This document shows, one piece after another, positions 1 through 64,000 of a stretch of 64,000 nt of DNA. Position 1 is the stretch's first letter, and the number at the start of each line of letters is the position of its first letter. The position numbers and the translations under genes are program-made. Under the pieces are notes generated by a model. That model made no database searches. It was not told the origin of the DNA and saw nothing but the letters and a program-made list of their open reading frames with translations. This DNA comes from Niveispirillum cyanobacteriorum. Its GTDB lineage: Bacteria > Pseudomonadota > Alphaproteobacteria > Azospirillales > Azospirillaceae. The stretch lies in contig NZ_CP025611.1 of assembly GCF_002868735.1 (NCBI RefSeq), forward strand, positions 3,118,501 through 3,182,500. Reading direction: 5' to 3'.

Positions 1-176
1 CTCAACGGGATCACCAGTTTCCAGGGCGAGGGCGGGGCGTCAAAGAGGGCCTGTATCGCAACAATACCGCCGACCGCCACCAGGGCATAGGCAGCCGTAA
101 GCAGCCAGCCTTGCCAACTGCGTGGGCCGTAGCCGATGCCAAACTGCTTGGGTCCAAACCATGCGCGCGATGCCAT
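1..176 (-). CDS. Small inner-membrane protein, 3' part outside window
   Basis: Reverse-strand reading frame running off the left edge of the window, so only the first 58 or so codons are visible. The product begins MASRAWFGPKQFGIGYGPRS, followed by a hydrophobic stretch (about residues 22-40) that reads as one transmembrane helix. The start at 176 is preferred over the ATG at 188 because a GGAGG motif lies about 8 bases upstream of it. The FGPKxFGIGYGPRSWQGW opening is typical of short uncharacterised membrane proteins of alphaproteobacteria; no function is known to me. The frame is open throughout and codon usage is GC-rich like its neighbours. Confidence 0.6.
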   Translation of the reverse strand, partial: MASRAWFGPKQFGIGYGPRSWQGWLLTAAYALVAVGGIVAIQALFDAPPSPWKLVIPL

Positions 177-232
177 GCCGACCTCCATATCAAGAGTAGG
201 CATAGTATAAATGCGTGTGGTGTCGTGGACAA

Positions 233-730
233 TCACAATCGGTTGCTGCCCGTTCCCACCAGCAGCTTCACATCGATGCCCAGCAGGGTGACAGTCTCTG
301 TTCGCGCCCCCAGCGCGCGGTAGAACAGGCCGGCGCGGATATTGGCGGGCCGGGCGTGCCAGCAGATCCAGGACAGGCCCTGATCCTGGGCCATGCGCCC
401 CGCTGCCGCCATCAGGGCACGGCCGATACCCAGGCGGCGTGACCCCGGCTCCACATAGATATTTTCCAGCATCATGCCGCCCGTGGCGGTCTGGCTGTCA
501 TAGCCGGGGGTCAGCAGGACCATGCCGGCCATCCGGTCCCCGCATTCCGCCACCAGACAGCGGAACAGCGCATCCTCCCCGAACCCCTGACGGCGGAACA
601 GGGCAGGGCTCAGGGCGGGCGGCTCCATGCCTTCTTCCGCCGACAAGGCGGCGACAAAGGCACAAACAAGATCGGCGTCCGCCGGGGTGGCCCGACGGAC
701 GCCGATCTGTTTCTTGGGTTGGCTGATCAC
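233..730 (-). CDS. GNAT-family N-acetyltransferase
   Basis: 165-residue acetyltransferase of the GNAT fold. The acetyl-CoA binding motif is visible as RRLGIGRAL (about residues 97-105, the R-x-x-G-x-G/A signature), preceded by the usual beta strand MMLENIYVEP and followed by the WICWHARPANIRAGLFYRAL segment in which the late Tyr is typical of GNATs. The acceptor cannot be predicted. It starts with GTG only 10 bases after the stop of leuB on the same strand, so it is probably the last gene of a leuD-leuB-GNAT transcript. The ribosome binding site is weak, in keeping with translation following leuB. Confidence 0.8.
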   Translation of the reverse strand: MISQPKKQIGVRRATPADADLVCAFVAALSAEEGMEPPALSPALFRRQGFGEDALFRCLVAECGDRMAGMVLLTPGYDSQTATGGMMLENIYVEPGSRRLGIGRALMAAAGRMAQDQGLSWICWHARPANIRAGLFYRALGARTETVTLLGIDVKLLVGTGSNRL

Positions 731-740
731 GGGACCGCGA

Positions 741-1853
741 TCAGGCGGCGGCGACCTTGTCCATTTCGCGCAGGATGCTGTCGGCCATGACGGAGGTCGA
801 CACCTTGGCCATGCCCGGCTGCATGATGTCGCCGGTACGCAGACCGGTGTTCAGCACGTTCTCCACGGCATTTTCCAGGATATCGGCTTCCGCCTGCAGG
901 TCGAAGGACCAGCGCAGCGCCATGGCAAAGGACAGGAACATGGCGATCGGGTTGGCCAGGTCACGGCCGGCAATGTCCGGGGCCGAACCATGAACCGGCT
1001 CATACAGGGCCTTGCGCTTGCCATTGGCGTCGGTGGCACCCAGCGAGGCGCTGGGCAGCATGCCGATGGAACCGGTCAGCATGGAGGCCTCGTCCGACAG
1101 GATGTCGCCGAACAGATTGTCGGTGACGATAACGTCAAACTGCTTGGGATTGCGCACCAGCTGCATGGCGGCGGCATCGGCCAGCATGTGCGACAGTTCA
1201 ACGTCCTGATACTCGGCCTTGTGCAGGGCGATCACTTCCTGACGCCACAGAAGGCCCGACTCCATGACATTGCCCTTCTCGGAAGAGCAGACCTTGTTGC
1301 CGCGCTTGCGCGCCAGTTCAAAGGCCACGCGGGCCACGCGGTGAATCTCGTGCGTGTCATAGACCTGGGTGTTCACACCACGACGCTCGCCGTTCGGCAG
1401 GTCGGTGATGCCGCGCGGCGTACCGAAATAGACACCACCCGTCAGTTCGCGCACGATCATGATGTCCAGGCCGCGCACCACATCGGGCTTCAGCGTGCTG
1501 GCATCGACCAGCGCGTCGAACACCTTGGCGGGGCGCAGGTTGGCGAACAGCTCCATCTCCTTGCGCAGGCGCAGGAGACCGGCCTCGGGGCGCTTGTCAA
1601 AGCCCAGATTGTCCCATTTCGGACCGCCCACGGCGGCCAGCAGGACCGCATCCACGGCCAGGGCGCGGGCCATGGTCTCGTCGGTCAGGGGCGTGCCATG
1701 CGCGTCATAGGAGCAGCCGCCGACCAGACCTTCCTCAATCGCGAACTCAATGCCGCGCTTGCGGGTATACCAGTCGATGACGCGGCGGACCTGACGCATG
1801 ACCTCGGGACCGATCCCGTCGCCCGGCAGCAGAAGGAGCGAACGCTTCGACAT
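741..1853 (-). CDS. leuB: 3-isopropylmalate dehydrogenase
   Basis: Catalyses NAD-dependent oxidative decarboxylation of 3-isopropylmalate to 2-ketoisocaproate, the third step of leucine synthesis, in the cytoplasm. The 370-residue product has the family length and opens [19 protein letters not shown]; further signatures are AAVGGPKWD, the substrate-binding [10 protein letters not shown] region, and the metal/NAD region [15 protein letters not shown] followed by [13 protein letters not shown]. The start at 1853 is chosen because an AGAGG motif lies about 9 bases upstream and the protein then begins as in other LeuB. It lies 126 bases downstream of leuD on the same strand. Confidence 0.97.
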
Positions 1854-1979
1854 GAAATACCTCTGTATGTTTGCTTGGCATTGGCGGCGTGTCTTCGCCG
1901 CGGCTGAATTCATAGACCTTCCCGGTCACGCCGCCAAGGGGCGGCGCGCTTTGGGGGTGGTGCCAAAGGTACAGGTGGA

Positions 1980-2591
1980 TCAGGAGGCCCAGAGCCAGGG
2001 CTGACCATCCTTGGCCTTGGTTTCGAAGGCATCAATGGACCCGGCCTCGCGCAGGGTCAGGCCGATATCGTCCCAGCCATTCAGCAGGCACTGGCGACGG
2101 AACGGCTCCACATCGAAGCCAATCTTCTCACCATCCGGCAGGGTGATGCTCTGTGCTTCCAGATCGACCGTGAAGGTGGCGTTGGCGCCATTGTCGGCGG
2201 CGGCCATCAGACGGTCCACCACCTCGGTCGGCATACGGATCGGCAGGATGCCGTTCTTGAAGCAGTTATTGAAGAAGATGTCGGCAAAGCTGGGCGCGAT
2301 GATGCAGCGGATGCCGAAATCGGCCAGCGCCCAGGGCGCGTGCTCACGGCTGGAGCCGCAGCCGAAATTATCGCCGGCGATCAGGATCTTGGACTGACGA
2401 TAGGCCGGCTTGTTCAGCACGAAATCGGCGACTTCCTGGCCATCCTTGAAACGCATGGAGGCGAACAGGCCAGCACCCAGGCCAGTACGCTTGATCGTCT
2501 TCAGATAGTCGGCGGGAATGATCATGTCGGTATCGACATTCATCAGGCGCAGCGGGGCGGCAACACCGGTGAGCTGAACAAACTTTTCCAT
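1980..2591 (-). CDS. leuD: 3-isopropylmalate dehydratase small subunit
   Basis: Small subunit of isopropylmalate isomerase, which with the LeuC Fe-S subunit interconverts 2- and 3-isopropylmalate. The product is 203 residues, the normal length, starting [20 protein letters not shown]. Family motifs are [31 protein letters not shown] and [17 protein letters not shown]. An in-frame upstream ATG at 2639 would add 16 residues with no homology to the family, so 2591 is preferred. LeuC is not adjacent: the next gene upstream is a divergent VOC-family gene, so the large subunit must be encoded elsewhere. Confidence 0.96.
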
Positions 2592-2821
2592 GGGGCATAC
2601 CCGACGACAAAGGGGACGAAACGGCCCCTTTTCTGCCATGTGCCTGCTGCATCGCGCAATACATGATCGTTGGAAGGCAGCCCTGCGACAGATGCTTGCG
2701 TAGTACTTAAACCACCACCCTTTTTTGACCGGCTGTCACCAATGGTCGGGATGGCAGAAGGGCAGGCCACACCCTATCTTGAAAGGAAGACCAAAAATCT
2801 GGTTCAGCGGAGGGTCGCGCC

Positions 2822-3190
2822 ATGCGTGTGTTCCGTATCATCCTTCCCGTTACCGCCATCGATGATGCGGCCGTCTTCTATGGCGCGCTGCTGGCGCAGG
2901 CGGGTCGGCGCGTTTCGGCGGGCCGGCACTATTTCGATCTGGGTCAGATGGCGCTGGCCTGTTACGACGCAGAGGCAGAGGGCGATCAGGGGTCGGTACC
3001 GCCGCTGCCGCAGCCGGTCTATTTCGCCGTGCATGATCTGGAGGATTTCCACGCCCGCGCGGTCGCGGCTGGTGCCGTGATGGAGGGCGGGATCGACACC
3101 CGCCCCTGGGGCGAACGCAGCTTCTATTGCCGCGACCCGTTTGGCAACCCGCTCTGCTTTGTGGAAGCAGGCACGGAGTTTATGGGTTGA
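2822..3190 (+). CDS. VOC-family (glyoxalase/dioxygenase fold) protein
   Basis: 122-residue single-module vicinal-oxygen-chelate protein. The beta-alpha-beta-beta-beta layout is visible: VFRIILPVTAIDDAAVFYGALL, a central strand HYFDLGQMALACYD, VYFAVHDLEDFHARAVAAGA, and the closing RSFYCRDPFGNPLCFVEAGT, where Glu before AGT is a usual metal ligand. Members include glyoxalases, dioxygenases and fosfomycin or bleomycin resistance proteins; the sequence alone does not say which. It is divergent from leuD and convergent with the AraC-family gene, with a structured repeat in between. Confidence 0.85.
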   Translation: MRVFRIILPVTAIDDAAVFYGALLAQAGRRVSAGRHYFDLGQMALACYDAEAEGDQGSVPPLPQPVYFAVHDLEDFHARAVAAGAVMEGGIDTRPWGERSFYCRDPFGNPLCFVEAGTEFMG

Positions 3191-3202
3191 CCCCTGCGGT
3201 TA

Positions 3203-3233
3203 TACCAACGGTCATAAACTATGACTGTTGGTA
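3203..3233. repeat. Imperfect palindrome adjoining dispersed repeat copy A
   Basis: Arms TACCAACGGTCATA and TATGACTGTTGGTA pair over 14 bp with one mismatch around a 3-base loop. It sits between two convergent genes and directly abuts the conserved repeat core at 3234. It has no T-run, so it is not a typical intrinsic terminator, although it could protect or end both transcripts. Confidence 0.6.
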
Positions 3234-3304
3234 CGGCGGCGACCGCCGCCGCGCCGCACATGAGGCGTAGCAAGCCAGCGGATGCTGGCGCTGGCGATTG
3301 AGGG
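3234..3304 (+). repeat. Dispersed intergenic repeat, copy A core
   Basis: About 70 bp, nearly identical to segments at 12422-12492 (reverse orientation) and 30291-30361. It contains three potential hairpins: GGCGGC-GACC-GCCGCC, a CGCCGC...GGCG hairpin, and GCCAGC-GGAT-GCTGGC. The last stem differs in sequence from the other copies but stays paired. The element ends just before the AraC-family stop codon. Confidence 0.75.
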
Positions 3305-3306
3305 CA

Positions 3307-3810
3307 TTAAGCCGCCTTGCCCAGATGCTCCTTGACGCCGCCCGCCATCAGGAAAGCCAGGCATTCATTGCGTCGCGTGCGATAGGCGCCGGGCGTCATG
3401 CCAACGGTGCGGCCAAAAATGCCCGTCAGATGGGCCTGCGACGAAAACCCCGTTTCTGCGGCGATTTCGGCCAGCGGCAGATCGCTTTCCAGCAGTAGCC
3501 GCTTGGCCCCGTTCACGCGGCGGGCCAGGACATAGCGGTGCGGTGCCTCGCCCAGGGCCGCCTTGAAACGCCGCGCGAAATGGCTTGCGCTCAACCCTGC
3601 CACGGCGGCCAGGGTGGCCAGCGACAGGTCGTCATCGAGGTTCTGTTCCACGAACAGCAGCACACGGCGAAGCTGCATCGCGGACAGGGCGTTGCCGACA
3701 TCGGTGCCGGTGCCAGCGCGGCGGGCCAATACGGCCTCCACCCCCTCCGTCTCGGCGGCGATGCAGGCGGTGAATTGCGGGGGCAGACAATCGGGCGGCG
3801 GAACGGGCAT
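3307..3810 (-). CDS. AraC-family transcriptional regulator
   Basis: 167-residue protein whose C-terminal half is a two-helix-turn-helix AraC/XylS DNA-binding domain: LRRVLLFVEQNLDDDLSLATLAAVAGLSASHFARRFKAALG..., then the second HTH with IAAETGFSSQAHLTGIFGRTVGMTPGAYR. The N-terminal 50 residues are too short for a classic cupin sensor domain, so the signal input is unknown. The start at 3810 is chosen over 3867 because GGGGAG lies 8 bases upstream. It is convergent with the VOC gene and divergent from the peptide-binding protein at 4247, a possible target. Confidence 0.88.
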   Translation of the reverse strand: MPVPPPDCLPPQFTACIAAETEGVEAVLARRAGTGTDVGNALSAMQLRRVLLFVEQNLDDDLSLATLAAVAGLSASHFARRFKAALGEAPHRYVLARRVNGAKRLLLESDLPLAEIAAETGFSSQAHLTGIFGRTVGMTPGAYRTRRNECLAFLMAGGVKEHLGKAA

Positions 3811-4246
3811 GGCATCTCCCCTGTCTGAACCGGCACCAGCATGGGCGCGGGGCTGGTTCATCAACATGGATCGCCACGGGCCGACGCCAACCCGGCTATG
3901 CTGTCATCATCGACAGGGATGGTCAGGGATGGGGCGGGCGTGGCGGGAATGGACTGAAAGAGACCGGCAGATGAAAGGGTAACCCCGAACCCGGCTCCTG
4001 ACCATATGATTAACCGTCCGACCCATGGCCGGTCTGTGCGCGTCATCACTGCTGCTGAAAAACAGGCGGGCTGCGGGTGATATCGATGTCCTTTGGGGGT
4101 TTGGCGCGTAGTGGCCCCCTGTTCTCGGAATTGGTCCTGCAAAGGCCATGTTTGCCGGGAATTTCTCCGTAACAGCCCTGGACATGGCGGCCCACAGACC
4201 GCACATAGACGCGGGGCAAATGTACCGGTGCAGTTGGAGTTACATC
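3811..4246. other. 436-base intergenic region, AraC regulator / peptide-binding protein
   Basis: Divergent intergenic region between the AraC-family regulator and the first oligopeptide-binding protein. It probably holds both promoters, but I could not pick out a convincing -35/-10 pair. The only clear site is a GGAG ribosome binding site about 9 bases before the ATG at 4247. No conserved reading frame or repeat was recognised. Confidence 0.5.
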
Positions 4247-5857
4247 ATGGGTTTTGCGCGTCGTATCGCGCCAGCCGCCATTGCGGCCATGGCCACCTTT
4301 TCCCTTTTCGCCGCCGGTGCCATGCCGGCCTTTGCTGAAATGGTCCTTAATCGCGGTAACCAGGCGGAACCGACCTCGCTGGACCCGCATAAGGGCACCG
4401 ACGTACAGTCGGCCCGCATCGGTTACGACCTGTTCGAAGGGCTGATGACCTTCGGACCCGATGGTAAGACCATCCCCGGCGTGGCGGAAAAGTGGGAAAT
4501 CAGCCCTGATGGCCTGACCTATACCTTCACCTTGCGCGCCGACGCCAAATGGTCGGACGGCACGGCGGTGACGGCAGAGGATTTCGTCTTCTCCTGGCGC
4601 CGGCTGGTCGATCCCAAGACGGCATCCGACTATGCCTATTTCCTGTGGCCCGTGAAGAACGGGGAGGCGATCAGCAATGGTAAGCTGGCGCCCGACAGTC
4701 TGGCGGCGGTTGCCGTCAATCCGCGTACCTTGAAGGTGACGCTGGAACGTCCCACCGGCTATTTCCTGGCCTCGCTGGTCCACCGCATGACCTATCCGGT
4801 GTCCAAGGCCAATGTGGAAAAGTTCGGCGCCGATTTCGTGAAGCCGGGCAATCTGGTCTCCAACGGCGCCTACAAGCTGACCGATTATATGCCGCAATCC
4901 TTCGTGAAGGCCGTGAAGAACCCGTTCTTCCGCGAAGCCAAAAGCGTAAAGGTCGACACGGTCGTCTTCCACCACACTGACAGCCCGGAAACCGAACTGC
5001 GCCGCTTCCGCGCCGGTGAACTGGATATCGTGCAGATGGCGCCGGTCACCCAGATCGACTGGCTGAAGCAGAATATGCCAGAGGTGATGAAGTTCTATCC
5101 GGTGCTGGGCACGCAATATCTGGCCGTCAACATGACGAAGGAGCCGCTGGCGTCCAACCCCAAGCTGCGTCAGGCCCTGTCGCTGGCCGTGGATCGGCAG
5201 ATCATCGTGGACAAGATCACCAAGTCCGGTGAGGTCCCGGCCTATACGCTTACGGCGCCGGGCGTGCCCGGCTATACCCTGCCCGACGCCAACATGGCCA
5301 AGGCGACCCAGGCCGAACGCGACGCCATGGCCAAGAAGCTGGTGGCAGAGGCCGGTTATGGTCCGGGCGGCAAGCCGCTCACGGTCGAGGTTCTGCACAA
5401 TACCAACGAAAGCACCCGCAAGATCGCGGTGGGCATCGCCTCCATGTGGCAGTCCAAGCTGGGCGCCAAGGTCAGCCTGAATAATCAGGAATGGAAGGTC
5501 GTTCTGCAAAATGCCGGCGAGAAATCCTATGCCAACACGGTTGTGCTGGGCTGGATCGCGGACTTCCCCGATCCCTACACGTTCCTGAAGCTGTTCCTGG
5601 CCGATGTCGGCAAGATGAACCGGTCTGGCTATACCAACGCCGCCTATGACGCCAAGCTGAAAGAGGCCAACCTGACCACCGATCCGGCTAAGCGCCTGAC
5701 CCTGGTGGCAGAGGCGGAAGCGATGATGCTGGCCGATGCGCCGATGATCCCCATTTACCACACCTCTTACCGCAATCTGGTGCATCCGCGCGTCAAGGGC
5801 TGGTTCGAAAGCCCGATGGGCGTGCAGCCCACGCGCTATATCGAGGTCAACCGTTAA
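4247..5857 (+). CDS. Oligopeptide ABC transporter substrate-binding protein (OppA-like), paralogue 1
   Basis: Periplasmic solute-binding protein of the SBP_bac_5 (OppA/DppA) family, 536 residues. A Sec signal peptide (residues 1-30, ending AMPAFA) is followed by the mature start EMVLNRGNQAEPTSLDPHKG. Family landmarks are DLFEGLMTFGPDGKTIPGVAEKW, WSDGTAVTAEDFVFSWRRLVDP and a late KGWFESPMGV segment. The start at 4247 has GGAG at good spacing; an upstream in-frame ATG at 4148 would bury the signal peptide. It is the first of three tandem paralogues (next at 5984 and 7710). No permease or ATPase gene is adjacent, so it must use a transporter encoded elsewhere or act in sensing. Confidence 0.93.
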   Translation: MGFARRIAPAAIAAMATFSLFAAGAMPAFAEMVLNRGNQAEPTSLDPHKGTDVQSARIGYDLFEGLMTFGPDGKTIPGVAEKWEISPDGLTYTFTLRADAKWSDGTAVTAEDFVFSWRRLVDPKTASDYAYFLWPVKNGEAISNGKLAPDSLAAVAVNPRTLKVTLERPTGYFLASLVHRMTYPVSKANVEKFGADFVKPGNLVSNGAYKLTDYMPQSFVKAVKNPFFREAKSVKVDTVVFHHTDSPETELRRFRAGELDIVQMAPVTQIDWLKQNMPEVMKFYPVLGTQYLAVNMTKEPLASNPKLRQALSLAVDRQIIVDKITKSGEVPAYTLTAPGVPGYTLPDANMAKATQAERDAMAKKLVAEAGYGPGGKPLTVEVLHNTNESTRKIAVGIASMWQSKLGAKVSLNNQEWKVVLQNAGEKSYANTVVLGWIADFPDPYTFLKLFLADVGKMNRSGYTNAAYDAKLKEANLTTDPAKRLTLVAEAEAMMLADAPMIPIYHTSYRNLVHPRVKGWFESPMGVQPTRYIEVNR

Positions 5858-5873
5858 CAAGCGGTTTTAATAA

Positions 5874-5903
5874 GGGACGCCCGTCACCAATGACGGGCGT
5901 CCC
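5874..5903. repeat. Perfect 13-bp stem-loop between SBP paralogues 1 and 2
   Basis: GGGACGCCCGTCA, loop CCAA, then the exact complementary arm. No U-tract follows on the + strand, so it looks more like an mRNA-stabilising or processing hairpin than a terminator. It begins 16 bases after the stop codon of the first binding protein. Confidence 0.6.
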
Positions 5904-5983
5904 CAACCGGGCCATCAGCAACAAGGCCCGGAGCAAACAGGCGGTTCGCAACCCTACATGTAAGGAACAGGAGATAATCGGGC

Positions 5984-7597
5984 ATGTCATCATTGTGGAA
6001 GAAGATGCGCGGTCTGGTGGCCGCCACGGCTCTGGTCGTCTCGGGCATGGGGCTGGTGGCCCTGCCGGCGCAGGCGGAAAAGGTGCTGCACCGGGGCAAT
6101 GGCGCGGAGCCGGAAACCCTTGACCCCGCCAAATCCAGCGGCGTGCCCGAAAGCTGGCTGCAATATGACCTGTTCGATGGGCTGCTGGTACCCGACGGCA
6201 AGGGCAATTTCATTCCGGGCGCCGCCGAGAAATGGGATGTCAGTGCCGATGGCCGCGTCTACACCTTCCATCTGCGGCGCAACGGCAAATGGTCGGACGG
6301 TACGCCGGTGACGGCCCAGGACTGGGTCTATTCCTGGCGCCGTCTGGTCGATCCCAAGACCATGGCCGATTACGCCTATTTCCTATGGCAGGTGAAGAAC
6401 GCGCAGGACATCACGCTGGGCCGAAAGGCACCGGAAACGATGGGCGTGCGCGCTGTCGATGATTACACGTTCGAGGTGACGCTGGGCGCACCCACCCCGT
6501 ATTTCCTGTCCATGCTGCACCACCACTCCACCTATGCCGTGTCCAAGGCGAATGTGGAGAAGTTCGGGGCGGAGTTCGTGAAGCCCGGCAATCTGGTCAC
6601 CAACGGTGCCTATATGCTGGTGGAGTCGGTGCCGCAGAGCCACATCAAGATGGTGAAGAACCCCCACCATTACGACGTGGCCAATACCAAGATCGACACG
6701 GTCTTCTTCTACCCGACCGAAAACCAGGAAGCGGAGCTTAAGCGCTACCGCGCCGGTGAGCTGCACATCGCCTACGAGGTGCCGGTGGCACAGATGCAGT
6801 GGCTGCGCGAGAACCTGAAGAGCGAGCTGCATCTGGCCCCTTATTTCGGCACCTATTTCTATGCGCCGAACATGACCAAGGAGCCATGGAAGTCCAACAA
6901 GGACCTGCGTCTGGCCCTAAACCTGGCCATCGACCGCGACATCATCGTGGAAAAGGTGAACCAGCGCGGTGAAATCCCGGCCTACAGCTTCGTGCCGCCC
7001 GACACCACCAACTATACCCAGCAGCTTCCCGACTACGCCAAATGGACGCAGGCTCAGCGTGACGCCAAGGCCAAGGAGCTGGTCGCCAAGGCCGGTTACG
7101 GGCCGGGGGGTAAGCCGCTGGAGATCGAGGTCCTGTACAATACCCAGGAAAACCACCGCAAGGTGGCCATCGCCATCGCCGCCATGTGGCAGCAGAAGCT
7201 GGGTGCCAAGGTCACCTTGAACAATCAGGAATGGAAGGTGTTCCTGAATACCCGTGACGAGAAGAAGTTCAAGGACATCACCCGCCACGGCTGGATTGGC
7301 GACTATAACGATGCCAATAATTTCCTGGAACTGCTGCGTGGCGATATCGGCAAGCAGAACCCGTCCGCCTTCTCCGACCCGCAGTTCGACCTGCTGATGG
7401 CAGAGGCCAACACCACCGCCGACACGGCCAAGCGCGCGGCCCTGTTGCAGCAGGCTGAACGCCTGATGATCGAGGAAGTGGCCGTCTTCCCGATCCATTT
7501 CTACAGCTCCAAGCACATGGTCAGCCCCAAGCTGATCGGCTGGACTGACAATCTTCAGGATTTGCACCCGTCGCGCTTCCTTGACCTGAAACCGTAA
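5984..7597 (+). CDS. Oligopeptide ABC transporter substrate-binding protein (OppA-like), paralogue 2
   Basis: 537-residue SBP_bac_5 protein with a signal peptide (about 1-31, ending LPAQA) and mature start EKVLHRGNGAEPETLDPAKS. It shares long blocks with the flanking paralogues, for example WSDGTPVTAQDWVYSWRRLV, VSKANVEKFGAEFVKPGNLV and AGYGPGGKPLEIEVLYNT. The ATG at 5984 follows a GGAGA ribosome site. A strong intrinsic terminator directly follows, so paralogues 1 and 2 may share a transcript that ends here. Ligand specificity cannot be read from sequence; divergence in the central domain suggests each copy binds a different peptide set. Confidence 0.93.
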   Translation: MSSLWKKMRGLVAATALVVSGMGLVALPAQAEKVLHRGNGAEPETLDPAKSSGVPESWLQYDLFDGLLVPDGKGNFIPGAAEKWDVSADGRVYTFHLRRNGKWSDGTPVTAQDWVYSWRRLVDPKTMADYAYFLWQVKNAQDITLGRKAPETMGVRAVDDYTFEVTLGAPTPYFLSMLHHHSTYAVSKANVEKFGAEFVKPGNLVTNGAYMLVESVPQSHIKMVKNPHHYDVANTKIDTVFFYPTENQEAELKRYRAGELHIAYEVPVAQMQWLRENLKSELHLAPYFGTYFYAPNMTKEPWKSNKDLRLALNLAIDRDIIVEKVNQRGEIPAYSFVPPDTTNYTQQLPDYAKWTQAQRDAKAKELVAKAGYGPGGKPLEIEVLYNTQENHRKVAIAIAAMWQQKLGAKVTLNNQEWKVFLNTRDEKKFKDITRHGWIGDYNDANNFLELLRGDIGKQNPSAFSDPQFDLLMAEANTTADTAKRAALLQQAERLMIEEVAVFPIHFYSSKHMVSPKLIGWTDNLQDLHPSRFLDLKP

Positions 7598-7612
7598 GGT
7601 CACCCTTCCTCG

Positions 7613-7646
7613 AAACCCCGGCCGCAGCAACGGCCGGGGTTTTTTC
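7613..7646 (+). terminator. Intrinsic terminator after SBP paralogue 2
   Basis: Stem CCCCGGCCG / CGGCCGGGG (7616-7624 and 7631-7639) with a 6-base loop, followed by TTTTTTCTT. It is 18 bases downstream of the stop codon. Confidence 0.9.
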
Positions 7647-7709
7647 TTGCCCGCATGCCGGGGCCGTCTATCCTGGGTTTCGGCCCTTTGGTGGAATGGA
7701 GAATGTCCG

Positions 7710-9302
7710 GTGCGGTTCCTGGCGACGTGCGTGTCCTGCCTGCTGTTGCTGGTCACCCTTCTGGTGGCGCCGGCGCGGGCGGAGATGGTGCTGCACCGTG
7801 GCAACGGGTCGGAGCCGGAAACGCTGGACCCGCATAAATCGACCGGCGAGGGCGAAAGCTGGATCGAGATGGACCTGTTCGAAGGGCTGGTCACGGCGGA
7901 TGCGCAGGGCCGCATCATTCCCGGTGCCGCCCTGTCCTGGACCATCAGCGATGACCGCCTGACCTATACTTTCAAGCTGCGGCCCGATGGGAAATGGTCG
8001 GACGGGACCAAGGTGACCGCGTCGGACTTCGTATTCTCCTGGCGCCGTCTGGTGTCGCCCGCCACCCGTTCCCGCTATGCCTTCTTCCTGTGGCCCGTGA
8101 AGAACGCAGAGGCCGTGTCAAAGGGCGACATGCCGGCCAGTGCCATGGGTGTGGAGGCGGTGGACGACCTGACCCTGCGCGTCACGCTGGAGGCGCCGAC
8201 CTCCTATTTCATATCCTCCCTGCAGCACCATTCCACCTATGCCGTGTCGCAGGCCAATGTGAAACGGTTCGGGGATGACTTCATCAAGCCCGGCAATCTT
8301 GTCTCCAACGGCGCCTTCATGCTGGAGGAGGCGGTGCCGCAGGGCCATGTGAAGCTCGTGCGCAACCCGCATTTCCATGCAGCATCCACGGTGACCCTGG
8401 ATGCCGTCTATTTCTACCCCACGGAAAACCGCGAGTCCGAGTTGAAGCGCTTTCGGGCCGGGGAACTGGATGTGACCTACGACCTGCCCGATGGCCAGAT
8501 CGCCTGGGTGCGGCAGAACATGCCCGCCGACCTGCGGCTGGCGCCCTTCTTCTCCACCTATTGGTTCTGCTTCAACCTGCGCAACGAGCCGTGGAAGTCG
8601 AACCCCGACCTGCGTGCCGCCCTGTCACTGGCCATCGACCGGCAGTTGATCGTGGACAAGATCACCCAGGCCGGCGAAATCCCCGCTTATACGATCACCC
8701 CGCCGGGGACGGAGAATTACGTGGCCCCCCTGCCGGAATGGGCCCGCTGGACCCAGGCACAGCGTGATGCCAAGGCCAAGGAGCTGCTGGCCAAGGCGGG
8801 CTATGGTCCGGGGGGTAAGCCCCTGGAGGTGGAAATCCTGTTCAACACCTCGGAAAACCACCGCAAGATCGCCATCGCGCTGGACAGCATGTGGCGGCAG
8901 AAGCTGGGTATCCGGGTCAAGATGACCAACCAGGAATGGAAGGTGGTGTTGCAGTCCCGGGCCGAGGGCAAGTTCCAGGATCTGGTGCGCGCCGGCTGGA
9001 TCGGCGATTACAACGACGCCTATTCCTTCCTGTCCCTGTTCCTGTCGGATGTGAAGGGCCAGAATCACAGCGGCTACGCCAATCCCGACTATGACCGTCT
9101 GGTCCGCGCGGCCTCGTCAGAGGTGGACCCGGCGGCAAGGCGGCAGCTGTTGCAGCGGGCCGAGGCCCTGATGCTGGCCGACCATCCCGTGATCCCGATC
9201 TACACCTATGTCACCACCCACATGGTGTCGGCCCGCGTCAGCGGCTGGCAGGACAATATCCGCAACCTGCACCTGTCGCGGTATCTGTCGGTGGTTCGGT
9301 GA
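7710..9302 (+). CDS. Oligopeptide ABC transporter substrate-binding protein (OppA-like), paralogue 3
   Basis: 530-residue SBP_bac_5 protein. A GTG start at 7710 is proposed because GGAGA lies 8-9 bases upstream and the product then opens directly with a signal peptide (VRFLATCVSCLLLLVTLLVA, cleaved before EMVLHRGNGSEPETLDPHKS). The ATG at 7647 would lie inside the terminator of the preceding gene. It shares the same blocks as the other two copies (WSDGTKVTASDFVFSWRRLV, AGYGPGGKPLEVEILFNT). Having its own upstream terminator suggests separate transcription from paralogues 1 and 2. It ends 6 bases from the convergent ClpP-like gene. Confidence 0.92.
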   Translation: MRFLATCVSCLLLLVTLLVAPARAEMVLHRGNGSEPETLDPHKSTGEGESWIEMDLFEGLVTADAQGRIIPGAALSWTISDDRLTYTFKLRPDGKWSDGTKVTASDFVFSWRRLVSPATRSRYAFFLWPVKNAEAVSKGDMPASAMGVEAVDDLTLRVTLEAPTSYFISSLQHHSTYAVSQANVKRFGDDFIKPGNLVSNGAFMLEEAVPQGHVKLVRNPHFHAASTVTLDAVYFYPTENRESELKRFRAGELDVTYDLPDGQIAWVRQNMPADLRLAPFFSTYWFCFNLRNEPWKSNPDLRAALSLAIDRQLIVDKITQAGEIPAYTITPPGTENYVAPLPEWARWTQAQRDAKAKELLAKAGYGPGGKPLEVEILFNTSENHRKIAIALDSMWRQKLGIRVKMTNQEWKVVLQSRAEGKFQDLVRAGWIGDYNDAYSFLSLFLSDVKGQNHSGYANPDYDRLVRAASSEVDPAARRQLLQRAEALMLADHPVIPIYTYVTTHMVSARVSGWQDNIRNLHLSRYLSVVR

Positions 9303-9308
9303 GTCCGT

Positions 9309-10013
9309 CTACTCGTTATCTTCATTCTCGTAATAGAGAATTCTGGTAACGCCATAGCGGGTTTCCAGCTTTGTTTTGCCATAGCACCAGAATCGCGTGG
9401 CAACCTGCGCCTTCTGTTCCTCTGTCCAGCTTTCGGGCCAAGCATTGAACAGGTCGCGACTGACATGAAGGCGGTCAAGGAAGGTATTGCTGCGGGCTAC
9501 AATGGCGTCCTGAGCCTGACGCTGCTCTGCCGTTGCTTCCGGTCCCAGAAACTCGCTGCCCCCGGGACCGCCATGCCAGCACACATAACTGTCGGGCAGA
9601 ACAAATTTGAAAGCAGCAGCCACAAAGATGTAGTTGCCACAAGATGACAGGCATTGCTTATCGATGACCAAGCCGACCTGTTTGGCGACCATGTAATCGC
9701 CGATATCCATGGCGTAGCGGACGTCGCCGCCACCGCTCTTCATGACGATGATGCTGATGTCATCTTTCTTCACCAGATCAAAGAACTGACCAGCTGTTTC
9801 CGCGTTTATATTGCCATAGAAACAAATCACATCCTCGAACCGTTCAACCCCGAATTTCGGGATCATGGTCCGGCAACGGTCACGCAGAGCCGTCGCACTG
9901 GTCAAGTCCGACAAAGCCTTTGGCGGCTGTGCCGCCACTTGAACCGACAGCAGTAGAAATGCAGCCATCGACAGGAGGGCTGTTCTCAGCTTTCGGGCGA
10001 ATTGTATGCTCAT
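9309..10013 (-). CDS. Secreted ClpP/crotonase-fold protein (COG3904-like)
   Basis: 234 residues. The signal peptide (about 1-29, ending QVAAQ) places it in the periplasm. The core resembles the periplasmic ClpP-like family: ISIIVMKSGGGDVRYAMDIG forms the glycine-rich oxyanion segment, CLSSCGNYIFVAA carries the presumed nucleophilic Ser with two flanking Cys, and YVCWHGGPGG supplies the His-containing loop. Family members are predicted serine proteases with unknown substrates. Base composition is visibly lower in GC than in flanking genes, hinting at transfer. An alternative upstream start at 10136 overlaps the TetR gene and is Arg/Gly-rich, so 10013 is preferred. Confidence 0.75.
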   Translation of the reverse strand: MSIQFARKLRTALLSMAAFLLLSVQVAAQPPKALSDLTSATALRDRCRTMIPKFGVERFEDVICFYGNINAETAGQFFDLVKKDDISIIVMKSGGGDVRYAMDIGDYMVAKQVGLVIDKQCLSSCGNYIFVAAAFKFVLPDSYVCWHGGPGGSEFLGPEATAEQRQAQDAIVARSNTFLDRLHVSRDLFNAWPESWTEEQKAQVATRFWCYGKTKLETRYGVTRILYYENEDNE

Positions 10014-10080
10014 CCGTCCTCTTACCCTCCGACGCGTAGGACAGGACCCGCCAAGTCGCCGATCCAGTGCAAGTCCCTTC

Positions 10081-10713
10081 TTACCGCCCCACCCACCCCG
10101 CCAGCATCCGCACCCATAGCCGCCGCAGCGCCTCATGCCCCGGTGCGGGGCCGGCGGCCAGTTCCTGCATGGCCATGCCGCGCAGCATGTAGATGGTCAG
10201 CACCATCAGGTCGGCCATTTCCGTCACATCGTCCGCGTCGGGGCGCAGTGACAGGCCCCAATTGCTGCCGATGGCGGCCAGGAAGCCGGAAAAGATCGGG
10301 GCCAGGCGGGCGCGCAGCTCGGCATCGGTGCGGGCCGCCATCGCCACCTCGAACAGAAGGTCGCGGTGGCGGCCCGTATAGAACCGGGTCCAGGCCGCCT
10401 CAATCATGGCGGACAGTCTATCCTCCAGCGGCAGGGACGGGTCCGGGGCCTCCGCCGGTCCCAGGGCGCGAGCCGACGCCACGGCGCCCAGCAGCAACCC
10501 CTCTGCCGCCAGGGCCAGCATTTCCGCCTTCGTCTCAAAATGATGGGCCCAGGCTCCGCGCGACACGCCGGCCCTTTCCAGGATCACCGACAGCGAGGCG
10601 CCGGCACTGCCATGTTCGGCCAGCGCATCCAGCGTGGCCGCCGCCAGACGCTCCCGCATCTCCTCGCGCCGTGCCGCCTGGCTGCGCCGTTCGGGCTTTG
10701 CCTGCTCCGCCAC
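10081..10713 (-). CDS. TetR/AcrR-family transcriptional repressor
   Basis: 210 residues. The N-terminal TetR HTH is visible at about residues 15-65: REEMRERLAAATLDALAEHG, then LSVILERAGVSRGAWAHHFETKAEMLALA, the canonical recognition-helix region. The C-terminal ligand domain is not diagnostic. The gene diverges from the Mpo1-like gene at 10825, and the 111-base intergenic region contains a near-perfect palindrome, which strongly suggests autoregulation and control of the divergent pair. The ligand may be lipid-like given the neighbour, but that is inference. Confidence 0.92.
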   Translation of the reverse strand: MAEQAKPERRSQAARREEMRERLAAATLDALAEHGSAGASLSVILERAGVSRGAWAHHFETKAEMLALAAEGLLLGAVASARALGPAEAPDPSLPLEDRLSAMIEAAWTRFYTGRHRDLLFEVAMAARTDAELRARLAPIFSGFLAAIGSNWGLSLRPDADDVTEMADLMVLTIYMLRGMAMQELAAGPAPGHEALRRLWVRMLAGWVGR

Positions 10714-10774
10714 GTTCCTTCACCCGCTTCAACTTTTTCCGTTTTCATCATTGCCACAAAAGCCAGGTCGATGT

Positions 10775-10800
10775 AAAAACAAACCAATCGGTCTGTTTTT
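10775..10800. promoter_or_regulatory. Palindromic operator for the TetR regulator
   Basis: Arms AAAAACAAACC and GGTCTGTTTTT around a 4-base centre, symmetric except at one position. It is placed 62 bases from the TetR start and 25 bases from the start of the divergent gene. The position and symmetry are typical of TetR-family operators. Binding is inferred. Confidence 0.65.
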
Positions 10801-10824
10801 ATAAACTAGCAGCGGGAGGATCGG

Positions 10825-11382
10825 ATGGCACAGACGGACAATGTCGGGCGGCTGGCGCGCAGCATGGCTTTCTATTCGGCCTATCACCGGCACCCGCATA
10901 ACCGGCTGACGCATTATTTCGGCGTGCCGACCATCGTGTTCGCGGTGATGCTGGGCCTGTCCTATATCCCGGTGCCGCTGGGCGGGATGCAGGTCAGTGT
11001 GGCGCTGATCCTGATGGCGGTTCTGGCTGCCTACTATGTCTATCTGGACCCGATGATCGGCGGCACCCTGGCGGCCCTGTCGGTGCCGTTCCTGATGCTG
11101 GCCGACCATGTCACCACGCTACCGGGACAGACAGCCGCCATCATCGGGGCCGTCACCTTCATCGGCGGCTGGGCCGTACAGTTGCTGGGCCACAAGTTTG
11201 AGGGCAACAAGCCGGCCCTCACGGCCAATCTGCTGCAAATCTTCGTGGCCCCGCTGTTCCTGGTGGCCGAGGCCTATTTCGCCCTGGGCCTGCGCAAGGA
11301 CGTGGAGGCGCAGGTTGAACGACTGGTGGCCGATGGTATCGGTGGTCCCGGCGCCTTGGGCCTGCCGGCGCATCAGGGCTGA
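10825..11382 (+). CDS. Mpo1-like (DUF962) membrane protein
   Basis: 185-residue integral membrane protein with about four transmembrane segments. The family signature is FYSAYHRHPHNRLTHYFGVP near the N-terminus and LLGHKFEGNKPAL in the middle, giving the conserved His residues (HxxxxN...H and GHxxxEG) proposed to bind iron. Yeast Mpo1 is an Fe(II) dioxygenase that alpha-oxidises 2-hydroxy fatty acids; bacterial members are usually annotated only as DUF962. The gene is divergent from the TetR regulator and 6 bases upstream of the ketopantoate-reductase-like gene, so the two are co-transcribed. Confidence 0.85.
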   Translation: MAQTDNVGRLARSMAFYSAYHRHPHNRLTHYFGVPTIVFAVMLGLSYIPVPLGGMQVSVALILMAVLAAYYVYLDPMIGGTLAALSVPFLMLADHVTTLPGQTAAIIGAVTFIGGWAVQLLGHKFEGNKPALTANLLQIFVAPLFLVAEAYFALGLRKDVEAQVERLVADGIGGPGALGLPAHQG

Positions 11383-11388
11383 TCCGCC

Positions 11389-12393
11389 ATGGGGCAGGGG
11401 CGGCGCATTCTGATCGCCGGCGCCGGCAGTGTCGGTGCCTATGCGGGTGGCTGTCTGGCGCTGGAGGGGCGTTCCGTCACGCTGCTGGGGCGCCCGGCCC
11501 TGATGGAGCGGGTGCGGGCACGCGGCCTGCGGGTCAGTGATCTGGACGGACTGGACCGGAAGACGCTGCCCGGTCCCTGCCTGCGGCTGGATACCGATCC
11601 GGCGGCGGCCATGGAAGATGCCGGTCTGATCCTGGTTACCGTCAAATGCGCCGACACGGCGGCCATGGCCGACCTGATCGCCCGACACGCCCCGTCCGAC
11701 GCCTGGGTCGTCAGTTTGCAGAATGGCGTCGGCAATGCCGGTATCCTGGCGGACAGGCTGGGTCCCGGACGGGTAGTGGCGGGCATGGTGCCCTTCAACA
11801 TCGTGCAACTGCCCGATGGCCGCATTCATCGCGGCACCGGCGGTACCATCCTGATTGCTGCCGGCTTTTACGGCCTGCGCCAGGAACTGGACGTGCCCGG
11901 TCTGCCCGTGGCGGAAAGTGCGGACATGGACGGCGTTCTGTGGGGCAAGCTGCTGATCAACCTGAATAATGCGCTGAACGCCCTGTCAGGTCTGCCATTG
12001 GCACAGCAATTGGCTGCACGTCCCTGGCGCCGGCTGCTGGCGGCACAGCAGATGGAGGGGCTGGCAGCATTAAGGCGGGCGGGAATCCGCCCGGCGAAGC
12101 TGGGGGCCGTATCCCCGCGCCTGCTGCCCCACATCCTGCGCCTGCCTGATCCGCTGTTCCGGGTGCTGGCCCGGCGGATGCTGTCTATTGATCCTTTGGC
12201 CCGGTCCTCCATGTGGGAGGATCTGGAACGCCGTCGTCCGACAGAGATTGACCAGCTGCAAGGTGCCGTGATCGCGCTGGCGGCCCGCCACGGCCTGTCC
12301 GCCCCGGTCAGCACCCGCGTGCGCGACCTGATCCAGGCGGCGGAGGCCGTGGGCGGCGGTTCGCCGGGGTTGAGGCCCGAGGCGGTGGCGTAG
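11389..12393 (+). CDS. 2-dehydropantoate 2-reductase family protein
   Basis: 334-residue ApbA/PanE-fold reductase. The N-terminal NADPH Rossmann motif is ILIAGAGSVGAYAGG; VTVKCADT and LQNGVGN follow; the C-terminal helical domain has GKLLINLNNALNALSG, where the Lys matches the PanE catalytic Lys. PanE reduces ketopantoate in pantothenate synthesis, but many genomes have several homologues of other specificity, so I do not assign panE. It is longer than E. coli PanE because of a C-terminal extension. Co-transcribed with the Mpo1-like gene and probably under the TetR regulator. Confidence 0.82.
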   Translation: MGQGRRILIAGAGSVGAYAGGCLALEGRSVTLLGRPALMERVRARGLRVSDLDGLDRKTLPGPCLRLDTDPAAAMEDAGLILVTVKCADTAAMADLIARHAPSDAWVVSLQNGVGNAGILADRLGPGRVVAGMVPFNIVQLPDGRIHRGTGGTILIAAGFYGLRQELDVPGLPVAESADMDGVLWGKLLINLNNALNALSGLPLAQQLAARPWRRLLAAQQMEGLAALRRAGIRPAKLGAVSPRLLPHILRLPDPLFRVLARRMLSIDPLARSSMWEDLERRRPTEIDQLQGAVIALAARHGLSAPVSTRVRDLIQAAEAVGGGSPGLRPEAVA

Positions 12394-12425
12394 AGTGGAA
12401 ACACGCTCTACACCTTTGTTTTCTT
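12390..12425 (+). terminator. Possible terminator overlapping the reductase stop codon
   Basis: GTAGAG and CTCTAC arms (12390-12395, 12406-12411) with a 10-base loop, followed by the T-rich CACCTTTGTTTTCTTC. The stem is short and the T-run interrupted, so this is a modest candidate. Confidence 0.4.
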
Positions 12426-12521
12426 CAATCGCCGGCGCTGCGTCCACAGCTAGGCTTACGCCGCACGAGCGGCGCGGCGGCAGTCGCCGCCGGAGCAGCG
12501 TCCGGTAACCGCAAGCTGCTC
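12422..12521 (-). repeat. Dispersed intergenic repeat, copy B with variable palindrome
   Basis: Reverse-oriented copy of the core seen at 3234 and 30291 (core 12422-12492), immediately followed by a palindrome with arms GAGCAGC and GCTGCTC (12493-12521). The third core hairpin reads GCTGT-GGAC-GCAGC, different in sequence from the other copies but still paired. It lies between the reductase and the lipoprotein gene. Confidence 0.75.
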
Positions 12522-12610
12522 GTAACCCATCCCGCGACAAGCATCCCATTGCCATTCCCGATGATCGGCCTAGGATGCGCGGCAGGTTTCCCCCTTGGAT
12601 GTTGCACGCC

Positions 12611-12871
12611 ATGAAAAACGCCCGCCGTATCGCCGCCGCCCTGCTGGCGCTGTCCAGCCTTGCCGGCTGCATGGCCGCCCCGGCACAGCGTGAGTCGCGC
12701 GAAGGTCTGGACCCGCGCCGGGCCTGCCTTGCGCAATGCAACCGCGACAACAATATCTGCATGGACCAGCAGTCGGCCAGCCCCGGCAATACCTCGCAGG
12801 TCGGTCGCACCGACTATGGCATGGGGGCGACCTGCAAGGCCGAATTGCAGAGCTGCCAGGCCCGCTGCTGA
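12611..12871 (+). CDS. Small cysteine-containing lipoprotein
   Basis: 86-residue predicted lipoprotein: a signal peptide MKNARRIAAALLALSSLAGC ends in the lipobox LAGC, so the mature protein would carry an acylated Cys at position 20. The remaining 66 residues contain four more Cys in CLAQCNRDNNIC and C-terminal CKAELQSCQARC groupings, suggesting disulphides in the periplasm. The ATG at 12611 is preferred over 12575 because it starts the signal peptide. It lies 32 bases upstream of the Do-family protease, probably in one operon. I do not recognise the family. Confidence 0.7.
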   Translation: MKNARRIAAALLALSSLAGCMAAPAQRESREGLDPRRACLAQCNRDNNICMDQQSASPGNTSQVGRTDYGMGATCKAELQSCQARC

Positions 12872-12903
12872 ACCCCGCTTCCGTCTCCTGGAGTCGGTCA
12901 AAG

Positions 12904-14307
12904 ATGAAGAAGCTTGTCATCTCCTGCCTGGCGGGCCTGCTGCTGGCGGCCCCCTTGCCCGTGCTGGCGCAGGATCGTGCCGTGCCGGTCAGCCGGGCCG
13001 ATATCACCTTGTCCTTCGCGCCGCTGGTGAAGCAGGCGGGGCCGGCGGTCGTGAATATCTACACCAAGCGGCGGGTGCAGCAGCGCATCTCCCCCCTGTT
13101 GCAGGACCCGCTGTTCCAGCGCTTCTTTGGGGATGCCCTGTCGGGTATCCCGCGCGAACGGGTGGAAAGCAGCCTGGGTTCCGGTGTGATCCTGGGGGCC
13201 GACGGTCTCATCGTCACCAACGCCCATGTCATCAAGGACAGTGACGAGATCACCGTCGTCCTGTCCGACCGGCGCGAGTTCGCGGCCAAGCTGATCACCA
13301 CGGACGAACAGGTCGATCTGGCCGTCCTGCGCATCGATCCGGGCAAGGAAAAGCTGCCCGTGCTGGAGATGCATGACAGCGACAATCTGGAAGTCGGCGA
13401 TCTGGTCCTGGCCATCGGCAACCCATTCGGGGTGGGCCAGACGGTGACCAGCGGCATCGTGTCGGCGGTGGCCCGTACCGCCGTCGGCATTTCCGACTAT
13501 AATTTCTTCATCCAGACCGATGCCGCCATCAATCCCGGCAATTCCGGCGGCGCGCTGATCGGCATGGATGGGCGGCTGGTGGGGATCAATACCGCCATCT
13601 ACAGCCGGTCCGGCGGGTCCATCGGCATCGGTTTTGCCATTCCGGCCAACATGGTCCGCACCGTTGTGGACGCGGTCCGCAATGGCGGCAAGCTGGTGCG
13701 GCCCTGGATCGGGGCCGGCGGGCAGCCGGTGACCAGCGATATCGCCTCCTCCCTGGGCCTGACGCGGCCTGCCGGCGTGCTGATCAATCAGGTGCGCAAA
13801 GGCGGGCCGGCGGATCAGGCGGGGCTGAAAGTCGGCGACGTGGTCACCGCCGTCAATGGCAAGGCCGTGGATGATCCGGACAGCATGCGCTATCGCGTGG
13901 CGACGCTGGGCGTGGGCGGCACCACCAATGTCACCTTCCTGCGCAATGGCCGGGAACAGAACCTGTCCCTGCGCCTGATCGGCCCACCGGAGGACCCGCC
14001 GCGTCAGGAAACCACGCTGGCTGGACGCACGCCCCTGACAGGGGCAAAGGTTGCCAACCTGAACCCGGCCCTGGTCGAGGAACTGCGCTTTGACGGGGCC
14101 GATAGCGGTGTGGTCGTGCTGGAGGTCGGGCGTGGATCGCCCGCCGCATCGCTGGGCCTGCGCCCCGGCGACGTGGTGCTGTCGGTCAACAATACCGAGG
14201 TGAAACGGGTGGGCGACCTGGATGCCGCCCTGGCCGGACAGGTCCGCCGCTGGACCATCGCCGTCCGGCGCGGGGACCAGACGCTGACCACTACGGTTGG
14301 CGGGTAA
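12904..14307 (+). CDS. Periplasmic Do/DegP-family serine protease with two PDZ domains
   Basis: 467 residues. A signal peptide (1-21, ending VLA) is followed by a trypsin-like domain with the full catalytic triad: His108 in TNAHVI, Asp138 in VDLAVLRI and Ser214 in NPGNSGG. Two PDZ domains follow (about 255-350, with GVLINQVRKGGPADQAGLKVGDVV, and 380-460, with GVVVLEVGRGSPAASLGLRPGDVV). Such proteases degrade or refold misfolded envelope proteins. The start at 12904 follows GGAG and begins the signal peptide. The domain layout matches DegP/DegQ, but which of the Do paralogues it is cannot be settled here. Confidence 0.94.
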   Translation: MKKLVISCLAGLLLAAPLPVLAQDRAVPVSRADITLSFAPLVKQAGPAVVNIYTKRRVQQRISPLLQDPLFQRFFGDALSGIPRERVESSLGSGVILGADGLIVTNAHVIKDSDEITVVLSDRREFAAKLITTDEQVDLAVLRIDPGKEKLPVLEMHDSDNLEVGDLVLAIGNPFGVGQTVTSGIVSAVARTAVGISDYNFFIQTDAAINPGNSGGALIGMDGRLVGINTAIYSRSGGSIGIGFAIPANMVRTVVDAVRNGGKLVRPWIGAGGQPVTSDIASSLGLTRPAGVLINQVRKGGPADQAGLKVGDVVTAVNGKAVDDPDSMRYRVATLGVGGTTNVTFLRNGREQNLSLRLIGPPEDPPRQETTLAGRTPLTGAKVANLNPALVEELRFDGADSGVVVLEVGRGSPAASLGLRPGDVVLSVNNTEVKRVGDLDAALAGQVRRWTIAVRRGDQTLTTTVGG

Positions 14308-14310
14308 ATA

Positions 14311-14344
14311 AAAGCCCCCGCCGGATCGCGCCGGCGGGGGCTTT
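14311..14344. terminator. Bidirectional intrinsic terminator
   Basis: AAAGCCCCCGCCGG pairs with CCGGCGGGGGCTTT around a 6-base loop. It has A-run and T-run flanks on both strands and lies between the convergent Do protease and dcp genes. Confidence 0.88.
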
Positions 14345-14359
14345 CACGTTACAGACCTC

Positions 14360-16543
14360 TTAGTTCACGCGGGAACCGGTGCCCAGCAGGCCACGGTTAC
14401 GCAGCAGCGCGTCAACCTTGGGGGCGCGGCCACGGAAGGCGACATAGGCCTCCATCGGGTCCTTCGACCCGCCGGCGCTGTACACTTCCTGGTATAGCTT
14501 CTGGGCCAGCTTCGGATCGAAGATGTTGCCGGCTTCCTTGAAGGCGTCGAACCCGTCGGCGTCCAGCACTTCGGCCCACATATAGCTGTAATAGCCAGCC
14601 GAGTAGCCGTCGCCGGAGAAGACATGCGTGAAGTGCGGGCTGCGGTGGCGCATGACGATTTCCTTCGGCATGCCCAGCTTGGCCAGCTCATCGCGCTCGA
14701 ACTTGTCCGGGTCCAGGTCCTTGGCGTCGGTCAGGCTGTGATAGGCCAGATCGACCAGCGCGGACGAGGTGTAGGAGACGGTGGCAAAGCCCTGGTTGAA
14801 GGTCTGGGCCGCCAGGATCTTGTCCAGCAGGGCCTTGGGGATCGGCTCGCCCGTCTTGTAATGCACGGCGAAGCGCTGCAGAATCTCAGGCTGCTCGATC
14901 CAATGCTCCAGAATCTGGCTGGGGAATTCCACGAAGTCGCGCAGCACCGACGTGCCCGAAAGCTGCGGATAGGTCACGTCCGACAGCATGCCGTGCAGGC
15001 CATGGCCGAACTCATGGAACAGGGTGGTGGCGTCATCGAACGATAGCAGCGTCGGCTGGCCCTCGGCCCCCTTCGCAAAATTATTGTTGTTCATGACGAT
15101 GGGCGTCACCTTGCCCGACAGCTTCTCCTGTTCGCGCAGGGAAGACATCCAGGCACCCGAACGCTTGCTCGGCCGGGCGAAATTGTCGCTGTAGAAGACG
15201 GCGACGTGCTGGCCCTTCTTGTCCTTGACCTCATACACCTTCACGTCGGGGTGGTAGCGGGGCACGTCCTTCAGCTCATGGAAGGTCACGCCGAACAGCT
15301 GATTGGCCGTGAAGAACACCGCTTCCATCATCTTGTCGAGCTGGAAGTACGGCTTGATCTCTTCCTCGTTCAGGTCGTACTTCGCCTTGCGCACCTTCTC
15401 GGCGTAGTAATACCAGTCCCAGGGTTCGATCTGGATGTTCTGGCCTTCGCTGGCCGCCATCTTGGCCAGATCGTCCTTTTCTTCCGCCGCGCGTACCTTG
15501 GCGGGTTCCCAGACCTGGAGCAGCAGATCGCTGACGGCCTGCGGGTTCTTGGCCATCGTGTCGGCCAGCTTGTACTCGGCAAAGGTCTTGTAGCCCAGCA
15601 GGTTCGCGCGCTCGATCCGAAGCTGCACGATCTCCTTGATAGCAGCGTTATTGTCCTGGGCATCGCCATTGTCGCCGCGCGCGGTCCAGGCCTTCCAGGC
15701 CTTCTCCCGCAAGGCGCGGTTGGCAGAGAAGGTCAGGAACGGTTCGATCGAGGAACGCGACAGGGTGATGACATACTTGCCCTCATCCCCGCGCTCCTTG
15801 GCGGCCTGGGCGGCGGCGGCACGCACGAATTCCGGCAGGCCCACCAGCTCTTCCTCGCTGGTCAGGACCAGCTTGTATTCCTTCTCGTCGGCCAGGACAT
15901 TCTGGCTGAACTGCGTGGACAGAACGGCCAGGCGCTGCAGGATGGCGGCCATCCGGTCGCGGTCCTTGCCTTCAAGCTTGGCCCCGGCGCGCACGAAATC
16001 GATGTAATAGCGCTCAAGAACGCGGGCCTGCTCCTTCGACAGTTTCAGGCTGTCGCGCTTGGCGTACAGCGTGTCGATGCGCGCGAACAGGGCTGCGTTC
16101 AGATTGATGGCATTGCCATGCGCCGCCATGACCGGCGCCATTTCGCGCTGGATCTTCTGCAATTGGTCATTGGTGTTGGATGCGGTCAGGCTGCCGAACA
16201 CACGGGCGACCGTGCCCAGCATGTTGCCGCTCTTCTCCAGCGCGTCGATGGTGTTGGCGAAGGTGGGGGCGTCCTTATTGTCCGTGATCGCCTTGATTTC
16301 CGCCAGATGGTCGGCCATCGCCTTCTCATAGGCCGGCTTGAAATGTTCCGGCTTGATGGCGTCATAGGGCGGCACGCCGAACCGCGTGTTCCAGGGATGG
16401 AAGAAGGGATTGTCGCTGGTCACCTTGGTCTCCGCCTGCGCCACCTGAAGGGCTGCGTCCGCTGCCTGCGCCATCATCGGCATGCACGTGCCTGCCATGG
16501 CCAGGATCAGGGCCGAAGCCCCGTTCTTCAACACCGCTTTCAC
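14360..16543 (-). CDS. dcp: M3 peptidyl-dipeptidase (Dcp), exported
   Basis: 727-residue M3A metallopeptidase. The zinc site is LFHEFGHGLH with His510, Glu511 and His514, and the downstream third ligand region is VEFPSQILEHW. Length and the C-terminal DGYSAGYYSYMWAEVLDAD block match Dcp rather than oligopeptidase A. Unlike E. coli Dcp, it carries a signal peptide (MKAVLKNGASALILAMAGTC..., ending MAQAA), so it should act in the periplasm, removing C-terminal dipeptides. This fits the peptide-scavenging theme of the region. It is monocistronic, with its own terminator shared with the convergent protease gene. Confidence 0.93.
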   Translation of the reverse strand: MKAVLKNGASALILAMAGTCMPMMAQAADAALQVAQAETKVTSDNPFFHPWNTRFGVPPYDAIKPEHFKPAYEKAMADHLAEIKAITDNKDAPTFANTIDALEKSGNMLGTVARVFGSLTASNTNDQLQKIQREMAPVMAAHGNAINLNAALFARIDTLYAKRDSLKLSKEQARVLERYYIDFVRAGAKLEGKDRDRMAAILQRLAVLSTQFSQNVLADEKEYKLVLTSEEELVGLPEFVRAAAAQAAKERGDEGKYVITLSRSSIEPFLTFSANRALREKAWKAWTARGDNGDAQDNNAAIKEIVQLRIERANLLGYKTFAEYKLADTMAKNPQAVSDLLLQVWEPAKVRAAEEKDDLAKMAASEGQNIQIEPWDWYYYAEKVRKAKYDLNEEEIKPYFQLDKMMEAVFFTANQLFGVTFHELKDVPRYHPDVKVYEVKDKKGQHVAVFYSDNFARPSKRSGAWMSSLREQEKLSGKVTPIVMNNNNFAKGAEGQPTLLSFDDATTLFHEFGHGLHGMLSDVTYPQLSGTSVLRDFVEFPSQILEHWIEQPEILQRFAVHYKTGEPIPKALLDKILAAQTFNQGFATVSYTSSALVDLAYHSLTDAKDLDPDKFERDELAKLGMPKEIVMRHRSPHFTHVFSGDGYSAGYYSYMWAEVLDADGFDAFKEAGNIFDPKLAQKLYQEVYSAGGSKDPMEAYVAFRGRAPKVDALLRNRGLLGTGSRVN

Positions 16544-16747
16544 TGCCTGTCCCCTTAATTCTTATTGAGGGATTGTCCGAACCGTCATGGGTCGGGCATC
16601 GCGCCGCAACTGACAAGAGGCGAAACATTTCCGTTACAATGAACCGTCATCTTCGCCGAAATTGTCGCGGATCATGTCAACCCAGGACTGGTGGCGATAT
16701 GAAAGGCTCGTTTACACTGCCCTCCCGCACCCATCACCGGACACGCC

Positions 16748-17545
16748 ATGCACGCCGCACACAAGCCCGTTCCCCGTCTGGCTGAGCTTGACATGAAGGC
16801 CCACCGCTATGCCGACAAGGGGGCCTATCAAAAGGAACTGGAAAAATTGCAGGAGAAGATCCTGCATGTGCAGCAGGCCTACTGGCATGGCAAGCGCCGG
16901 GCCGTGATCGTGTTCGAAGGTTGGGATGCTGCCGGCAAGGGTGGGGCCATTCGCCGCCTGACGGAGAACCTGGACCCGCGTGGCGCCCATGTCTGGCCCA
17001 TCACCGCGCCCACGGCAGCCGAACAGGGCCGGCACTATCTGTGGCGCTTCTGGCAGCGTCTGCCCGAACCCGGCACCTTCGCCATTTTCGACCGGTCCTG
17101 GTATGGGCGCGTTCTGGTGGAACGGGTCGAAGGCTTTGCCAAGCCCCACGAATGGCAACGCGCCTATGATGAGATCAACGAGTTCGAACGGCTTTTGACC
17201 GATGATGGCGTGCGCATCGTCAAGCTGTTCATGCACCTGTCACCGGACGAACAGTTGGACCGGTTCAAAGAGCGGCTGAACAATCCCTATAAGCGCTGGA
17301 AACTGACGGCGGAGGACCTGCGCAACCGCGACCGGCGGCCCGCCTATGAGGAGGCGATTGACGAGATGTTCGCCCGGACCAGCACGGATCAGGCACCCTG
17401 GGTCGCCGTGCCCGCCGATGCCAAATGGCATGCCCGCGTGGCCGTGTTGCGCCATGTCGTGGATGCCCTGGCGGCGGGCGTGGACGTGACGCCACCGCCC
17501 CTGGACCCGGCGGTGAAGAAGGCGATGGAGAAGCTGCTGGGTTAA
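16748..17545 (+). CDS. PPK2-family polyphosphate kinase
   Basis: 265 residues. Catalyses phosphoryl transfer between polyphosphate and nucleotides in the cytoplasm. Walker A is GWDAAGKGGAIRRL (about residues 58-71), Walker B is FDRSWYGRVLVERVEG, and the lid contains the NNPYKRWKLTAEDLRNRDRR segment typical of the family. This single-domain form resembles class I PPK2 enzymes, which usually phosphorylate nucleoside diphosphates; substrate class cannot be fixed by eye. There is no strong Shine-Dalgarno, and it stands alone between dcp (divergent) and a REP-like repeat pair. Confidence 0.92.
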   Translation: MHAAHKPVPRLAELDMKAHRYADKGAYQKELEKLQEKILHVQQAYWHGKRRAVIVFEGWDAAGKGGAIRRLTENLDPRGAHVWPITAPTAAEQGRHYLWRFWQRLPEPGTFAIFDRSWYGRVLVERVEGFAKPHEWQRAYDEINEFERLLTDDGVRIVKLFMHLSPDEQLDRFKERLNNPYKRWKLTAEDLRNRDRRPAYEEAIDEMFARTSTDQAPWVAVPADAKWHARVAVLRHVVDALAAGVDVTPPPLDPAVKKAMEKLLG

Positions 17546-17570
17546 GGGGGCTTTACCTCTTGTGTAACTC

Positions 17571-17701
17571 CCCTCGTCATCCCGGCGGAAGCCGGGACCC
17601 AGGGGTCAAGCGCCCGACTTGTCAGCAGTGCCGATCCAGGCAGCATCAACGGTTGGTCCTGTGGCTCCTGGGTCCCGGCTTCCGCCGGGATGACGAGGGG
17701 G
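17571..17701. repeat. REP-like inverted repeat pair, copy 1
   Basis: A left arm of about 35 bp (17571-17605, containing GTCATCCCGGCGGAAGCCGG) is matched by its near-exact reverse complement at 17666-17700 around a spacer of about 60 bp. A second pair with the same arm consensus lies at 45029-45155. This sequence type (TCATCCCGGCGAAAGCCGGGA) is a widespread dispersed repeat in proteobacterial genomes. Confidence 0.85.
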
Positions 17702-17736
17702 GGGGCCGTTCAATACCCTGCATCAGCGGGAAAAGC

Positions 17737-18060
17737 CTATGACCCCTTCTTGTCCACCGGCGTTGCGTCGGCGGCGCGGCGGGTACGCTGCCAGGCGTCC
17801 AGGGTCCGGCGCAGATTGGCGGCGGCTTCCCGCTGCAAGGCGGTGCGACCGGCGGCGGGATTGTTGAACGCCGTCTCCAGCTCCTCCTGCTCCGCCAGAC
17901 AGGCCTCATAGCTCAACAGCGCATTGCGGTCGCTGTCGATCCTGTCGGCATGGCCGCTCTGGATACCGCCATCAATCCGAGGGAGGGTGCAGGGACCCGC
18001 AAAGGCAGGGCCGGCCACCAGCAGAGCGGTCAGGGCGAGGGTGCAGGATTTGGTGGACAT
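17737..18060 (-). CDS. Small secreted protein, function unknown
   Basis: 107 residues with a clear signal peptide (MSTKSCTLALTALLVAGPAFA, about 21 residues) and a mature part starting GPCTLPRIDGG. The rest is polar and helical, with SYEACLAEQEELETAFNNPA and LQREAAANLRRTLDAWQRTRR, a low-complexity Ala/Arg/Glu pattern that could form a coiled coil. Two Cys (one near each end of the mature N-terminal half) could form a disulphide. The start at 18060 is chosen because it begins the signal peptide. No family recognised. Confidence 0.6.
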   Translation of the reverse strand: MSTKSCTLALTALLVAGPAFAGPCTLPRIDGGIQSGHADRIDSDRNALLSYEACLAEQEELETAFNNPAAGRTALQREAAANLRRTLDAWQRTRRAADATPVDKKGS

Positions 18061-18215
18061 GCGGATACCCGATGGAGGGTCGCGACAGGAATGATAACAG
18101 CGGCCATTACCCCTGTGCATCGCCTTGAGAGTCGCATGAATGCGCAGGCCATGACAGTGCCTATTTCACACCGAAAGGTTATAGCGCCAACTTCGGCACG
18201 CGTGCGGAAAATGCC

Positions 18216-18728
18216 TCAGCCACGCCGGCCCGCACCACGCAGGGCAACAGCCAGGGTGGTTGCCGTGCTTTCGGCATCGCGCGGCACGATCACCATACCA
18301 TCGGCGGCGGCGGCCAGACCGGCATGATCGGCGGGGCCCGGCTGGTCGGCCAGGATCACGTCCCAGGAACTGGCGGCCTTGCGCAGCACCTGTACCGCGC
18401 GCGACGGGGTGGGGACCAGCGTTACCTCGCACCCATACCCGTCCAGTTCCAGGATCAGGGCATCGGCATCTTCAGAGGCCGACACCATCAGCACCCGCAC
18501 CGCCGCCTCACGCCGGCTGGACGGGATGCGTTCGGCCAGTTCCATGGCCTGACGGCCTGCCCTCTGGATCTGGCGGGCGAACTCACGCTGCGGCCCGTCG
18601 GGCAGGTCAGACTCCAGGAAGGAAGCGAAGCCCAGCAGGGCGTTCAGCGCATTGACGAGGTCATGGCGCAGCCCGCGCGGCAGGCCATTGGCCTCCAGTG
18701 CGGGGGTTTGCGCGTCATCAGCGGGCAA
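18216..18728 (-). CDS. Histidine-kinase-like protein lacking an ATPase domain
   Basis: 170 residues. The N-terminal part has an H-box-like segment RHDLVNALNALLGFASFLE with the candidate phospho-acceptor His22, followed by a second helix (QREFARQIQRAGRQAMELAERI), as in HisKA/HPt dimerisation domains. Instead of a HATPase domain, residues 77-168 form a receiver-like alternation (VRVLMVSASEDADALILELDGYGCEVTLV, WDVILADQP) with incomplete acidic residues. It starts within the last 11 bases of the upstream response-regulator gene, so the two are translationally coupled. It may be a phosphotransfer or phosphatase partner rather than a kinase. Confidence 0.6.
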   Translation of the reverse strand: MPADDAQTPALEANGLPRGLRHDLVNALNALLGFASFLESDLPDGPQREFARQIQRAGRQAMELAERIPSSRREAAVRVLMVSASEDADALILELDGYGCEVTLVPTPSRAVQVLRKAASSWDVILADQPGPADHAGLAAAADGMVIVPRDAESTATTLAVALRGAGRRG

Positions 18729-19338
18729 GGCCCAGCTCCACGGCGCGCATGGCGGCCTGCGTGCGGTTCTTGGCGCCCAGCTTCCGGCACAGGCCCCGGA
18801 TATGCAGCTTCACTGTCACCTCCTCAAGGTCCAGTGCGCGGGCGATCTCCTTGTTGGACTGACCCTTCAGCAGGAAGTCCAGCACCTCACGCTCGCGCCG
18901 GGTGAAGGTGCTGTTGAGCGCATTGCCGTCCGACGCCATGGCGCTTTCGGCCAGATTATCGGGCATAAAGGTCTCGCCTGCGGCCATGCGCTGCACGGCC
19001 TGCAACAGGATGGACCCCGGCAGCGTCTTGGGCAGGAAGCCCACGGCGCCGTGGGCCATGGCCAGACGGATATCCTCGTTCTTGGCCTCGCCCGACATCA
19101 GGGCGATCTTCAGCGATGGGTAGCGTTCGCGCAGGCGGACAAGACCGTTCAGCCCGTTCATGCCGGGCATGCGCAGATCCAGCAGCAGAATGTCGAACGG
19201 CGCCCCGTCATCCAGGACCTTCAACGCCTCGCTGACCGTGCCCACGCCCTGGACGAAAGTGCCCGGCGCCTCACGCTCGAAATGCGAGCGCAGGGCATCA
19301 CGCAGAAGGTCATGATCGTCGGCAATCAGCAGGCGCAT
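18718..19338 (-). CDS. NarL/LuxR-family response regulator
   Basis: 206 residues. Receiver domain 1-120 has the acidic pair in LLIADDHDLL, the phospho-acceptor Asp54 in LLLDLRMPGMNG, Ser in ALMSGE and Lys in GFLPKTLP. The C-terminal LuxR HTH (about 140-206) reads FTRREREVLDFLLKGQSNKE and EVTVKLHIRGLCRKLGAKNR. It is a cytoplasmic transcription factor controlled by phosphorylation. The downstream overlapping gene encodes an unusual kinase-like protein without an ATPase domain, so the true kinase may lie elsewhere. The 5' flank faces the rho leader. Confidence 0.92.
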   Translation of the reverse strand: MRLLIADDHDLLRDALRSHFEREAPGTFVQGVGTVSEALKVLDDGAPFDILLLDLRMPGMNGLNGLVRLRERYPSLKIALMSGEAKNEDIRLAMAHGAVGFLPKTLPGSILLQAVQRMAAGETFMPDNLAESAMASDGNALNSTFTRREREVLDFLLKGQSNKEIARALDLEEVTVKLHIRGLCRKLGAKNRTQAAMRAVELGLAR

Positions 19339-19870
19339 GTTTTTCTGCCCAAGGAGTTCACGTTAACGCCTCAATATTACAGCAACGGGCGATTGCGCAT
19401 AGCCCCCTGTTTGGTCCACCACCGGAATAGGTGCCCTTAGCCTATGACCTTAAGCCGCAGGGGTATGGCAAATGGCCCCTGCTGTTTTGTTTTGACTTGG
19501 CCGCCCGGCTGGGATAACGGTTTGAGCAGGTGAAAGGTGATGCCGTTCGCCGGGGTGTCTTGGCATATCCCCGTCCTTTCCGGACTGCCGCAGGGTGGGC
19601 CGGCGCGAATCGCCGAAAGCAGGTTCTACCCGAACCGCCTTCGACAAGGGCCATTACCGGGGTTGGTTTCCCGACCGTCCCTACCGCTTCACCCACCGCC
19701 CCCCTCCCTTTTCAGGTCATTCGTCCAAAGCGAAGTCCCGTACTTCCGGCCCCTGGTTCCGATTCCGTTGCCGAACCTTGGCCGTGATCCCGCCCCAATC
19801 GGGGCGCATCCATGGGGGTGCCGCCCCCGTTCCCGCAACCGGCCGTATGGCCGACCGACAGCCAGATCCG
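19339..19870. other. Rho leader and divergent promoter region
   Basis: A 532-base region without a recognisable gene, between the divergent response regulator and rho. It holds a candidate attenuator hairpin at 19457-19493 and two short GC hairpins just before rho (CCCC-AATC-GGGG near 19791 and GGGGG-TGCCG-CCCCC near 19814). Reading frames through it are compositionally unlike genes. Long leaders with autoregulation by Rho itself are known for rho genes, so this is probably mostly rho 5' UTR. Confidence 0.5.
19457..19493 (+). terminator. Candidate attenuator hairpin in the rho leader
   Basis: GCAGGGG / CCCCTGC arms (19457-19463, 19476-19482) are followed by TGTTTTGTTTT. No gene ends upstream on this strand, so if transcribed it would act as a leader attenuator. 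The stem is only 7 bp. Confidence 0.35.
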
Positions 19871-21139
19871 ATGAATCTCCAGGAACTCAAGGCCAAAACC
19901 CCCGCCGAGCTGCTCGCCTTTGCTGAAGAGCTGCAGATCGAGAATGCCGGCACCCTGCGTAAGCAGGACATGATGTTCGCCATCCTGAAGCAGCTGGCCG
20001 ACAATGACGTGCCGATCTATGGCGAAGGCGTGCTGGAGGTGCTGCCCGACGGGTTCGGCTTCCTGCGCTCACCCGAAGCCAACTATCTGCCCGGCCCCGA
20101 CGATATCTACATCTCCCCGTCCCAGGTGAAGCGCTTCGGCCTGCGCACCGGCGACACGGTGGAGGGTCAGATCCGGGCGCCCAAGGATGGCGAGCGGTAC
20201 TTTGCCCTGCTGAAGGTCAACACCATCAATTTTGACCACCCGGACAAGGTGCGTCACCGCATCAATTTCGACAATCTGACCCCGCTTTACCCGGATGAAC
20301 GGCTGAAGCTGGAGGTCGAGGTCGATAATAGCGGCAAGGGCCGCAAGGACATGACCACCCGCGTCATCGACCTTGTCGCCCCCCTGGGTAAGGGGCAGCG
20401 CGCCCTGATCGTGGCGCCGCCGCGCACCGGTAAGACGGTGATGCTGCAGAACATCGCCCATTCCATCGCCACCAACCACCCGGAAGTCTATCTGATCGTT
20501 CTGCTGATCGATGAACGTCCGGAAGAAGTGACCGACATGGCCCGCTCCGTGCGCGGTGAGGTGGTGTCGTCCACCTTCGACGAGCCGGCGACCCGCCATG
20601 TGCAGGTGACGGAGATGGTGCTGGAGAAGGCCAAGCGTCTGGTCGAGCACAAGCGCGACGTGGTGATCCTGCTGGACAGCATCACCCGCCTGGGCCGCGC
20701 CTATAACACTGTGGTTCCCTCGTCGGGCAAGGTGCTGACCGGTGGTGTTGACGCCAACGCTTTGCAGCGCCCCAAGCGCTTCTTCGGTGCCGCCCGCAAT
20801 ATCGAGGAGGGCGGCTCGCTTACCATCATCGCCACCGCCCTGATCGATACCGGCAGCCGCATGGACGAGGTGATCTTCGAAGAGTTCAAGGGCACGGGTA
20901 ACAGCGAAATTGTCCTTGACCGCAAGCTGTCCGACAAGCGCATCTTCCCGGCCCTGGATATCCAGAAGTCGGGCACCCGCAAGGAAGACCTGCTGGTCGA
21001 CAAGGGCGCCATGGCCAAGATGTGGATTCTGCGCCGTATCCTGAACCCGATGGGTCCGCAGGACGCTGTCGAGTTCCTGGTCGACAAGCTGAAACAGTCG
21101 AAGACCAACAACGATTTCTTCGACAGCATGAACCAGTAA
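19871..21139 (+). CDS. rho: Transcription termination factor Rho
   Basis: 422-residue hexameric RNA-dependent ATPase/helicase that ends transcription at Rho-dependent sites. The N-terminal Rho domain ([20 protein letters not shown]), the cold-shock-type RNA-binding domain with DGFGFLRSP, and the RecA-like core with P-loop [10 protein letters not shown], Walker [12 protein letters not shown], the Q-loop/R-loop region and [15 protein letters not shown] are all present. Length is as expected. An in-frame ATG 24 bases upstream (19847) would add MADRQPDP; neither start has a strong ribosome site. A terminator follows at 21161. Confidence 0.97.
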
Positions 21140-21160
21140 GGGGCTTGGCCCACCGTTTGG

Positions 21161-21196
21161 AAAAGGCCGCCGCCGGGCAACCGGGGCGGCCTTTTT
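21161..21196 (+). terminator. Intrinsic terminator after rho
   Basis: AAAGGCCGCC pairs with GGCGGCCTTT around an inner CCGG/CCGG stem, ending in TTTTT. It begins 21 bases after the rho stop codon. Confidence 0.85.
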
Positions 21197-21595
21197 CATG
21201 GGCTGGGGAAGGGGTAACGGCGACATCTGCTGACTTCCGCCGCCTTTTCTCCTATCATCCCCCGATCAAGTCCCAACCCACGCTCAGCGCAATTCGGAGC
21301 CGCCGGCTTTCGGCGTTCGGCTCCTCGTGTCTCCTGAAACATCCCCTGTTTTTGTGTTGCACGGCGTTGCATGGACCGGGGAAGAGCGGGGGCTGACCAT
21401 GCCGCTCCCACCGAAGCCATAGACCATTTCATAGACCGGGTGACCGCCATCACGGCGGACCGCCGCGCAAATGGATAGGGTGGCTGAAATTGATCATGTC
21501 GCCATTGAAATGTCATGGAACCGGCGCATGATCACATCGTTGCCTCGTGGAACCGCGTATGCAGGCCCTCAAGGGGCCCGGACAGGAGGACGCCC
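21197..21595. other. 399-base region without a recognised gene
   Basis: Between the rho terminator and the small protein at 21596. The most notable structure is a stem-loop at about 21296-21324 (GGAGCCGCCG with CGGCG and CGGCTCC arms). No T-run follows it. Reverse-strand frames here are Arg-rich and look random. It could hold the promoter and leader of the downstream small gene or a small RNA, but nothing specific was recognised. Confidence 0.4.
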
Positions 21596-21799
21596 ATGGA
21601 AAACAATGATTTGATGCTTGATGATACCCTGCTTGGCGAGGTCAGCCTTGGTGAGCTTCTGTCCGACCCCATCGCCCTGCTGCTGATGGATCGTGATGGT
21701 GTGATGCCAGAGGATGTGCTGCGCATTGTCCGCGTCACAGCGGGACGGATCGCCAGCAATGATTGCGGTCCCGTCGGTGCGGCCATATCGGCCGCCTGA
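21596..21799 (+). CDS. Small acidic protein of unknown function
   Basis: 67 residues: MENNDLMLDDTLLGEVSLGE..., then a segment SDPIALLLMDRDGVMPEDVL that reads as an amphipathic helix preceding RIVRVTAGRIASNDCG. The ATG at 21596 follows an excellent ribosome site (AGGAGG, spacing about 7), which is the main reason to believe in this small gene; an upstream ATG at 21515 has none. The N-terminal half is acidic and Leu-rich. No homologous family is known to me; it might be a small regulatory or adaptor protein. It precedes pepF by about 100 bases. Confidence 0.6.
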   Translation: MENNDLMLDDTLLGEVSLGELLSDPIALLLMDRDGVMPEDVLRIVRVTAGRIASNDCGPVGAAISAA

Positions 21800-21903
21800 C
21801 CTTTTGCACCTGATATGACGGACGGGGCGGTCGCCCGTCCGATTGAACTGCCGCTGCCCCCGTGCCATATGCAATTGTGAGATTGCAATGCCGGAGGGGT
21901 ATC

Positions 21904-23703
21904 GTGCCCGACAGCCTGAACCATGCCGACCTGGGCGAATTGCCCGCCTGGGACCTGTCCGACCTGTATGCCGGGCCCGACTGCCCGGCATTAGCAGCCG
22001 ACCTGACCCAGGCGGAGGCTGATGCCGCCGCCTTTGCCGAACGCTATCAGGGCAAGCTGGCGGGGTTGAGCGGGGCTGAACTGGCCCAGGCAATTGCCGA
22101 TTATGAGAAGCTGGATGAGGTTCTGTCGAAGGTCATGTCCTTCGCGGGCCTTCTCTATGCCTCCAATATGGCCGATCCCAATATTGGCCGCTTCTATCAG
22201 GGGATGAGCGAGCGGGTGACGGGCATTTCCGTCCATCTGCTGTTCTTCACGCTGGAGATCAACCGGCTTGAGGATGCGGCCCTGGAGGCCAAGCTGGCCA
22301 GCCCGGCCCTGGCCGCCTACAGCCCCTTCCTGCGCGATACCCGCATCTTCCGCCCGCATCAGCTATCGGACGAGTTGGAAAAGCTGCTGCATGAGAAGTA
22401 CGTGGCGGGCCGTGCCGCCTGGACCCGGCTGTTCGACGAACATCTGGCCGACCTGCGCTTCCCCGTCCGGGGGGAGGAACTGACATCGGCCCAGGCCCTC
22501 AACCTGCTTTCCTCCACCGATCCTGTTATCCGCAAGGAAGCGGCGCAGGTGCTGGGCGAGGTGCTGGGGAAGAACCAGCGTACCTTTGCCCACATCATGA
22601 ACACGCTGATCAAGGATAAGGAGATCGAGGATCGCTGGCGGCACTATGCCAACCCCTGGTCATCCCGCAACCTGGCCAATCAGGTGGAGGATGAGGTGGT
22701 GGACGCGCTGCTCTCCTCTGTCCGTGCCGCCTATCCGCGCCTGTCCCACCGTTACTATGCGCTGAAGGCTAAATGGTTCGGGCAGGATAAGCTGGATTAC
22801 TGGGACCGCAACGCGCCGCTGCCCGGCGATGATGATCAGAAGATCCCGTGGAACGAGGCCAAGCGCATCGTGCGCGACGCCTATGCCCGCTTCAGCCCGC
22901 GCATGGCGGAGATCGGTCAGGAGTTCTTCGACAATCCCTGGATCGATGTGCCGCCGCGTCCGGGCAAGAATCCCGGCGCCTTCGCGCACCCGGTGGTGCC
23001 CTCGGCCCATCCCTACCTGCTGCTGAACTATATGGGCCGCACGCGCGATGTGATGACGCTGGCGCATGAGCTGGGCCATGGCGTGCATCAGTATCTGTGC
23101 CGCGAACAGGGTCACTTGCAGGCCTCCACACCGCTGACATTGGCTGAAACCGCGTCGGTGTTCGGGGAGATGCTGACCTTCCGCGGCCTGCTGGATGCCA
23201 CCACCGATCCCAAGAAGCGCAAGGCGCTGCTGGCCGGCAAGGTGGAGGACATGATCAACACCGTCGTCCGCCAGATCGCGTTTTATCAGTTCGAACGCAA
23301 GCTGCACACGGAACGGCGTGAGGGCGAGCTGTCAGCCGAGCGGATTGCCGATATCTGGATGGAGGTGCAGACCGAAAGCTTAGGCCCGGCCTTCCGCTGG
23401 GAAGACAGCTACCGGCCCTACTGGACCTATATCGGGCATTTCGTCCACTCGCCCTTTTATGTCTACGCCTACGCCTTCGGCGACTGTCTGGTGAACAGCC
23501 TGTATGCGGCGTACCAGGAGGCGGCGGCCAAGGGTGAGGGCGCGGCGTTTGCCGACAAGTATATGCAAATGCTGTCGGCGGCGGGCACGCTCCACCATAC
23601 CGACCTGCTGGCCCCGTTCGGGCTTGACCTGAAGGACCCGTCCTTCTGGAACAAGGGTCTGGGTCTGCTGGACAGCTTCATTACCGAGCTGGAAGGGCTG
23701 TGA
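21904..23703 (+). CDS. pepF: M3-family oligoendopeptidase F
   Basis: 599-residue cytoplasmic metallo-endopeptidase that cleaves short peptides. The zinc site is LAHELGHGVHQ with His388, Glu389 and His392, and the third ligand lies in the following LAETASVFGEML segment, as in PepF. A GTG start at 21904 is proposed: GGAGGGG lies 5-8 bases upstream, and the product then begins MPDSLNHADLGELPAWDLSD, as in relatives. The ATG at 21862 lacks a ribosome site. With the exported Dcp and the peptide-binding proteins, it completes a plausible peptide-use set. Confidence 0.94.
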   Translation: MPDSLNHADLGELPAWDLSDLYAGPDCPALAADLTQAEADAAAFAERYQGKLAGLSGAELAQAIADYEKLDEVLSKVMSFAGLLYASNMADPNIGRFYQGMSERVTGISVHLLFFTLEINRLEDAALEAKLASPALAAYSPFLRDTRIFRPHQLSDELEKLLHEKYVAGRAAWTRLFDEHLADLRFPVRGEELTSAQALNLLSSTDPVIRKEAAQVLGEVLGKNQRTFAHIMNTLIKDKEIEDRWRHYANPWSSRNLANQVEDEVVDALLSSVRAAYPRLSHRYYALKAKWFGQDKLDYWDRNAPLPGDDDQKIPWNEAKRIVRDAYARFSPRMAEIGQEFFDNPWIDVPPRPGKNPGAFAHPVVPSAHPYLLLNYMGRTRDVMTLAHELGHGVHQYLCREQGHLQASTPLTLAETASVFGEMLTFRGLLDATTDPKKRKALLAGKVEDMINTVVRQIAFYQFERKLHTERREGELSAERIADIWMEVQTESLGPAFRWEDSYRPYWTYIGHFVHSPFYVYAYAFGDCLVNSLYAAYQEAAAKGEGAAFADKYMQMLSAAGTLHHTDLLAPFGLDLKDPSFWNKGLGLLDSFITELEGL

Positions 23704-23749
23704 GGTCATAGCGGAGGCATGAGGGGAACCTCATGCCTCCCGTACATCC

Positions 23750-24589
23750 TTACTTCTTCAGGCCGATCTCACGCAGGCGCTGATCCAGATATTGACCGGC
23801 CGTCAGCTCATCCGAGAGGGGGGCGTCGGGGCGGGGATGCAGGAACAGCGGCATGGAATAGCGGGAGACATTATGTTCCGGCGGCGGGTTCACCACGCGG
23901 TGGGTCGTCGCCGGGAAATACCCGCCCGACGCCAGTTTCAGCATGTCGCCAGCATTGACGGCGATCATCCCGGCATCACAGGGCACGTCGTGCCAGTTTC
24001 CGGCAGTGTCCTGGGCCTGCAGCCCCGGCTCGCTTCCCGTCACCAGCAGGGTGATCAGGTTGATATCCTCATGCGCCGCGGCGCGCACGGCCCCCGGCTC
24101 ATACCCCTCGCCGATGGGCGGGTAATGCAGGACGCGGAACAGGGTGCTGGTCGAGCCATCCATCATGTTGGGCAGCGGCTGCTTGAAGCTGTTGCGCAGG
24201 TCCTCGGGCACATTGTCCTGGATCCAGTTCAGCAAGGTCAGGCCCATGGCGGACAGATCGGCATACATCCGGTCGGTCGCGTCCTTTACCTGCGGCGGCA
24301 GGCGGCGGCCCGGATAGACATGGTAGAATTCCTTCAGGTCCTTGACGGCGCTGTCCTTGGCGTTTTCCGACTTGAACGGGAAATAGCCGTCCTGGATTTC
24401 CGGGTCGAACGTGTACTCGTGCTTGCCGTCCCAGGCGAAGAAACCGGACCAGACCTTGTACAGGTCCTGGATCAGGGCAGTGTCGATGCTGTGGTTGCGC
24501 AGGACGGCGAAGCCGGTTTCGCGCAGCGAGGTGACGAACTGCTGTGCGGCATCGGGCGCCCGGTAATCCACGGTGGCGATATTGAACAT
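23750..24589 (-). CDS. 2-oxoglutarate/Fe(II)-dependent oxygenase (isopenicillin N synthase-like)
   Basis: 279 residues with the non-haem dioxygenase jelly roll. The iron triad is visible as His and Asp in AAHEDINLITLL and His in THRVVNPP, with the 2-oxoglutarate-binding Arg in SRYSMPLFLHP. The N-terminal segment ETGFAVLRNHSIDTALIQDL is the DIOX_N part. Such enzymes hydroxylate or desaturate small molecules; the substrate is unknown. Convergent with pepF and divergent from the patatin gene. The start at 24589 gives the usual N-terminus (MFNIATVDY). Confidence 0.88.
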   Translation of the reverse strand: MFNIATVDYRAPDAAQQFVTSLRETGFAVLRNHSIDTALIQDLYKVWSGFFAWDGKHEYTFDPEIQDGYFPFKSENAKDSAVKDLKEFYHVYPGRRLPPQVKDATDRMYADLSAMGLTLLNWIQDNVPEDLRNSFKQPLPNMMDGSTSTLFRVLHYPPIGEGYEPGAVRAAAHEDINLITLLVTGSEPGLQAQDTAGNWHDVPCDAGMIAVNAGDMLKLASGGYFPATTHRVVNPPPEHNVSRYSMPLFLHPRPDAPLSDELTAGQYLDQRLREIGLKK

Positions 24590-24727
24590 GGGTCTGTTGC
24601 CTTAGGCCTGATGTTTATGTGTATGGCTTGGTTCCTATCATCACGTTGCCACGCCCCGCGTCAATAGGCGGCCCCTTGCCGGAATGTCGCGCGCTGCCTA
24701 TGTTGCGGCGCGATAGACCCTTTAACC

Positions 24728-25813
24728 ATGCGGCGGCCCCCGATGCGTCCCACGCCCCTGCGTTTCCTGGCCGGTTCAGAGGCCATGGCCCGCATCCGCC
24801 GTGACGGGCTGCACGAGGATCTGTTCGATGTGGTGGCGGGCGCCAGCGGCGGGGCGAAATGGCTGGCCCTGACAAGGCTGGATCAGGCCCTGTTCGGTAG
24901 CTGGTTCCGCGACCGCGTACGCCCGCTGCATATGGTGGGCAGCTCCATCGGCACATGGCGCTTTGCCTGTCTGGCCCAACCCGACCCGGTGGCCGCCTGC
25001 CAGCGGTTTGAAGCCTGTTATCTTGACTACGCCGTCGACGGGCCGGTCAGTGCAAGCGAACTGACCGCCCATTGCCGGGATTTCCTGGATGTGATCTTCG
25101 GGGCCGACGGGATCGGCCATGTCCTGGCCCATCCCTTCATGCGGCAATCCATCCTGGCGGTTCGGGGCCGGGGACCGATACGGCCCGGCACGGGGAAGGT
25201 GGGTCTGGGTCTGGGCTTAGGCGCCGCTGGTCTTGCCAATCTGGTCAGCCGCCGCACCCTGCCGGCCTTCTTCGAACGCACCGTCCTGCATGATGGCCGC
25301 GATGCCCCACCATTTAATCTGAATGCGGAGTTCCCGACCCAGGCAGTGCCCCTGACACCTGCCAATCTGGTGCCGGCCCTGTTGGCATCGTCTGCCGTAC
25401 CCTTCGTCTTTGACGGGGTCGTGGATATGGCAGGCGCGCGGCCCGGTCTTTATCTGGATGGCGGGATCATGGATTACCATCTCGATATGGGCTTCACGCC
25501 GCCGGGCCTTGTCCTCTATCCGCATTTCTCCCACCGCATTGTGCCGGGCTGGTTCGATAAGACGCTGCCCTGGCGCAGGGCGCGGGCTGCCAACCTTTCG
25601 CGCATGCTGGTCCTGTGTCCTTCCGTGGAATTCACCAAAGCCTTACCCTTCGGCAAGATCCCCGACCGTGGCGATTTCCGCCGTATGGATACCGCCACGC
25701 GGCAGAAATACTGGCGGACGGCGGTGGCGGAGACGGACCGCTTGGCCGATTGCTGGCGTGAAGCGTTGGAAAAGGACCGGGTGCCGGACCTGCTGGAACC
25801 CCTGGTTCCCTGA
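24728..25813 (+). CDS. Patatin-like phospholipase
   Basis: 361-residue predicted lipid acyl hydrolase. The glycine-rich oxyanion segment GASGGAKWLAL (about residues 39-49), the nucleophile elbow GSSIGTW (GxSxG, about residues 73-79) and the Asp of the dyad in YLDGGIMDYH (DGG form) are all present. Patatins use a Ser-Asp dyad to release fatty acids from phospholipids. There is no signal peptide, so it is probably cytoplasmic or membrane-peripheral. Two starts are possible (24728 or 24743) and neither has an evident ribosome site. Divergent from the 2OG oxygenase gene. Confidence 0.85.
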   Translation: MRRPPMRPTPLRFLAGSEAMARIRRDGLHEDLFDVVAGASGGAKWLALTRLDQALFGSWFRDRVRPLHMVGSSIGTWRFACLAQPDPVAACQRFEACYLDYAVDGPVSASELTAHCRDFLDVIFGADGIGHVLAHPFMRQSILAVRGRGPIRPGTGKVGLGLGLGAAGLANLVSRRTLPAFFERTVLHDGRDAPPFNLNAEFPTQAVPLTPANLVPALLASSAVPFVFDGVVDMAGARPGLYLDGGIMDYHLDMGFTPPGLVLYPHFSHRIVPGWFDKTLPWRRARAANLSRMLVLCPSVEFTKALPFGKIPDRGDFRRMDTATRQKYWRTAVAETDRLADCWREALEKDRVPDLLEPLVP

Positions 25814-25910
25814 CCAGCCTTAGCAGTGTCATCGAACCTGCACTTGACCGCCGGCCCCTGCATCGGCTTCATGCGCGAACCTTACTCCCCTCCAGCCGGA
25901 GCCCGCACCC

Positions 25911-27149
25911 ATGGCCGTCTCGCCGCTCGCCCCCGCATCCTTCCCGTCGCTACCGCCCATTGCCGGCGTGCGTCTGGCCGGGCACCGCGCCGGCATCCGG
26001 TACAAGACGCCGCGCAACGACGTGATGGTCGCGGTGCTGGATGAAGGCTCCAGCGTGGCCGCCGTCCTGACCCGGTCGCTGACAGCATCGGCCCCCATTC
26101 ATCGCTGCCGCGCCCATTTGGCCGGCGGCTCCGTGCGCGCCCTGGTGGTCAATGCCGGCAATTCCAACGCCTTCACCGGCAAGGCCGGGGAGGCGTTTGT
26201 GGACGCCACCATCGATGCCACCGTCGCCCTGCTGGGCTGTAAGCCCACAGAAGTGTTCCCCGCCTCCACCGGCGTCATCGGGCAGCCGATGCCCGCCGAC
26301 CTGATCGCCAAGTCGCTGCCGGAAGCCTTCACCAAGCTGGTCCCGGCAGAAGGGGAGGCCTGGGAGGTGGGGGCCCGCGCCATCATGACCACCGACACCT
26401 TTCCTAAGGGGGCGTCGGCCACGGCCACCATCGACGGCGTGACTGTGACTGTTGCTGGCTTCGCCAAGGGCAGCGGCATGATCGCGCCGGACATGGCGAC
26501 GATGCTGGCCTATGTCTTCACCGACGCCAATATCGCCCACGCGCCCTTGCAGGCGGTGCTGTCGTCAGCCACCGACCGGAGCTTCAACTCTATCACGGTG
26601 GATGGCGATACCTCGACGTCCGACACGCTGGTCCTGTGCGCCACGCGCAAGGCCGGGCATGCGGCCATTGAGGGCACCGACGATCCGCGTCTGGCCGCCT
26701 TCGCCAAGGCCGTGGATGCCGTCTGCCTGGACCTGGCGCAGCAGATCGTGCGCGATGGCGAGGGGGCGACCAAGTTCGTGGAAATCCGCGTCACCGGTGC
26801 CGACAGCGATGCCGCTGCCAAGCGCATTGCTCTGACGGTGGCCAATTCGCCGCTGGTGAAGACCGCCGTGGCCGGGGAGGATGCCAACTGGGGCCGCATC
26901 GTGGCCGCCGTGGGCCGCTCTGGCGAACGCGCCGACCGCGACCTGCTGGTCATCTCCGTCGGTGGCGTCCAGATCTGCGCCAATGGGATGGAGGTGCCGG
27001 GTTATGACGAGGCACCGGTGGCCGCCCATATGAAGGGCCAGGAAATCCTGATGGAGGTTGATATCGGCTTGGGCACGGGCACCGCGACGGTCTGGACCTG
27101 CGACCTGACTCACGGCTATATCGACATTAATGGCAGCTACCGGTCGTGA
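25911..27149 (+). CDS. argJ: Bifunctional glutamate N-acetyltransferase / N-acetylglutamate synthase
   Basis: 412-residue ArgJ, which recycles the acetyl group between acetylornithine and glutamate in arginine synthesis. The precursor self-cleaves between Ala196 and Thr197 in the GMIAPDMATMLAY motif, Thr becoming the new N-terminal nucleophile. The residue before MAT is usually Asn (MIAPNMAT); here it is Asp194. Other signatures are NAGNSNAFTG, PASTGVIGQPMP and DLTHGYIDINGSYRS at the C-terminus. Its last bases overlap the GTG start of the Nudix gene, a coupling common in alphaproteobacteria. Confidence 0.97.
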   Translation: MAVSPLAPASFPSLPPIAGVRLAGHRAGIRYKTPRNDVMVAVLDEGSSVAAVLTRSLTASAPIHRCRAHLAGGSVRALVVNAGNSNAFTGKAGEAFVDATIDATVALLGCKPTEVFPASTGVIGQPMPADLIAKSLPEAFTKLVPAEGEAWEVGARAIMTTDTFPKGASATATIDGVTVTVAGFAKGSGMIAPDMATMLAYVFTDANIAHAPLQAVLSSATDRSFNSITVDGDTSTSDTLVLCATRKAGHAAIEGTDDPRLAAFAKAVDAVCLDLAQQIVRDGEGATKFVEIRVTGADSDAAAKRIALTVANSPLVKTAVAGEDANWGRIVAAVGRSGERADRDLLVISVGGVQICANGMEVPGYDEAPVAAHMKGQEILMEVDIGLGTGTATVWTCDLTHGYIDINGSYRS

Positions 27150-27595
27150 GCGGCGGCGACACACCCTGCTGGCAGGAACCGGTCCGTAAGGGGCCGGTCC
27201 GCACCGTCCTGGTGGCCGCCGTTGCCCTGGTCGATGCCGATGGGCGCGTGCTGCTGGCCCAGCGTCCACCGGGCAAGTCCATGGCGGGCCTGTGGGAATT
27301 TCCCGGTGGCAAGGTCGATGCGGGCGAGACGCCGGAGGCGGCCCTTGTGCGGGAATTGAAAGAGGAACTGGGGATCGACACGGCGGAAAGCTGCCTCGCC
27401 CCCATCGCCTTTGCCAGCCATACCTATGAGACGTTCCACCTGCTGATGCCGCTCTATGCGGCGCGCGTCTGGAAGGGCACGCCTACGCCGCTGGAGGGGC
27501 AGCAGCTGGCCTGGGTCAAGCCGGTGCGGATGGGGGATTACCCGATGCCGCCGGCGGATATCCCGCTGATTCCCATCCTGCGGGATTTGCTGTAA
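27146..27595 (+). CDS. mutT: MutT-type Nudix hydrolase (8-oxo-dGTP diphosphatase)
   Basis: 149 residues. The Nudix box is complete and in register from 27302: GGKVDAGETPEAALVRELKE continuing EELGI (GX5EX7REUXEEXGU). The N-terminal ALVDADGRVLLAQRPPGKSM and the following AGLWEFPGGK match MutT, which removes oxidised dGTP from the nucleotide pool. The GTG start at 27146 overlaps the argJ stop (GTGA), so translation is coupled. The gene ends at 27595, directly abutting the last base of convergent ctaA with no spacer, so the two transcripts must overlap or end within each other. Confidence 0.92.
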   Translation: MSGGDTPCWQEPVRKGPVRTVLVAAVALVDADGRVLLAQRPPGKSMAGLWEFPGGKVDAGETPEAALVRELKEELGIDTAESCLAPIAFASHTYETFHLLMPLYAARVWKGTPTPLEGQQLAWVKPVRMGDYPMPPADIPLIPILRDLL

Positions 27596-28630
27596 TCACC
27601 GCCGGAGGGTGTGGATCGACCGGATCAGCAGGGCGATAACCACCAGGGCGCCCCCCTGGTGGGCCGACCCCAGCGCCACCGGTACGGCATGCAGCAGGGT
27701 GGTGATACCCAGCACCACCTGTCCGCCAATGCCCAGCGACAGCCACAGGGCCGACCGCTTCGCCACTTCCGGCAGGTCTGCCCGCTGACCTACGCGCCAG
27801 GCATAGGACAGAACCACCGCCGCCGTGGCGATGGCCAGCCAGCGATGCGTGAACTGCACCATCGCGGTATTCTCAAGGAAGTTCAGCCAAGCCGGCGACA
27901 GGTTCCAGACCTCCGGCGGGGCGAATTCCCCGTTCATCAGCGGCCAGGTATTATAGGCGAAGCCGGCATCCAGCCCCGCCACGAACGCCCCCCAGACCAC
28001 CGTGATGGACACCAGCACCATGGCGGCCCAGCCATGACGGCGCAAGTCCGCACGGTCAGAGCGGTGGGCAGCGCCGGGATGGCGCAGGCCCAGGCCCGCC
28101 TGGATCAGCAGGGCGTAAAGGATCAACGCCATGGAGAGATGCATGGCCAGCCGGTAGTGGCTAACATCGGTCCGCACCGACAGGCCCGACTGCACCATGA
28201 ACCAGCCGATGAAGCCCTGAAGCCCACCCAGCAGAAACAGGCCCACCAGCTTGGGCAGCATGGACCGGGTCACCATGCCCTTCACGGCGAACCAGATCAG
28301 CGGCACCGCGAAGACCACGCCGATCAGACGGCCCCACAGGCGGTGGAACCATTCCCAGAAGAATATCTGCTTGAACTCATCCAGGCTCATGCCCCGGTTC
28401 AGGACCTGATATTCGGGGATCTGCTTGTACTTTTCGAACTCGATCAGCCACTGCGCCTCGTTCAGCGGCGGCAGGGTGCCCGTGATGGGCTTCCATTCGG
28501 TGATGGACAGGCCGCTTTCCGTCAGGCGGGTGATGGCGCCGATGATGGCCATGACAAAGACCATGCCGGCACAGGCCAGCAGCCAGTTGGCAACGGCGCG
28601 GTGGCCGGGGACGAGAGGGGCGGCGGTCAT
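27596..28630 (-). CDS. ctaA: Heme A synthase (COX15/CtaA)
   Basis: 344-residue integral membrane protein that oxidises heme O to heme A for cytochrome aa3 oxidase. About eight transmembrane helices are visible. The conserved His-containing helix motifs are present: GAITRLTESGLSITEW, FFWEWFHRLWGRLIG, HYRLAMHLSMAL, FTHRWLAI and LGSAHQGGALVV, plus the loop with AGLDAGFAYNTWPLMNGE. It is the type found in alphaproteobacteria and mitochondria. The start at 28630 is preferred; a longer frame to 28837 is Arg-rich and overlaps thiE. It follows thiE by 58 bases on the same strand. Confidence 0.95.
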   Translation of the reverse strand: MTAAPLVPGHRAVANWLLACAGMVFVMAIIGAITRLTESGLSITEWKPITGTLPPLNEAQWLIEFEKYKQIPEYQVLNRGMSLDEFKQIFFWEWFHRLWGRLIGVVFAVPLIWFAVKGMVTRSMLPKLVGLFLLGGLQGFIGWFMVQSGLSVRTDVSHYRLAMHLSMALILYALLIQAGLGLRHPGAAHRSDRADLRRHGWAAMVLVSITVVWGAFVAGLDAGFAYNTWPLMNGEFAPPEVWNLSPAWLNFLENTAMVQFTHRWLAIATAAVVLSYAWRVGQRADLPEVAKRSALWLSLGIGGQVVLGITTLLHAVPVALGSAHQGGALVVIALLIRSIHTLRR

Positions 28631-28688
28631 GACAGGCCGTTCGGTGGGTGAAAAGATGCCGTGATATGGGGTCGATACGGCCCGTTGG

Positions 28689-29309
28689 TCAAATGCCGGG
28701 CTTGCGGCCCCGCGTCGCAGCCAGGGCGGACAGGATCGGCCCCGACGCCGCCGGATCGCGCATGACTGCGCCCATGACCGCAACACCGGCCGCCCCGGCG
28801 CTGATACAGTCCCCGGCATTGCCAGCGTCAACCCCACCCAGCGCCAGGGTGGGCAGCGGCATGCCGGACAGCGCCGCCGGCCCCATGGCCGGGCCGTAGC
28901 CCGGCTTGGATGGGGTCAGGAAAATGGGGCTGAGCGTAGCGTAATCCGCCCCGTCGCGCGCCGCCGCCGCCACACCATCCCGGTCATGGCAGGAGGCGCC
29001 AATCAGGGCGTCCGGCCCCAGAATGCGACGTGCGCCGGCAATGTCCGCCCCGTCTGGCAGATGCACGCCATGGCAAAGTGGCGCCAGTTCCGGCATGCCA
29101 TGGACCGTCAACGTCCCACCGACGCCGTCCAGCAGGGGCCGCAAGGCCAGCAGTAGGTCCGCCTGCTGTGCCACGGGCAAATCCTTTTCCCGCAGGCTGA
29201 CCCAGCGGCAGCCCGCCGCTACCGAAGCCGCCACGGCGGCCAGTATCCCGCCCGCCGCCTGCGACCGGTCGGTGATCAGCAGCAGGGGTGGGGCGGGCAG
29301 AGGCCTCAC
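28689..29309 (-). CDS. thiE: Thiamine phosphate synthase (ThiE/TenI family)
   Basis: 206-residue TIM-barrel protein. Landmarks are LLLITDRS at the N-terminus, [10 protein letters not shown] (phosphate/pyrophosphate-binding region), [26 protein letters not shown] and [27 protein letters not shown]. ThiE joins thiazole phosphate and HMP pyrophosphate to thiamine phosphate; TenI paralogues have a thiazole tautomerase role instead. The presence of the thiO-thiS-thiG cluster 2 kb away supports a thiamine role, but ThiE and TenI cannot be separated with certainty. The ATG overlaps the fmt stop by 4 bases (ATGA). Confidence 0.82.
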
Positions 29310-30232
29310 GCCGTCAGCCTTCCGCCGATCTGGTGGGGATAGCCGCGCAGGAAGGCAGCCCCATCCACCGGCCCCTTGCCGGGCCGCTGCACCCGGATCA
29401 GGCGCAGCGCCCCCTTGCCACAGGCCAGGGTCGGGCCAGAATCCAGAAGGGTGCCGGGTTCGCCCGCGCCATCGACGGCCACCGCCTCCAGCACCTTCAA
29501 CTTCTCGCCATTGGCTAGATCAATCCAGGTGCCGGGCCAGGGGGTCAGGCCGCGCACCTGCCGGTCCAGTTCCGGGGCGGGGCGGGTCAGGTCCAGCCGG
29601 CCCTCATCCTTGGACAGTTTGGCGGCATAGGTCACGCCCTCATCGGGCTGCGGCACCGGGGGCAGGGTGCCATCGACGATGCCGGGCAGGGCCGCCACCA
29701 TCAGGCGCGCGCCCATGGCGGCCAGCGCGTCATGCAATTCGGCGGCATTCATCCGCGCCGTGATGGGCAGGGCGTCCTTCAGCAGCATAGCGCCCGTATC
29801 CAGACCGGCATCCATCTGCATGATGGTCACGCCCGTCTCTGCATCCCCCGCCAGGATCGATCGCTGGATGGGGGCGGCTCCACGCCAGCGCGGCAGCAGG
29901 CTGGCATGGACATTGATGCAGCCGAGGCGAGGTGCGTCCAGAATGGCCTGCGGCAGGATCAGGCCATAGGCCGCGACGATGGCGCAATCCAGGTTCAGGC
30001 TTGCGAATTCTGCCTGTTCGTCAGGCTTGCGCAGGCTTTTGGGCGTGCGCACCTCAATGCCCAGGGCGTCGGCCCGGCGATGCACGGGGCTGGCCTGCAA
30101 TTGCTGCCCCCGGCCGGCGGGACGCGGCGGCTGGCTGTAGACGCACACCACCTCATGGCCGGCGGCGACCAGCGCATCCAGGATGGAGACGGAAAAATCC
30201 GGCGTGCCCATGAAGGCGAGACGCAGCGGCAT
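29306..30232 (-). CDS. fmt: Methionyl-tRNA formyltransferase
   Basis: 308 residues; formylates initiator Met-tRNA using 10-formyltetrahydrofolate. The start [20 protein letters not shown], the folate/active-site region [20 protein letters not shown] (Asn-His...) and the C-terminal domain with [12 protein letters not shown] are all typical. Length is normal. The start at 30232 is chosen because the product then begins as in homologues; the frame upstream to 30328 runs through repeat copy C. It is downstream of def (146-base gap filled by the repeat) and overlaps thiE. Confidence 0.96.
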
Positions 30233-30261
30233 GGGGCACCTCCCGGCGGAGAGTGGAAGGG

Positions 30262-30361
30262 AGCGTTTTACGGGCCTCCGTAAAACGCTTCGGCGGCGAC
30301 CGCCGCCGCGCCGCACGTGCGGCGTCAAGCCAAGCCGCGGATGCGGCGCCGGCGATTGAGG
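30262..30361 (+). repeat. Dispersed intergenic repeat, copy C with variable palindrome
   Basis: A perfect palindrome AGCGTTTTACGG-GCCT-CCGTAAAACGCT (less one centre base; 30262-30289), then the 71-bp core at 30291-30361. The third core hairpin is GCCGC-GGAT-GCGGC. GGGAGCGTT at 30259-30267 could alternatively pair with AACGCTCCC at 30368-30376 beyond the core. It lies between def and fmt. Confidence 0.8.
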
Positions 30362-30377
30362 AACGCGAACGCTCCCC

Positions 30378-30875
30378 TTACTTTTTCGCCTTGTTATATT
30401 TGCGCAGCAGCATGTTGCGCTTCAGCGACGACAGATGGTCGATGAACAGTACGCCGTTCAGATGGTCGATCTCATGCTGGATGCAGGTGGCCAGCAGGCC
30501 GTCCGCATCCATTTCCCGCACCTCGCCGCCCCGATCAACATAGCGCACGCGCACCATCTTGGGCCGCGTCACCTCGGCATAGATCTCAGGGATCGACAGA
30601 CAGCCTTCCTGGGTGATGGCCTGTTCGTCCGACGTCCAGATCAGTTCTGGGTTGACCATGGCTAGCGCGTCGCTGCGGTTTTCCGACACGTCCACGACGA
30701 TGACCCGTTCCAGCAACCCGATCTGTGGGGCGGCCAGGCCGATGCCCGGCGCCTTGTACATGGTCTCCAGCATATCATCCATCAGCGTCGCCACGCGGCC
30801 ATCGACATTGGTCAAGGGCTTGCACTTCGCCTTCAGGCGGGTGTCGGGGATGGTGAGGATGGGCAGAAGCGACAT
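30378..30875 (-). CDS. def: Peptide deformylase
   Basis: 165-residue metallo-deformylase removing the formyl group from nascent proteins. The three motifs are intact: [17 protein letters not shown] (Cys ligand) and QHEIDHLNG (two His ligands and catalytic Glu). The start at 30875 gives [14 protein letters not shown], as in homologues. It lies upstream of fmt on the same strand, the classic def-fmt pairing, although here a structured repeat of about 100 bases separates them. It diverges from the riboswitch-controlled thiO. Confidence 0.96.
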
Positions 30876-31036
30876 GGGTGCGGAGTCCGGGCAAAAAAGG
30901 GGCGGGACGGGACTGTCCCCAAAGGGGCAAATATGCCCAGTACCGCCAATGGTCAAGCGCGATCCCGGCGGGGCGGAAATGATGCTGCGCGTCCCCTTGC
31001 ATTCCGGACGTGACAGGCCCATGACATAGCGCATGG

Positions 31037-31124
31037 ACCCTGGGGTGCCGCATGCATTATCGCCATGCGGCTGAGATCACACCCATCGAACCTGATCCGG
31101 GTCATGCCGGCGAAGGGAGAAGGC
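31037..31124 (+). ncRNA. TPP riboswitch (THI element)
   Basis: The conserved THI-box sequence is present: GGGGTGCC near 31042, then GGCTGAGATCACACCC and GAACCTGATCCGGGTCATGC, ending CGGCGAAGGGA about 10 bases before the thiO start. The variable P3 arm contains the GCATGC...GCATGCGG-type hairpin. It senses thiamine pyrophosphate and lowers thi gene expression. The 3' end lies next to the ribosome site (AAGGCGG), so translational control is likely. Confidence 0.95.
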
Positions 31125-31128
31125 GGAA

Positions 31129-32277
31129 ATGAGTTTGCTGCACAGACATGACAGACCGCGCGTCGCCATCATCGGCGGCGGCATCATCGGCATGGCCATC
31201 GGTTGGCGTCTGGCCCAGGCCGGGGCGTCGGTCGATATCTTTGAGCGCGCCAATGCCGGCCAGGGGGCCACCCGCGCCGCCGCCGGCATGCTGGCGGCGG
31301 GGGTGGAGGCGGAACCGGGAGAACAGCGCCTGCTGCCACTATGCCTTGAAAGCCAGGCCCGCTGGCCGGGTTTCGCCGCAGAGCTGGAGGCGTTGACGGG
31401 CCTGCCCGTCGGCCTGCGGACCGAGGGGACGCTGGTGGTGGCGAGCACGCGGGACGAGGTGGAACTGCTGCGGTCGAATTACGAATTTCAGCGCGGGCTG
31501 GGCCTGGACCTGACCTGGCTGTCGGGGGCGGCGGCCAAGGAGAAGGAACCCTTCCTGAACCCGCGTACGGCGGCGGGCGTGTTCAGCGCCAGGGACGGAC
31601 AGGTCGATAACAGGCTGGCAGCTGCCGCCCTGCGCGTGGCCTTGGAAAAGATGGGCGCCCGTCTGCATGAAGGGGCGGATGTTACGGCCCTGGATGTTCA
31701 GGCCGGGCGGGTGACGGGCGTGGTCCTGGGCGATCGTGTGGTGCCTGCCGATACGGTCGTCCTGGCCGCCGGTGCCTGGTCGCGCCTTGTTCCCGGACAG
31801 GCCAGCCCGCCGCCGGTGCGGCCCGTAAAGGGGCAGATGATGTCGCTCGCCATGGACCCCGCCAACCCGCTGTTGACCCATGTCGTCTGGGCGCCCAAAT
31901 GCTATCTGGTGCCGCGCGCCGATGGCACCCTGATCATCGGGGCGACGACAGAGGAAAAGGGGTTTGACGCACAGATGACGGCGGGCGGGGTCCTGGCCCT
32001 GCTGGATGCCGCCTGGCGCGCCCTGCCGGGGGTGGAGGAACTGCCGGTCAAGGAAATGTGGGTGGGCCACCGTCCCGGCTGCCGTGATGATGCGCCCATC
32101 CTGGGGCCGGCGGCGGGATTGGAGGGGCTGGTGCTGGCCACGGGCCATCACCGCAACGGTATCCTGCTGGCCCCTATCACCGCAGACGCCATCGCCGATC
32201 TGGTCTTGACCGGGCGTGTCGATCCGCATATCGCCCCGTTCGGGGCTGGCCGTTTCGATGCGGCACGCGCCGCTTAA
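31129..32277 (+). CDS. thiO: Glycine oxidase ThiO
   Basis: 382-residue FAD-dependent amine oxidase of the DAO family. It oxidises glycine to iminoglycine, the nitrogen donor for the thiazole ring of thiamine in aerobic bacteria. The FAD site VAIIGGGIIGMAIGWRLA (about 12-29) is followed by the DAO features ATRAAAGMLA, VRPVKGQMMSL and a C-terminal GHHRNGILLAPITADAIADL flavin-contact segment. It is first in thiO-thiS-thiG and directly follows the TPP riboswitch. ThiC and ThiD genes are not in the window. Confidence 0.93.
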   Translation: MSLLHRHDRPRVAIIGGGIIGMAIGWRLAQAGASVDIFERANAGQGATRAAAGMLAAGVEAEPGEQRLLPLCLESQARWPGFAAELEALTGLPVGLRTEGTLVVASTRDEVELLRSNYEFQRGLGLDLTWLSGAAAKEKEPFLNPRTAAGVFSARDGQVDNRLAAAALRVALEKMGARLHEGADVTALDVQAGRVTGVVLGDRVVPADTVVLAAGAWSRLVPGQASPPPVRPVKGQMMSLAMDPANPLLTHVVWAPKCYLVPRADGTLIIGATTEEKGFDAQMTAGGVLALLDAAWRALPGVEELPVKEMWVGHRPGCRDDAPILGPAAGLEGLVLATGHHRNGILLAPITADAIADLVLTGRVDPHIAPFGAGRFDAARAA

Positions 32278-32289
32278 GGGGTGGAGCTA

Positions 32290-33262
<973 letters not shown>

Positions 33263-33271
33263 CGCGGAGCT

Positions 33272-33919
33272 TCAGCCCTTTGTCGTCGCCCGGTCCCGGT
33301 CCGCTGCCTCATAAAAGCCCATCTGGTCGGCATGGGCCTTTTGAAAGGCGGGGCGGGCCGTGATACGGGCCACATAGGCCTCCGTCGCGGGCCGGTCGCC
33401 AAAGGCTCGCACATCCCGTACGCGCAGCACATCAGCCATCAGCAGGTCGGCGACGGTGAAGCGGCCGGCGGCCAGCCATTCGCGCCCACGCAGCACGGTC
33501 TCAAGCTGATCCAGGCGCTTGGTCACCCAGCCCGTCAGCTCATTATCCTTGCGGCCTGACATACCCAGGAACCACCAAGGCACGCTGACCATCTCGATGG
33601 AGTTCAGGGCGGCCAGGGTCCATTGCAGCGTATCCGCCTCCCCCACCGGATCGGACGGCATCAGGGTGGCACTTTTGCGCGCCAGATGCAGCAGGCCAGC
33701 ACCGCTTTCAAACAGTTGCAGACCGCCATCGTCCAGAAACGGCACCTGCCCAAAGGGCTGTCGGTCGAGATGGTTGGTGTCCCGATCCTCAAACCGGATG
33801 GTCCGTACCGTATAGGGCAGGCCCGCCTCTTCACACGCCCAGCGCAGGCGCAGGTCGCGAACAAAGCCGCGCGGGCCGTCGGGTACCCAATCCAATGTCC
33901 AGATGGTCAGTTCGCTCAT
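33272..33919 (-). CDS. Glutathione S-transferase family protein
   Basis: 215 residues with the GST two-domain plan. The thioredoxin-like N-terminal half contains WACEEAGLPYTVRTI, GQVPFLDDGGLQLFESGAGLLHLA (cis-Pro VP and the glutathione-binding ES motif). The helical C-terminal half contains WLAAGRFTVADLLMADVLR (the N-capping box and hydrophobic staple region). The substrate is unknown. The start at 33919 gives MSELTIWTLD. It follows the HI0933-type flavoprotein by 49 bases on the same strand. Confidence 0.88.
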   Translation of the reverse strand: MSELTIWTLDWVPDGPRGFVRDLRLRWACEEAGLPYTVRTIRFEDRDTNHLDRQPFGQVPFLDDGGLQLFESGAGLLHLARKSATLMPSDPVGEADTLQWTLAALNSIEMVSVPWWFLGMSGRKDNELTGWVTKRLDQLETVLRGREWLAAGRFTVADLLMADVLRVRDVRAFGDRPATEAYVARITARPAFQKAHADQMGFYEAADRDRATTKG

Positions 33920-33968
33920 GGTCGCGGGCCTTGTGATGGGGGGATGCCCGATCATGGCCCATCCGCCC

Positions 33969-35171
33969 CTACGCCGCCATCCCCGCCGCATGGCCGCTGG
34001 ACCAGGCCCACTGGAAATTATAGCCACCCAGCCAGCCGGTGACGTCCACCGCTTCCCCGACCACGAACAGGCCGGGAATTTTCCGGGCTTCCATGGTCTT
34101 CGATGACAGCTCGGCCGTATCGATGCCGCCCAGCGTCACCTCCGCCGTGCGGTAACCCTCGGTCCCGTCCGGGTGAACGGTCCAGGCGTGGAGGGCGCTG
34201 GCCACCGCCATCAGGTCGGCATCTTTGATATCGGCCATGGGCCGGTTGGCCAGGGGGGCGGGGCCGATCAACGCCACATCAAACAACCGCTCGGCAAAGC
34301 GGCGGGGCAGGATTTCGCCCAGGATGGTCTTCAGCTCCGCCTTGTGGCGCGTCTTCTTCAGACCTTTCAGATGCTCAGCCAGGGCCAGATCGGGCGACAG
34401 GTCGATGCGTACCCCCTGTTCCTCCCGCCAGTAGGAGGAGATTTGCAGGATCGACGGGCCCGACAGGCCGCGATGGGTGATCAGCAGCGCTTCGCGGAAC
34501 TTGCCCTTGCCGCAGGATACGCTGGCCTCAAGCGGCACACCCGACAAATCCTTCAGCTTGTCCAGATCAACGGGCGCAAAGGTCAGGGGCACCAGGGCGG
34601 GGCGCGGCTCCACCACATTCAGCCCCCATTGGCGCGCCAGCCGGAAGGCAAAGTCGGTCGCCCCCATCTTCGGAATGGACGGGCCGCCGGTCGCCAGGAT
34701 GAAGCTGTCGGACGTGAAGGTGCCATGGCTGGTCACCACGCGGAACCCGCCGCCATCGACCGGTACCACATCATCAATCCGGCATTCCGTGCGGATCGCC
34801 ACGCCGGCATCGGCGCATTCATCCAGCAGCATGCCCAGGATGCGCGGGGCCCCATCGTCGCAGAACAACTGCCCCAGCTTCTTCTCGTGCCAGCCGATAC
34901 CGTGCCGGTCGACCAGGGCGATGAAATCATGCTGCGTATGGCGCTTCAGGGCGGAGATGGCGAAATGCGGGTTGGCCGACAGGTACCGGTCGGGCTTGGC
35001 GTCCAGATTGGTGAAGTTGCAGCGCCCGCCGCCGGAGATCAGGATCTTCTTTCCCACCTTCTCCGCATGGTCCAGCACCAGAACGCGCCGCCCGCGCCGC
35101 CCGGCAAAGATGGCGGCGTAAAGCCCGGCGGCCCCGCCGCCGGCGATGATGATGTCGTGATGATTGTTCAT
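33969..35171 (-). CDS. HI0933/YhiN-family flavoprotein
   Basis: 400-residue FAD-binding oxidoreductase-like protein. Landmarks are the Rossmann motif IIIAGGGAAGLYAAI, GKKILISGGGRCNFTN (the family hallmark), ILATGGPSIPKMGATDFAF, THRGLSGPSILQISSYW and the C-terminal GEAVDVTGWLGGYNFQWAWSSG. The family is widespread and conserved, but its reaction is not established. It is part of a reverse-strand run with the GST gene downstream and the pentapeptide-repeat gene 31 bases upstream. Confidence 0.92.
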   Translation of the reverse strand: MNNHHDIIIAGGGAAGLYAAIFAGRRGRRVLVLDHAEKVGKKILISGGGRCNFTNLDAKPDRYLSANPHFAISALKRHTQHDFIALVDRHGIGWHEKKLGQLFCDDGAPRILGMLLDECADAGVAIRTECRIDDVVPVDGGGFRVVTSHGTFTSDSFILATGGPSIPKMGATDFAFRLARQWGLNVVEPRPALVPLTFAPVDLDKLKDLSGVPLEASVSCGKGKFREALLITHRGLSGPSILQISSYWREEQGVRIDLSPDLALAEHLKGLKKTRHKAELKTILGEILPRRFAERLFDVALIGPAPLANRPMADIKDADLMAVASALHAWTVHPDGTEGYRTAEVTLGGIDTAELSSKTMEARKIPGLFVVGEAVDVTGWLGGYNFQWAWSSGHAAGMAA

Positions 35172-35202
35172 GCTGTTGCGTTACCAGGGAACGCAAAGGC
35201 GA

Positions 35203-36621
35203 TCAATCATCCCCTTCCAGATCATCATCGGGCAGGCCCTTAGTATTGGCCAGCTTGCATTTGCTGAAATCCACGCCGCGCAGGTCGGCATTGGTCAGGT
35301 TGGCATCGGTCAGGTCGGCGCCCTTGATGCTGACATTGCGGATCTGGGCCTGACGCAGGTCGGCCCCGGTCAGGTTGGCACCCGTCAGGTCGGCCCCGAC
35401 CAGAACCGCCTTGCCCAGGCGGGCGCGTTCCATATTGGTCTGCCAGTCATGGCCCTGGATATTGATGGGCGAGGCCAGCACGCCTGTCATGTCCGCCCCT
35501 ACCAGCATGGACCGGATCATCCGTGACCCGCGCATATTGGCGTTGCGCAGATTGGCCCCGCGCAGGTCGGCGGATGACAGGTCGGCCATCAGCAGGGCAG
35601 AGCGGGACAGGTTGGCATTGCGCAGCACCGCACCCCGGAAGATGCCTGCCGACAGGGTCATACGTGACAGGTCCATGCCGGTCAGGTCCTTGCCCGACAG
35701 GTCCAGTTGCTTGCCAGCCCCGCCATTGGTTTCGATCCATTTGGCGTGCGCCGTCAGCATGGTGGCCAGGTCTTCCTCCATCCCGGCCAATTGCTCGACG
35801 GTCTTGATATCCTCCACATTGGCCAAGGTCAGGTCGACCCCGTCCAGAATGGCCCCGATCAGGTTGGCGCCCTTCAGGTTGGCATGGCGCAGGATGGCGC
35901 CCGTCATGATAGCGCCTTCCAGATTGGCACCTTCCAGGTTCGCTTCTGTCAGGTCGCAACTGGTCAGATCACATCCCGTCAGGTTGCTGTCCGACAGGTT
36001 GGCCTTGACCAGGATCGACCCGCGCAGATCTGCATCGCGCAGGTCGGTCTGCATGACAAAGCTGTCTGACAGGCGCGCCTTGGACAGGGTGGCGCGCATG
36101 ATCACGGCCTTGGACAGGTCGGCCTCGGACGAGGATTGCACCGACACCAGCTCGCCGTTGCGGGCCAGCGCCAGGGTGCCGTTGCGGAAATCGGCCGACG
36201 TCAGGTTGCAACTGATCATCACCGCCCCGCGCAGGATGGCCCCGCGCATGTCGGCCGCCGTCAGGTCGGCATGCATCAGATCGGCTTCGGCCAGATCGGC
36301 GGCATAAAAATTGGTCATTCGCAGGTCGGCCCCGCGCATCAGGGTGTTGTGCAGCTTGGCACCCGTGAAATCGGCAGAGGCCAGCACGGAACCCGACAAA
36401 TCCAGGTTGGACAGTTCGCACAGCTTGAAATGCGCGCGGACGCCGGTGACGCGCTGTTCCACAAAGGCCTGATGCTGCTTCAGCATCACGTCCAGGTCGT
36501 TCTGCGCGATCTTATTCCGGTATACGCCCAGCCGTTCATCCAGCAGCGAAGGCGATTTCTGGATCGCTACGCGGCTGAGATTGGCGTTTGAGGAACCGCC
36601 GGTGCGGGTGAATTTGGACAT
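35203..36621 (-). CDS. Pentapeptide-repeat protein
   Basis: 472 residues. Two blocks of A(D/N)Lxx repeats (about residues 70-270 and 315-455) would each form a right-handed quadrilateral beta helix, for example ADLTGANLTGADLRQAQIRN. They are split by a helical insert of about 45 residues around VEQLAGMEEDLATMLTAHAK. The N-terminal 55 residues are helical (LGVYRNKIAQNDLDVMLKQH). The C-terminus is acidic. Some pentapeptide proteins mimic DNA and protect gyrase, but most have unknown roles; nothing here points to gyrase specifically. No signal peptide. The start at 36621 is followed by SKFTRTGGSS. Confidence 0.88.
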   Translation of the reverse strand: MSKFTRTGGSSNANLSRVAIQKSPSLLDERLGVYRNKIAQNDLDVMLKQHQAFVEQRVTGVRAHFKLCELSNLDLSGSVLASADFTGAKLHNTLMRGADLRMTNFYAADLAEADLMHADLTAADMRGAILRGAVMISCNLTSADFRNGTLALARNGELVSVQSSSEADLSKAVIMRATLSKARLSDSFVMQTDLRDADLRGSILVKANLSDSNLTGCDLTSCDLTEANLEGANLEGAIMTGAILRHANLKGANLIGAILDGVDLTLANVEDIKTVEQLAGMEEDLATMLTAHAKWIETNGGAGKQLDLSGKDLTGMDLSRMTLSAGIFRGAVLRNANLSRSALLMADLSSADLRGANLRNANMRGSRMIRSMLVGADMTGVLASPINIQGHDWQTNMERARLGKAVLVGADLTGANLTGADLRQAQIRNVSIKGADLTDANLTNADLRGVDFSKCKLANTKGLPDDDLEGDD

Positions 36622-36751
36622 CGCGGTCTTGTGGCCTGGAAACCCTACCGGAAACATCCCGGCTCTTGTAAACGCATTAAGACACGGGCTGCCTATAACG
36701 CAAAGGGGTAATGCGAAAGGTCAGGCGAGCGTCACGCGAAGATCACAGGGG

Positions 36752-37171
36752 TTAATCCATATCCACCTTGCCGCGCATCTTCTTGACGCCCGACCGTGTG
36801 GTTTTCGCGTCCAGGCGGCGGGTCTTCGACGCCAGCGTGGGGCGCGTGGGCCGGCGCGGCGCCTGACGTTCCGCCGCCTTGGCCAGGATTTCCACCAGCC
36901 GCGCCTTGGCGTCCTCGCGGTTGCGCTCCTGGCTGCGGTGGGCCTGTGCCACCAGCACCAGAACCCCGTCCGCCGTCAGCTTCCGCCCCGCCACCCCACG
37001 CACCCGCTGCTTCAGCCAGTCGGGCAGGGTGGGGGAGTTGGCGACGTCAAAACGCAGTTGTACCGCCGTTTCCACCTTGTTGACATTCTGCCCGCCCGGA
37101 CCGCCGGCGCGCAGGAAGCTCTCCTGAAGCTCCTCCTCGTCAATGGCGATATGGGGGGTGATGGGGATCAT
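36752..37171 (-). CDS. arfB: Alternative ribosome-rescue factor ArfB (YaeJ)
   Basis: 139-residue peptidyl-tRNA hydrolase that frees ribosomes stalled on non-stop mRNA. It has the RF-1-type domain with the catalytic GGQ in FLRAGGPGGQNVNKVETAVQ, and a basic C-terminal tail (RRPTRPTLASKTRRLDAKTT...KKMRGKVDMD) that enters the empty mRNA channel. Length is as expected for the factor. The start at 37171 gives MIPITPHIAIDEEEL, the usual opening; an upstream start at 37210 adds a poorly coding stretch. Confidence 0.95.
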   Translation of the reverse strand: MIPITPHIAIDEEELQESFLRAGGPGGQNVNKVETAVQLRFDVANSPTLPDWLKQRVRGVAGRKLTADGVLVLVAQAHRSQERNREDAKARLVEILAKAAERQAPRRPTRPTLASKTRRLDAKTTRSGVKKMRGKVDMD

Positions 37172-37244
37172 GGGGCCGGTTCCGCTGCTGCTGCCCGTCA
37201 ACAACAGCAATCAGGGTCGATCGTCAAGGGCCGGGCGATTTCAT

Positions 37245-37877
37245 TTAGGTGCGGAGTTCGATACGGTTACAATCAACCAGGAACGCATCGATCTTGTCGG
37301 TCTCCCGCGTGACAATCAGGTTCATCGGCATGCGGTCGGCGGCGATCAGAAGGCGTTCATCTTGCGTGCCGTTAAATAGCAAGCCGACCGCGACCTCGCA
37401 TGTGGCTGTAGCCGAAGGTGGAATCTGCCCCGGTTTTGTCGCCGATTGGACATAGGGATTGTCGCCGGTAGCCGGACATGCATCGGCAAGGTCCGCTATC
37501 CACTCCACACGGCGCAATACCTCGACTTGTCGGGTCACGAATGGCCAATTGTCGAGCACCAGAGGGGCGGTCGGTTCTGGCGGGCGCGCCGACATTTGTG
37601 ATCGGAAGGGCTCTGGTATTCCGGTCGGTAGAATGGGCGGTTTCCACTCCCGCCAGCGGGCTTGAAGCTGCTCGATGCTCGAAATGGCAAGGGAGAATAC
37701 CTCGAACTTGAAGCATAGATCGCGCGGACGGACAGTGATGAGCCAAGGGCGGCCTGCATTGTCGCCAAGCCAGACATGGTCGGCCAGTTCGACCTTCATT
37801 CCCGTCAGGCCGTTTGCGATGGCGCGCAAGGCCTCGCTTTCGGCCTGGAGTTCATATGCAGGATACTCGACGGGCAT
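37245..37877 (-). CDS. Unknown protein, second gene of an overlapping pair
   Basis: 210 residues, no signal peptide. It opens MPVEYPAYELQAESEALRAI and has no motif I recognise; the middle is Pro- and Trp-containing (WKPPILPTGIPEPF), and ATATCEVAVGLLFNGTQDER near the end looks like a beta hairpin. Its ATG overlaps the stop of the upstream unknown gene (TGATG), so the two are translated together. Base composition is lower in GC than the surrounding genes, a sign of acquired DNA. The pair could be a two-component accessory module, but no function can be claimed. Confidence 0.6.
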   Translation of the reverse strand: MPVEYPAYELQAESEALRAIANGLTGMKVELADHVWLGDNAGRPWLITVRPRDLCFKFEVFSLAISSIEQLQARWREWKPPILPTGIPEPFRSQMSARPPEPTAPLVLDNWPFVTRQVEVLRRVEWIADLADACPATGDNPYVQSATKPGQIPPSATATCEVAVGLLFNGTQDERLLIAADRMPMNLIVTRETDKIDAFLVDCNRIELRT

Positions 37878-38302
37878 CAGTCAGTTTCCAGGAGGTTGAA
37901 TGCTGGCACTGCACCCGACAGCACGTCCAAGCAAGTGCTGGCTGTAACGAAGCAGTAATGCCTTACGGCCCCTTCGCACTGTTTCCATCCCGCCGACTGC
38001 GCTACGGCGAAGCGGCTGCCCTCCACCTCATAGGCGAAGTTGTAGGGGACCAACCCCTCCGCCGTCCCATCTTCTTCCGTGCTGAGGGCTAATTCGTCCA
38101 GAAGCCGGACAATGCAGGGCCGATTGAAACTGACCCTAATGATCAGATCGTCCGCGCACGTTACTGAAAAATCAGCCTCCACACCGATCCGCGACCAGTC
38201 AAAGCGGACAAGATCACTGCCAATGACCCAATCAGGGCGAACGCAATTGTTACAGATGGCGTCGGTTATCACGGCAATGGAAATTGGGCGATAGAGCGGC
38301 AT
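37877..38302 (-). CDS. Unknown protein, first gene of an overlapping pair
   Basis: 141 residues beginning MPLYRPISIAVITDAICNNC, mostly beta-rich in appearance (VEADFSVTCADDLIIRVSFN, FAYEVEGSRFAVAQSAGW). Six Cys are present, unusual for a short cytoplasmic protein. No signal peptide and no recognised domain. It overlaps its downstream partner by one base-sharing stop/start. Lower GC than its neighbours. The compact size and pairing would suit a small accessory, immunity or structural pair, but this is only a thought. Confidence 0.6.
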   Translation of the reverse strand: MPLYRPISIAVITDAICNNCVRPDWVIGSDLVRFDWSRIGVEADFSVTCADDLIIRVSFNRPCIVRLLDELALSTEEDGTAEGLVPYNFAYEVEGSRFAVAQSAGWKQCEGAVRHYCFVTASTCLDVLSGAVPAFNLLETD

Positions 38303-38354
38303 GCAGACCCCGTGTTGGGACGTCTTTCAGAGTGTGGCTGAGACCAACCAATCG

Positions 38355-38795
38355 TCAAGGCCCCGGCGGCTTGCGGCCGGGCACGGGGGAGGATTGCACC
38401 GGTGTCGGTGTCCCCTTCTTGCGCCCATGGCTGATGCGGGGTTCGGGTGGGTCGATGCGCGGCGCGTCAGGACCGGCGGCGCTGCCCTGGACTGGCGGCG
38501 GCAGCATCAGGTCCTGCAGGGCGCGCTGAGCCCGCTCGGCATCCAAGCGCAGACTATCGGCGTCGCGTTGGCGCATCGGGTCGGGATCGGGCCGCAGGGA
38601 CAGGTCGGCCCCGCCGCGCAGGATATCCGCCTGGGCCCGCCCGCGTTCGGCGTCCAGCGGGCTGGGGCTGGCGGGCAGTCCCGGCAGTCCCGGCGGTGGC
38701 GACAGAAGCGGGTTCTCCTGCGCTCCCACCGGGGGGCACAGTAGGTACAGGGCAGCCAGTGCGGGCAGGATCATCGCCTTTGTCATGTGAGGCAT
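38355..38795 (-). CDS. Secreted proline-rich protein, unknown function
   Basis: 146 residues with a signal peptide ending VGAQ (start either 38795, MPHMTKAMILPAL, or 38786, MTKAMILPAL). The mature part is Pro-rich and low complexity (NPLLSPPPGLPGLPASPSPL) with a charged middle (RDADSLRLDAERAQRALQDL) that could be helical. It ends GRKPPGP. It is probably periplasmic and intrinsically disordered. Not recognised. It is the last gene before the ornithine decarboxylase leader, transcribed away from it. Confidence 0.55.
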   Translation of the reverse strand: MPHMTKAMILPALAALYLLCPPVGAQENPLLSPPPGLPGLPASPSPLDAERGRAQADILRGGADLSLRPDPDPMRQRDADSLRLDAERAQRALQDLMLPPPVQGSAAGPDAPRIDPPEPRISHGRKKGTPTPVQSSPVPGRKPPGP

Positions 38796-39291
38796 ATGGG
38801 CACCATCGCCCCGCCCGCACAGGGGTGAAATCAGCCATGCGAAACGCAGCGCAACAACCCCTTGCGCGCCCGCCCGTTCGCATGGATAAGCTGACGCTAC
38901 GACGCACCCGCACGTGCCCCTGGCCCTTGTGGCGACACCGCCGGAAATCGGCGATGCCCCTGGTGTTTATGCAACGACGTCAGGCGTCCTTTTTGGCAGC
39001 ACCGGTCAACCGTGGGCCGGTACCCCGAGAGGGATAGTCACATGAACGCCGTTTCCCGCCGCGAAGGCATGGTCCGGTAAGGACCCCGCTGGTTCGCTTC
39101 GTCCGTTGACGCTTTGCGGTCTTGTTCGACCCGGCAATCACGACGCGGCACCAGACCCCGATCTTCCCCGCACCATCCGGCTGGCCGGTTCGTACCGCCG
39201 CCGCGATCATTTCATATTCCCGCCCTGTTCTGCGCCCATTGATCGGCGAGGCTGGGTGGCATGGGGGATTGTCCCCCGGAGGCTTCACGCC
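38796..39291 (+). ncRNA. Structured leader upstream of ornithine decarboxylase, speF-type candidate
   Basis: A 496-base region without a gene, dense in hairpins between about 38930 and 39110: tight CCCGAGAGGG, GCACCGG with CCGGTAC, GTCCTT with a distal AAGGAC, and GACGTCA with distal TGACGC. Alphaproteobacterial ornithine decarboxylase genes are known to carry a long structured leader, the speF motif, and position plus structure fit it. I cannot run the covariance model, so the family assignment is tentative. A small translated uORF is possible (ATG at 39042) but not established. Confidence 0.5.
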
Positions 39292-40545
39292 ATGGCCCAG
39301 GTCCGTTTCCGCACCGCCGTCGCCCCCCTGCGCCGCGCCACCGCGCGCAGCACCACGCCCCGCCTGCCCAGCGTCGATCAGATGGTGGCAAGGCTGGAGC
39401 CGGCGGAACCGATGCATTGCATCCGCCCCGCCACCCTGCGCACCACGGCTGGCCGGTTTCTGGACCTGTTCGGCGCGGCGACGGATGGCCGGGGCGATGT
39501 GCTGTACGCCGTGAAGTGCAATCCTGATCCGGCTTTCCTGCGCGCGCTGTATAATGGCGGCATCCGGCATTTCGACTGCGCCTCGCCGGCGGAAATCCGC
39601 GTGGTGCGGCAGATGTTTGCCGATGCGCAGATCCATTACATGCACCCGGTGAAGAACCGCGCCGCCATTGCCAAGGCGTATAATGACTACGCCGTGCGCG
39701 ACTTCTCGCTCGACAGCATGGAAGAACTGGAGAAGATCGCCGCCGTCACGGGCAATGCAACCGACCTGGGCCTGTTCATCCGTCTTGCCATGCCCAAGGG
39801 CAAGGCCGCCTATGATCTGTCGGGCAAGTTCGGGGCACAGTTTGATGAGGCCGTCACCCTGCTGCGCCGCGCCCGGACCGTGGGTGCGCGGGTCGGCCTG
39901 TGCTTCCATGTCGGCAGCCAGATGCTGGAGCCAGCCGCCTATGGCCGCGCCCTGGAGTTGGCGGGCCGGGTGATCGATGCCGCCGGTGTGACCATTGACG
40001 TTCTGGATGTCGGCGGCGGCTTCCCTGTCGCCTATCCCGACATGGACCCGCCCGACCTGACGCTGTACATGGACGAAATCGCCAATGGCATCGCCGCCCT
40101 GAACCTGCCGTCCAGCACCCGCATCTGGTGCGAGCCGGGCCGCGCCCTGGTGGCCGCCGGCGGGTCCGTCGTGGTGCAGGTGGAGCGTCGCCGGGGCAGT
40201 GACGAGCTGTTCATCAATGACGGCGTCTATGGCAGCCTGTCGGATGCGGGCGTGCCCGGCTTCCTGTTCCCTTGCCGCCTGATCCGCCGCACCGATGCAC
40301 CGCTCGCCCCGTTCAGCTTCTGGGGTCCCACCTGCGACAGTGCCGACCGCATGAAGGGCCCCTTCCTGCTGCCCGCGGACGTGCGGGAAGGCGACTGGAT
40401 CGAGATCGGGCAGTTGGGTGCCTATGGCGCCACCCTGCGGACTGAGTTCAACGGGTTCGATCAGGCGCATCTGGTCGAAGTGTGCGATGGCCCGCTGCTG
40501 GAGACCGCCGGCCATGCCGCCACCCTATCGGTCTGCGCGGCCTGA
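39292..40545 (+). CDS. PLP-dependent ornithine decarboxylase (fold III)
   Basis: 417-residue group IV decarboxylase of the Orn/DAP/Arg family, forming putrescine from ornithine (some relatives also accept lysine). The PLP Lys75 is in LYAVKCNPDP; HVGSQ, the phosphate-binding GGGFP, CEPGRAL and the substrate Cys in GPTCDSADRM are all present, the latter marking ornithine/lysine decarboxylase rather than DAP decarboxylase. The start at 39292 has CGGAGG 9 bases upstream; a longer frame to 39106 is poorly coding. It precedes the homospermidine synthase gene, which uses putrescine. Confidence 0.92.
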   Translation: MAQVRFRTAVAPLRRATARSTTPRLPSVDQMVARLEPAEPMHCIRPATLRTTAGRFLDLFGAATDGRGDVLYAVKCNPDPAFLRALYNGGIRHFDCASPAEIRVVRQMFADAQIHYMHPVKNRAAIAKAYNDYAVRDFSLDSMEELEKIAAVTGNATDLGLFIRLAMPKGKAAYDLSGKFGAQFDEAVTLLRRARTVGARVGLCFHVGSQMLEPAAYGRALELAGRVIDAAGVTIDVLDVGGGFPVAYPDMDPPDLTLYMDEIANGIAALNLPSSTRIWCEPGRALVAAGGSVVVQVERRRGSDELFINDGVYGSLSDAGVPGFLFPCRLIRRTDAPLAPFSFWGPTCDSADRMKGPFLLPADVREGDWIEIGQLGAYGATLRTEFNGFDQAHLVEVCDGPLLETAGHAATLSVCAA

Positions 40546-40966
40546 AGCGGTGCGGTTCGCGTCACAGGGAGTATAATTGGCAATGATGTGGAGAATAATG
40601 GCATCGCCTGCGCAACGATCGTGCCGCCCACAGGCCTATCCCCAAGTTTATCAGGGTTAAAGTTCAGATCGGGAAACAGCAAAAAAAGCTGTTCGCCGTT
40701 CCTTTCGCCGATGATCGCCGGGGTGTTACACGATTATTTCACATGCGCGTCGTTGCACCCGGCATCAGGCCGATGATAGTTTGACACGCATCATCTTCAC
40801 TAATCGCAACGCTTGATATAGCATTGTGACAATTCCAACCGGGCGCGGTCCCATCCATCTGGGCGGGGCCGTGCCTTTCTGTTGTCCTGCATCACGTCTG
40901 AAGCACGTCAACCCCACAGCCATGAGGCTCCCATAGGCGGGTAATAGCCCCGGAGAACCCACGAAA
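40546..40966. other. 421-base leader region before homospermidine synthase
   Basis: No gene recognised. A hairpin with AACAGC / GCTGTT arms and an all-A loop of seven bases lies at 40675-40693. TTGACA at 40781-40786 could be a -35 element, but no good -10 is found at 16-18 bases. The length suggests that homospermidine synthase has its own promoter or leader rather than simple read-through from the decarboxylase gene. Confidence 0.4.
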
Positions 40967-42394
40967 ATGACCCAATATCAGAAGCATTGTGCCCTTCCCG
41001 GGCGTCTTGTGATGGTAGGATTCGGCAGCATCGGTCAAGGTGTGCTGCCTCTGATTCTGCGGCATATCGAAATTGACCGACAGAACATCACCATCATCAC
41101 GGCGGACGAGCGCGGCCACGGTGAGGCTGACTATTTCGGCATCAAGTTCGTCAAGGAACCGCTGACCCGGCAGAATTACCGGGCCATGCTGGAACCCCTG
41201 CTCTCCAAGGGTGATTTCCTGCTCAACCTGTCGGTGGATGTCTCCTCCACGGCCCTGGTGGAGCTGTGCGCCGAACGCGGCGCGCTCTATCTCGACACCT
41301 GTATCGAGCCCTGGCCCGGCGGTTACACCGACCCCAGCCTGTCGCCCTCCATGCGCTCCAACTATGCGCTGCGCGAACAGGCGCTGGCGCTGCGCGGCAA
41401 GCTGGGGACGAAGGCCCCCACCGCCGTGCTGACCCATGGCGCCAATCCGGGCCTTGTCTCCCACTTTGTGAAGCAGGCGCTGCTGAACATTGCCGAGGAT
41501 ACGGGCCGTGATGTCACCGACGTGCCCGCCGACCGCGCCGCCTGGGCCGCCCTGGCCCATGATCTGGGTGTGAAGGTCATCCATATCGCCGAGCGCGACA
41601 CCCAGGTCTCCTCCATTCCGAAAAAGCGGGGGGAGTTCGTCAATACCTGGTCCATCGACGGTTTCATCTCGGAGGGGTGTCAGCCGGCGGAACTGGGCTG
41701 GGGCACGCATGAGGCGACGTTCCCGCCCGACGGCATCCGTCATGATTTCGGCTGTCAGGCCGGCATCATCCTGAACCGCCCCGGCGTGACGCAGCGCGTG
41801 CGCACCTGGACCCCGATGGAAGGCCCCTTCCACGGCTTCCTGATCACGCATAGCGAGGCGCTGTCGATCCCCGATTACCTGACGGTGCGCGACGCGGACG
41901 GCAAGGCGCTTTACCGCCCCACCTGCCACTATGCCTATCATCCCTGCGACGATGCCGTGAAATCCATCCACGAATTCGCCGGCAAGAATTTCGTGCAGCA
42001 GGAAACCCAACGCCTGTTGATGAAGGAAATCATCGACGGCGTGGACGAGTTAGGCGTGCTGCTGGCCGGCCATGAAAAGGGCGCCTACTGGTTCGGCTCC
42101 CAGCTCACCTGCTCCGAGGCCCGCCAGTTGGTGGAATTCAACAGCGCCACCAGCCTGCAGGTCACGGTCGCCGCCTTGTCCGGCATGATCTGGGCCATCG
42201 AAAACCCCGACCGCGGCATCGTCGAAGCCGACGACATGGATTTCCAGCGCTGCCTGGATATCTGCATGCCCTATCTGGGCCCGGTGGTCGGCGCCTACAC
42301 GGACTGGACGCCGCTCGACGGGCGCAACAAGCTGTTCGTGGAAGACGTGGACACGTCCGATCCGTGGCAATTCAAGAATATTCGGGTGGTGTGA
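40967..42394 (+). CDS. hss: Homospermidine synthase
   Basis: 475 residues. Forms sym-homospermidine from two putrescines, NAD-dependent. The Rossmann motif VMVGFGSIGQGVLPLIL (about 15-31) is followed by family blocks ADERGHGEADYFGIKFVKEP, YLDTCIEPWPGGYTD, VLTHGANPGLVSHFVKQAL and CHYAYHPCDDAV. It belongs to the saccharopine-dehydrogenase-like bacterial HSS type common in alphaproteobacteria. The partner decarboxylase upstream supplies putrescine, so the two form a homospermidine pathway. It is convergent with the AT-rich island. Confidence 0.96.
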   Translation: MTQYQKHCALPGRLVMVGFGSIGQGVLPLILRHIEIDRQNITIITADERGHGEADYFGIKFVKEPLTRQNYRAMLEPLLSKGDFLLNLSVDVSSTALVELCAERGALYLDTCIEPWPGGYTDPSLSPSMRSNYALREQALALRGKLGTKAPTAVLTHGANPGLVSHFVKQALLNIAEDTGRDVTDVPADRAAWAALAHDLGVKVIHIAERDTQVSSIPKKRGEFVNTWSIDGFISEGCQPAELGWGTHEATFPPDGIRHDFGCQAGIILNRPGVTQRVRTWTPMEGPFHGFLITHSEALSIPDYLTVRDADGKALYRPTCHYAYHPCDDAVKSIHEFAGKNFVQQETQRLLMKEIIDGVDELGVLLAGHEKGAYWFGSQLTCSEARQLVEFNSATSLQVTVAALSGMIWAIENPDRGIVEADDMDFQRCLDICMPYLGPVVGAYTDWTPLDGRNKLFVEDVDTSDPWQFKNIRVV

Positions 42395-42398
42395 GTGA

Positions 42399-42440
42399 GT
42401 GGGGCAGGGGCCTAGACTATGATACTCTCGGCCCCCACCC
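42399..42440. terminator. Possible hairpin between hss and the island operon
   Basis: AGGGGCC (42407-42412) pairs with GGCCCCC (42430-42436) with extension into GGGG/ACCC. No clear T-run follows. It lies between convergent stop codons, so it may end both transcripts. Confidence 0.3.
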
Positions 42441-42445
42441 GTTGG

Positions 42446-42862
42446 TTACGCAACCACCTTGCGTATTGCATCGACGATACTTTGTGTGTTCCATTTCACA
42501 ATCTCTGATGCTGACTGCTGCACAGCAATAGGAACACGATCAGACCCCCAGGGCAGAACTCCAACTATGGGTTTGCCATATCTCGCGGCTATGTTGATCT
42601 CAGTTTGCATCCAGTCGCTGTGAGCTGCGTACATACCAGATAGCATAACAACTACATTTGATATTCTGATCTGCTCATCAAGAGCACGCAAAAGTTGCTG
42701 ATTTGTTAACCCCTTATCGAAGGCGTCAGTCCTAGGTACAGAGCAGTTTCTCCAACTGAATAGGTTAGCATTATTTAATAGATTTTCTAGTCTCTCGTAA
42801 TCATCATGGTATCTCCACGCATGGCTGATAAAAACCACGTAAGTCTTCAAGTAAGGCATCAT
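42446..42862 (-). CDS. TIR-like (MTH538/ThsB-type) protein
   Basis: 138 residues, a complete single-domain TIR-like protein. The first strand YVVFISHAWRYHDDYERLEN is the MTH538/ThsB signature. Then come LLRALDEQIRISNVVVMLSG and SDWMQTEINIAARYGKPIVG, where Trp84 and Glu88 match the conserved W..E of ThsB-type TIRs, Glu being the usual catalytic residue for NAD cleavage. In Thoeris, such proteins make an NAD-derived signal on infection. The ATG at 42862 (or 42859) overlaps the stop of the upstream gene, preceded by AGGAGG. Strongly AT-rich relative to the chromosome. Confidence 0.85.
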   Translation of the reverse strand: MMPYLKTYVVFISHAWRYHDDYERLENLLNNANLFSWRNCSVPRTDAFDKGLTNQQLLRALDEQIRISNVVVMLSGMYAAHSDWMQTEINIAARYGKPIVGVLPWGSDRVPIAVQQSASEIVKWNTQSIVDAIRKVVA

Positions 42863-44085
42863 TTTCCTCCTACGATATGTCCTATGAAAGAGTTCGCTTC
42901 CAAGAAACTTTCATACTCCCACTCACTCATTTTACTTTTCAGATCTTCAAAATTTTTAAATTTTTCATAATCAGCGTTCGTTGCCCTTAAGCAATTTAGC
43001 TTTGTTGCCATAATCCATTTAGCATCTGATCTTTCACTAAAATCAGACTCTTCCAGAGCGCTTACTATCAAAAGAACTTCTTCAAATATTTTTTGAGCAC
43101 TCATCATGTAGTATCTTTTTTCAACCTTATCCTTTTGGATTTTTGACTTCAAAAGTAGGCAAGTTGCGTAATTTTCTCCGTTATAATAATCTCTACGAAC
43201 TTCATATCCTCTACGATAATAGAAAATTGACTGATTTAAGAATGACTCGTCGTCTGTCGCACTATACAGTCTTTTATTAATAGATCCCGCAATACCCAGA
43301 GTCTCAGGGTCTATACAATTGTCGGGCTCAAGTTTATTAATTATCTCCCTAGCTGAGACCAATGACGAAATAATAGATGGCTGCTTTGACTTATAGGTTG
43401 CAAGCGCTAATTGCTGAACGATGTAAGGATCGTTTGGCCTCCTTGCATGCAAAAGAGACAATGGCTTCAATGCACTAGAGAAGTCTGATTGCCGCATAAA
43501 GGAATTGGCATCCCCGAGGCTGGACTGATAAATCTCCTCAGTTTTCTCCATTCTTTCAATAACTCTCTCCATTTGTTCACTCGATAATATCGGCTGGGTC
43601 AAATTTGGAATATACGTATAAACCGGGCTGTCGTTCTTGGGATTGGACATAACTTCTTCGATTAGATTCTTTAGATCTACCTGGGCGCGAATTGCCTCAG
43701 AATACCCAATATCATCACCCATATGCTTATATTGAAATATATTATTATGACTTAAATCAAAGTATATATTTCCATCCAACTCCTTCATTATTATAGTTGA
43801 GTATGGGCGCATCGTATGCCTCACCCCAAGCTCATAAAGTGCATTTGGATTCCCAGTGGATATATCAGCTATCACCAAGTCTGCCTTTAGGAGAAGGCTG
43901 TACATTTCATTGTCAATTAAACCAGAATGCATGACCTCATCAGCTCTTACGCAGCGCATTCCAGCTCGCTCGACGGCTGGTTTAATGATACATTCATAAG
44001 TTTTATTTAAATCTAACAGGCGACCGCTTGCGGGGTCCAGCTTTTTCCCAAATCCCATTATGACGAAACACACCTTCTCGTCCAC
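42859..44085 (-). CDS. Nucleoside 2-deoxyribosyltransferase-like protein with TPR-like C-terminus
   Basis: 408 residues from a GTG at 44085 (GGGGGA just upstream; the ATG at 44133 has no ribosome site and adds 16 residues). Residues 1-130 resemble the NDT/SLOG-like Rossmann family: CFVIMGFGKK, IIKPAVERAGMRCVRADE, LVIADISTGNPNALYELGVR. Glu85 in YELG sits where the NDT nucleophile lies. The rest is helical, with TPR-like FMRQSDFSSALKPLSLLHAR and many paired helices (the region often called DUF4071 or TRAFs-binding). It is translationally coupled to the TIR gene. AT-rich codon use marks it as acquired. I infer an anti-phage partner role. Confidence 0.75.
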   Translation of the reverse strand: MDEKVCFVIMGFGKKLDPASGRLLDLNKTYECIIKPAVERAGMRCVRADEVMHSGLIDNEMYSLLLKADLVIADISTGNPNALYELGVRHTMRPYSTIIMKELDGNIYFDLSHNNIFQYKHMGDDIGYSEAIRAQVDLKNLIEEVMSNPKNDSPVYTYIPNLTQPILSSEQMERVIERMEKTEEIYQSSLGDANSFMRQSDFSSALKPLSLLHARRPNDPYIVQQLALATYKSKQPSIISSLVSAREIINKLEPDNCIDPETLGIAGSINKRLYSATDDESFLNQSIFYYRRGYEVRRDYYNGENYATCLLLKSKIQKDKVEKRYYMMSAQKIFEEVLLIVSALEESDFSERSDAKWIMATKLNCLRATNADYEKFKNFEDLKSKMSEWEYESFLEANSFIGHIVGGK

Positions 44086-44141
44086 AGCTTTCCCCCGCTT
44101 ACTAGCTGCCTGAAGATGCCTCACTGGAGGCATTAGCCTAT

Positions 44142-44503
44142 TAGTAATAATATATGCACTCCTTCAGCCGATAAGCAACTTGGATAAGCCTGCCGTCAAC
44201 CATAAACATGTTAATAGTGTATGCGCTTAGTGCTTACCGCCACACTTTCAACGAACTACAGTCTCATTGCTATCTATTGGAAAATGCATTCAGTCGTGGA
44301 TAAATAGCACCACTTATGATGGTATGTTTTTCAAACGCCTCTCCCCCGGACATCCGCTGAAACTCTTCATGCTCATGGACAGCGTCGCCTTGCAATCCGA
44401 CGCCCCCATCACGCCGCTTGCGCTTCGCTGCGCCCTGCCCCATATCCAGCGTCGGCGTTAAGCCACCTTCAATGGATGTAAATCGCAGAGCAAGGTGAGA
44501 GAG
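44142..44503. other. Island edge and original htpG upstream region
   Basis: The AT-rich part (to about 44325) holds the operon promoter. At about 44330 composition jumps to GC-rich, suggesting the island boundary; the GC-rich part up to 44503 reads like the 5' flank of htpG. A 64-codon frame at 44267-44461 crosses the composition boundary and is not believable as a gene. No repeat or integrase was seen. Confidence 0.45.
44149..44178 (-). promoter_or_regulatory. Candidate sigma-70 promoter of the island operon
   Basis: Reading the reverse strand: TTGCTT (44178-44173), an 18-base spacer, then TATATT (44154-44149), giving a transcript start near 44142 and a leader of about 57 bases to the GTG. 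A second option upstream is TTGACG with a 17-base spacer and GCTTAT. Prediction by eye only. Confidence 0.35.
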
Positions 44504-44638
44504 ATGAACGAGGAACGGCTCAGTTTCCAGGCCGAGGTCAGCCGCCTGCTCGATATCGTGGCGCACAGCCTCTACTCGGAGAAGAATGTCTTCCTGCGGG
44601 AACTGATCTCCAACGCGTCGGACGCGTACGACCGTTGA
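44504..44638 (+). pseudogene. htpG: Truncated htpG (Hsp90) 5' fragment
   Basis: Start [20 protein letters not shown], then [20 protein letters not shown]: unmistakably the first 40 or so residues of HtpG, the Hsp90 chaperone (the ELISNASDA motif of the ATP site). It stops after 44 codons with TGA right after SDAYDR, where intact HtpG continues with Leu-Arg-Tyr. A good ribosome site (GTGAGAGAG) is kept, so a short peptide could still be made, but the gene lacks over 90 percent of its length. Either htpG was broken here or its 5' end was copied during island insertion. Confidence 0.85.
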
Positions 44639-44811
44639 ACCTATACATGGTCAGGTGTCTACGCGCTTGTGCGGAGCAGTTCCCGGACCATTCTGCCCTC
44701 TCTGAGTTTGCAACAGATCAATCTGAAGGCGGCGGTACCATACTAAACAGAACGGGTGATTTTGATGATCTGGGCACCGGAAGTGATTCCGCAAACCATC
44801 AAAGGGATCAA

Positions 44812-44961
44812 CGTCTGGAACTCTCCCTGCGTGACAGCCAAGCCTTCCTTGAGGCGCTGTTAAACCCGCCGCCGCCCAACGACCGGGTGCGGGAAACGGT
44901 GGCGCGCTATCGTCGGACCATGGGCAACGCCACGATCACGAAAACCCCATCACTGCCCTGA
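44812..44961 (+). pseudogene. DUF1778 antitoxin C-terminal remnant
   Basis: The frame encodes LELSLRDSQAFLEALLNPPP followed by PNDRVRETVARYRRTMG, matching the C-terminal toxin-binding tail of TacA/DUF1778 antitoxins (DSxAFxxALLxPPxPN). The upstream part of the same frame, back to 44635, does not look like the ribbon-helix-helix N-terminus, and no GNAT toxin follows. It is therefore a remnant of a toxin-antitoxin pair at the island edge. Confidence 0.6.
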
Positions 44962-45333
44962 CGCTGTCTGTATCCATGAACGGGCGGTAGCAGGGTTCGG
45001 GCACTTCGTAGCCGCGTGTCGCTCTCCCACCGTCATCCCGGCGAAAGCCGGGACCCAGGGGCGGCAAGCGTCAACATTTCCGCCTGCTTCGCTATCCGCA
45101 GTACTGACGTCGCGCGCATGGCCCCTGGGTCCCGGCTTTCGCCGGGATGACGGGGAAGTGGTGCTTCCCGTAATGGCAAGCCGATCCGGCGGCTGGCGGG
45201 CACGCCCAAGCTCAACCCCCAAACTTCCCCCCGCCATCCATTCCACAACTGACCTACATCATGTCGCTGCCTTGCTACGCAGGGTAGAAGCCCCCGGAAA
45301 TCTGATCATCGAACCAATCCGGGACGTGCTTCC
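44962..45333. other. Intergenic region with a REP pair
   Basis: 372 bases between the antitoxin remnant and the chemoreceptor gene. It is mostly occupied by the REP-like inverted pair at 45029-45155. The last 180 bases should hold the receptor promoter, but none was identified. Confidence 0.5.
45029..45155. repeat. REP-like inverted repeat pair, copy 2
   Basis: A left arm at about 45029-45062 (GTCATCCCGGCGAAAGCCGG core) and its near-exact reverse complement at 45121-45155, around a spacer of about 58 bp. Same arm consensus as the pair at 17571-17701, with an unrelated spacer. It sits at the right edge of the AT-rich island region. Confidence 0.85.
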
Positions 45334-47304
45334 ATGCTGGATCTCCGCCGTCTGCCCGTTGCGGGCAAGGTCACTTTGTTCAATGCGCTGGGGCTGGTGG
45401 TGCTGGGTGCCATCACCCTGACCTTGGGTTACATGGTCATGACCGGGGTGATGGAGCGGCAGGCCGTTGCCACCCAGGCCCTGTCCATGCGGGTGGCCCA
45501 TTCGATTGTGGAGAATGGTGACGATGCCTATGCCCTGGCCGATGGCAAGCTGAGCCAGGGTGGGCGGGTGCTCGATGGTGACATGGCGCTGGTCGATGCG
45601 ATGGCAAAGGCGACGGGCGGCAGCGCCACCATCTTCCGCGGTGACACGCGCGTGGCGACGACGGTCTTGAAGGAGGATGGCAGCCGGGCCGTGGGCACGG
45701 CCCTGGCGGCGGGGCCGGCGCGCGATGCTGTGCTGGGGGCTGGGCAAGCTTATCGCGGCACCGTCGATATCCTGGGCCACACCTATTATGCCGGTTATGA
45801 CCCGTTGAAGGACAAGGATGGCCGGGTTGTCGGCGTGCTCTATGTCGGGCTGAAGAAGGATGACCTGCTGGCGGAATTCAACCGGGGCATCACCTGGATC
45901 GCGCTGGGCGCGCTGGTCCTGACCATCGTGATGTCGGTGTCCGCCCTGGGGCTGGCCCGCTGGCTGCTAGCACCCCTGGGCCGGCTCAGCGCCCGGATGG
46001 ACGGCATGCGCCAGGGAAGGCTGGATCAGCCTGTGCCCGATCTGGACAAGCAGGATGATGTGGGCGAGATGGCCCGCGCCGTGGAAAGCTTCCGCCTGAC
46101 CCTGATGGAGGCCGAGGGCTTGCGGCGGGAGCAGGAGCAGCAGCGACAGAAGGCCGAACAGGCCCGTATTGCCTCGCTGCGCACCATGGCCGACACGGTG
46201 GAGGATGAGACGCGCCACGCCGTCGATGCCGTCGCTGCACAGACCCAGTCCATGGATGCAGAGGCCAAGGTGATGGCCGCCGCCGCCGACCGCATGGGCA
46301 ATAATGCCCAGAACGTGGCCGCCGCCGCCGAACAGGCCCTGGCCAATGCCCAGACGGTGGCATCGGCCACCAACCAACTGACCGCCTCCATCGGCGAAAT
46401 CACGGCCCAGGTGGCCCATGCCAGTGCCGTGACCCGCGACAGCGTGGCCGCCAGCGCCGAGGCCGCGACCGCCATTGAGGCGCTGTCCGACAGCGTCACC
46501 CAGATCGGCGGCATCGCCGACCTGATCGCCGACATTGCGTCGCAGACCAACCTTCTGGCCCTGAACGCCACCATCGAGGCGGCGCGGGCCGGGGAAGCCG
46601 GCAAGGGCTTCGCCGTGGTCGCGTCGGAGGTGAAGAACCTGGCCAGCCAGACAGCACGCGCGACAGAGGATATTGCCCAGCGTATCCAGGGCATCGGCGC
46701 CGTCCGCGACCGGGCCGTCACCGCCGTCAACGACATCACCCATCAGATCCAGCAGGTGGATCAGGTGGCCGCCGGCATCGCGGCGGCGATGGAGGAACAA
46801 TCCGCCGCCACCACCGAAATCGCCCGCAATGTCGAACAGACCGCCGACGCCGCCCGCGAAGTGGCCGCACGCATTGCCGAGGTATCGGCGGAGGCGGCAC
46901 AGACCGACCGCTGCGCCAATGATGTACAGACCGCCGCCCACCAGATGGCGGACAGTGTCGAACATCTGCGCGAAACGCTGGTCCGTGTGGTCCGTACCGC
47001 GTCGGCCGATGTGGACCGGCGCCGCCGCCCGCGCTTTGCCGTGTCGATCCCGTGTCAGGTGGAACAGGGCGGGCGCAGCCTGTCGGGCCAGGTCGTGAAC
47101 CTGTCGGAAGGCGGGGCCATGCTGGCGGTGGAGGGCATTACGGCGACACCGGGTGTGCTCTTGCTGGCCGGCCTGCGCCTGCCCTTCCGTACGCCGGAAC
47201 AGGCACAGGGTGCCGGCCATGTGAAATTCACCCTGACGGAGGCAGAGGCGACGGCATTCCGCAACCGTTTTGCGGGCCTGACGGCGGGGGCAGTGGCAGC
47301 GTGA
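45334..47304 (+). CDS. Methyl-accepting chemotaxis protein with C-terminal PilZ domain
   Basis: 656-residue membrane chemoreceptor. TM1 is at about 12-36, followed by a periplasmic single-Cache-type sensor domain (to about 185, with [20 protein letters not shown]) and TM2 at about 188-210. HAMP follows ([20 protein letters not shown]), then a signalling domain with the hairpin tip [20 protein letters not shown] continuing [11 protein letters not shown]. The C-terminal PilZ domain (about 560-650) has [13 protein letters not shown] and NLSEGGAML, matching the RxxxR and D/NxSxxG c-di-GMP motifs. Azospirillum Tlp1 has the same architecture, linking chemotaxis to c-di-GMP. The ligand is unknown. 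Confidence 0.93.
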
Positions 47305-47426
47305 TGCCGCCGTCCGTTACGGCAAATACCTGAATAACACCAACTCTTTCCCCATCACCCCCATTGCGCCCATCCCCATCCCCTGTCACCCTCTTTTGCA
47401 ATTATGCATCCATGCGGAGAAAATAA

Positions 47427-48773
47427 ATGCCAGTGTCGGGTCGGATGGGGGTGAAGCGGGTGGGGACGGGGCTGCTGGCGGCACTGGTATTGCCATTCCT
47501 GATGGCCCCGGCCAGTGCGCAGAATGCGGCCACGCCCGACATTCCCGCCTATATCAAATCCGACGTAAAGGCGCTGGAGGCCAAGATCGTGGCCTGGCGC
47601 CGCGATATCCATCAGCACCCCGAACTGGGTAACCGCGAGACGCGGACGGCCAAGCTGGTGGCCGATCACCTGAAGAAGCTGGGCATGGAGGTTCAGACGG
47701 GCGTGGCTCATACTGGTGTCGTGGCCGTGCTGAAAGGGGCCAAGCCCGGCCCGGTCGTGGCCCTGCGCGCCGATATGGATGCGCTGCCCGTGACGGAGCA
47801 GGTGGACCTGCCCTTCGCGTCGAAGGTCCGCACCACCTATAACGGCCAGGATGTGGGCGTCATGCATGCCTGCGGCCATGACGGTCATGTGGCCATCCTG
47901 ATGGGCGTGGCGGAGTTGCTGGCCAAGCGCAAAGGCGAGCTGCGCGGCACCGTGAAGTTCATCTTCCAGCCGGCGGAGGAAGGCCCGCCAGAGGGGGAGC
48001 AGGGCGGTGCCGAACTGATGATCAAGCAGGGCGTGCTGTCCACGGACCCCAAGCCGGAAGCGATCTTCGGCCTGCACCTGTTCTCTGCCGGTCGCGCTGG
48101 GACCATCAGTTACCGTTCCGGTCCCGCCATGGCGGCGGCCGACAGTTTCCACATCACGGTGCAGGGCCGACAGACGCATGGGGCCTATCCCTGGGCCGGG
48201 GTCGATCCCATCGTGACGGCGTCACAGATCGTGACCGGCCTGCAAACCATCGTCAGTCGCAACGTCGAACTGATCAAGGAGCCAGCCATCGTGTCGGTCG
48301 GCGCGCTGAATAGCGGCGTGCGCGACAATATCATCCCTGACAAGGCAGAGATGATCGGCACCATCCGTACCTATGATCCCAAGATGCGCGACCAGATTCA
48401 CCGCCGCATCAAGGAGATTGCGGAGAATATCGCCGAAAGTCAGGGGGCCACGGCGACGGTGCATATCGACCCGGGCTATCCCGTTACCGACAATAACCCC
48501 GCGCTGACCGCCTGGGCTGCCCCCATCCTGGAAAAGGTGGCTGGGGCGGGCAATGTCTCCATCGGGCCAAAGGCCGGCGGGGCCGAGGATTTCAGCTATT
48601 TCCAGCAGCAGATCCCGGGCTTCTTCTTCTGGGTTGGGTCCACCGGACCCGACGTGCCGCTGGACAAGGCGCCCAGCAACCATTCGCCCCTGTATAAGGT
48701 GGATGAGGCATCCTTGCTGACCGGGGCGGAGGCGCTGGCCGCCGTCACCGTTGCCTATCTGCAAAGCCGTTGA
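47427..48773 (+). CDS. Secreted M20D amidohydrolase, paralogue 1
   Basis: 448-residue member of the M20D family (hippurate hydrolase / IAA-amino acid hydrolase / N-acyl-amino-acid amidohydrolase). A signal peptide (ending APASA) is followed by IVAWRRDIHQHPELGNRETR. Metal ligands are in MHACGHDGHVAILMG, PAEEGPPEGEQGGAEL and GGAEDFSYFQQQIPGFFFWV. It should cleave amide bonds of N-acyl or conjugated amino acids in the periplasm. It is the first of three tandem, closely similar copies (48790, 50116). GGAGA precedes the start. Confidence 0.93.
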   Translation: MPVSGRMGVKRVGTGLLAALVLPFLMAPASAQNAATPDIPAYIKSDVKALEAKIVAWRRDIHQHPELGNRETRTAKLVADHLKKLGMEVQTGVAHTGVVAVLKGAKPGPVVALRADMDALPVTEQVDLPFASKVRTTYNGQDVGVMHACGHDGHVAILMGVAELLAKRKGELRGTVKFIFQPAEEGPPEGEQGGAELMIKQGVLSTDPKPEAIFGLHLFSAGRAGTISYRSGPAMAAADSFHITVQGRQTHGAYPWAGVDPIVTASQIVTGLQTIVSRNVELIKEPAIVSVGALNSGVRDNIIPDKAEMIGTIRTYDPKMRDQIHRRIKEIAENIAESQGATATVHIDPGYPVTDNNPALTAWAAPILEKVAGAGNVSIGPKAGGAEDFSYFQQQIPGFFFWVGSTGPDVPLDKAPSNHSPLYKVDEASLLTGAEALAAVTVAYLQSR

Positions 48774-48789
48774 GGCAGGGGTGGGAACG

Positions 48790-50103
48790 ATGCGCACCAT
48801 CCTGCTGACCGGTGCGGCCCTGGCCGCCCTGTTCCTGCCGTCCGTGGCCATGGCTGCTGATGCCCCGCCCGTGCCCGCCTATGTGATGGCGGATGCCAAG
48901 GCGCTGGAGGCCAAGATCATCGCTTGGCGGCGCGACATCCACCAGCATCCCGAACTGGGCAACCGGGAGGTGCGGACCGCCAAGCTGGTGGCCGATCACC
49001 TGAAAAAGCTGGGGCTGGAGGTACAGACCGGGGTGGCCCATACCGGCGTGGTTGCCGTGCTGCGGGGGGCCAAGCCCGGCCCCGTGGTGGCGCTGCGCGC
49101 CGATATGGATGCGCTGCCCGTTGCCGAACGCGTGGACCTGCCCTTCGCATCGAAGGTGCGTACCAATTACAACGGCAAGGATGTGGGGGTGATGCATGCC
49201 TGCGGGCACGACACCCATGTCGCCATCCTGATGGGCGTGGCCGAACTGCTGACCAAGCGGAGGGCGGAGCTGCCGGGCACGGTGAAGTTCATCTTCCAGC
49301 CGGCGGAAGAAGGCGCGCCGGCGGGGGAGGAGGGCGGGGCCGAACTGATGATCAAGCAGGGCGTTCTGTCCACCGATCCCAAGCCACAGGCCATTTTCGG
49401 CCTGCATGTCGGCTCGGATGATCATATCGGCCAGGTCTCCTACCGGCCCGGCCCCGTGATGGCCGCGTCCGACACGTTCCGCATCAAGGTGAAGGGCAAG
49501 CAGACGCACGGGGCCTATCCCTGGGCCGGGACCGATCCCATCGTTGCGGCGTCGGCCATCGTCACGGGGCTGCAAACCATCGTCAGCCGCAATCTGGAAC
49601 TGATCAAGGAACCGGCGGTGGTGTCGGTGGGGGCCATCAATGGCGGCGTGCGCAGCAATATCATCCCCGACGAAACCGACCTGATCGGCACCATCCGCAC
49701 CCTTGATCCCGCCATGCGCGAGCAGGTCCATCGCCGGCTGAAGGAGGTGGCGACCGGCATCGCCGCCGCCCATGGTGCGGTGGCAGAGGTGGAGATCGAC
49801 CTTGGCTATCCCGTCACCGTCAATGACAAGGACCTGACCGCCTGGGCCGTGCCCGTGCTGGAACAGGTGGCCGGCAAGGACAAGGTCAGCCTGGCGCCCA
49901 AGGGGCTGGCGGCGGAGGATTTCAGCTTTTATCAGCAAAAAATCCCCGGCTTCTATTTCTTCATCGGTGTCACAGACCCCGCTGTGCCGCTGGATCAGGC
50001 GCCCGCCAACCATTCACCCTTGTTCAAGGTGGATGAACGCGGCCTGCTGGTCGGGGCGCAGTCCATGGCGGCCCTGACCGTCGCCTATCTTTCCTCCCAC
50101 TGA
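48790..50103 (+). CDS. Secreted M20D amidohydrolase, paralogue 2
   Basis: 437 residues. Signal peptide MRTILLTGAALAALFLPSVA; mature part begins at ADAPPVPAYVMADAKALEAK. Same fold and motifs as its neighbours, but the Asp-His metal loop reads HACGHDTHVAILMG (Thr for Gly) and the C-terminal loop is EDFSFYQQKIPGFYFFIG, so substrate range may differ. The start at 48790 begins the signal peptide; an upstream start at 48751 would overlap the preceding gene. It lies 16 bases after paralogue 1, so the three genes form an operon. Confidence 0.93.
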   Translation: MRTILLTGAALAALFLPSVAMAADAPPVPAYVMADAKALEAKIIAWRRDIHQHPELGNREVRTAKLVADHLKKLGLEVQTGVAHTGVVAVLRGAKPGPVVALRADMDALPVAERVDLPFASKVRTNYNGKDVGVMHACGHDTHVAILMGVAELLTKRRAELPGTVKFIFQPAEEGAPAGEEGGAELMIKQGVLSTDPKPQAIFGLHVGSDDHIGQVSYRPGPVMAASDTFRIKVKGKQTHGAYPWAGTDPIVAASAIVTGLQTIVSRNLELIKEPAVVSVGAINGGVRSNIIPDETDLIGTIRTLDPAMREQVHRRLKEVATGIAAAHGAVAEVEIDLGYPVTVNDKDLTAWAVPVLEQVAGKDKVSLAPKGLAAEDFSFYQQKIPGFYFFIGVTDPAVPLDQAPANHSPLFKVDERGLLVGAQSMAALTVAYLSSH

Positions 50104-50115
50104 TGGCGGGTTGCG

Positions 50116-51444
50116 ATGTTCACGCTGAAGACAGTCCTGCGCGCCGGTGGCGCGGCCCTGACATTCCTGACCCTGCTGTCCCCGGTGGTGCAGGCGGCTG
50201 ATGCCCCCGCCATACCCGCCTATGTGAAGGCCGACGCCAAGGCGCTGGAGGCTAAGATCATCGCCTGGCGGCGCGACATCCATCAGCACCCGGAACTGGG
50301 CAATCGGGAGGTGCGGACGGCCAAGCTGGTGGCCGACCACCTGAAGAAGCTGGGGCTGGAGGTGCAGACGGGTGTCGCCCATACCGGCGTCGTCGCGGTG
50401 CTGCGGGGCGGAAAGCCCGGCCCCGTGGTCGCCTTGCGCGCCGATATGGACGCGCTGCCCGTGACCGAGCAGGTGGATGTGCCCTTCGCGTCAAAGGTGC
50501 GCACCAATTATAACGGCCAGGATGTGGGCGTCATGCATGCCTGCGGCCATGACGGCCATGTCGCCATCCTGATGGGGGTGGCCGAACTGCTGGCCAAGCG
50601 CCGGGCAGACCTGCCGGGTACGGTCAAGTTCATCTTCCAGCCCGCCGAGGAAGGCGCGCCAGAGGGAGAGGAAGGCGGGGCCGAACTGATGGTAAAGCAG
50701 GGGGTTCTGGATACCGAACCCAAGCCGCAGGCGATTTTTGGCCTGCATCTGGGTTCCTCCTACCATGCCGGCACCATCGCCTATCGCCCAGGCCCGGCCA
50801 TGGCGGCGGCGGACACGTTCAAGATCGTGGTGCAGGGCCGGCAGGCGCATGGGGGCCGCCCCTGGACGGGCGTGGACCCGCTGGTCACGTCGGCCCAGAT
50901 CCTGGTCGGACTGCAAACCATCGTCAGCCGCAATATGGAGGTGATCAAGGAACCGGCGGTGGTGACGGTGGGTGCGCTGAATGGCGGCGTGCGCTCAAAC
51001 ATCATCCCCGACAAAGCGGAAATGGTCGGCACCATCCGCACCTTTGATCAGGGCATGCGCCAGGAGGTGCATGAACGCATCCGCCGCGTGGCCGAGAACA
51101 TTGCCGAAAGTGCCGGCGCCAAGGCCACTGTCACCATCGAGACGGGCTATCCTGTCACCGATAATGACCGCAGCCTCACCACCTGGGCCGCCCCGGTCCT
51201 GGCGCAGGTGGCGGGGCCGGGCAAGCTGGTGGAAGGCAATAAAACGACGGGGGCAGAGGATTTCAGCTTCTTCCAGCAGAAAATCCCCGGCTTCTTCTTC
51301 TGGGTCGGGGCGACCCCGCCCGATGTGCCGCTGGACAAGGCCCCCAGCAACCATTCACCCCTGTTCAAGGTGGATGAAAGCAGCCTTGTCCAGGGGGCAG
51401 AAGCCATGGCCAGCCTGACAGTGGCGTGGCTTTCCAGCCATTAA
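50116..51444 (+). CDS. Secreted M20D amidohydrolase, paralogue 3
   Basis: 442 residues with a signal peptide (about 1-30, ending VVQAA). It has the same key motifs (MHACGHDGHVAILMG, PAEEGAPEGEEGGAEL, EDFSFFQQKIPGFFFWVG). Long stretches of N-terminal sequence are nearly identical to paralogue 2 (VPAYV/IPAYV, KALEAKIIAWRRDIHQHPEL), pointing to recent tandem duplication. It starts 12 bases after paralogue 2 and is followed by an intrinsic terminator, closing the three-gene operon. Confidence 0.93.
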   Translation: MFTLKTVLRAGGAALTFLTLLSPVVQAADAPAIPAYVKADAKALEAKIIAWRRDIHQHPELGNREVRTAKLVADHLKKLGLEVQTGVAHTGVVAVLRGGKPGPVVALRADMDALPVTEQVDVPFASKVRTNYNGQDVGVMHACGHDGHVAILMGVAELLAKRRADLPGTVKFIFQPAEEGAPEGEEGGAELMVKQGVLDTEPKPQAIFGLHLGSSYHAGTIAYRPGPAMAAADTFKIVVQGRQAHGGRPWTGVDPLVTSAQILVGLQTIVSRNMEVIKEPAVVTVGALNGGVRSNIIPDKAEMVGTIRTFDQGMRQEVHERIRRVAENIAESAGAKATVTIETGYPVTDNDRSLTTWAAPVLAQVAGPGKLVEGNKTTGAEDFSFFQQKIPGFFFWVGATPPDVPLDKAPSNHSPLFKVDESSLVQGAEAMASLTVAWLSSH

Positions 51445-51493
51445 GGGGTGGCAGCAATCCGTTCGGGTTAACCGCCCGGAACGCAAAAGGCTA

Positions 51494-51525
51494 GGCGGGC
51501 CAACTGTCCCAGGCCCGCCATTTTT
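51494..51525 (+). terminator. Intrinsic terminator after the amidohydrolase operon
   Basis: GGCGGGCC / GGCCCGCC stem (51494-51501, 51512-51519) with a 10-base loop, followed by ATTTTTC. It is about 50 bases after the stop of paralogue 3. Confidence 0.85.
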
Positions 51526-51616
51526 CGGCCCCCTCCGCGCCATGCGTGGGGGGTGAAGTGCATCCAGGACAAGCCGGCGGGGGAGGAAGCCGGCAGAACA
51601 GACCTGGAGAAAGCAC

Positions 51617-52015
51617 ATGTCACTCAGCAGCCCCTTGCCCACCTACAGTTTCCTGGCCGCCGCCGGGACCACGCCGTCCAGCGGATCGACGCCGCTGACC
51701 CAGGGGGACCTGCATCTGCGCTTCGATACCGGCCGCACGCTGTGGCAGGACCAGCCCGTGCCACTGACGGGAACGGAGATGAAGATGCTGCGCCTGATGG
51801 CGCAGAAGCCCGGCACCCCCGTCACCTACCGCGAATTGTATGATCTGGTGCATGGGCCGGGCTTCATGGCTGGCAAGGGTACCGCCGGCTATCGCGCCAA
51901 TGTCCGCGCCTTCATCAAGCGCATCCGCAAGAAGTTCCGGGATATCGACAAGAGCTTCGATGCCATCGGCAATGATCCCGGCACTGGCTACGTCTGGCGG
52001 CCAGAAGGCGTGTAA
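51617..52015 (+). CDS. Orphan OmpR-type winged-helix DNA-binding protein
   Basis: 132 residues: about 30 unstructured residues, then a full OmpR/PhoB winged-helix domain (LTGTEMKMLRLMAQKPGTPV, YRELYDLVHG, YRANVRAFIKRIRKKFRDID, ending PGTGYVWRPEGV). There is no receiver domain. GGAG lies at good spacing before the ATG. Stand-alone wHTH proteins may bind DNA constitutively or be controlled by a partner. Targets are unknown; the upstream amidohydrolase operon and the divergent-ended TIM-barrel gene are nearest. Confidence 0.85.
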   Translation: MSLSSPLPTYSFLAAAGTTPSSGSTPLTQGDLHLRFDTGRTLWQDQPVPLTGTEMKMLRLMAQKPGTPVTYRELYDLVHGPGFMAGKGTAGYRANVRAFIKRIRKKFRDIDKSFDAIGNDPGTGYVWRPEGV

Positions 52016-52019
52016 CCCC

Positions 52020-52904
52020 TCACCGGCCCCGCAGCCAGGCCAGTGAGCGGGCCAGATGCGCCGCCGGGGTCGGCGATTCGTCTTCCAGGACGTACCAGTC
52101 GACGCCGGCGGCCCGTGCCGCTGCGACCAGGGAAGTCCAATCGACACTGCCGGCCCCGATGGGCGCGAAATCGCTGGCCGGGGCCGATCCCGTGAATTCA
52201 CCGGTGCTGCCGCCCGGTCGCATATCCTTCACATGCAGCAGCTTGACCCGTCCGCCCAGCTGTTTCAGCAGGGCGACGGGGTCAATCCCAGCTTTCAGTA
52301 CCCAGAACACATCCATCTGCAATTCAACACAGGCCGGATCCAGTCCCGCCAGCAGCCGATCCATCAGGGTGCCTTTGCCCCCCGGGTCAGCGGCAAACTC
52401 ATACCCATGCACATGGTACATCACGCGCAGCCCGGCAGCCTTCAGCGCGGGGCAGGCGGCCTTGTAGGCGGCGATGGCGGCGTCCACCTCTGCCGGCCCG
52501 ATCCCCTTGTCGAACGGTGCCCCCTGTGCCTTCAGCCAGGCTACGCCGACGTAGCGGTACCCCACGGTCTTCGCCGTGGCGATGATGCCCGGCACATTGT
52601 CGCGCAGGTCGGACAGGCTGACATGGCTGCCGACCGCCACCAGGCCTGCCTGATCCAGCAGGGCCTTGAATCCGGCGGCGTCACGGCCCAGCAGGCCATA
52701 GGCCTCCACCTGCGTCACACCGCTGTCGCGCAACGCCTTCAGGGTGGCTGGTGCATCGCGGCTCAAATCCTTGTGCAGGCTGAAAAGCTGCACCGCGATG
52801 TTCGCGTCCGGCACGGGCGGGTTGGCCCCGCCTAGGGCTGCGATTGCCGTTCCCATCGCCAGTGACAGCCCAATGGCCGCCCCGCATATCCATGTTCTGC
52901 CCAT
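52020..52904 (-). CDS. Secreted sugar phosphate isomerase/epimerase-like TIM-barrel protein
   Basis: 294 residues. An N-terminal signal-like segment (MGRTWICGAAIGLSLAMGTA) precedes a xylose-isomerase-type TIM barrel (AP endonuclease 2 family): VQLFSLHKDLSRDAPATLKA, MYHVHGYEFAADPGG, CVELQMDVFWVLKAG, LLHVKDM and a C-terminal Glu in VLEDESPTP. Conserved acidic and His residues are those that usually bind a divalent metal. Export is unusual but found in secreted isomerase-like proteins of this group. The substrate is unknown. It ends 4 bases from the wHTH gene (convergent). Confidence 0.82.
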   Translation of the reverse strand: MGRTWICGAAIGLSLAMGTAIAALGGANPPVPDANIAVQLFSLHKDLSRDAPATLKALRDSGVTQVEAYGLLGRDAAGFKALLDQAGLVAVGSHVSLSDLRDNVPGIIATAKTVGYRYVGVAWLKAQGAPFDKGIGPAEVDAAIAAYKAACPALKAAGLRVMYHVHGYEFAADPGGKGTLMDRLLAGLDPACVELQMDVFWVLKAGIDPVALLKQLGGRVKLLHVKDMRPGGSTGEFTGSAPASDFAPIGAGSVDWTSLVAAARAAGVDWYVLEDESPTPAAHLARSLAWLRGR

Positions 52905-53059
52905 CGTTTCCCCCGCTTGTTCTGACAGCGTTATCAGGTGCCGCTTCGCTTATCGCCCCTGTGGTTTCCAGGCGCAAGCGGGAATGAATCTGCTTGAGAA
53001 CAAAATAAGAACATTGTAGATAGAGAACATAAAGCGAACATGAGGTGATGGAGGGTGTG

Positions 53060-53416
53060 ATGCGACCGGCAATCCGACACAGCGCTCTGACGGGCAATGT
53101 GGGTCTCGCGAATTTTCGGGGCCATGATTTCCAGATGCATTGCGTCTGCTGTGGGGAGGAAAGCCGCTGGCGGACCGATATGCTGACCCGCCGCTATGGC
53201 CATCACTGGCCCGTCGCGGAATTCAGCCGGGGCTTCACCTGCCAGGGCTGCGGGGAGGTCGGAACCTCCGTCCTGCACATCGTCGACCGCCCCGCAGATC
53301 AGCAGCATACGCGCTTCCGCCGCATGGCCCCGCGCCCGACCTATGGCATCGATCCAACCCCATCCCAGCCCGCGCATTGGCGGATGCGTGAACTGGGGGA
53401 AGGTGCGGCGGCATAA
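53060..53416 (+). CDS. Small zinc-ribbon-like protein, unknown function
   Basis: 118 residues. Two Cys pairs, CVCCG near residue 30 and CQGCG near residue 64, with nearby His residues, suggest a structural zinc site. The remaining sequence is Arg/His-rich (RWRTDMLTRRYGHHWPVAEF). The start at 53060 is given because GGAGGG lies just upstream; GTG/ATG at 53045/53048 would add four or five residues. No recognised family. It precedes the NMT1-type binding protein by about 100 bases. Confidence 0.55.
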   Translation: MRPAIRHSALTGNVGLANFRGHDFQMHCVCCGEESRWRTDMLTRRYGHHWPVAEFSRGFTCQGCGEVGTSVLHIVDRPADQQHTRFRRMAPRPTYGIDPTPSQPAHWRMRELGEGAAA

Positions 53417-53519
53417 ACCACCGCTGGCCTTCCGGCCGCCTTGTTCCGTTCCGTACAACTCCGTTACAACGGAATGGGGCGGCCCTCGACCATGGCCCCA
53501 CCTGAAAATGGGGATGATG

Positions 53520-54485
53520 ATGCGGCGACTGATCCTGTGCGGCCTTTCCCTTCTGCTGCTGGCCCTTCCGGCGGCGGCGCAGCAGAAACTGGTCTTCGCC
53601 ACCGATTGGCGGGCACAGGCCGAACATGGCGGCTTCTATCAGGCGCTGGCCGCCGGGCTTTATAAGGCGCGCGGGCTGGATGTGACCCTGCGGCAGGGCG
53701 GTGTGGGTATGGACCCGCAGCAATTGCTGGCCGCCGGTGCCATCGACGCCGCCATGGGGTCCAACGGCTATTTCACCTTGAATCTGGTGGAGGCGGGGGC
53801 CCCCGTTGTGACGGTGGCAGCCCTGTTCCAGAAAGACCCCTTCATCCTGATGTCCCATGACCGGCCAGACGTGAATTCACTGGCCGATATGAAGGGCAAG
53901 CCGATTTCCATCGGCGATCCCAGCGTCCACACCATCTGGCGCTATCTGAAATCCCGATACGGGTATGAGGATGCGCAGATCCGTAAATATACCTTCAACA
54001 TCGCCCCGTTCCTGGTGAATAAACAGGCGATCCAGCAGGGCTATGCCACCTCCGAACCGCTCACGGCGATCAAGGCCGGGGCGAAGCCGAAAGTGTTCCT
54101 GCTGGCCGATTACGGCTACCTCTCCTACGCCGCCACCATCATGGTGCGCAAACAACTGGCTGATCAGAAGCCGGAAGTGGTGCGCGCCTTCGTGGAAGCG
54201 TCGATCGAGGGCTGGAAACAGTATCTCAATGGCGACCCCAGCGCCGCCAACGCCCTGATCAAGCGCGACAATCCGGAAATGGACGATGAGACGCTGGCCT
54301 ATGCCCGGTCCAAGATGATCGAGTATGGGCTGGTGGAAAGCGGCGATGCCCTGCAACAGGGGATCGGCGCCATGACGCCGGAACGCTGGGACGCCTTCAC
54401 GAAACAGATGGTCGAACTCGGCATCTACAAGCCCGGCATCGACTGGCGCCAGGGCGTGGATTTCCGTTTCCTGCCCAAGCCATAA
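53520..54485 (+). CDS. NMT1/THI5-like ABC substrate-binding protein
   Basis: 321-residue periplasmic binding protein. Signal peptide MRRLILCGLSLLLLALPAAA, then KLVFATDWRAQAEHGGFYQA, the family opening (TDW.....HGGFYQA). Further landmarks are GLDVTLRQGG, LLAAGAIDAAMGSNGYFTLN, IGDPSVHTIWRYLK and a late ATIMVRKQLADQKPEVVRAF. Members bind HMP or thiamine precursors, riboflavin, nitrate or sulfonates; this one cannot be assigned. Four in-frame ATGs (53508, 53514, 53517, 53520) are possible; the last has GGGGA at the best spacing. No permease is adjacent. A terminator follows. Confidence 0.87.
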   Translation: MRRLILCGLSLLLLALPAAAQQKLVFATDWRAQAEHGGFYQALAAGLYKARGLDVTLRQGGVGMDPQQLLAAGAIDAAMGSNGYFTLNLVEAGAPVVTVAALFQKDPFILMSHDRPDVNSLADMKGKPISIGDPSVHTIWRYLKSRYGYEDAQIRKYTFNIAPFLVNKQAIQQGYATSEPLTAIKAGAKPKVFLLADYGYLSYAATIMVRKQLADQKPEVVRAFVEASIEGWKQYLNGDPSAANALIKRDNPEMDDETLAYARSKMIEYGLVESGDALQQGIGAMTPERWDAFTKQMVELGIYKPGIDWRQGVDFRFLPKP

Positions 54486-54488
54486 AGC

Positions 54489-54520
54489 AAAACCCCCGCC
54501 GGGCGACCGGCGGGGGTTTG
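54489..54520. terminator. Bidirectional intrinsic terminator
   Basis: AAACCCCCGCCGG / CCGGCGGGGGTTT stem with a GCGA-type loop and short A/T runs on both sides, between the convergent binding-protein gene and ahcY. Confidence 0.85.
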
Positions 54521-54550
54521 CATATCAACATCCCTAAAAGGGCGCCGATA

Positions 54551-55846
54551 TCAGTAGCGGTAGTGATCGGGCTTGAACGGACCCTGGACCGGTACGGCGA
54601 TGTAATCGGCCTGCTTCTGGGTCAACTGGGTCAGCTTGGCGCCGATCTTGTCCAGGTGCAGGCGGGCCACCTTCTCGTCCAGGTGCTTGGGCAGCACATA
54701 GACCTTATTCTCGTACTTGGCATGGTTCTGCCACAGCTCGATCTGGGCCAGCACCTGGTTGGTGAAGCTGGCGGACATCACGAAGCTGGGGTGACCGGTG
54801 GCGCAGCCCAGGTTCACCAGACGGCCCTTGGCCAGCACGATCAGGCGCTTGCCGTCGGGGAACACGACCTCATCGACCTGCGGCTTCACTTCGTCCCAGA
54901 CATAGTTCTGGAGCGAGGCGATCTGAATCTCGCTGTCGAAATGGCCGATATTGCAGACGATGGCGCGGTCCTTCATGGCGCGCATATGGTCCTGGGTGAT
55001 GACGTCGACATTGCCCGTGGCGGTCACGAAGATGTCGCCGACGGGGGCGGCTTCTTCCATGGTGACAACCTGATAGCCTTCCATGGCGGCCTGCAGGGCG
55101 TTGATCGGATCGATCTCCGTCACCAGGACGCGCGCACCCTGGGTGCGCAGGGAGGCGGCGGAGCCCTTGCCCACATCGCCATAACCGGCAACGACGGCAA
55201 CCTTGCCGGCGATCATCACGTCGGTGGCGCGCTTGATACCGTCCACCAGCGACTCGCGGCAGCCATACAGATTGTCGAACTTCGACTTGGTGACGCTATC
55301 ATTCACGTTAATGGCGGGAACCTTCAGGGTGCCGGCCTTCACCATTTCATACAGGCGATGCACGCCCGTCGTGGTCTCTTCCGACAGGCCCTTCACCTCG
55401 GCCAGCATCTCCGGATACTTCTCATGCATGATCTGGGTGACGTCGCCGCCATCGTCCAGGATCATGTTGGGCGTCCAGCCATCCGGGCCGCGCAGCGTCT
55501 GCTCAATGCACCACCAGAATTCTTCTTCCGTCTCGCCCTTCCAGGCGAAAACCGGGATGCCAGCGGCGGCGATGGCGGCGGCGGCCTGATCCTGGGTGGA
55601 GAAGATGTTGCACGAGGACCAGCGGACGGTGGCGCCCAGCGCCGTCAGCGTCTCGATCAGCACGGCCGTCTGAATGGTCATGTGCAGGCAGCCGACGATG
55701 CGGGCACCAGCCAGCGGCTTGGACGCGCCATATTCCTCGCGCAGGGCCATCAGGCCCGGCATCTCGGTCTCGGCGATGGTGATTTCCTTGCGGCCCCAGC
55801 CGGCGAGCGAGATGTCGGCGACCTTATAATCGGTGAAGGCGGTCAT
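54551..55846 (-). CDS. ahcY: S-adenosylhomocysteine hydrolase
   Basis: 431 residues. Splits S-adenosylhomocysteine into adenosine and homocysteine, ending the methylation cycle. Landmarks are [47 protein letters not shown], the NAD site [29 protein letters not shown] and the C-terminal KPDHYRY, characteristic of the family. The start at 55846 has GGAG 8 bases upstream and gives [19 protein letters not shown] palindrome about 130 bases upstream is probably the binding site of the ArsR-type regulator SahR. Confidence 0.97.
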
Positions 55847-55970
55847 GGATGGCTCCGGTCGCACCCGTTCAGGTGCTGATCTTGGCGTTTACAGAATGCA
55901 AAGCAGCGGCATGCCATAATGGCCGCCGCGTCTGGTGCAGGATGTATCAGGCGGAGTGGTTGCGAGCAAG

Positions 55971-55988
55971 CATAAAGATATCTTTATG
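55971..55988. promoter_or_regulatory. Perfect palindrome upstream of ahcY, SahR-like operator
   Basis: CATAAAGATATCTTTATG is a perfect 18-bp inverted repeat, AT-rich within GC-rich DNA, 125 bases upstream of the ahcY start. It resembles, from memory, the SahR (ArsR-family, SAH-responsive) operator found before methionine-cycle genes in proteobacteria. No sahR gene is in the window. Confidence 0.6.
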
Positions 55989-56125
55989 TGTGCATCTGTC
56001 TGTTGCGGTTTCGTGTCGGCTCCGCGACGTTTTGACGCCAGCCATGTGCAGGAGGCGGATTGCCACCCCCGCGACACTGGCGGACTATCGTATTCGGCGG
56101 GGGCCGTTTGCTGAGGTGGGTGGCG

Positions 56126-56287
56126 ATGGAAACGGATGATCATGAGCAGGCTGGCGGGCGCCGGCCTACGACAGTGACAGAGAGCCAGACGGATGCGCAG
56201 CGGCGTCTGGCCCGGCAGGCGGATCAGATCCGCGACATGGAACGCATGATGCGGGGCGTTGTCGCCTTCACGCGCAAAGCGGATTAA
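56126..56287 (+). CDS. Small charged protein, unknown
   Basis: 53 residues starting METDDHEQAGGRRPTTVTES and continuing into a charged helix (QRRLARQADQIRDMERMMRG). The GAGGTGGGTGG stretch just before the ATG at 56126 can serve as a ribosome site. It ends 12 bases before the convergent ubiH-like gene. A short coiled-coil peptide is possible. The evidence is only a clean frame with a ribosome site and a helical heptad-like pattern. Confidence 0.4.
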   Translation: METDDHEQAGGRRPTTVTESQTDAQRRLARQADQIRDMERMMRGVVAFTRKAD

Positions 56288-56298
56288 GGCTGGGCGCC

Positions 56299-57537
56299 TT
56301 ACAGCGCCTCGCCCCGCACCAGACGCGGCAACTCACCCACGATGCCCATGGCATGGCGCATGAAGAACTGCTTGGCAGGCTTCAGCGGGGCCAGATTGTT
56401 GATGGCCGCCATGCCCAGCCGGCGGGCATGGCCCAGCGGCTTGATATCATTGCTGAACAGCCGGACCAGCGCATCGGTGGTGGCCAGCAGGGTCACCGTG
56501 TCGGTGCGGCGCCAGCGCTGATACCGCTCCAGCACGTCTGGCGCGCCGGGGTCCAGGCCGACCCGGATGGCATCCACCACCACCTCGGCCAGGGCGGCCA
56601 GATCGCGAATGCCGACATTCAGGCCTTGGCCCGCAATCGGGTGCATGCCATGGGCACTTTCGCTGACCAGTGCCAGACGCGTGTCGATATAACGTTCAGC
56701 ATGCGACAGGCCCAGCGGCCAGGACCAGCGCCCGGCCACCGGCGTGACGTCACCCAGCCAGTCGCCGACGCGCAGTTGCAGTTCTTCCGTGAACCGTTCT
56801 TCCGACAGGTTCATGTAGAAATCGACACGATCCGACGGCTCGGTCCAGACGATGCTGGTATGGTGGCCGCCCGCCAGTGGCAGCATGGCAAAGGGGCCGG
56901 CGGGCAGGAACTGCTCCACCGCCACCCCGCCATGCGGGCCGGTATGACGGATGGTACAGACGATGGCGTGCTGCCTATAAGACCAGCCGATCTGCTTGAT
57001 GCCGGCCTGTTCGCGGCAGAAGCTTTTCTTGCCGTCGGCCCCCACCACCAGCCGCCCTGCGGCAGCCTGCCCATCGGCCAGGGTGACGCGCACGCCCGAC
57101 GCGGCCCGTTCCATGTGGGTCACCGTGGCGGGCGCCAGATGCGTGACGGCGGGCAACTGTTTCAGTCGGCGGTACAGCGCATGGCGCAGAACCCGGTTCT
57201 CAATAATCCAGCCAAAGGGGCGGTCGCCGACCTCCCGATGGTCATAATGCAGGAACAGGGGCGATGATTGGTCGGTGACGCGGATGTCCAGCATCGGCCC
57301 GACATTGCCATCCAGATGATCCCAGACCCCCGCCCCCATCAGCACCGTCCCGGCGCCATAGGCAATGGCCGTCGTGCGCCCATCGAAGTCGGGCTGCAAC
57401 GTGTCTTCCGCCGGTTCCCGGTCGATGACCAGCGTGGAAACACCGGCGGTTCCCAGCGCACAGGCCAGCGTCAGGCCGGAAAGGCCCCCGCCGACGATGA
57501 TGACATCGGCCTGATGATCGGCATTCTGCACGGACAT
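56299..57537 (-). CDS. ubiH: UbiH/UbiF/VisC-family FAD monooxygenase
   Basis: 412-residue flavoprotein hydroxylase, probably of ubiquinone biosynthesis, acting at the membrane. The FAD motif VIIVGGGLSGLTLACALG, the DGRTTAIAYG segment, VVGADGKKSFCREQAG and the second FAD motif LVSESAHGMHPIAGQGLNVG, followed by IRDLAALAEV, are all present and typical of this family. Which ring position it hydroxylates cannot be told. The start at 57537 gives MSVQNADHQADVI; the longer frame to 57738 lies in intergenic-type sequence. It is divergent from glnZ/glnK. Confidence 0.88.
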   Translation of the reverse strand: MSVQNADHQADVIIVGGGLSGLTLACALGTAGVSTLVIDREPAEDTLQPDFDGRTTAIAYGAGTVLMGAGVWDHLDGNVGPMLDIRVTDQSSPLFLHYDHREVGDRPFGWIIENRVLRHALYRRLKQLPAVTHLAPATVTHMERAASGVRVTLADGQAAAGRLVVGADGKKSFCREQAGIKQIGWSYRQHAIVCTIRHTGPHGGVAVEQFLPAGPFAMLPLAGGHHTSIVWTEPSDRVDFYMNLSEERFTEELQLRVGDWLGDVTPVAGRWSWPLGLSHAERYIDTRLALVSESAHGMHPIAGQGLNVGIRDLAALAEVVVDAIRVGLDPGAPDVLERYQRWRRTDTVTLLATTDALVRLFSNDIKPLGHARRLGMAAINNLAPLKPAKQFFMRHAMGIVGELPRLVRGEAL

Positions 57538-57732
57538 GATGCGTTTTCCGGGGTTTGGCTGCTCTTTTGGGCGGCAATTAACTTGGCGCAAGCCCATTCG
57601 CCTGTCCAGATGGCGCGGCGTCGCAGCCATTGCACAAAATTTAATCAGCACCTGCCCATGTGCGCGCCGAATCTTCCAGCGGCCTTGTGGGGAACCCAGG
57701 TTTTTCGCGCCGAACACCATGGAAATGGCACG

Positions 57733-57748
57733 CGGCACGGTTCTTGTA
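57733..57748 (+). promoter_or_regulatory. Possible sigma-54 promoter of the P-II gene
   Basis: CGGCACGGTTCTTGTA resembles the TGGCACG-N4-TTGCA consensus: GG at -24 with correct 10-base spacing, but GT replaces GC at -12. The predicted start would be about 75 bases before the ATG. NtrC/sigma-54 control of glnZ/glnK-type genes is known in azospirilla. Weak without experimental data. Confidence 0.35.
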
Positions 57749-57749
57749 A

Positions 57750-58172
<423 letters not shown>

Positions 58173-58208
58173 GGGGCGGCACTATCCAGTCATCCGAAGG
58201 CGTTCAGG

Positions 58209-58240
58209 CCCGTTCGCGGAACCTTCCGCGAACGGGTTTT
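58209..58240 (+). terminator. Intrinsic terminator after the P-II gene
   Basis: CCCGTTCGCGGAA / TTCCGCGAACGGG, 13 perfect base pairs with a 2-base loop, followed by TTTT. It begins 37 bases after the stop codon. Confidence 0.9.
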
Positions 58241-58461
58241 CCTGATTCGTTCGCAGGAAATTTGCGATTCGCATCAAGGGTTTACGAAGGTTTTCAACGT
58301 TTTTCTCAATATTTATCCACAAGCCCTTGTAACAAGATGATTCTTCACCCCCGGCCGCCCCGAATGGGCTGCTTGTGCCGGGGGTGGGCGGCGGCTACAC
58401 TCAGGCGTACCTCCGCCGCCCGCCGTGCGGCCATACTGATGCTTTGCCAGCAGCAAGGGCC

Positions 58462-59712
58462 ATGATGTTCGACGCCGCCAGTTCCCTTCAGGCGCCCAGC
58501 CGTAACGAGATGATGTCGGCGCTGCCGGAATATCCGTTTCCCCGGCTGGCGGCTTTGCTGTCCGATGTCACGCCGCTGGCCAATGTCGCGCCCAGCATCC
58601 TGACCATCGGGGAACCGCAGAACAATCCGCCCTCCCTGCTGACCGACATGCTGGCGGCATCCGCCCCCGCCGCCTGGGCCAAGTATCCGCCGACTGCCGG
58701 CACGCCGGAATTCCGGGCCGCCGCCGCCGGCTGGCTGTCGCGTCGCTTCAACCTGCCCGACGGTTTCGTCCCCGCCGACAAGGCCGTGCTGCCTGTCTGT
58801 GGCACGCGCGAGGCGCTGTATCAGTTGCCGCAACTGGTGGTGCCCAAGACCAAGGCCGGCGGGCGGCCCGTTGTTCTGATCCCCAATCCCTTCTACGCCG
58901 TCTATCTGGGTGCTGCCCTGATGGCGGGGGCCGAACCGGTGATGCTGGACGGCACGAAGGAGACGGGCTTCCTGCCCGATCTGGACAGCGTGTCGGAAGA
59001 GGTCTGGGAACGTACCGCCCTGTTCTATCTTTGCACGCCGGCCAACCCGCAAGGGGCCGTCGCCAGCCTGGACTATCTGAAGCGTGCCCTGACCCTGGCC
59101 CGCCGCCATGGTTTCACCCTGGTCATGGATGAATGCTATGGCGAGCTTTGGCACAATGTGGCACCGGCGGGCGGCATGGATGCGGCCCGCGAACTGGGCG
59201 GGGAAAACCCGCTGTCCAACCTGATCTGTTTTCATTCGCTTTCGAAACGATCCAGCGCAGCCGGGCTTCGTTCCGGCTTCATGGCGGGTGATCCCGCGCT
59301 CATCGCCGGTTTCACGCGCCTGCGGGCCTATTCGCTGGCGGGCATGCCACTGCCGGTGCTGGCCGCGTCTGCCGCCCTTTGGTCCGACGATGCGCATGTG
59401 GCGATCAACCGCGCCTATTACCGCGCCAATGTCGATGTGGCGGAGGCAATCCTGGCGGGCAAGCTGGGCTATTACCGCCCCGATGCTGGCTTCTTTCTAT
59501 GGCTGGACGTCACGGGTGTGGCCGCAAATGGGGAAGAGGCAACGAAGCGCCTGTGGCGCGAAGGCGCCATCAAGGTGCTGCCCGGCGCCTACCTGACCCA
59601 GCCGCATGAAGATGGCTACAATCCGGGCGACCGTTATATCCGCGTCGCCCTTGTTCATGATGCTGACAATGTGGCCCGGTCGATGGAACGGCTGGCCCGC
59701 ATTCTGTCCTGA
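58462..59712 (+). CDS. dapC: PLP aminotransferase, succinyldiaminopimelate transaminase (DapC)-like
   Basis: 416-residue fold-I aminotransferase. The PLP Lys is in [17 protein letters not shown], with [13 protein letters not shown] (Asn-Pro contact), [12 protein letters not shown] (Asp and Tyr contacts) and the C-terminal Arg region [11 protein letters not shown]. The [18 protein letters not shown] block is typical of DapC-type enzymes that make N-succinyl-diaminopimelate for lysine and cell-wall synthesis, but related class I/II enzymes share it. The start at 58462 follows AGGG. Downstream of glnZ/glnK and 32 bases upstream of the ftsK frame. Confidence 0.82.
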
Positions 59713-59744
59713 TCCTTTTAGACCCGCTGACCGGACGAGCGCCC

Positions 59745-62423
59745 ATGCCGAGCCGCCCCGCACCCCAGATACCACCCCAAGGCCGCGTGCCCCCGCGCGG
59801 TCCCGCGCCCGGCCCTGGCCACGGCGGGGGGCTGGTTTCGCGCAAGTCGAGCCTGCTACCTGAGGGCATGCTGGCCTTCGCGCTGCGCCGCATGGTGGAA
59901 GGGGTGGGCCTGGTCATCATCCTGATGGGTCTGGCGCTGCTGGTCTCGTTCCTGTCCTATGACAGCCGCGATCCGTCATGGAGCACGGCGGTGCCCGCCG
60001 ACAAGGCGATGGCCCGCAACCTGCTGGGCACGCCGGGCGCCTACACGTCAGACCTGTTCCTGCAATCGCTGGGTTATGCCGCCTATCTGCTGCCTCTGTT
60101 TCTGCTGGGCTGGGGCTGGCGCGTTTTCCGGCACCGGCCTGTGCATAATCTGGCATTGCGGGTGCCGCTGGCGCTGGCGGCGGTGTTGCTGATGGCCATG
60201 GCCATGGTCTGTCTGGCCGGTGGCAATGCCGCCTGGGGCGGGCCGGCCGGTGCCCTGCTGGTGAAGCCGATCCTCAATCTGGTCGTGGCACTGGCGGGTG
60301 GCGTGTCGGGTCCGCTGATCGGTCTGGTCCTGCTGGTGCCGGCCCTGTTCTTGTGCCTGTGGGCGCTGGATATCAGGCTGTGGGAGGTTGGGGAGTTCTT
60401 CCGGGGACTGCGCCGTGAGGCCGGGCGTTTCAAGAATGCCCGGCTGGCCGGGGAAGATGACGACGCTGAGGAAGCGGCGGTGCCGCCGCCCGCACCCGCC
60501 CCGCGCTGGAGCGGAACGCCCGCCGCTGCCAAGCCCGACACCGCCGCGCCGCGCGGCGCGCTGGTCGATGGTATGCGTGCCAGGGCCGCGGGCCTGCTGT
60601 CCCGGCTGCGTCCCGGCAACGCAAAGAAGGACCCCGCTGTCCCCGCCGCTCCCGGTGGTTCCCGTGTCGCCCCCTCCCTGGGCAGTGCGGGGCCGGAGGT
60701 GACGCCGGCCACTGTCACGGGCCCCTCGGCTGACCTGCCGCATGACCCACCTGCCAGCGCGTCAGAAGAACGCCGCCGGCACGCCCCGCCCGTTGTGGCC
60801 CCGGCGCCCAAGCCCCTGCCCGAAGTGGCGCGCAAGGTGGAAAAGGCCCGGCAGGCCAACCTGCTGCTGGAACCTGAGGCGCGCGGCGACTACGAACTGC
60901 CGCCCGTCGATATCCTGCAACTGCCGCCGCACGGCGTCGGCCCGCTGATGAGCGAGGAGGCGTTGCAGCGCAATGCCGAGATGCTGGAAAGCGTGCTGGA
61001 GGATTTCGGCGTGCGCGGCCAGATCGTGAAGGTCAGCCCCGGCCCCGTGGTCACGCTGTACGAACTGGAACCCGCCCCAGGCGTCAAATCCTCCCGCGTT
61101 ATCGGTCTGGCCGATGACATTGCGCGGTCCATGTCGGCGGTATCGGTGCGTGTGGCCGTGGTGCCGGGCCGCAATGTCATCGGCATCGAAATGCCGAACC
61201 AGCGCCGCGAGACGGTGTATTTGCGCGAATTGCTGATGTCGGATGCCTATGAGAAGAGCCAGCAAAAGCTGGCCCTGGTTCTGGGCAAGGATATTGGCGG
61301 TGGTCCCGTCATCGCCGATCTGGCCCGCATGCCCCACCTTCTGGTGGCCGGTACCACTGGTTCGGGCAAGTCGGTGGCCATCAACACCATGATCCTGTCG
61401 ATCCTGTACCGGATGCCGCCGGACAAGTGCCGCTTCATCATGGTCGATCCCAAGATGCTGGAACTGTCCATCTATGAGGGCATTCCGCACCTGCTGGCCC
61501 CCGTCGTGACCGATCCGAAAAAGGCCGTGGTCGCCCTGAAATGGGCGGTGCGGGAGATGGAGGACCGGTATCGCAACATGTCCAAACTGGGCGTGCGCAA
61601 TATCGACGGCTATAACGCGCGCCTGAAGGAGGCACGCCAGAACGCCGAGGTGCTGACCCGCCGTGTGCAGACTGGTTTTGACCCCGATACGGGCAAGCCG
61701 ATCTATGAAGAACAGCCCATCGACCTGACGGAGCTGCCCTATATCGTCGTCATTGTCGACGAAATGGCCGACCTGATGCTGGTGGCCGGTAAGGATATCG
61801 AGGCGGCGATCCAGCGGCTGGCCCAGATGGCGCGCGCCGCCGGCATCCACCTGATCATGGCGACACAGCGCCCGTCGGTGGACGTCATTACCGGCACCAT
61901 CAAGGCCAATTTCCCCACCCGCATCAGTTTCCAGGTGACCAGCAAGATCGACAGCCGGACCATCCTGGGCGAACAGGGGGCAGAACAGCTTCTGGGCCAG
62001 GGCGACATGCTGTACATGGCCGGCGGCGGCCGCATCACCCGCGTCCATGGCCCCTTCGTTCGGGACGAGGAGGTGGAACAGGCCGTCCGCTTCCTGAAGG
62101 CCCAGGGCGAACCCGCCTATGTCGACGCCGTAACCGAGGAAGAGGAGGAGTTCGATCCTTCCGAAGCTGGCAGCGGCGGTGGCGAGGGCGGCAAGGGTGG
62201 GGAGCCCACGGGCGACGACCTGTATGATCAGGCCGTGGCCGTGGTGACGCGGGAGGGCAAGGCATCGACCAGCTTCATCCAGCGCCATCTGCGCATCGGC
62301 TACAACTCCGCCGCCCGGCTGATTGAGCGGATGGAGAAGGAAGGCGTGGTCAGCCGCGCCAACCATGCCGGCAAGCGCGAAGTCCTCGCCCGCGATCCAG
62401 ACGACCGCGAACGGGTGAATTAA
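59745..62423 (+). CDS. ftsK: DNA translocase FtsK
   Basis: 892 residues. The N-terminal membrane domain has four predicted helices (about 50-215), then a Pro/Ala-rich linker (about 230-370, [26 protein letters not shown]) and the motor: alpha/beta domain with Walker [15 protein letters not shown], Walker [18 protein letters not shown], and [20 protein letters not shown]. The C-terminal gamma winged helix (about 830-892, [20 protein letters not shown]) reads KOPS. It pumps DNA at the division septum for chromosome dimer resolution. The N-terminal Pro-rich leader of about 40 residues could be shorter if a later start is used. Confidence 0.95.
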
Positions 62424-62444
62424 ACAAATGGCCGCCGGACGGTA

Positions 62445-63602
62445 ATGCTGAAAAACCTGCTGAAACTGTCCGGTCTGCTGCTTCTGCTGGCATTGCTGCT
62501 GGGCACGGGTTGGCTGTTCATGAAGGTGGAACGCCAGCCCCCCGATGCGCCGTTGGTCTCCGCCCCCATGCCCGGCGCGCCGATCGGCATGGATGGCGGC
62601 GCCGTTGCCTGGATGGCCGAGCTTTACCGGGACAGCGGTGTGCCGTCCGTCACGGCGGCGGTGGGCGTGAAGGGACAGTTGCTCTGGGCCGGTGCCATCG
62701 GCCATGCCGACCTGTCGGCGGCAGTGCCGGCCACACCGGAGACCCGATACCGCATCGGCAGCATTTCCAAGCCCATCACTGCCGTCACGGCCATGCGATT
62801 GTCGGAAAAGGGCATCATCGACATTGATGCGCCGTTCGCCACCTATGTCCCCGATTTCCCCTCGGCCCCCGCCGGATATAGCCTGAAGCAGCTTCTGTCG
62901 CATCAGGCGGGCATCCGGCACTATGTGGGCATGGCAGAGGCGTGGAGCGACACGCCCTATGCCACCACCAGCGACGCCGCCGCTACCTTTGCCGCCGACC
63001 CGCTATTGTTCCCGCCCGGCAGGGGCTTCGCCTATAGCAGCCATGGCTACACGCTGGTGGCCCTGGCCCTGGAAAAGGCGACGGGGCAGGGGTTTGAAAC
63101 GCTGGTGAAGGGGGAGGTGCTTGGCACCGCCGGCATGGTGCGCACCGGTCTGGACCGCAAGGGCATGAAGAATGCCGACGATGCCACCGGCTATATGCGC
63201 GTGGGCGGTCTGCTGTTCCCCGTCTTTGCCGACGATCTCAGTAACCGTTACGTGGGCGGTGGCTTCCGCGCCACCGCCATCGATCTGGTCGCCCTGGGCA
63301 ATGGCCTGACAACCGATGCGCTGCTGCAAGCGTCGACGCGCGACCTGTTGTGGGTCCCGGTCGCACTGGCCGATGGGTCGATGAATCCGGAACGATATGC
63401 CCTTGGTTTCCGGGTTGGCGAGGATGAGTTGGGCCGGTTCGTCCATCATGGCGGCACGGCCAATGGCGGCTCCGCCATGCTGCTGATCTATCCCGACCTG
63501 GGCCTGACCATTGCGCTTTGCACCAATGACAGCACCGGGGATGCCGCCTTCGACCGGCTGGCTGCCGCCCGCCGTCTGGCCCGGTTGTTTGCGCGGGAAT
63601 AG
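62445..63602 (+). CDS. Beta-lactamase-family serine hydrolase, membrane-anchored
   Basis: 385 residues. The N-terminal hydrophobic segment (about 5-25, LKLSGLLLLLALLLGTGWLF) acts as an anchor or uncleaved signal. The catalytic SxxK is SISK in YRIGSISKPITAVTA, the second motif is Y-S-S in GFAYSSHGYTLVALALE, and HHGGTANGG replaces the KTG box, as in class C beta-lactamase/esterase/D-aminopeptidase relatives. These enzymes hydrolyse esters or peptides in the periplasm; antibiotic resistance cannot be inferred. It starts 21 bases after ftsK and may be co-transcribed. Confidence 0.88.
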   Translation: MLKNLLKLSGLLLLLALLLGTGWLFMKVERQPPDAPLVSAPMPGAPIGMDGGAVAWMAELYRDSGVPSVTAAVGVKGQLLWAGAIGHADLSAAVPATPETRYRIGSISKPITAVTAMRLSEKGIIDIDAPFATYVPDFPSAPAGYSLKQLLSHQAGIRHYVGMAEAWSDTPYATTSDAAATFAADPLLFPPGRGFAYSSHGYTLVALALEKATGQGFETLVKGEVLGTAGMVRTGLDRKGMKNADDATGYMRVGGLLFPVFADDLSNRYVGGGFRATAIDLVALGNGLTTDALLQASTRDLLWVPVALADGSMNPERYALGFRVGEDELGRFVHHGGTANGGSAMLLIYPDLGLTIALCTNDSTGDAAFDRLAAARRLARLFARE

Positions 63603-63702
63603 GCATAAGCCTGTATCTCGCTATTCTATGAATAACTATTGAACCTGCTCTACGCCCGGATGCATCCTGAGGTCTGTTTTGGCATCGGATCAGGGGCATC
63701 CC

Positions 63703-64000
63703 ATGGATATCGGCATGTTCACGCAGCTTTTCCCCCAGGCCCCGCAGGACCACCTGACCCAGATGGCGGCGCAATCGGATGAACTGTTCGGGTCCTTCGG
63801 CTTTGCGGATGCGGGTAAGTCCAACCGGCTACCCTATTTCCTGGCCAATGTCGGGCATGAATCGGGCGGCTGCACCATCACGCATGAGAATTTGAACTAT
63901 TCCACCGCCGCCCGCCTCTGTGCCGTCTGGCCAAGCCGCTTCCCGACCGAGGCATCGGCCCAGCCATATGTGAACAATCCGCAGGCGCTGGCCAACAATG
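63703..64000 (+). CDS. GH19 chitinase-like / endolysin-like protein, 3' end outside window
   Basis: Open frame from ATG at 63703 (AGGGG just upstream) running off the right edge, 99 codons visible. It reads MDIGMFTQLFPQAPQDHLTQ, then NRLPYFLANVGHESGGCTIT and HENLNYSTAARLCAVWPSRF with PYVNNPQALANN. The HESGG...ENLNYS pattern with the catalytic Glu in GHESGG is that of GH19-type endolysin and chitinase-like proteins, often from phages or used to remodel peptidoglycan. No prophage genes are visible beside it. The rest of the gene is unseen. Confidence 0.75.
   Translation, partial: MDIGMFTQLFPQAPQDHLTQMAAQSDELFGSFGFADAGKSNRLPYFLANVGHESGGCTITHENLNYSTAARLCAVWPSRFPTEASAQPYVNNPQALANN

Follow-up and report, generated by a model that had tools for sequence, protein, structure and literature searches.

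TIR proteins are of a type that often cuts NAD. Systems built around TPR-S, Pfam's own named family of 'Tetratricopeptide Repeats-Sensor', were reportedly predicted by Burroughs and Aravind in 2020; in these, TPR-S is said to read NAD-derived signals, and the entry of TPR-S into the animal ASK signalosome was reportedly predicted in the same work. In Thoeris types I, II and IV, TIRs (PMC12847820) feed SIR2, TM-macro and caspase effectors. Swarozyc (DUF4062; PMC13174449) resembles the pair reported here in that a TIR-like enzyme directed at NAD is combined with an auxiliary part, and it acts by abortive infection; it differs in being a single protein of another family, and TPR or DUF4071 wording is absent from the main text of that paper. 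In Caenorhabditis elegans, TIR-1, the SARM1 orthologue, acts through NSY-1, the counterpart of ASK1 (PMC8295901). We found no experiments on a TIR/TPR-S pair such as the one described here in the literature searched, from which most subscription papers were absent. DUF4071, the older name of TPR-S, appeared in that literature in animal papers and with an Arcobacter plasmid.

Here we describe a ThsB-like TIR gene and a TPR-S gene that overlap in Niveispirillum cyanobacteriorum. We think it probable that the pair serves as an alarm and effector against viruses, a kind of system that sequence analysis had predicted before. Its component families are already known; new here are the counts of partner swapping, the structural comparison and the residue surveys.

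An overlapping gene pair in AT-rich DNA

In the window, the 64,000-nucleotide stretch of N. cyanobacteriorum DNA that was analysed, two intact, overlapping open reading frames (ORFs) lie on the minus strand. The TIR gene (42446–42862; 138 amino acids, tandem ATG ATG start) is downstream of the partner gene (42859–44085), which encodes an NDT/DrHyd-like–TPR-S protein of 408 amino acids from a GTG at 44085. An alternative ATG at 44133 would give 424 amino acids, but the GTG is the likelier start because GGGGGA lies upstream of it and most homologues start near the equivalent place. The start ATG of the TIR gene overlaps the partner stop TGA as ATGA, and the sequence directly ahead of that ATG is GTAGGAGGAAA. 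An earlier note on this DNA had described both ORFs, the overlap and an AT-rich operon, all of which are present (G+C of 40.6% across 42446–44178, compared with 63.5% for the window). It had also credited the operon with a promoter-like sequence of its own, which was not supported: a scan of 42300–44600 gave 3 sigma-70-like sites against 4.6 ± 2.5 in shuffles, and none of them was upstream of either operon start codon.

The pair is bordered on one side by a gene with saccharopine-dehydrogenase-type domains (40967–42394; Pfam), the product of which we take to be homospermidine-synthase-like, and on the other side by a chemoreceptor gene (45334–47304; Pfam). The broken genes that the note had seen beside the operon are a partial duplicate at 44411–44634, which is 92% identical to G000:C1:2120098-2120322 of the same genome, and a TacA1-like antitoxin remnant at 44635–44958 (PF08681, E = 2.8e-6), both on the plus strand and outside the system. 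The duplicate contains a 44-codon ORF without a Pfam match that, judged by motif, presumably corresponds to the start of HtpG.

The preceding, saccharopine-dehydrogenase-type gene is present in all 11 genomes of the genus searched (own included), and sister genomes have relatives of 44807–44925 on the downstream side of it. The DNA of the pair itself has no blastn match in the available stretches, some of them short, of the ten other genomes, and in one sister genome the matching DNA ahead of the chemoreceptor gene resumes about 760 bases past the end of the preceding gene, compared with a distance of about 2.8 kb in the window. We take the pair to be an apparently late arrival at this site. 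Of 59 genomes searched, 6 have a partner match; one of these is the genome of the window, and the matches in the five others are weak and partial.

The TIR protein and its partner

The TIR protein matches Pfam ThsB_TIR (PF08937, E = 5.7e-17) and PADLOC ThsB (E = 7.2e-18). A profile of 30 aligned TIRs, comprising that of the window and 29 of 31 others (the duplicate in L063 and the partial sequence in L029 were left out), matches a Bacillus cereus TIR, MTH538, and the ThsB chains 9b7d and 6lhy. The predicted structure (pLDDT of 89.8) aligns with ThsB 6lhy over 114 residues in VIA (Z = 13.5, rmsd of 2.2). By the same measure its likeness to NDT enzymes is about as great as that to ThsB (Z from 14.8 to 13.5), which is expected because the TIR, DrHyd and SLOG folds are related (PMC9503650). 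In the TIR alignment, Ser13, Gly76, Ser82, Trp84, Glu88 and Ala92 do not vary (30 of 30 sequences). Both the ThsB likeness and the conservation of Trp84 (codon 42611–42613, minus strand) and of the putatively catalytic Glu88 (codon 42599–42601, minus strand), which had been read from the letters beforehand, therefore hold up.

The partner had been described as a deoxyribosyltransferase/TPR protein standing in place of ThsA. The TPR part of that description was confirmed and can be named: the partner matches Pfam TPR-S (PF20308, E = 4.4e-21; 75.8 bits against a gathering cut-off of 27.6), with the domain at residues 203–310 (43156–43479, minus strand; E = 4.2e-21), and it also passes MAP3K_TRAF_bd (E = 5e-7; 29.5 bits against a cut-off of 24.1). 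The whole C-terminal helical/TPR array, delimited by predicted structure and the match to ASK1 5ulm, spans residues 169–406 (42868–43581, minus strand). With a TPR part of a named family and a likeness to ASK1, the protein is accordingly not an unrecognised partner. In an alignment of 61 partners (that of the window and 60 of 75 eligible relatives, the other 15 being omitted on visual inspection because they looked close to retained sequences), TPR-S is found in 61 of 61 and MAP3K_TRAF_bd in 57 of 61. The absence of the canonical ThsA types, as first noted, also stands: the 424-amino-acid form of the partner has no SIR2, SLOG, macro, caspase or kinase match in Pfam at E up to 1, and the remaining row is a sub-threshold BCNT match.

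The N-terminal domain (about residues 1–150; 43636–44085, minus strand) is a putative NDT/DNPH1-like (DrHyd) Rossmannoid domain, on the basis of predicted secondary structure and a weak DNPH1/Rcl profile. In the partner model (pLDDT of 91.9, pTM of 0.76), its main strands alternate with helices and are followed by the long helical array. DNPH1/Rcl fills 11 of 12 rows of the N-domain profile search, all of them weak (E = 0.031 to 0.63), and in these the YELG motif with Glu85 aligns over the YELG of DNPH1/Rcl. The single best row, an ORF016 chain (E = 0.02), was taken as chance. Pfam Nuc_deoxyrib_tr matches 1 of the 61 partner relatives, the PADLOC model 'Effector, TIR' matches the N-domain at E = 5.4e-9, and the VIA list for the whole partner model consists mostly of TPR rows, so that it barely probed this domain. 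The identity of the N-domain leans weakly towards NDT/DNPH1; of the earlier description of an NDT/SLOG-like N terminus, the alternating strands and helices and the NDT side are retained, and the SLOG fold is without Pfam support. Asp74, Asn79, Asn81, Glu85, Arg89 and His90 are among the residues that are invariant in 61 of 61 partners, and Asp69 is kept in at least 90% of them. Glu85 (codon 43831–43833, minus strand), the putatively catalytic residue of YELG, had been numbered in a way that fits the GTG start.

Likeness to ASK1

The best Foldseek match of the partner model is ASK1 8qgy (E = 9.2e-6, 443 columns), and only two PDB chains, both of this ASK1 entry, score E up to 0.001. In VIA, the TPR part aligns with the ASK1 central region 5ulm over 203 residues (Z = 19.4, rmsd of 2.7), and the row after it has a Z of 15.5. 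The 8qgy alignment takes in 340 residues over model positions 8–408, whereas the helical array has 238. This suggests, rather than settles, that the N-domains of ASK1 and the partner are also alike and that a TBD-like domain precedes the TPR array, because the rmsd is 17.3 and the Z of 15.2 is level with ordinary TPR rows. The partner thus shares with the regulatory half of ASK1 (MAP3K5) a TPR array of ASK1 type, as seen in the 5ulm alignment and the MAP3K_TRAF_bd matches; it differs in having no kinase domain (Pfam, E up to 1) and in an N-domain that keeps an invariant Glu.

Recurrence of the pair

Relatives of the partner occur at no fewer than 580 places in many phyla. We surveyed 80 loci, which are the best-scoring of the at least 580 and not a random draw; by record titles they include, for example, Pseudomonadota, Bacteroidota, Bacillota, Mycoplasmatota and Lentisphaerae. 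The earlier note had set a neighbourhood survey beforehand as a test that could refute the pairing, and the association recurs. Among 78 genes that lie no more than 150 bp from the partner on its strand, 54 match Pfam ThsB_TIR, compared with at most 1 of 78 distant genes of the same loci, a count that rests on the 25 of 96 Pfam families among the matches listed; these controls were drawn at random from 151 genes that are 4.5 kb or more away. For TIR_2 the corresponding counts are 34 of 78 and 2 of 78, and for the commonest PADLOC ThsB model they are 46 of 78 and 2 of 78. Matches to TIR thin out with distance: 49 of 133 genes no more than 300 bp away have one, compared with 6 of 433 genes at 4–8.5 kb.

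With a TIR profile from five seeds, 63 loci that have a partner of 390–444 amino acids were compared: 47 carry a TIR no more than 1 kb away, 42 have it within 150 bp and on the same strand, and in 31 it is downstream, as in the window. Shorter partners have a TIR within 1 kb in 1 of 4 loci, and partners of 445 amino acids or more, a class kept apart, have a TIR match within that distance in 0 of 13. When a wider TIR cluster, built by single linkage, and distances of up to 3 kb are allowed, 57 of 67 loci have a member; among the 10 that lack one, L026 and L051 have another kind of TIR next door.

Protein distances among partners and among TIRs are correlated (r = 0.67, n = 18; reached in 0 of 5,000 permutations) across 17 loci with a same-strand TIR that starts FISH/FVSH within 300 bp, together with the window, a correlation to which common descent of the hosts could add. 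Without a duplicate and a fragment (L063 and L069), r is 0.68 (n = 16). The TIR and partner genes form a unit, and the two proteins diverge in step.

Plasmid records match the partner 80 times, in 39 cases over at least 80% of its length. Of 14 plasmid stretches, nine have an annotated TIR gene directly beside the partner, once on the other strand; in the other five, the neighbours are an insertion sequence, a patatin gene with a hypothetical gene, DUF4231 (twice) and hypothetical genes. One copy is on a 9.8-kb plasmid with mobility, toxin–antitoxin and unnamed genes, and a Klebsiella-type copy is present in 2 of 5,426 Escherichia coli genomes, both times on plasmids. Phage records match the partner 34 times, never over 80% of its length, and the 20 of these 34 matches that are listed cover about 22–37% of the partner, in the N-domain. 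Of the 80 IMG/VR loci retained from 187, L102, L103, L105 and L106 carry the partner at nearly full length, and three of these four have a TIR match close by. In a survey of 398 genomes, the tally of 124 with TPR-S is not a prevalence, because matches weaker than about 1e-7 look like ordinary TPRs. A search for a ThsA-like STALD/SLOG protein elsewhere in the genome matched none, and the same search matched no control genome either.

Exchange of partners on both sides

Relatives of the TIR have varied neighbours. A Thiolapillus plasmid carries a TIR that is 43% identical to that of the window 8 bases before a caspase-domain gene, a likeness to Thoeris type IV. In Yersinia aleksiciae, the TIR faces a SLATT protein on the opposite strand. 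A haloarchaeal plasmid has a longer TIR protein (253 amino acids) beside an 8xMP membrane protein, next to which a TIR is also found in one further genome, and a row of genes in Klebsiella variicola reads annotated tetratricopeptide protein, TIR, TIR and DUF4231. There is no clear partner in two (L238 and L241) of the six TIR plasmid stretches. When TIR genes are taken as the starting point, ten places were found in eight other genomes. Four of these places, in three of the genomes, have a TPR-S gene nearby, another adjoins 8xMP and another adjoins an apparently membrane-bound protein; at the remaining places no partner could be named.

The TPR-S domain is likewise joined to different heads. 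We found fusions of TPR-S to an alpha/beta-hydrolase (over the Pfam cut-off in L023, L227 and L229, just under it in L226 and weak in L024), to patatin (L228, L230 and L231) and to trypsin (L232). Ten of the stretches compared had been picked for strong or tandem TPR-S matches and are therefore not a sample. Eight of these nine fusion genes directly adjoin a DrHyd-TPR-S gene. The surveyed stretch around DrHyd-TPR-S is without a TIR match in L227, which has a NARF-domain neighbour, and in L230 and L231; L228 seems to lack a TIR, but has one at the contig end. Of the best 80 among the at least 580 loci, 16 have a SLATT/DUF4231-like cluster no more than 3 kb away and 5 have one that is patatin-like, names that we assume from single Pfam matches and a motif. 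Swappable catalytic heads on TPR-S, together with a TIR that has exchangeable partners, are arranged in the way of an enzyme that makes a signal and the effectors that it serves.

Proposed mechanism and alternatives

We put the probability at roughly 0.5 that the pair is a Thoeris-like anti-phage module in which TPR-S reads a signal that the TIR derives from NAD, and the NDT-like domain is the effector. As a two-gene module acquired horizontally, it would depend on the small TIR protein to sense infection and to turn NAD+ into a signal of ADP-ribose type. On binding this signal, the TPR-S array would switch on the N-terminal NDT-like domain, which may attack NAD+ or (deoxy)nucleotides, and the infected cell would stop before phage is made. 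We infer the defence role, the direction from TIR to TPR-S, the identity of the signal and the target of the effector. Several findings count against the model: 5 of 14 plasmid stretches, 10 of 67 loci by the cluster measure and all 13 loci with longer partners lack a nearby TIR of the kind sought, fewer than half of the ten places reached from TIR genes are near TPR-S, and the NDT-like assignment of the N-domain is weak by sequence. Placing the TIR first in the order is, in our judgement, evenly balanced, and the signalling model appears to be the better of several because partners are swapped on both the TIR side and the TPR-S side.

In a reverse, CBASS-like order, which we consider unlikely, DrHyd-TPR-S would be the constant sensor and signal maker, and the TIR would be a swappable NADase effector in a slot that is filled elsewhere by patatin, hydrolase or SLATT proteins. 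The DrHyd domain might indeed make a signal, given L227, L230 and L231, in which DrHyd-TPR-S has TPR-S-patatin or hydrolase-TPR-S neighbours and no TIR match, and the nearby SLATT/DUF4231-like and patatin-like clusters fit the same order. However, the SLATT proteins may belong to a neighbouring second TIR, and the TIR at the contig end of L228 weakens the case from apparently TIR-less loci. The TIR is, moreover, a domain of about 134 amino acids with no sensor of its own, and its relatives have quite different neighbours, without TPR-S. The close coupling of the two genes and their correlated divergence could also suit a standing TIR/TPR-S complex with no diffusible signal, in which a phage protein on the TPR array, perhaps acting on the DrHyd domain as well, would release or assemble the TIR NADase. 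Published accounts describe features that favour such a complex: in ASK1, the N-domain of one protomer packs against the TPR domain of the second (PMC10972558), and other TIR-type NADases are triggered directly by phage structural proteins (PMC13174449 and PMC12847820). We nevertheless doubt it, because the fusion of TPR-S to several unrelated catalytic domains and the occurrence of TIR relatives beside other partners suit an exchangeable signal better.

A role outside defence is very unlikely. The pair would then serve nucleotide salvage or housekeeping, or act as an addiction module on mobile DNA, which would be in keeping with the NDT/DNPH1-like folds (of the TIR model and, weakly, of the partner N-domain) and with plasmid carriage, including the 9.8-kb plasmid with its mobility and toxin–antitoxin genes; the sporadic presence of the partner among the 59 genomes and the combination of a ThsB-type TIR with a named sensor family argue against it.

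Discussion

Like Thoeris, the pair has a ThsB-type TIR with a catalytic-type Glu (Glu88) in a two-gene operon. It differs in the second gene: ThsA has SIR2-SLOG, TM-macro or caspase, and the partner here is DrHyd-TPR-S, which has no such match in Pfam. As judged from its domains, the pair is not Thoeris by definition, since it has no known ThsA type, although it probably works like Thoeris. With the TPR-S systems that Burroughs and Aravind reportedly predicted, it shares the Pfam TPR-S domain, which all aligned relatives have. The novelty is modest, because the link between TPR-S, NAD-derived signals and ASK is said to have been predicted in 2020.

A further, tentative proposal, which we regard as somewhat improbable, is that DrHyd-TPR-S is an uncharacterised class of effector that takes the place of ThsA and answers to a signal made from NAD by the TIR, and that wiring of a bacterial TIR to an ASK1-like protein is the ancestor of the animal pathway from TIR-1/SARM1 to NSY-1/ASK1. 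If the signalling model is true, one TIR family would drive several unrelated types of effector, one of which is like the regulatory half of ASK1. If the wiring is ancestral, the N-terminal half of ASK1 would descend from a reader of molecules derived from NAD and may still act as one. The compact bacterial pair would offer a direct way to ask whether TPR arrays of ASK1 type sense an NAD-derived molecule.

Genes and repeats beside the pair

In the sister genomes L187, L188 and L190, a stretch resembling the TacA1-like antitoxin remnant (44635-44958) lies downstream of the same gene that precedes the TIR and DrHyd-TPR-S pair here (40967-42394, with saccharopine-dehydrogenase-type domains), and the remnant is therefore probably older than the insert. 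Adjoining the remnant is a partial duplicate (44411-44634) with a 92% match to positions 2120098-2120322 of the same genome's contig; it contains a stop-terminated ORF of 44 codons, which we take to resemble the start of HtpG. A perfect inverted repeat with 33-base arms separated by 58 bases (45030-45153) is perhaps an intergenic repeat element. Further along are two tandem and seemingly very similar ORFs of around 450 amino acids each (47427-48773 and 48751-50103), the first of which encodes an M20-type peptidase/amidohydrolase.

Related domains in other genomes and phages

Among the matches listed, protein matches in Staphylococcus and Streptococcus phage records are confined to the DrHyd-like N-terminal domain of the partner, as are those in many IMG/VR contigs (L107-L181). 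A ThsB-type TIR gene adjoins a gene for an octameric membrane protein (8xMP) on a haloarchaeal plasmid and in another genome (L236 and L248), in what looks like a further pairing of a TIR with an effector. At L026:6925-10813, a gene encoding the C-terminal sensor domain, TPR-S, is flanked on both sides by genes with seemingly similar starts; the first encodes a cyclic-nucleotide-binding plus Pycsar-type TIR protein.

Genomes recorded under names of Bacteroidota carry a longer TPR-S branch of 446-466 amino acids (L090-L094, L096-L099 and L101), and no TIR match was found within 1 kb of these genes. Neighbouring genes are common to L090-L093, and the branch may have a settled role on the chromosome.
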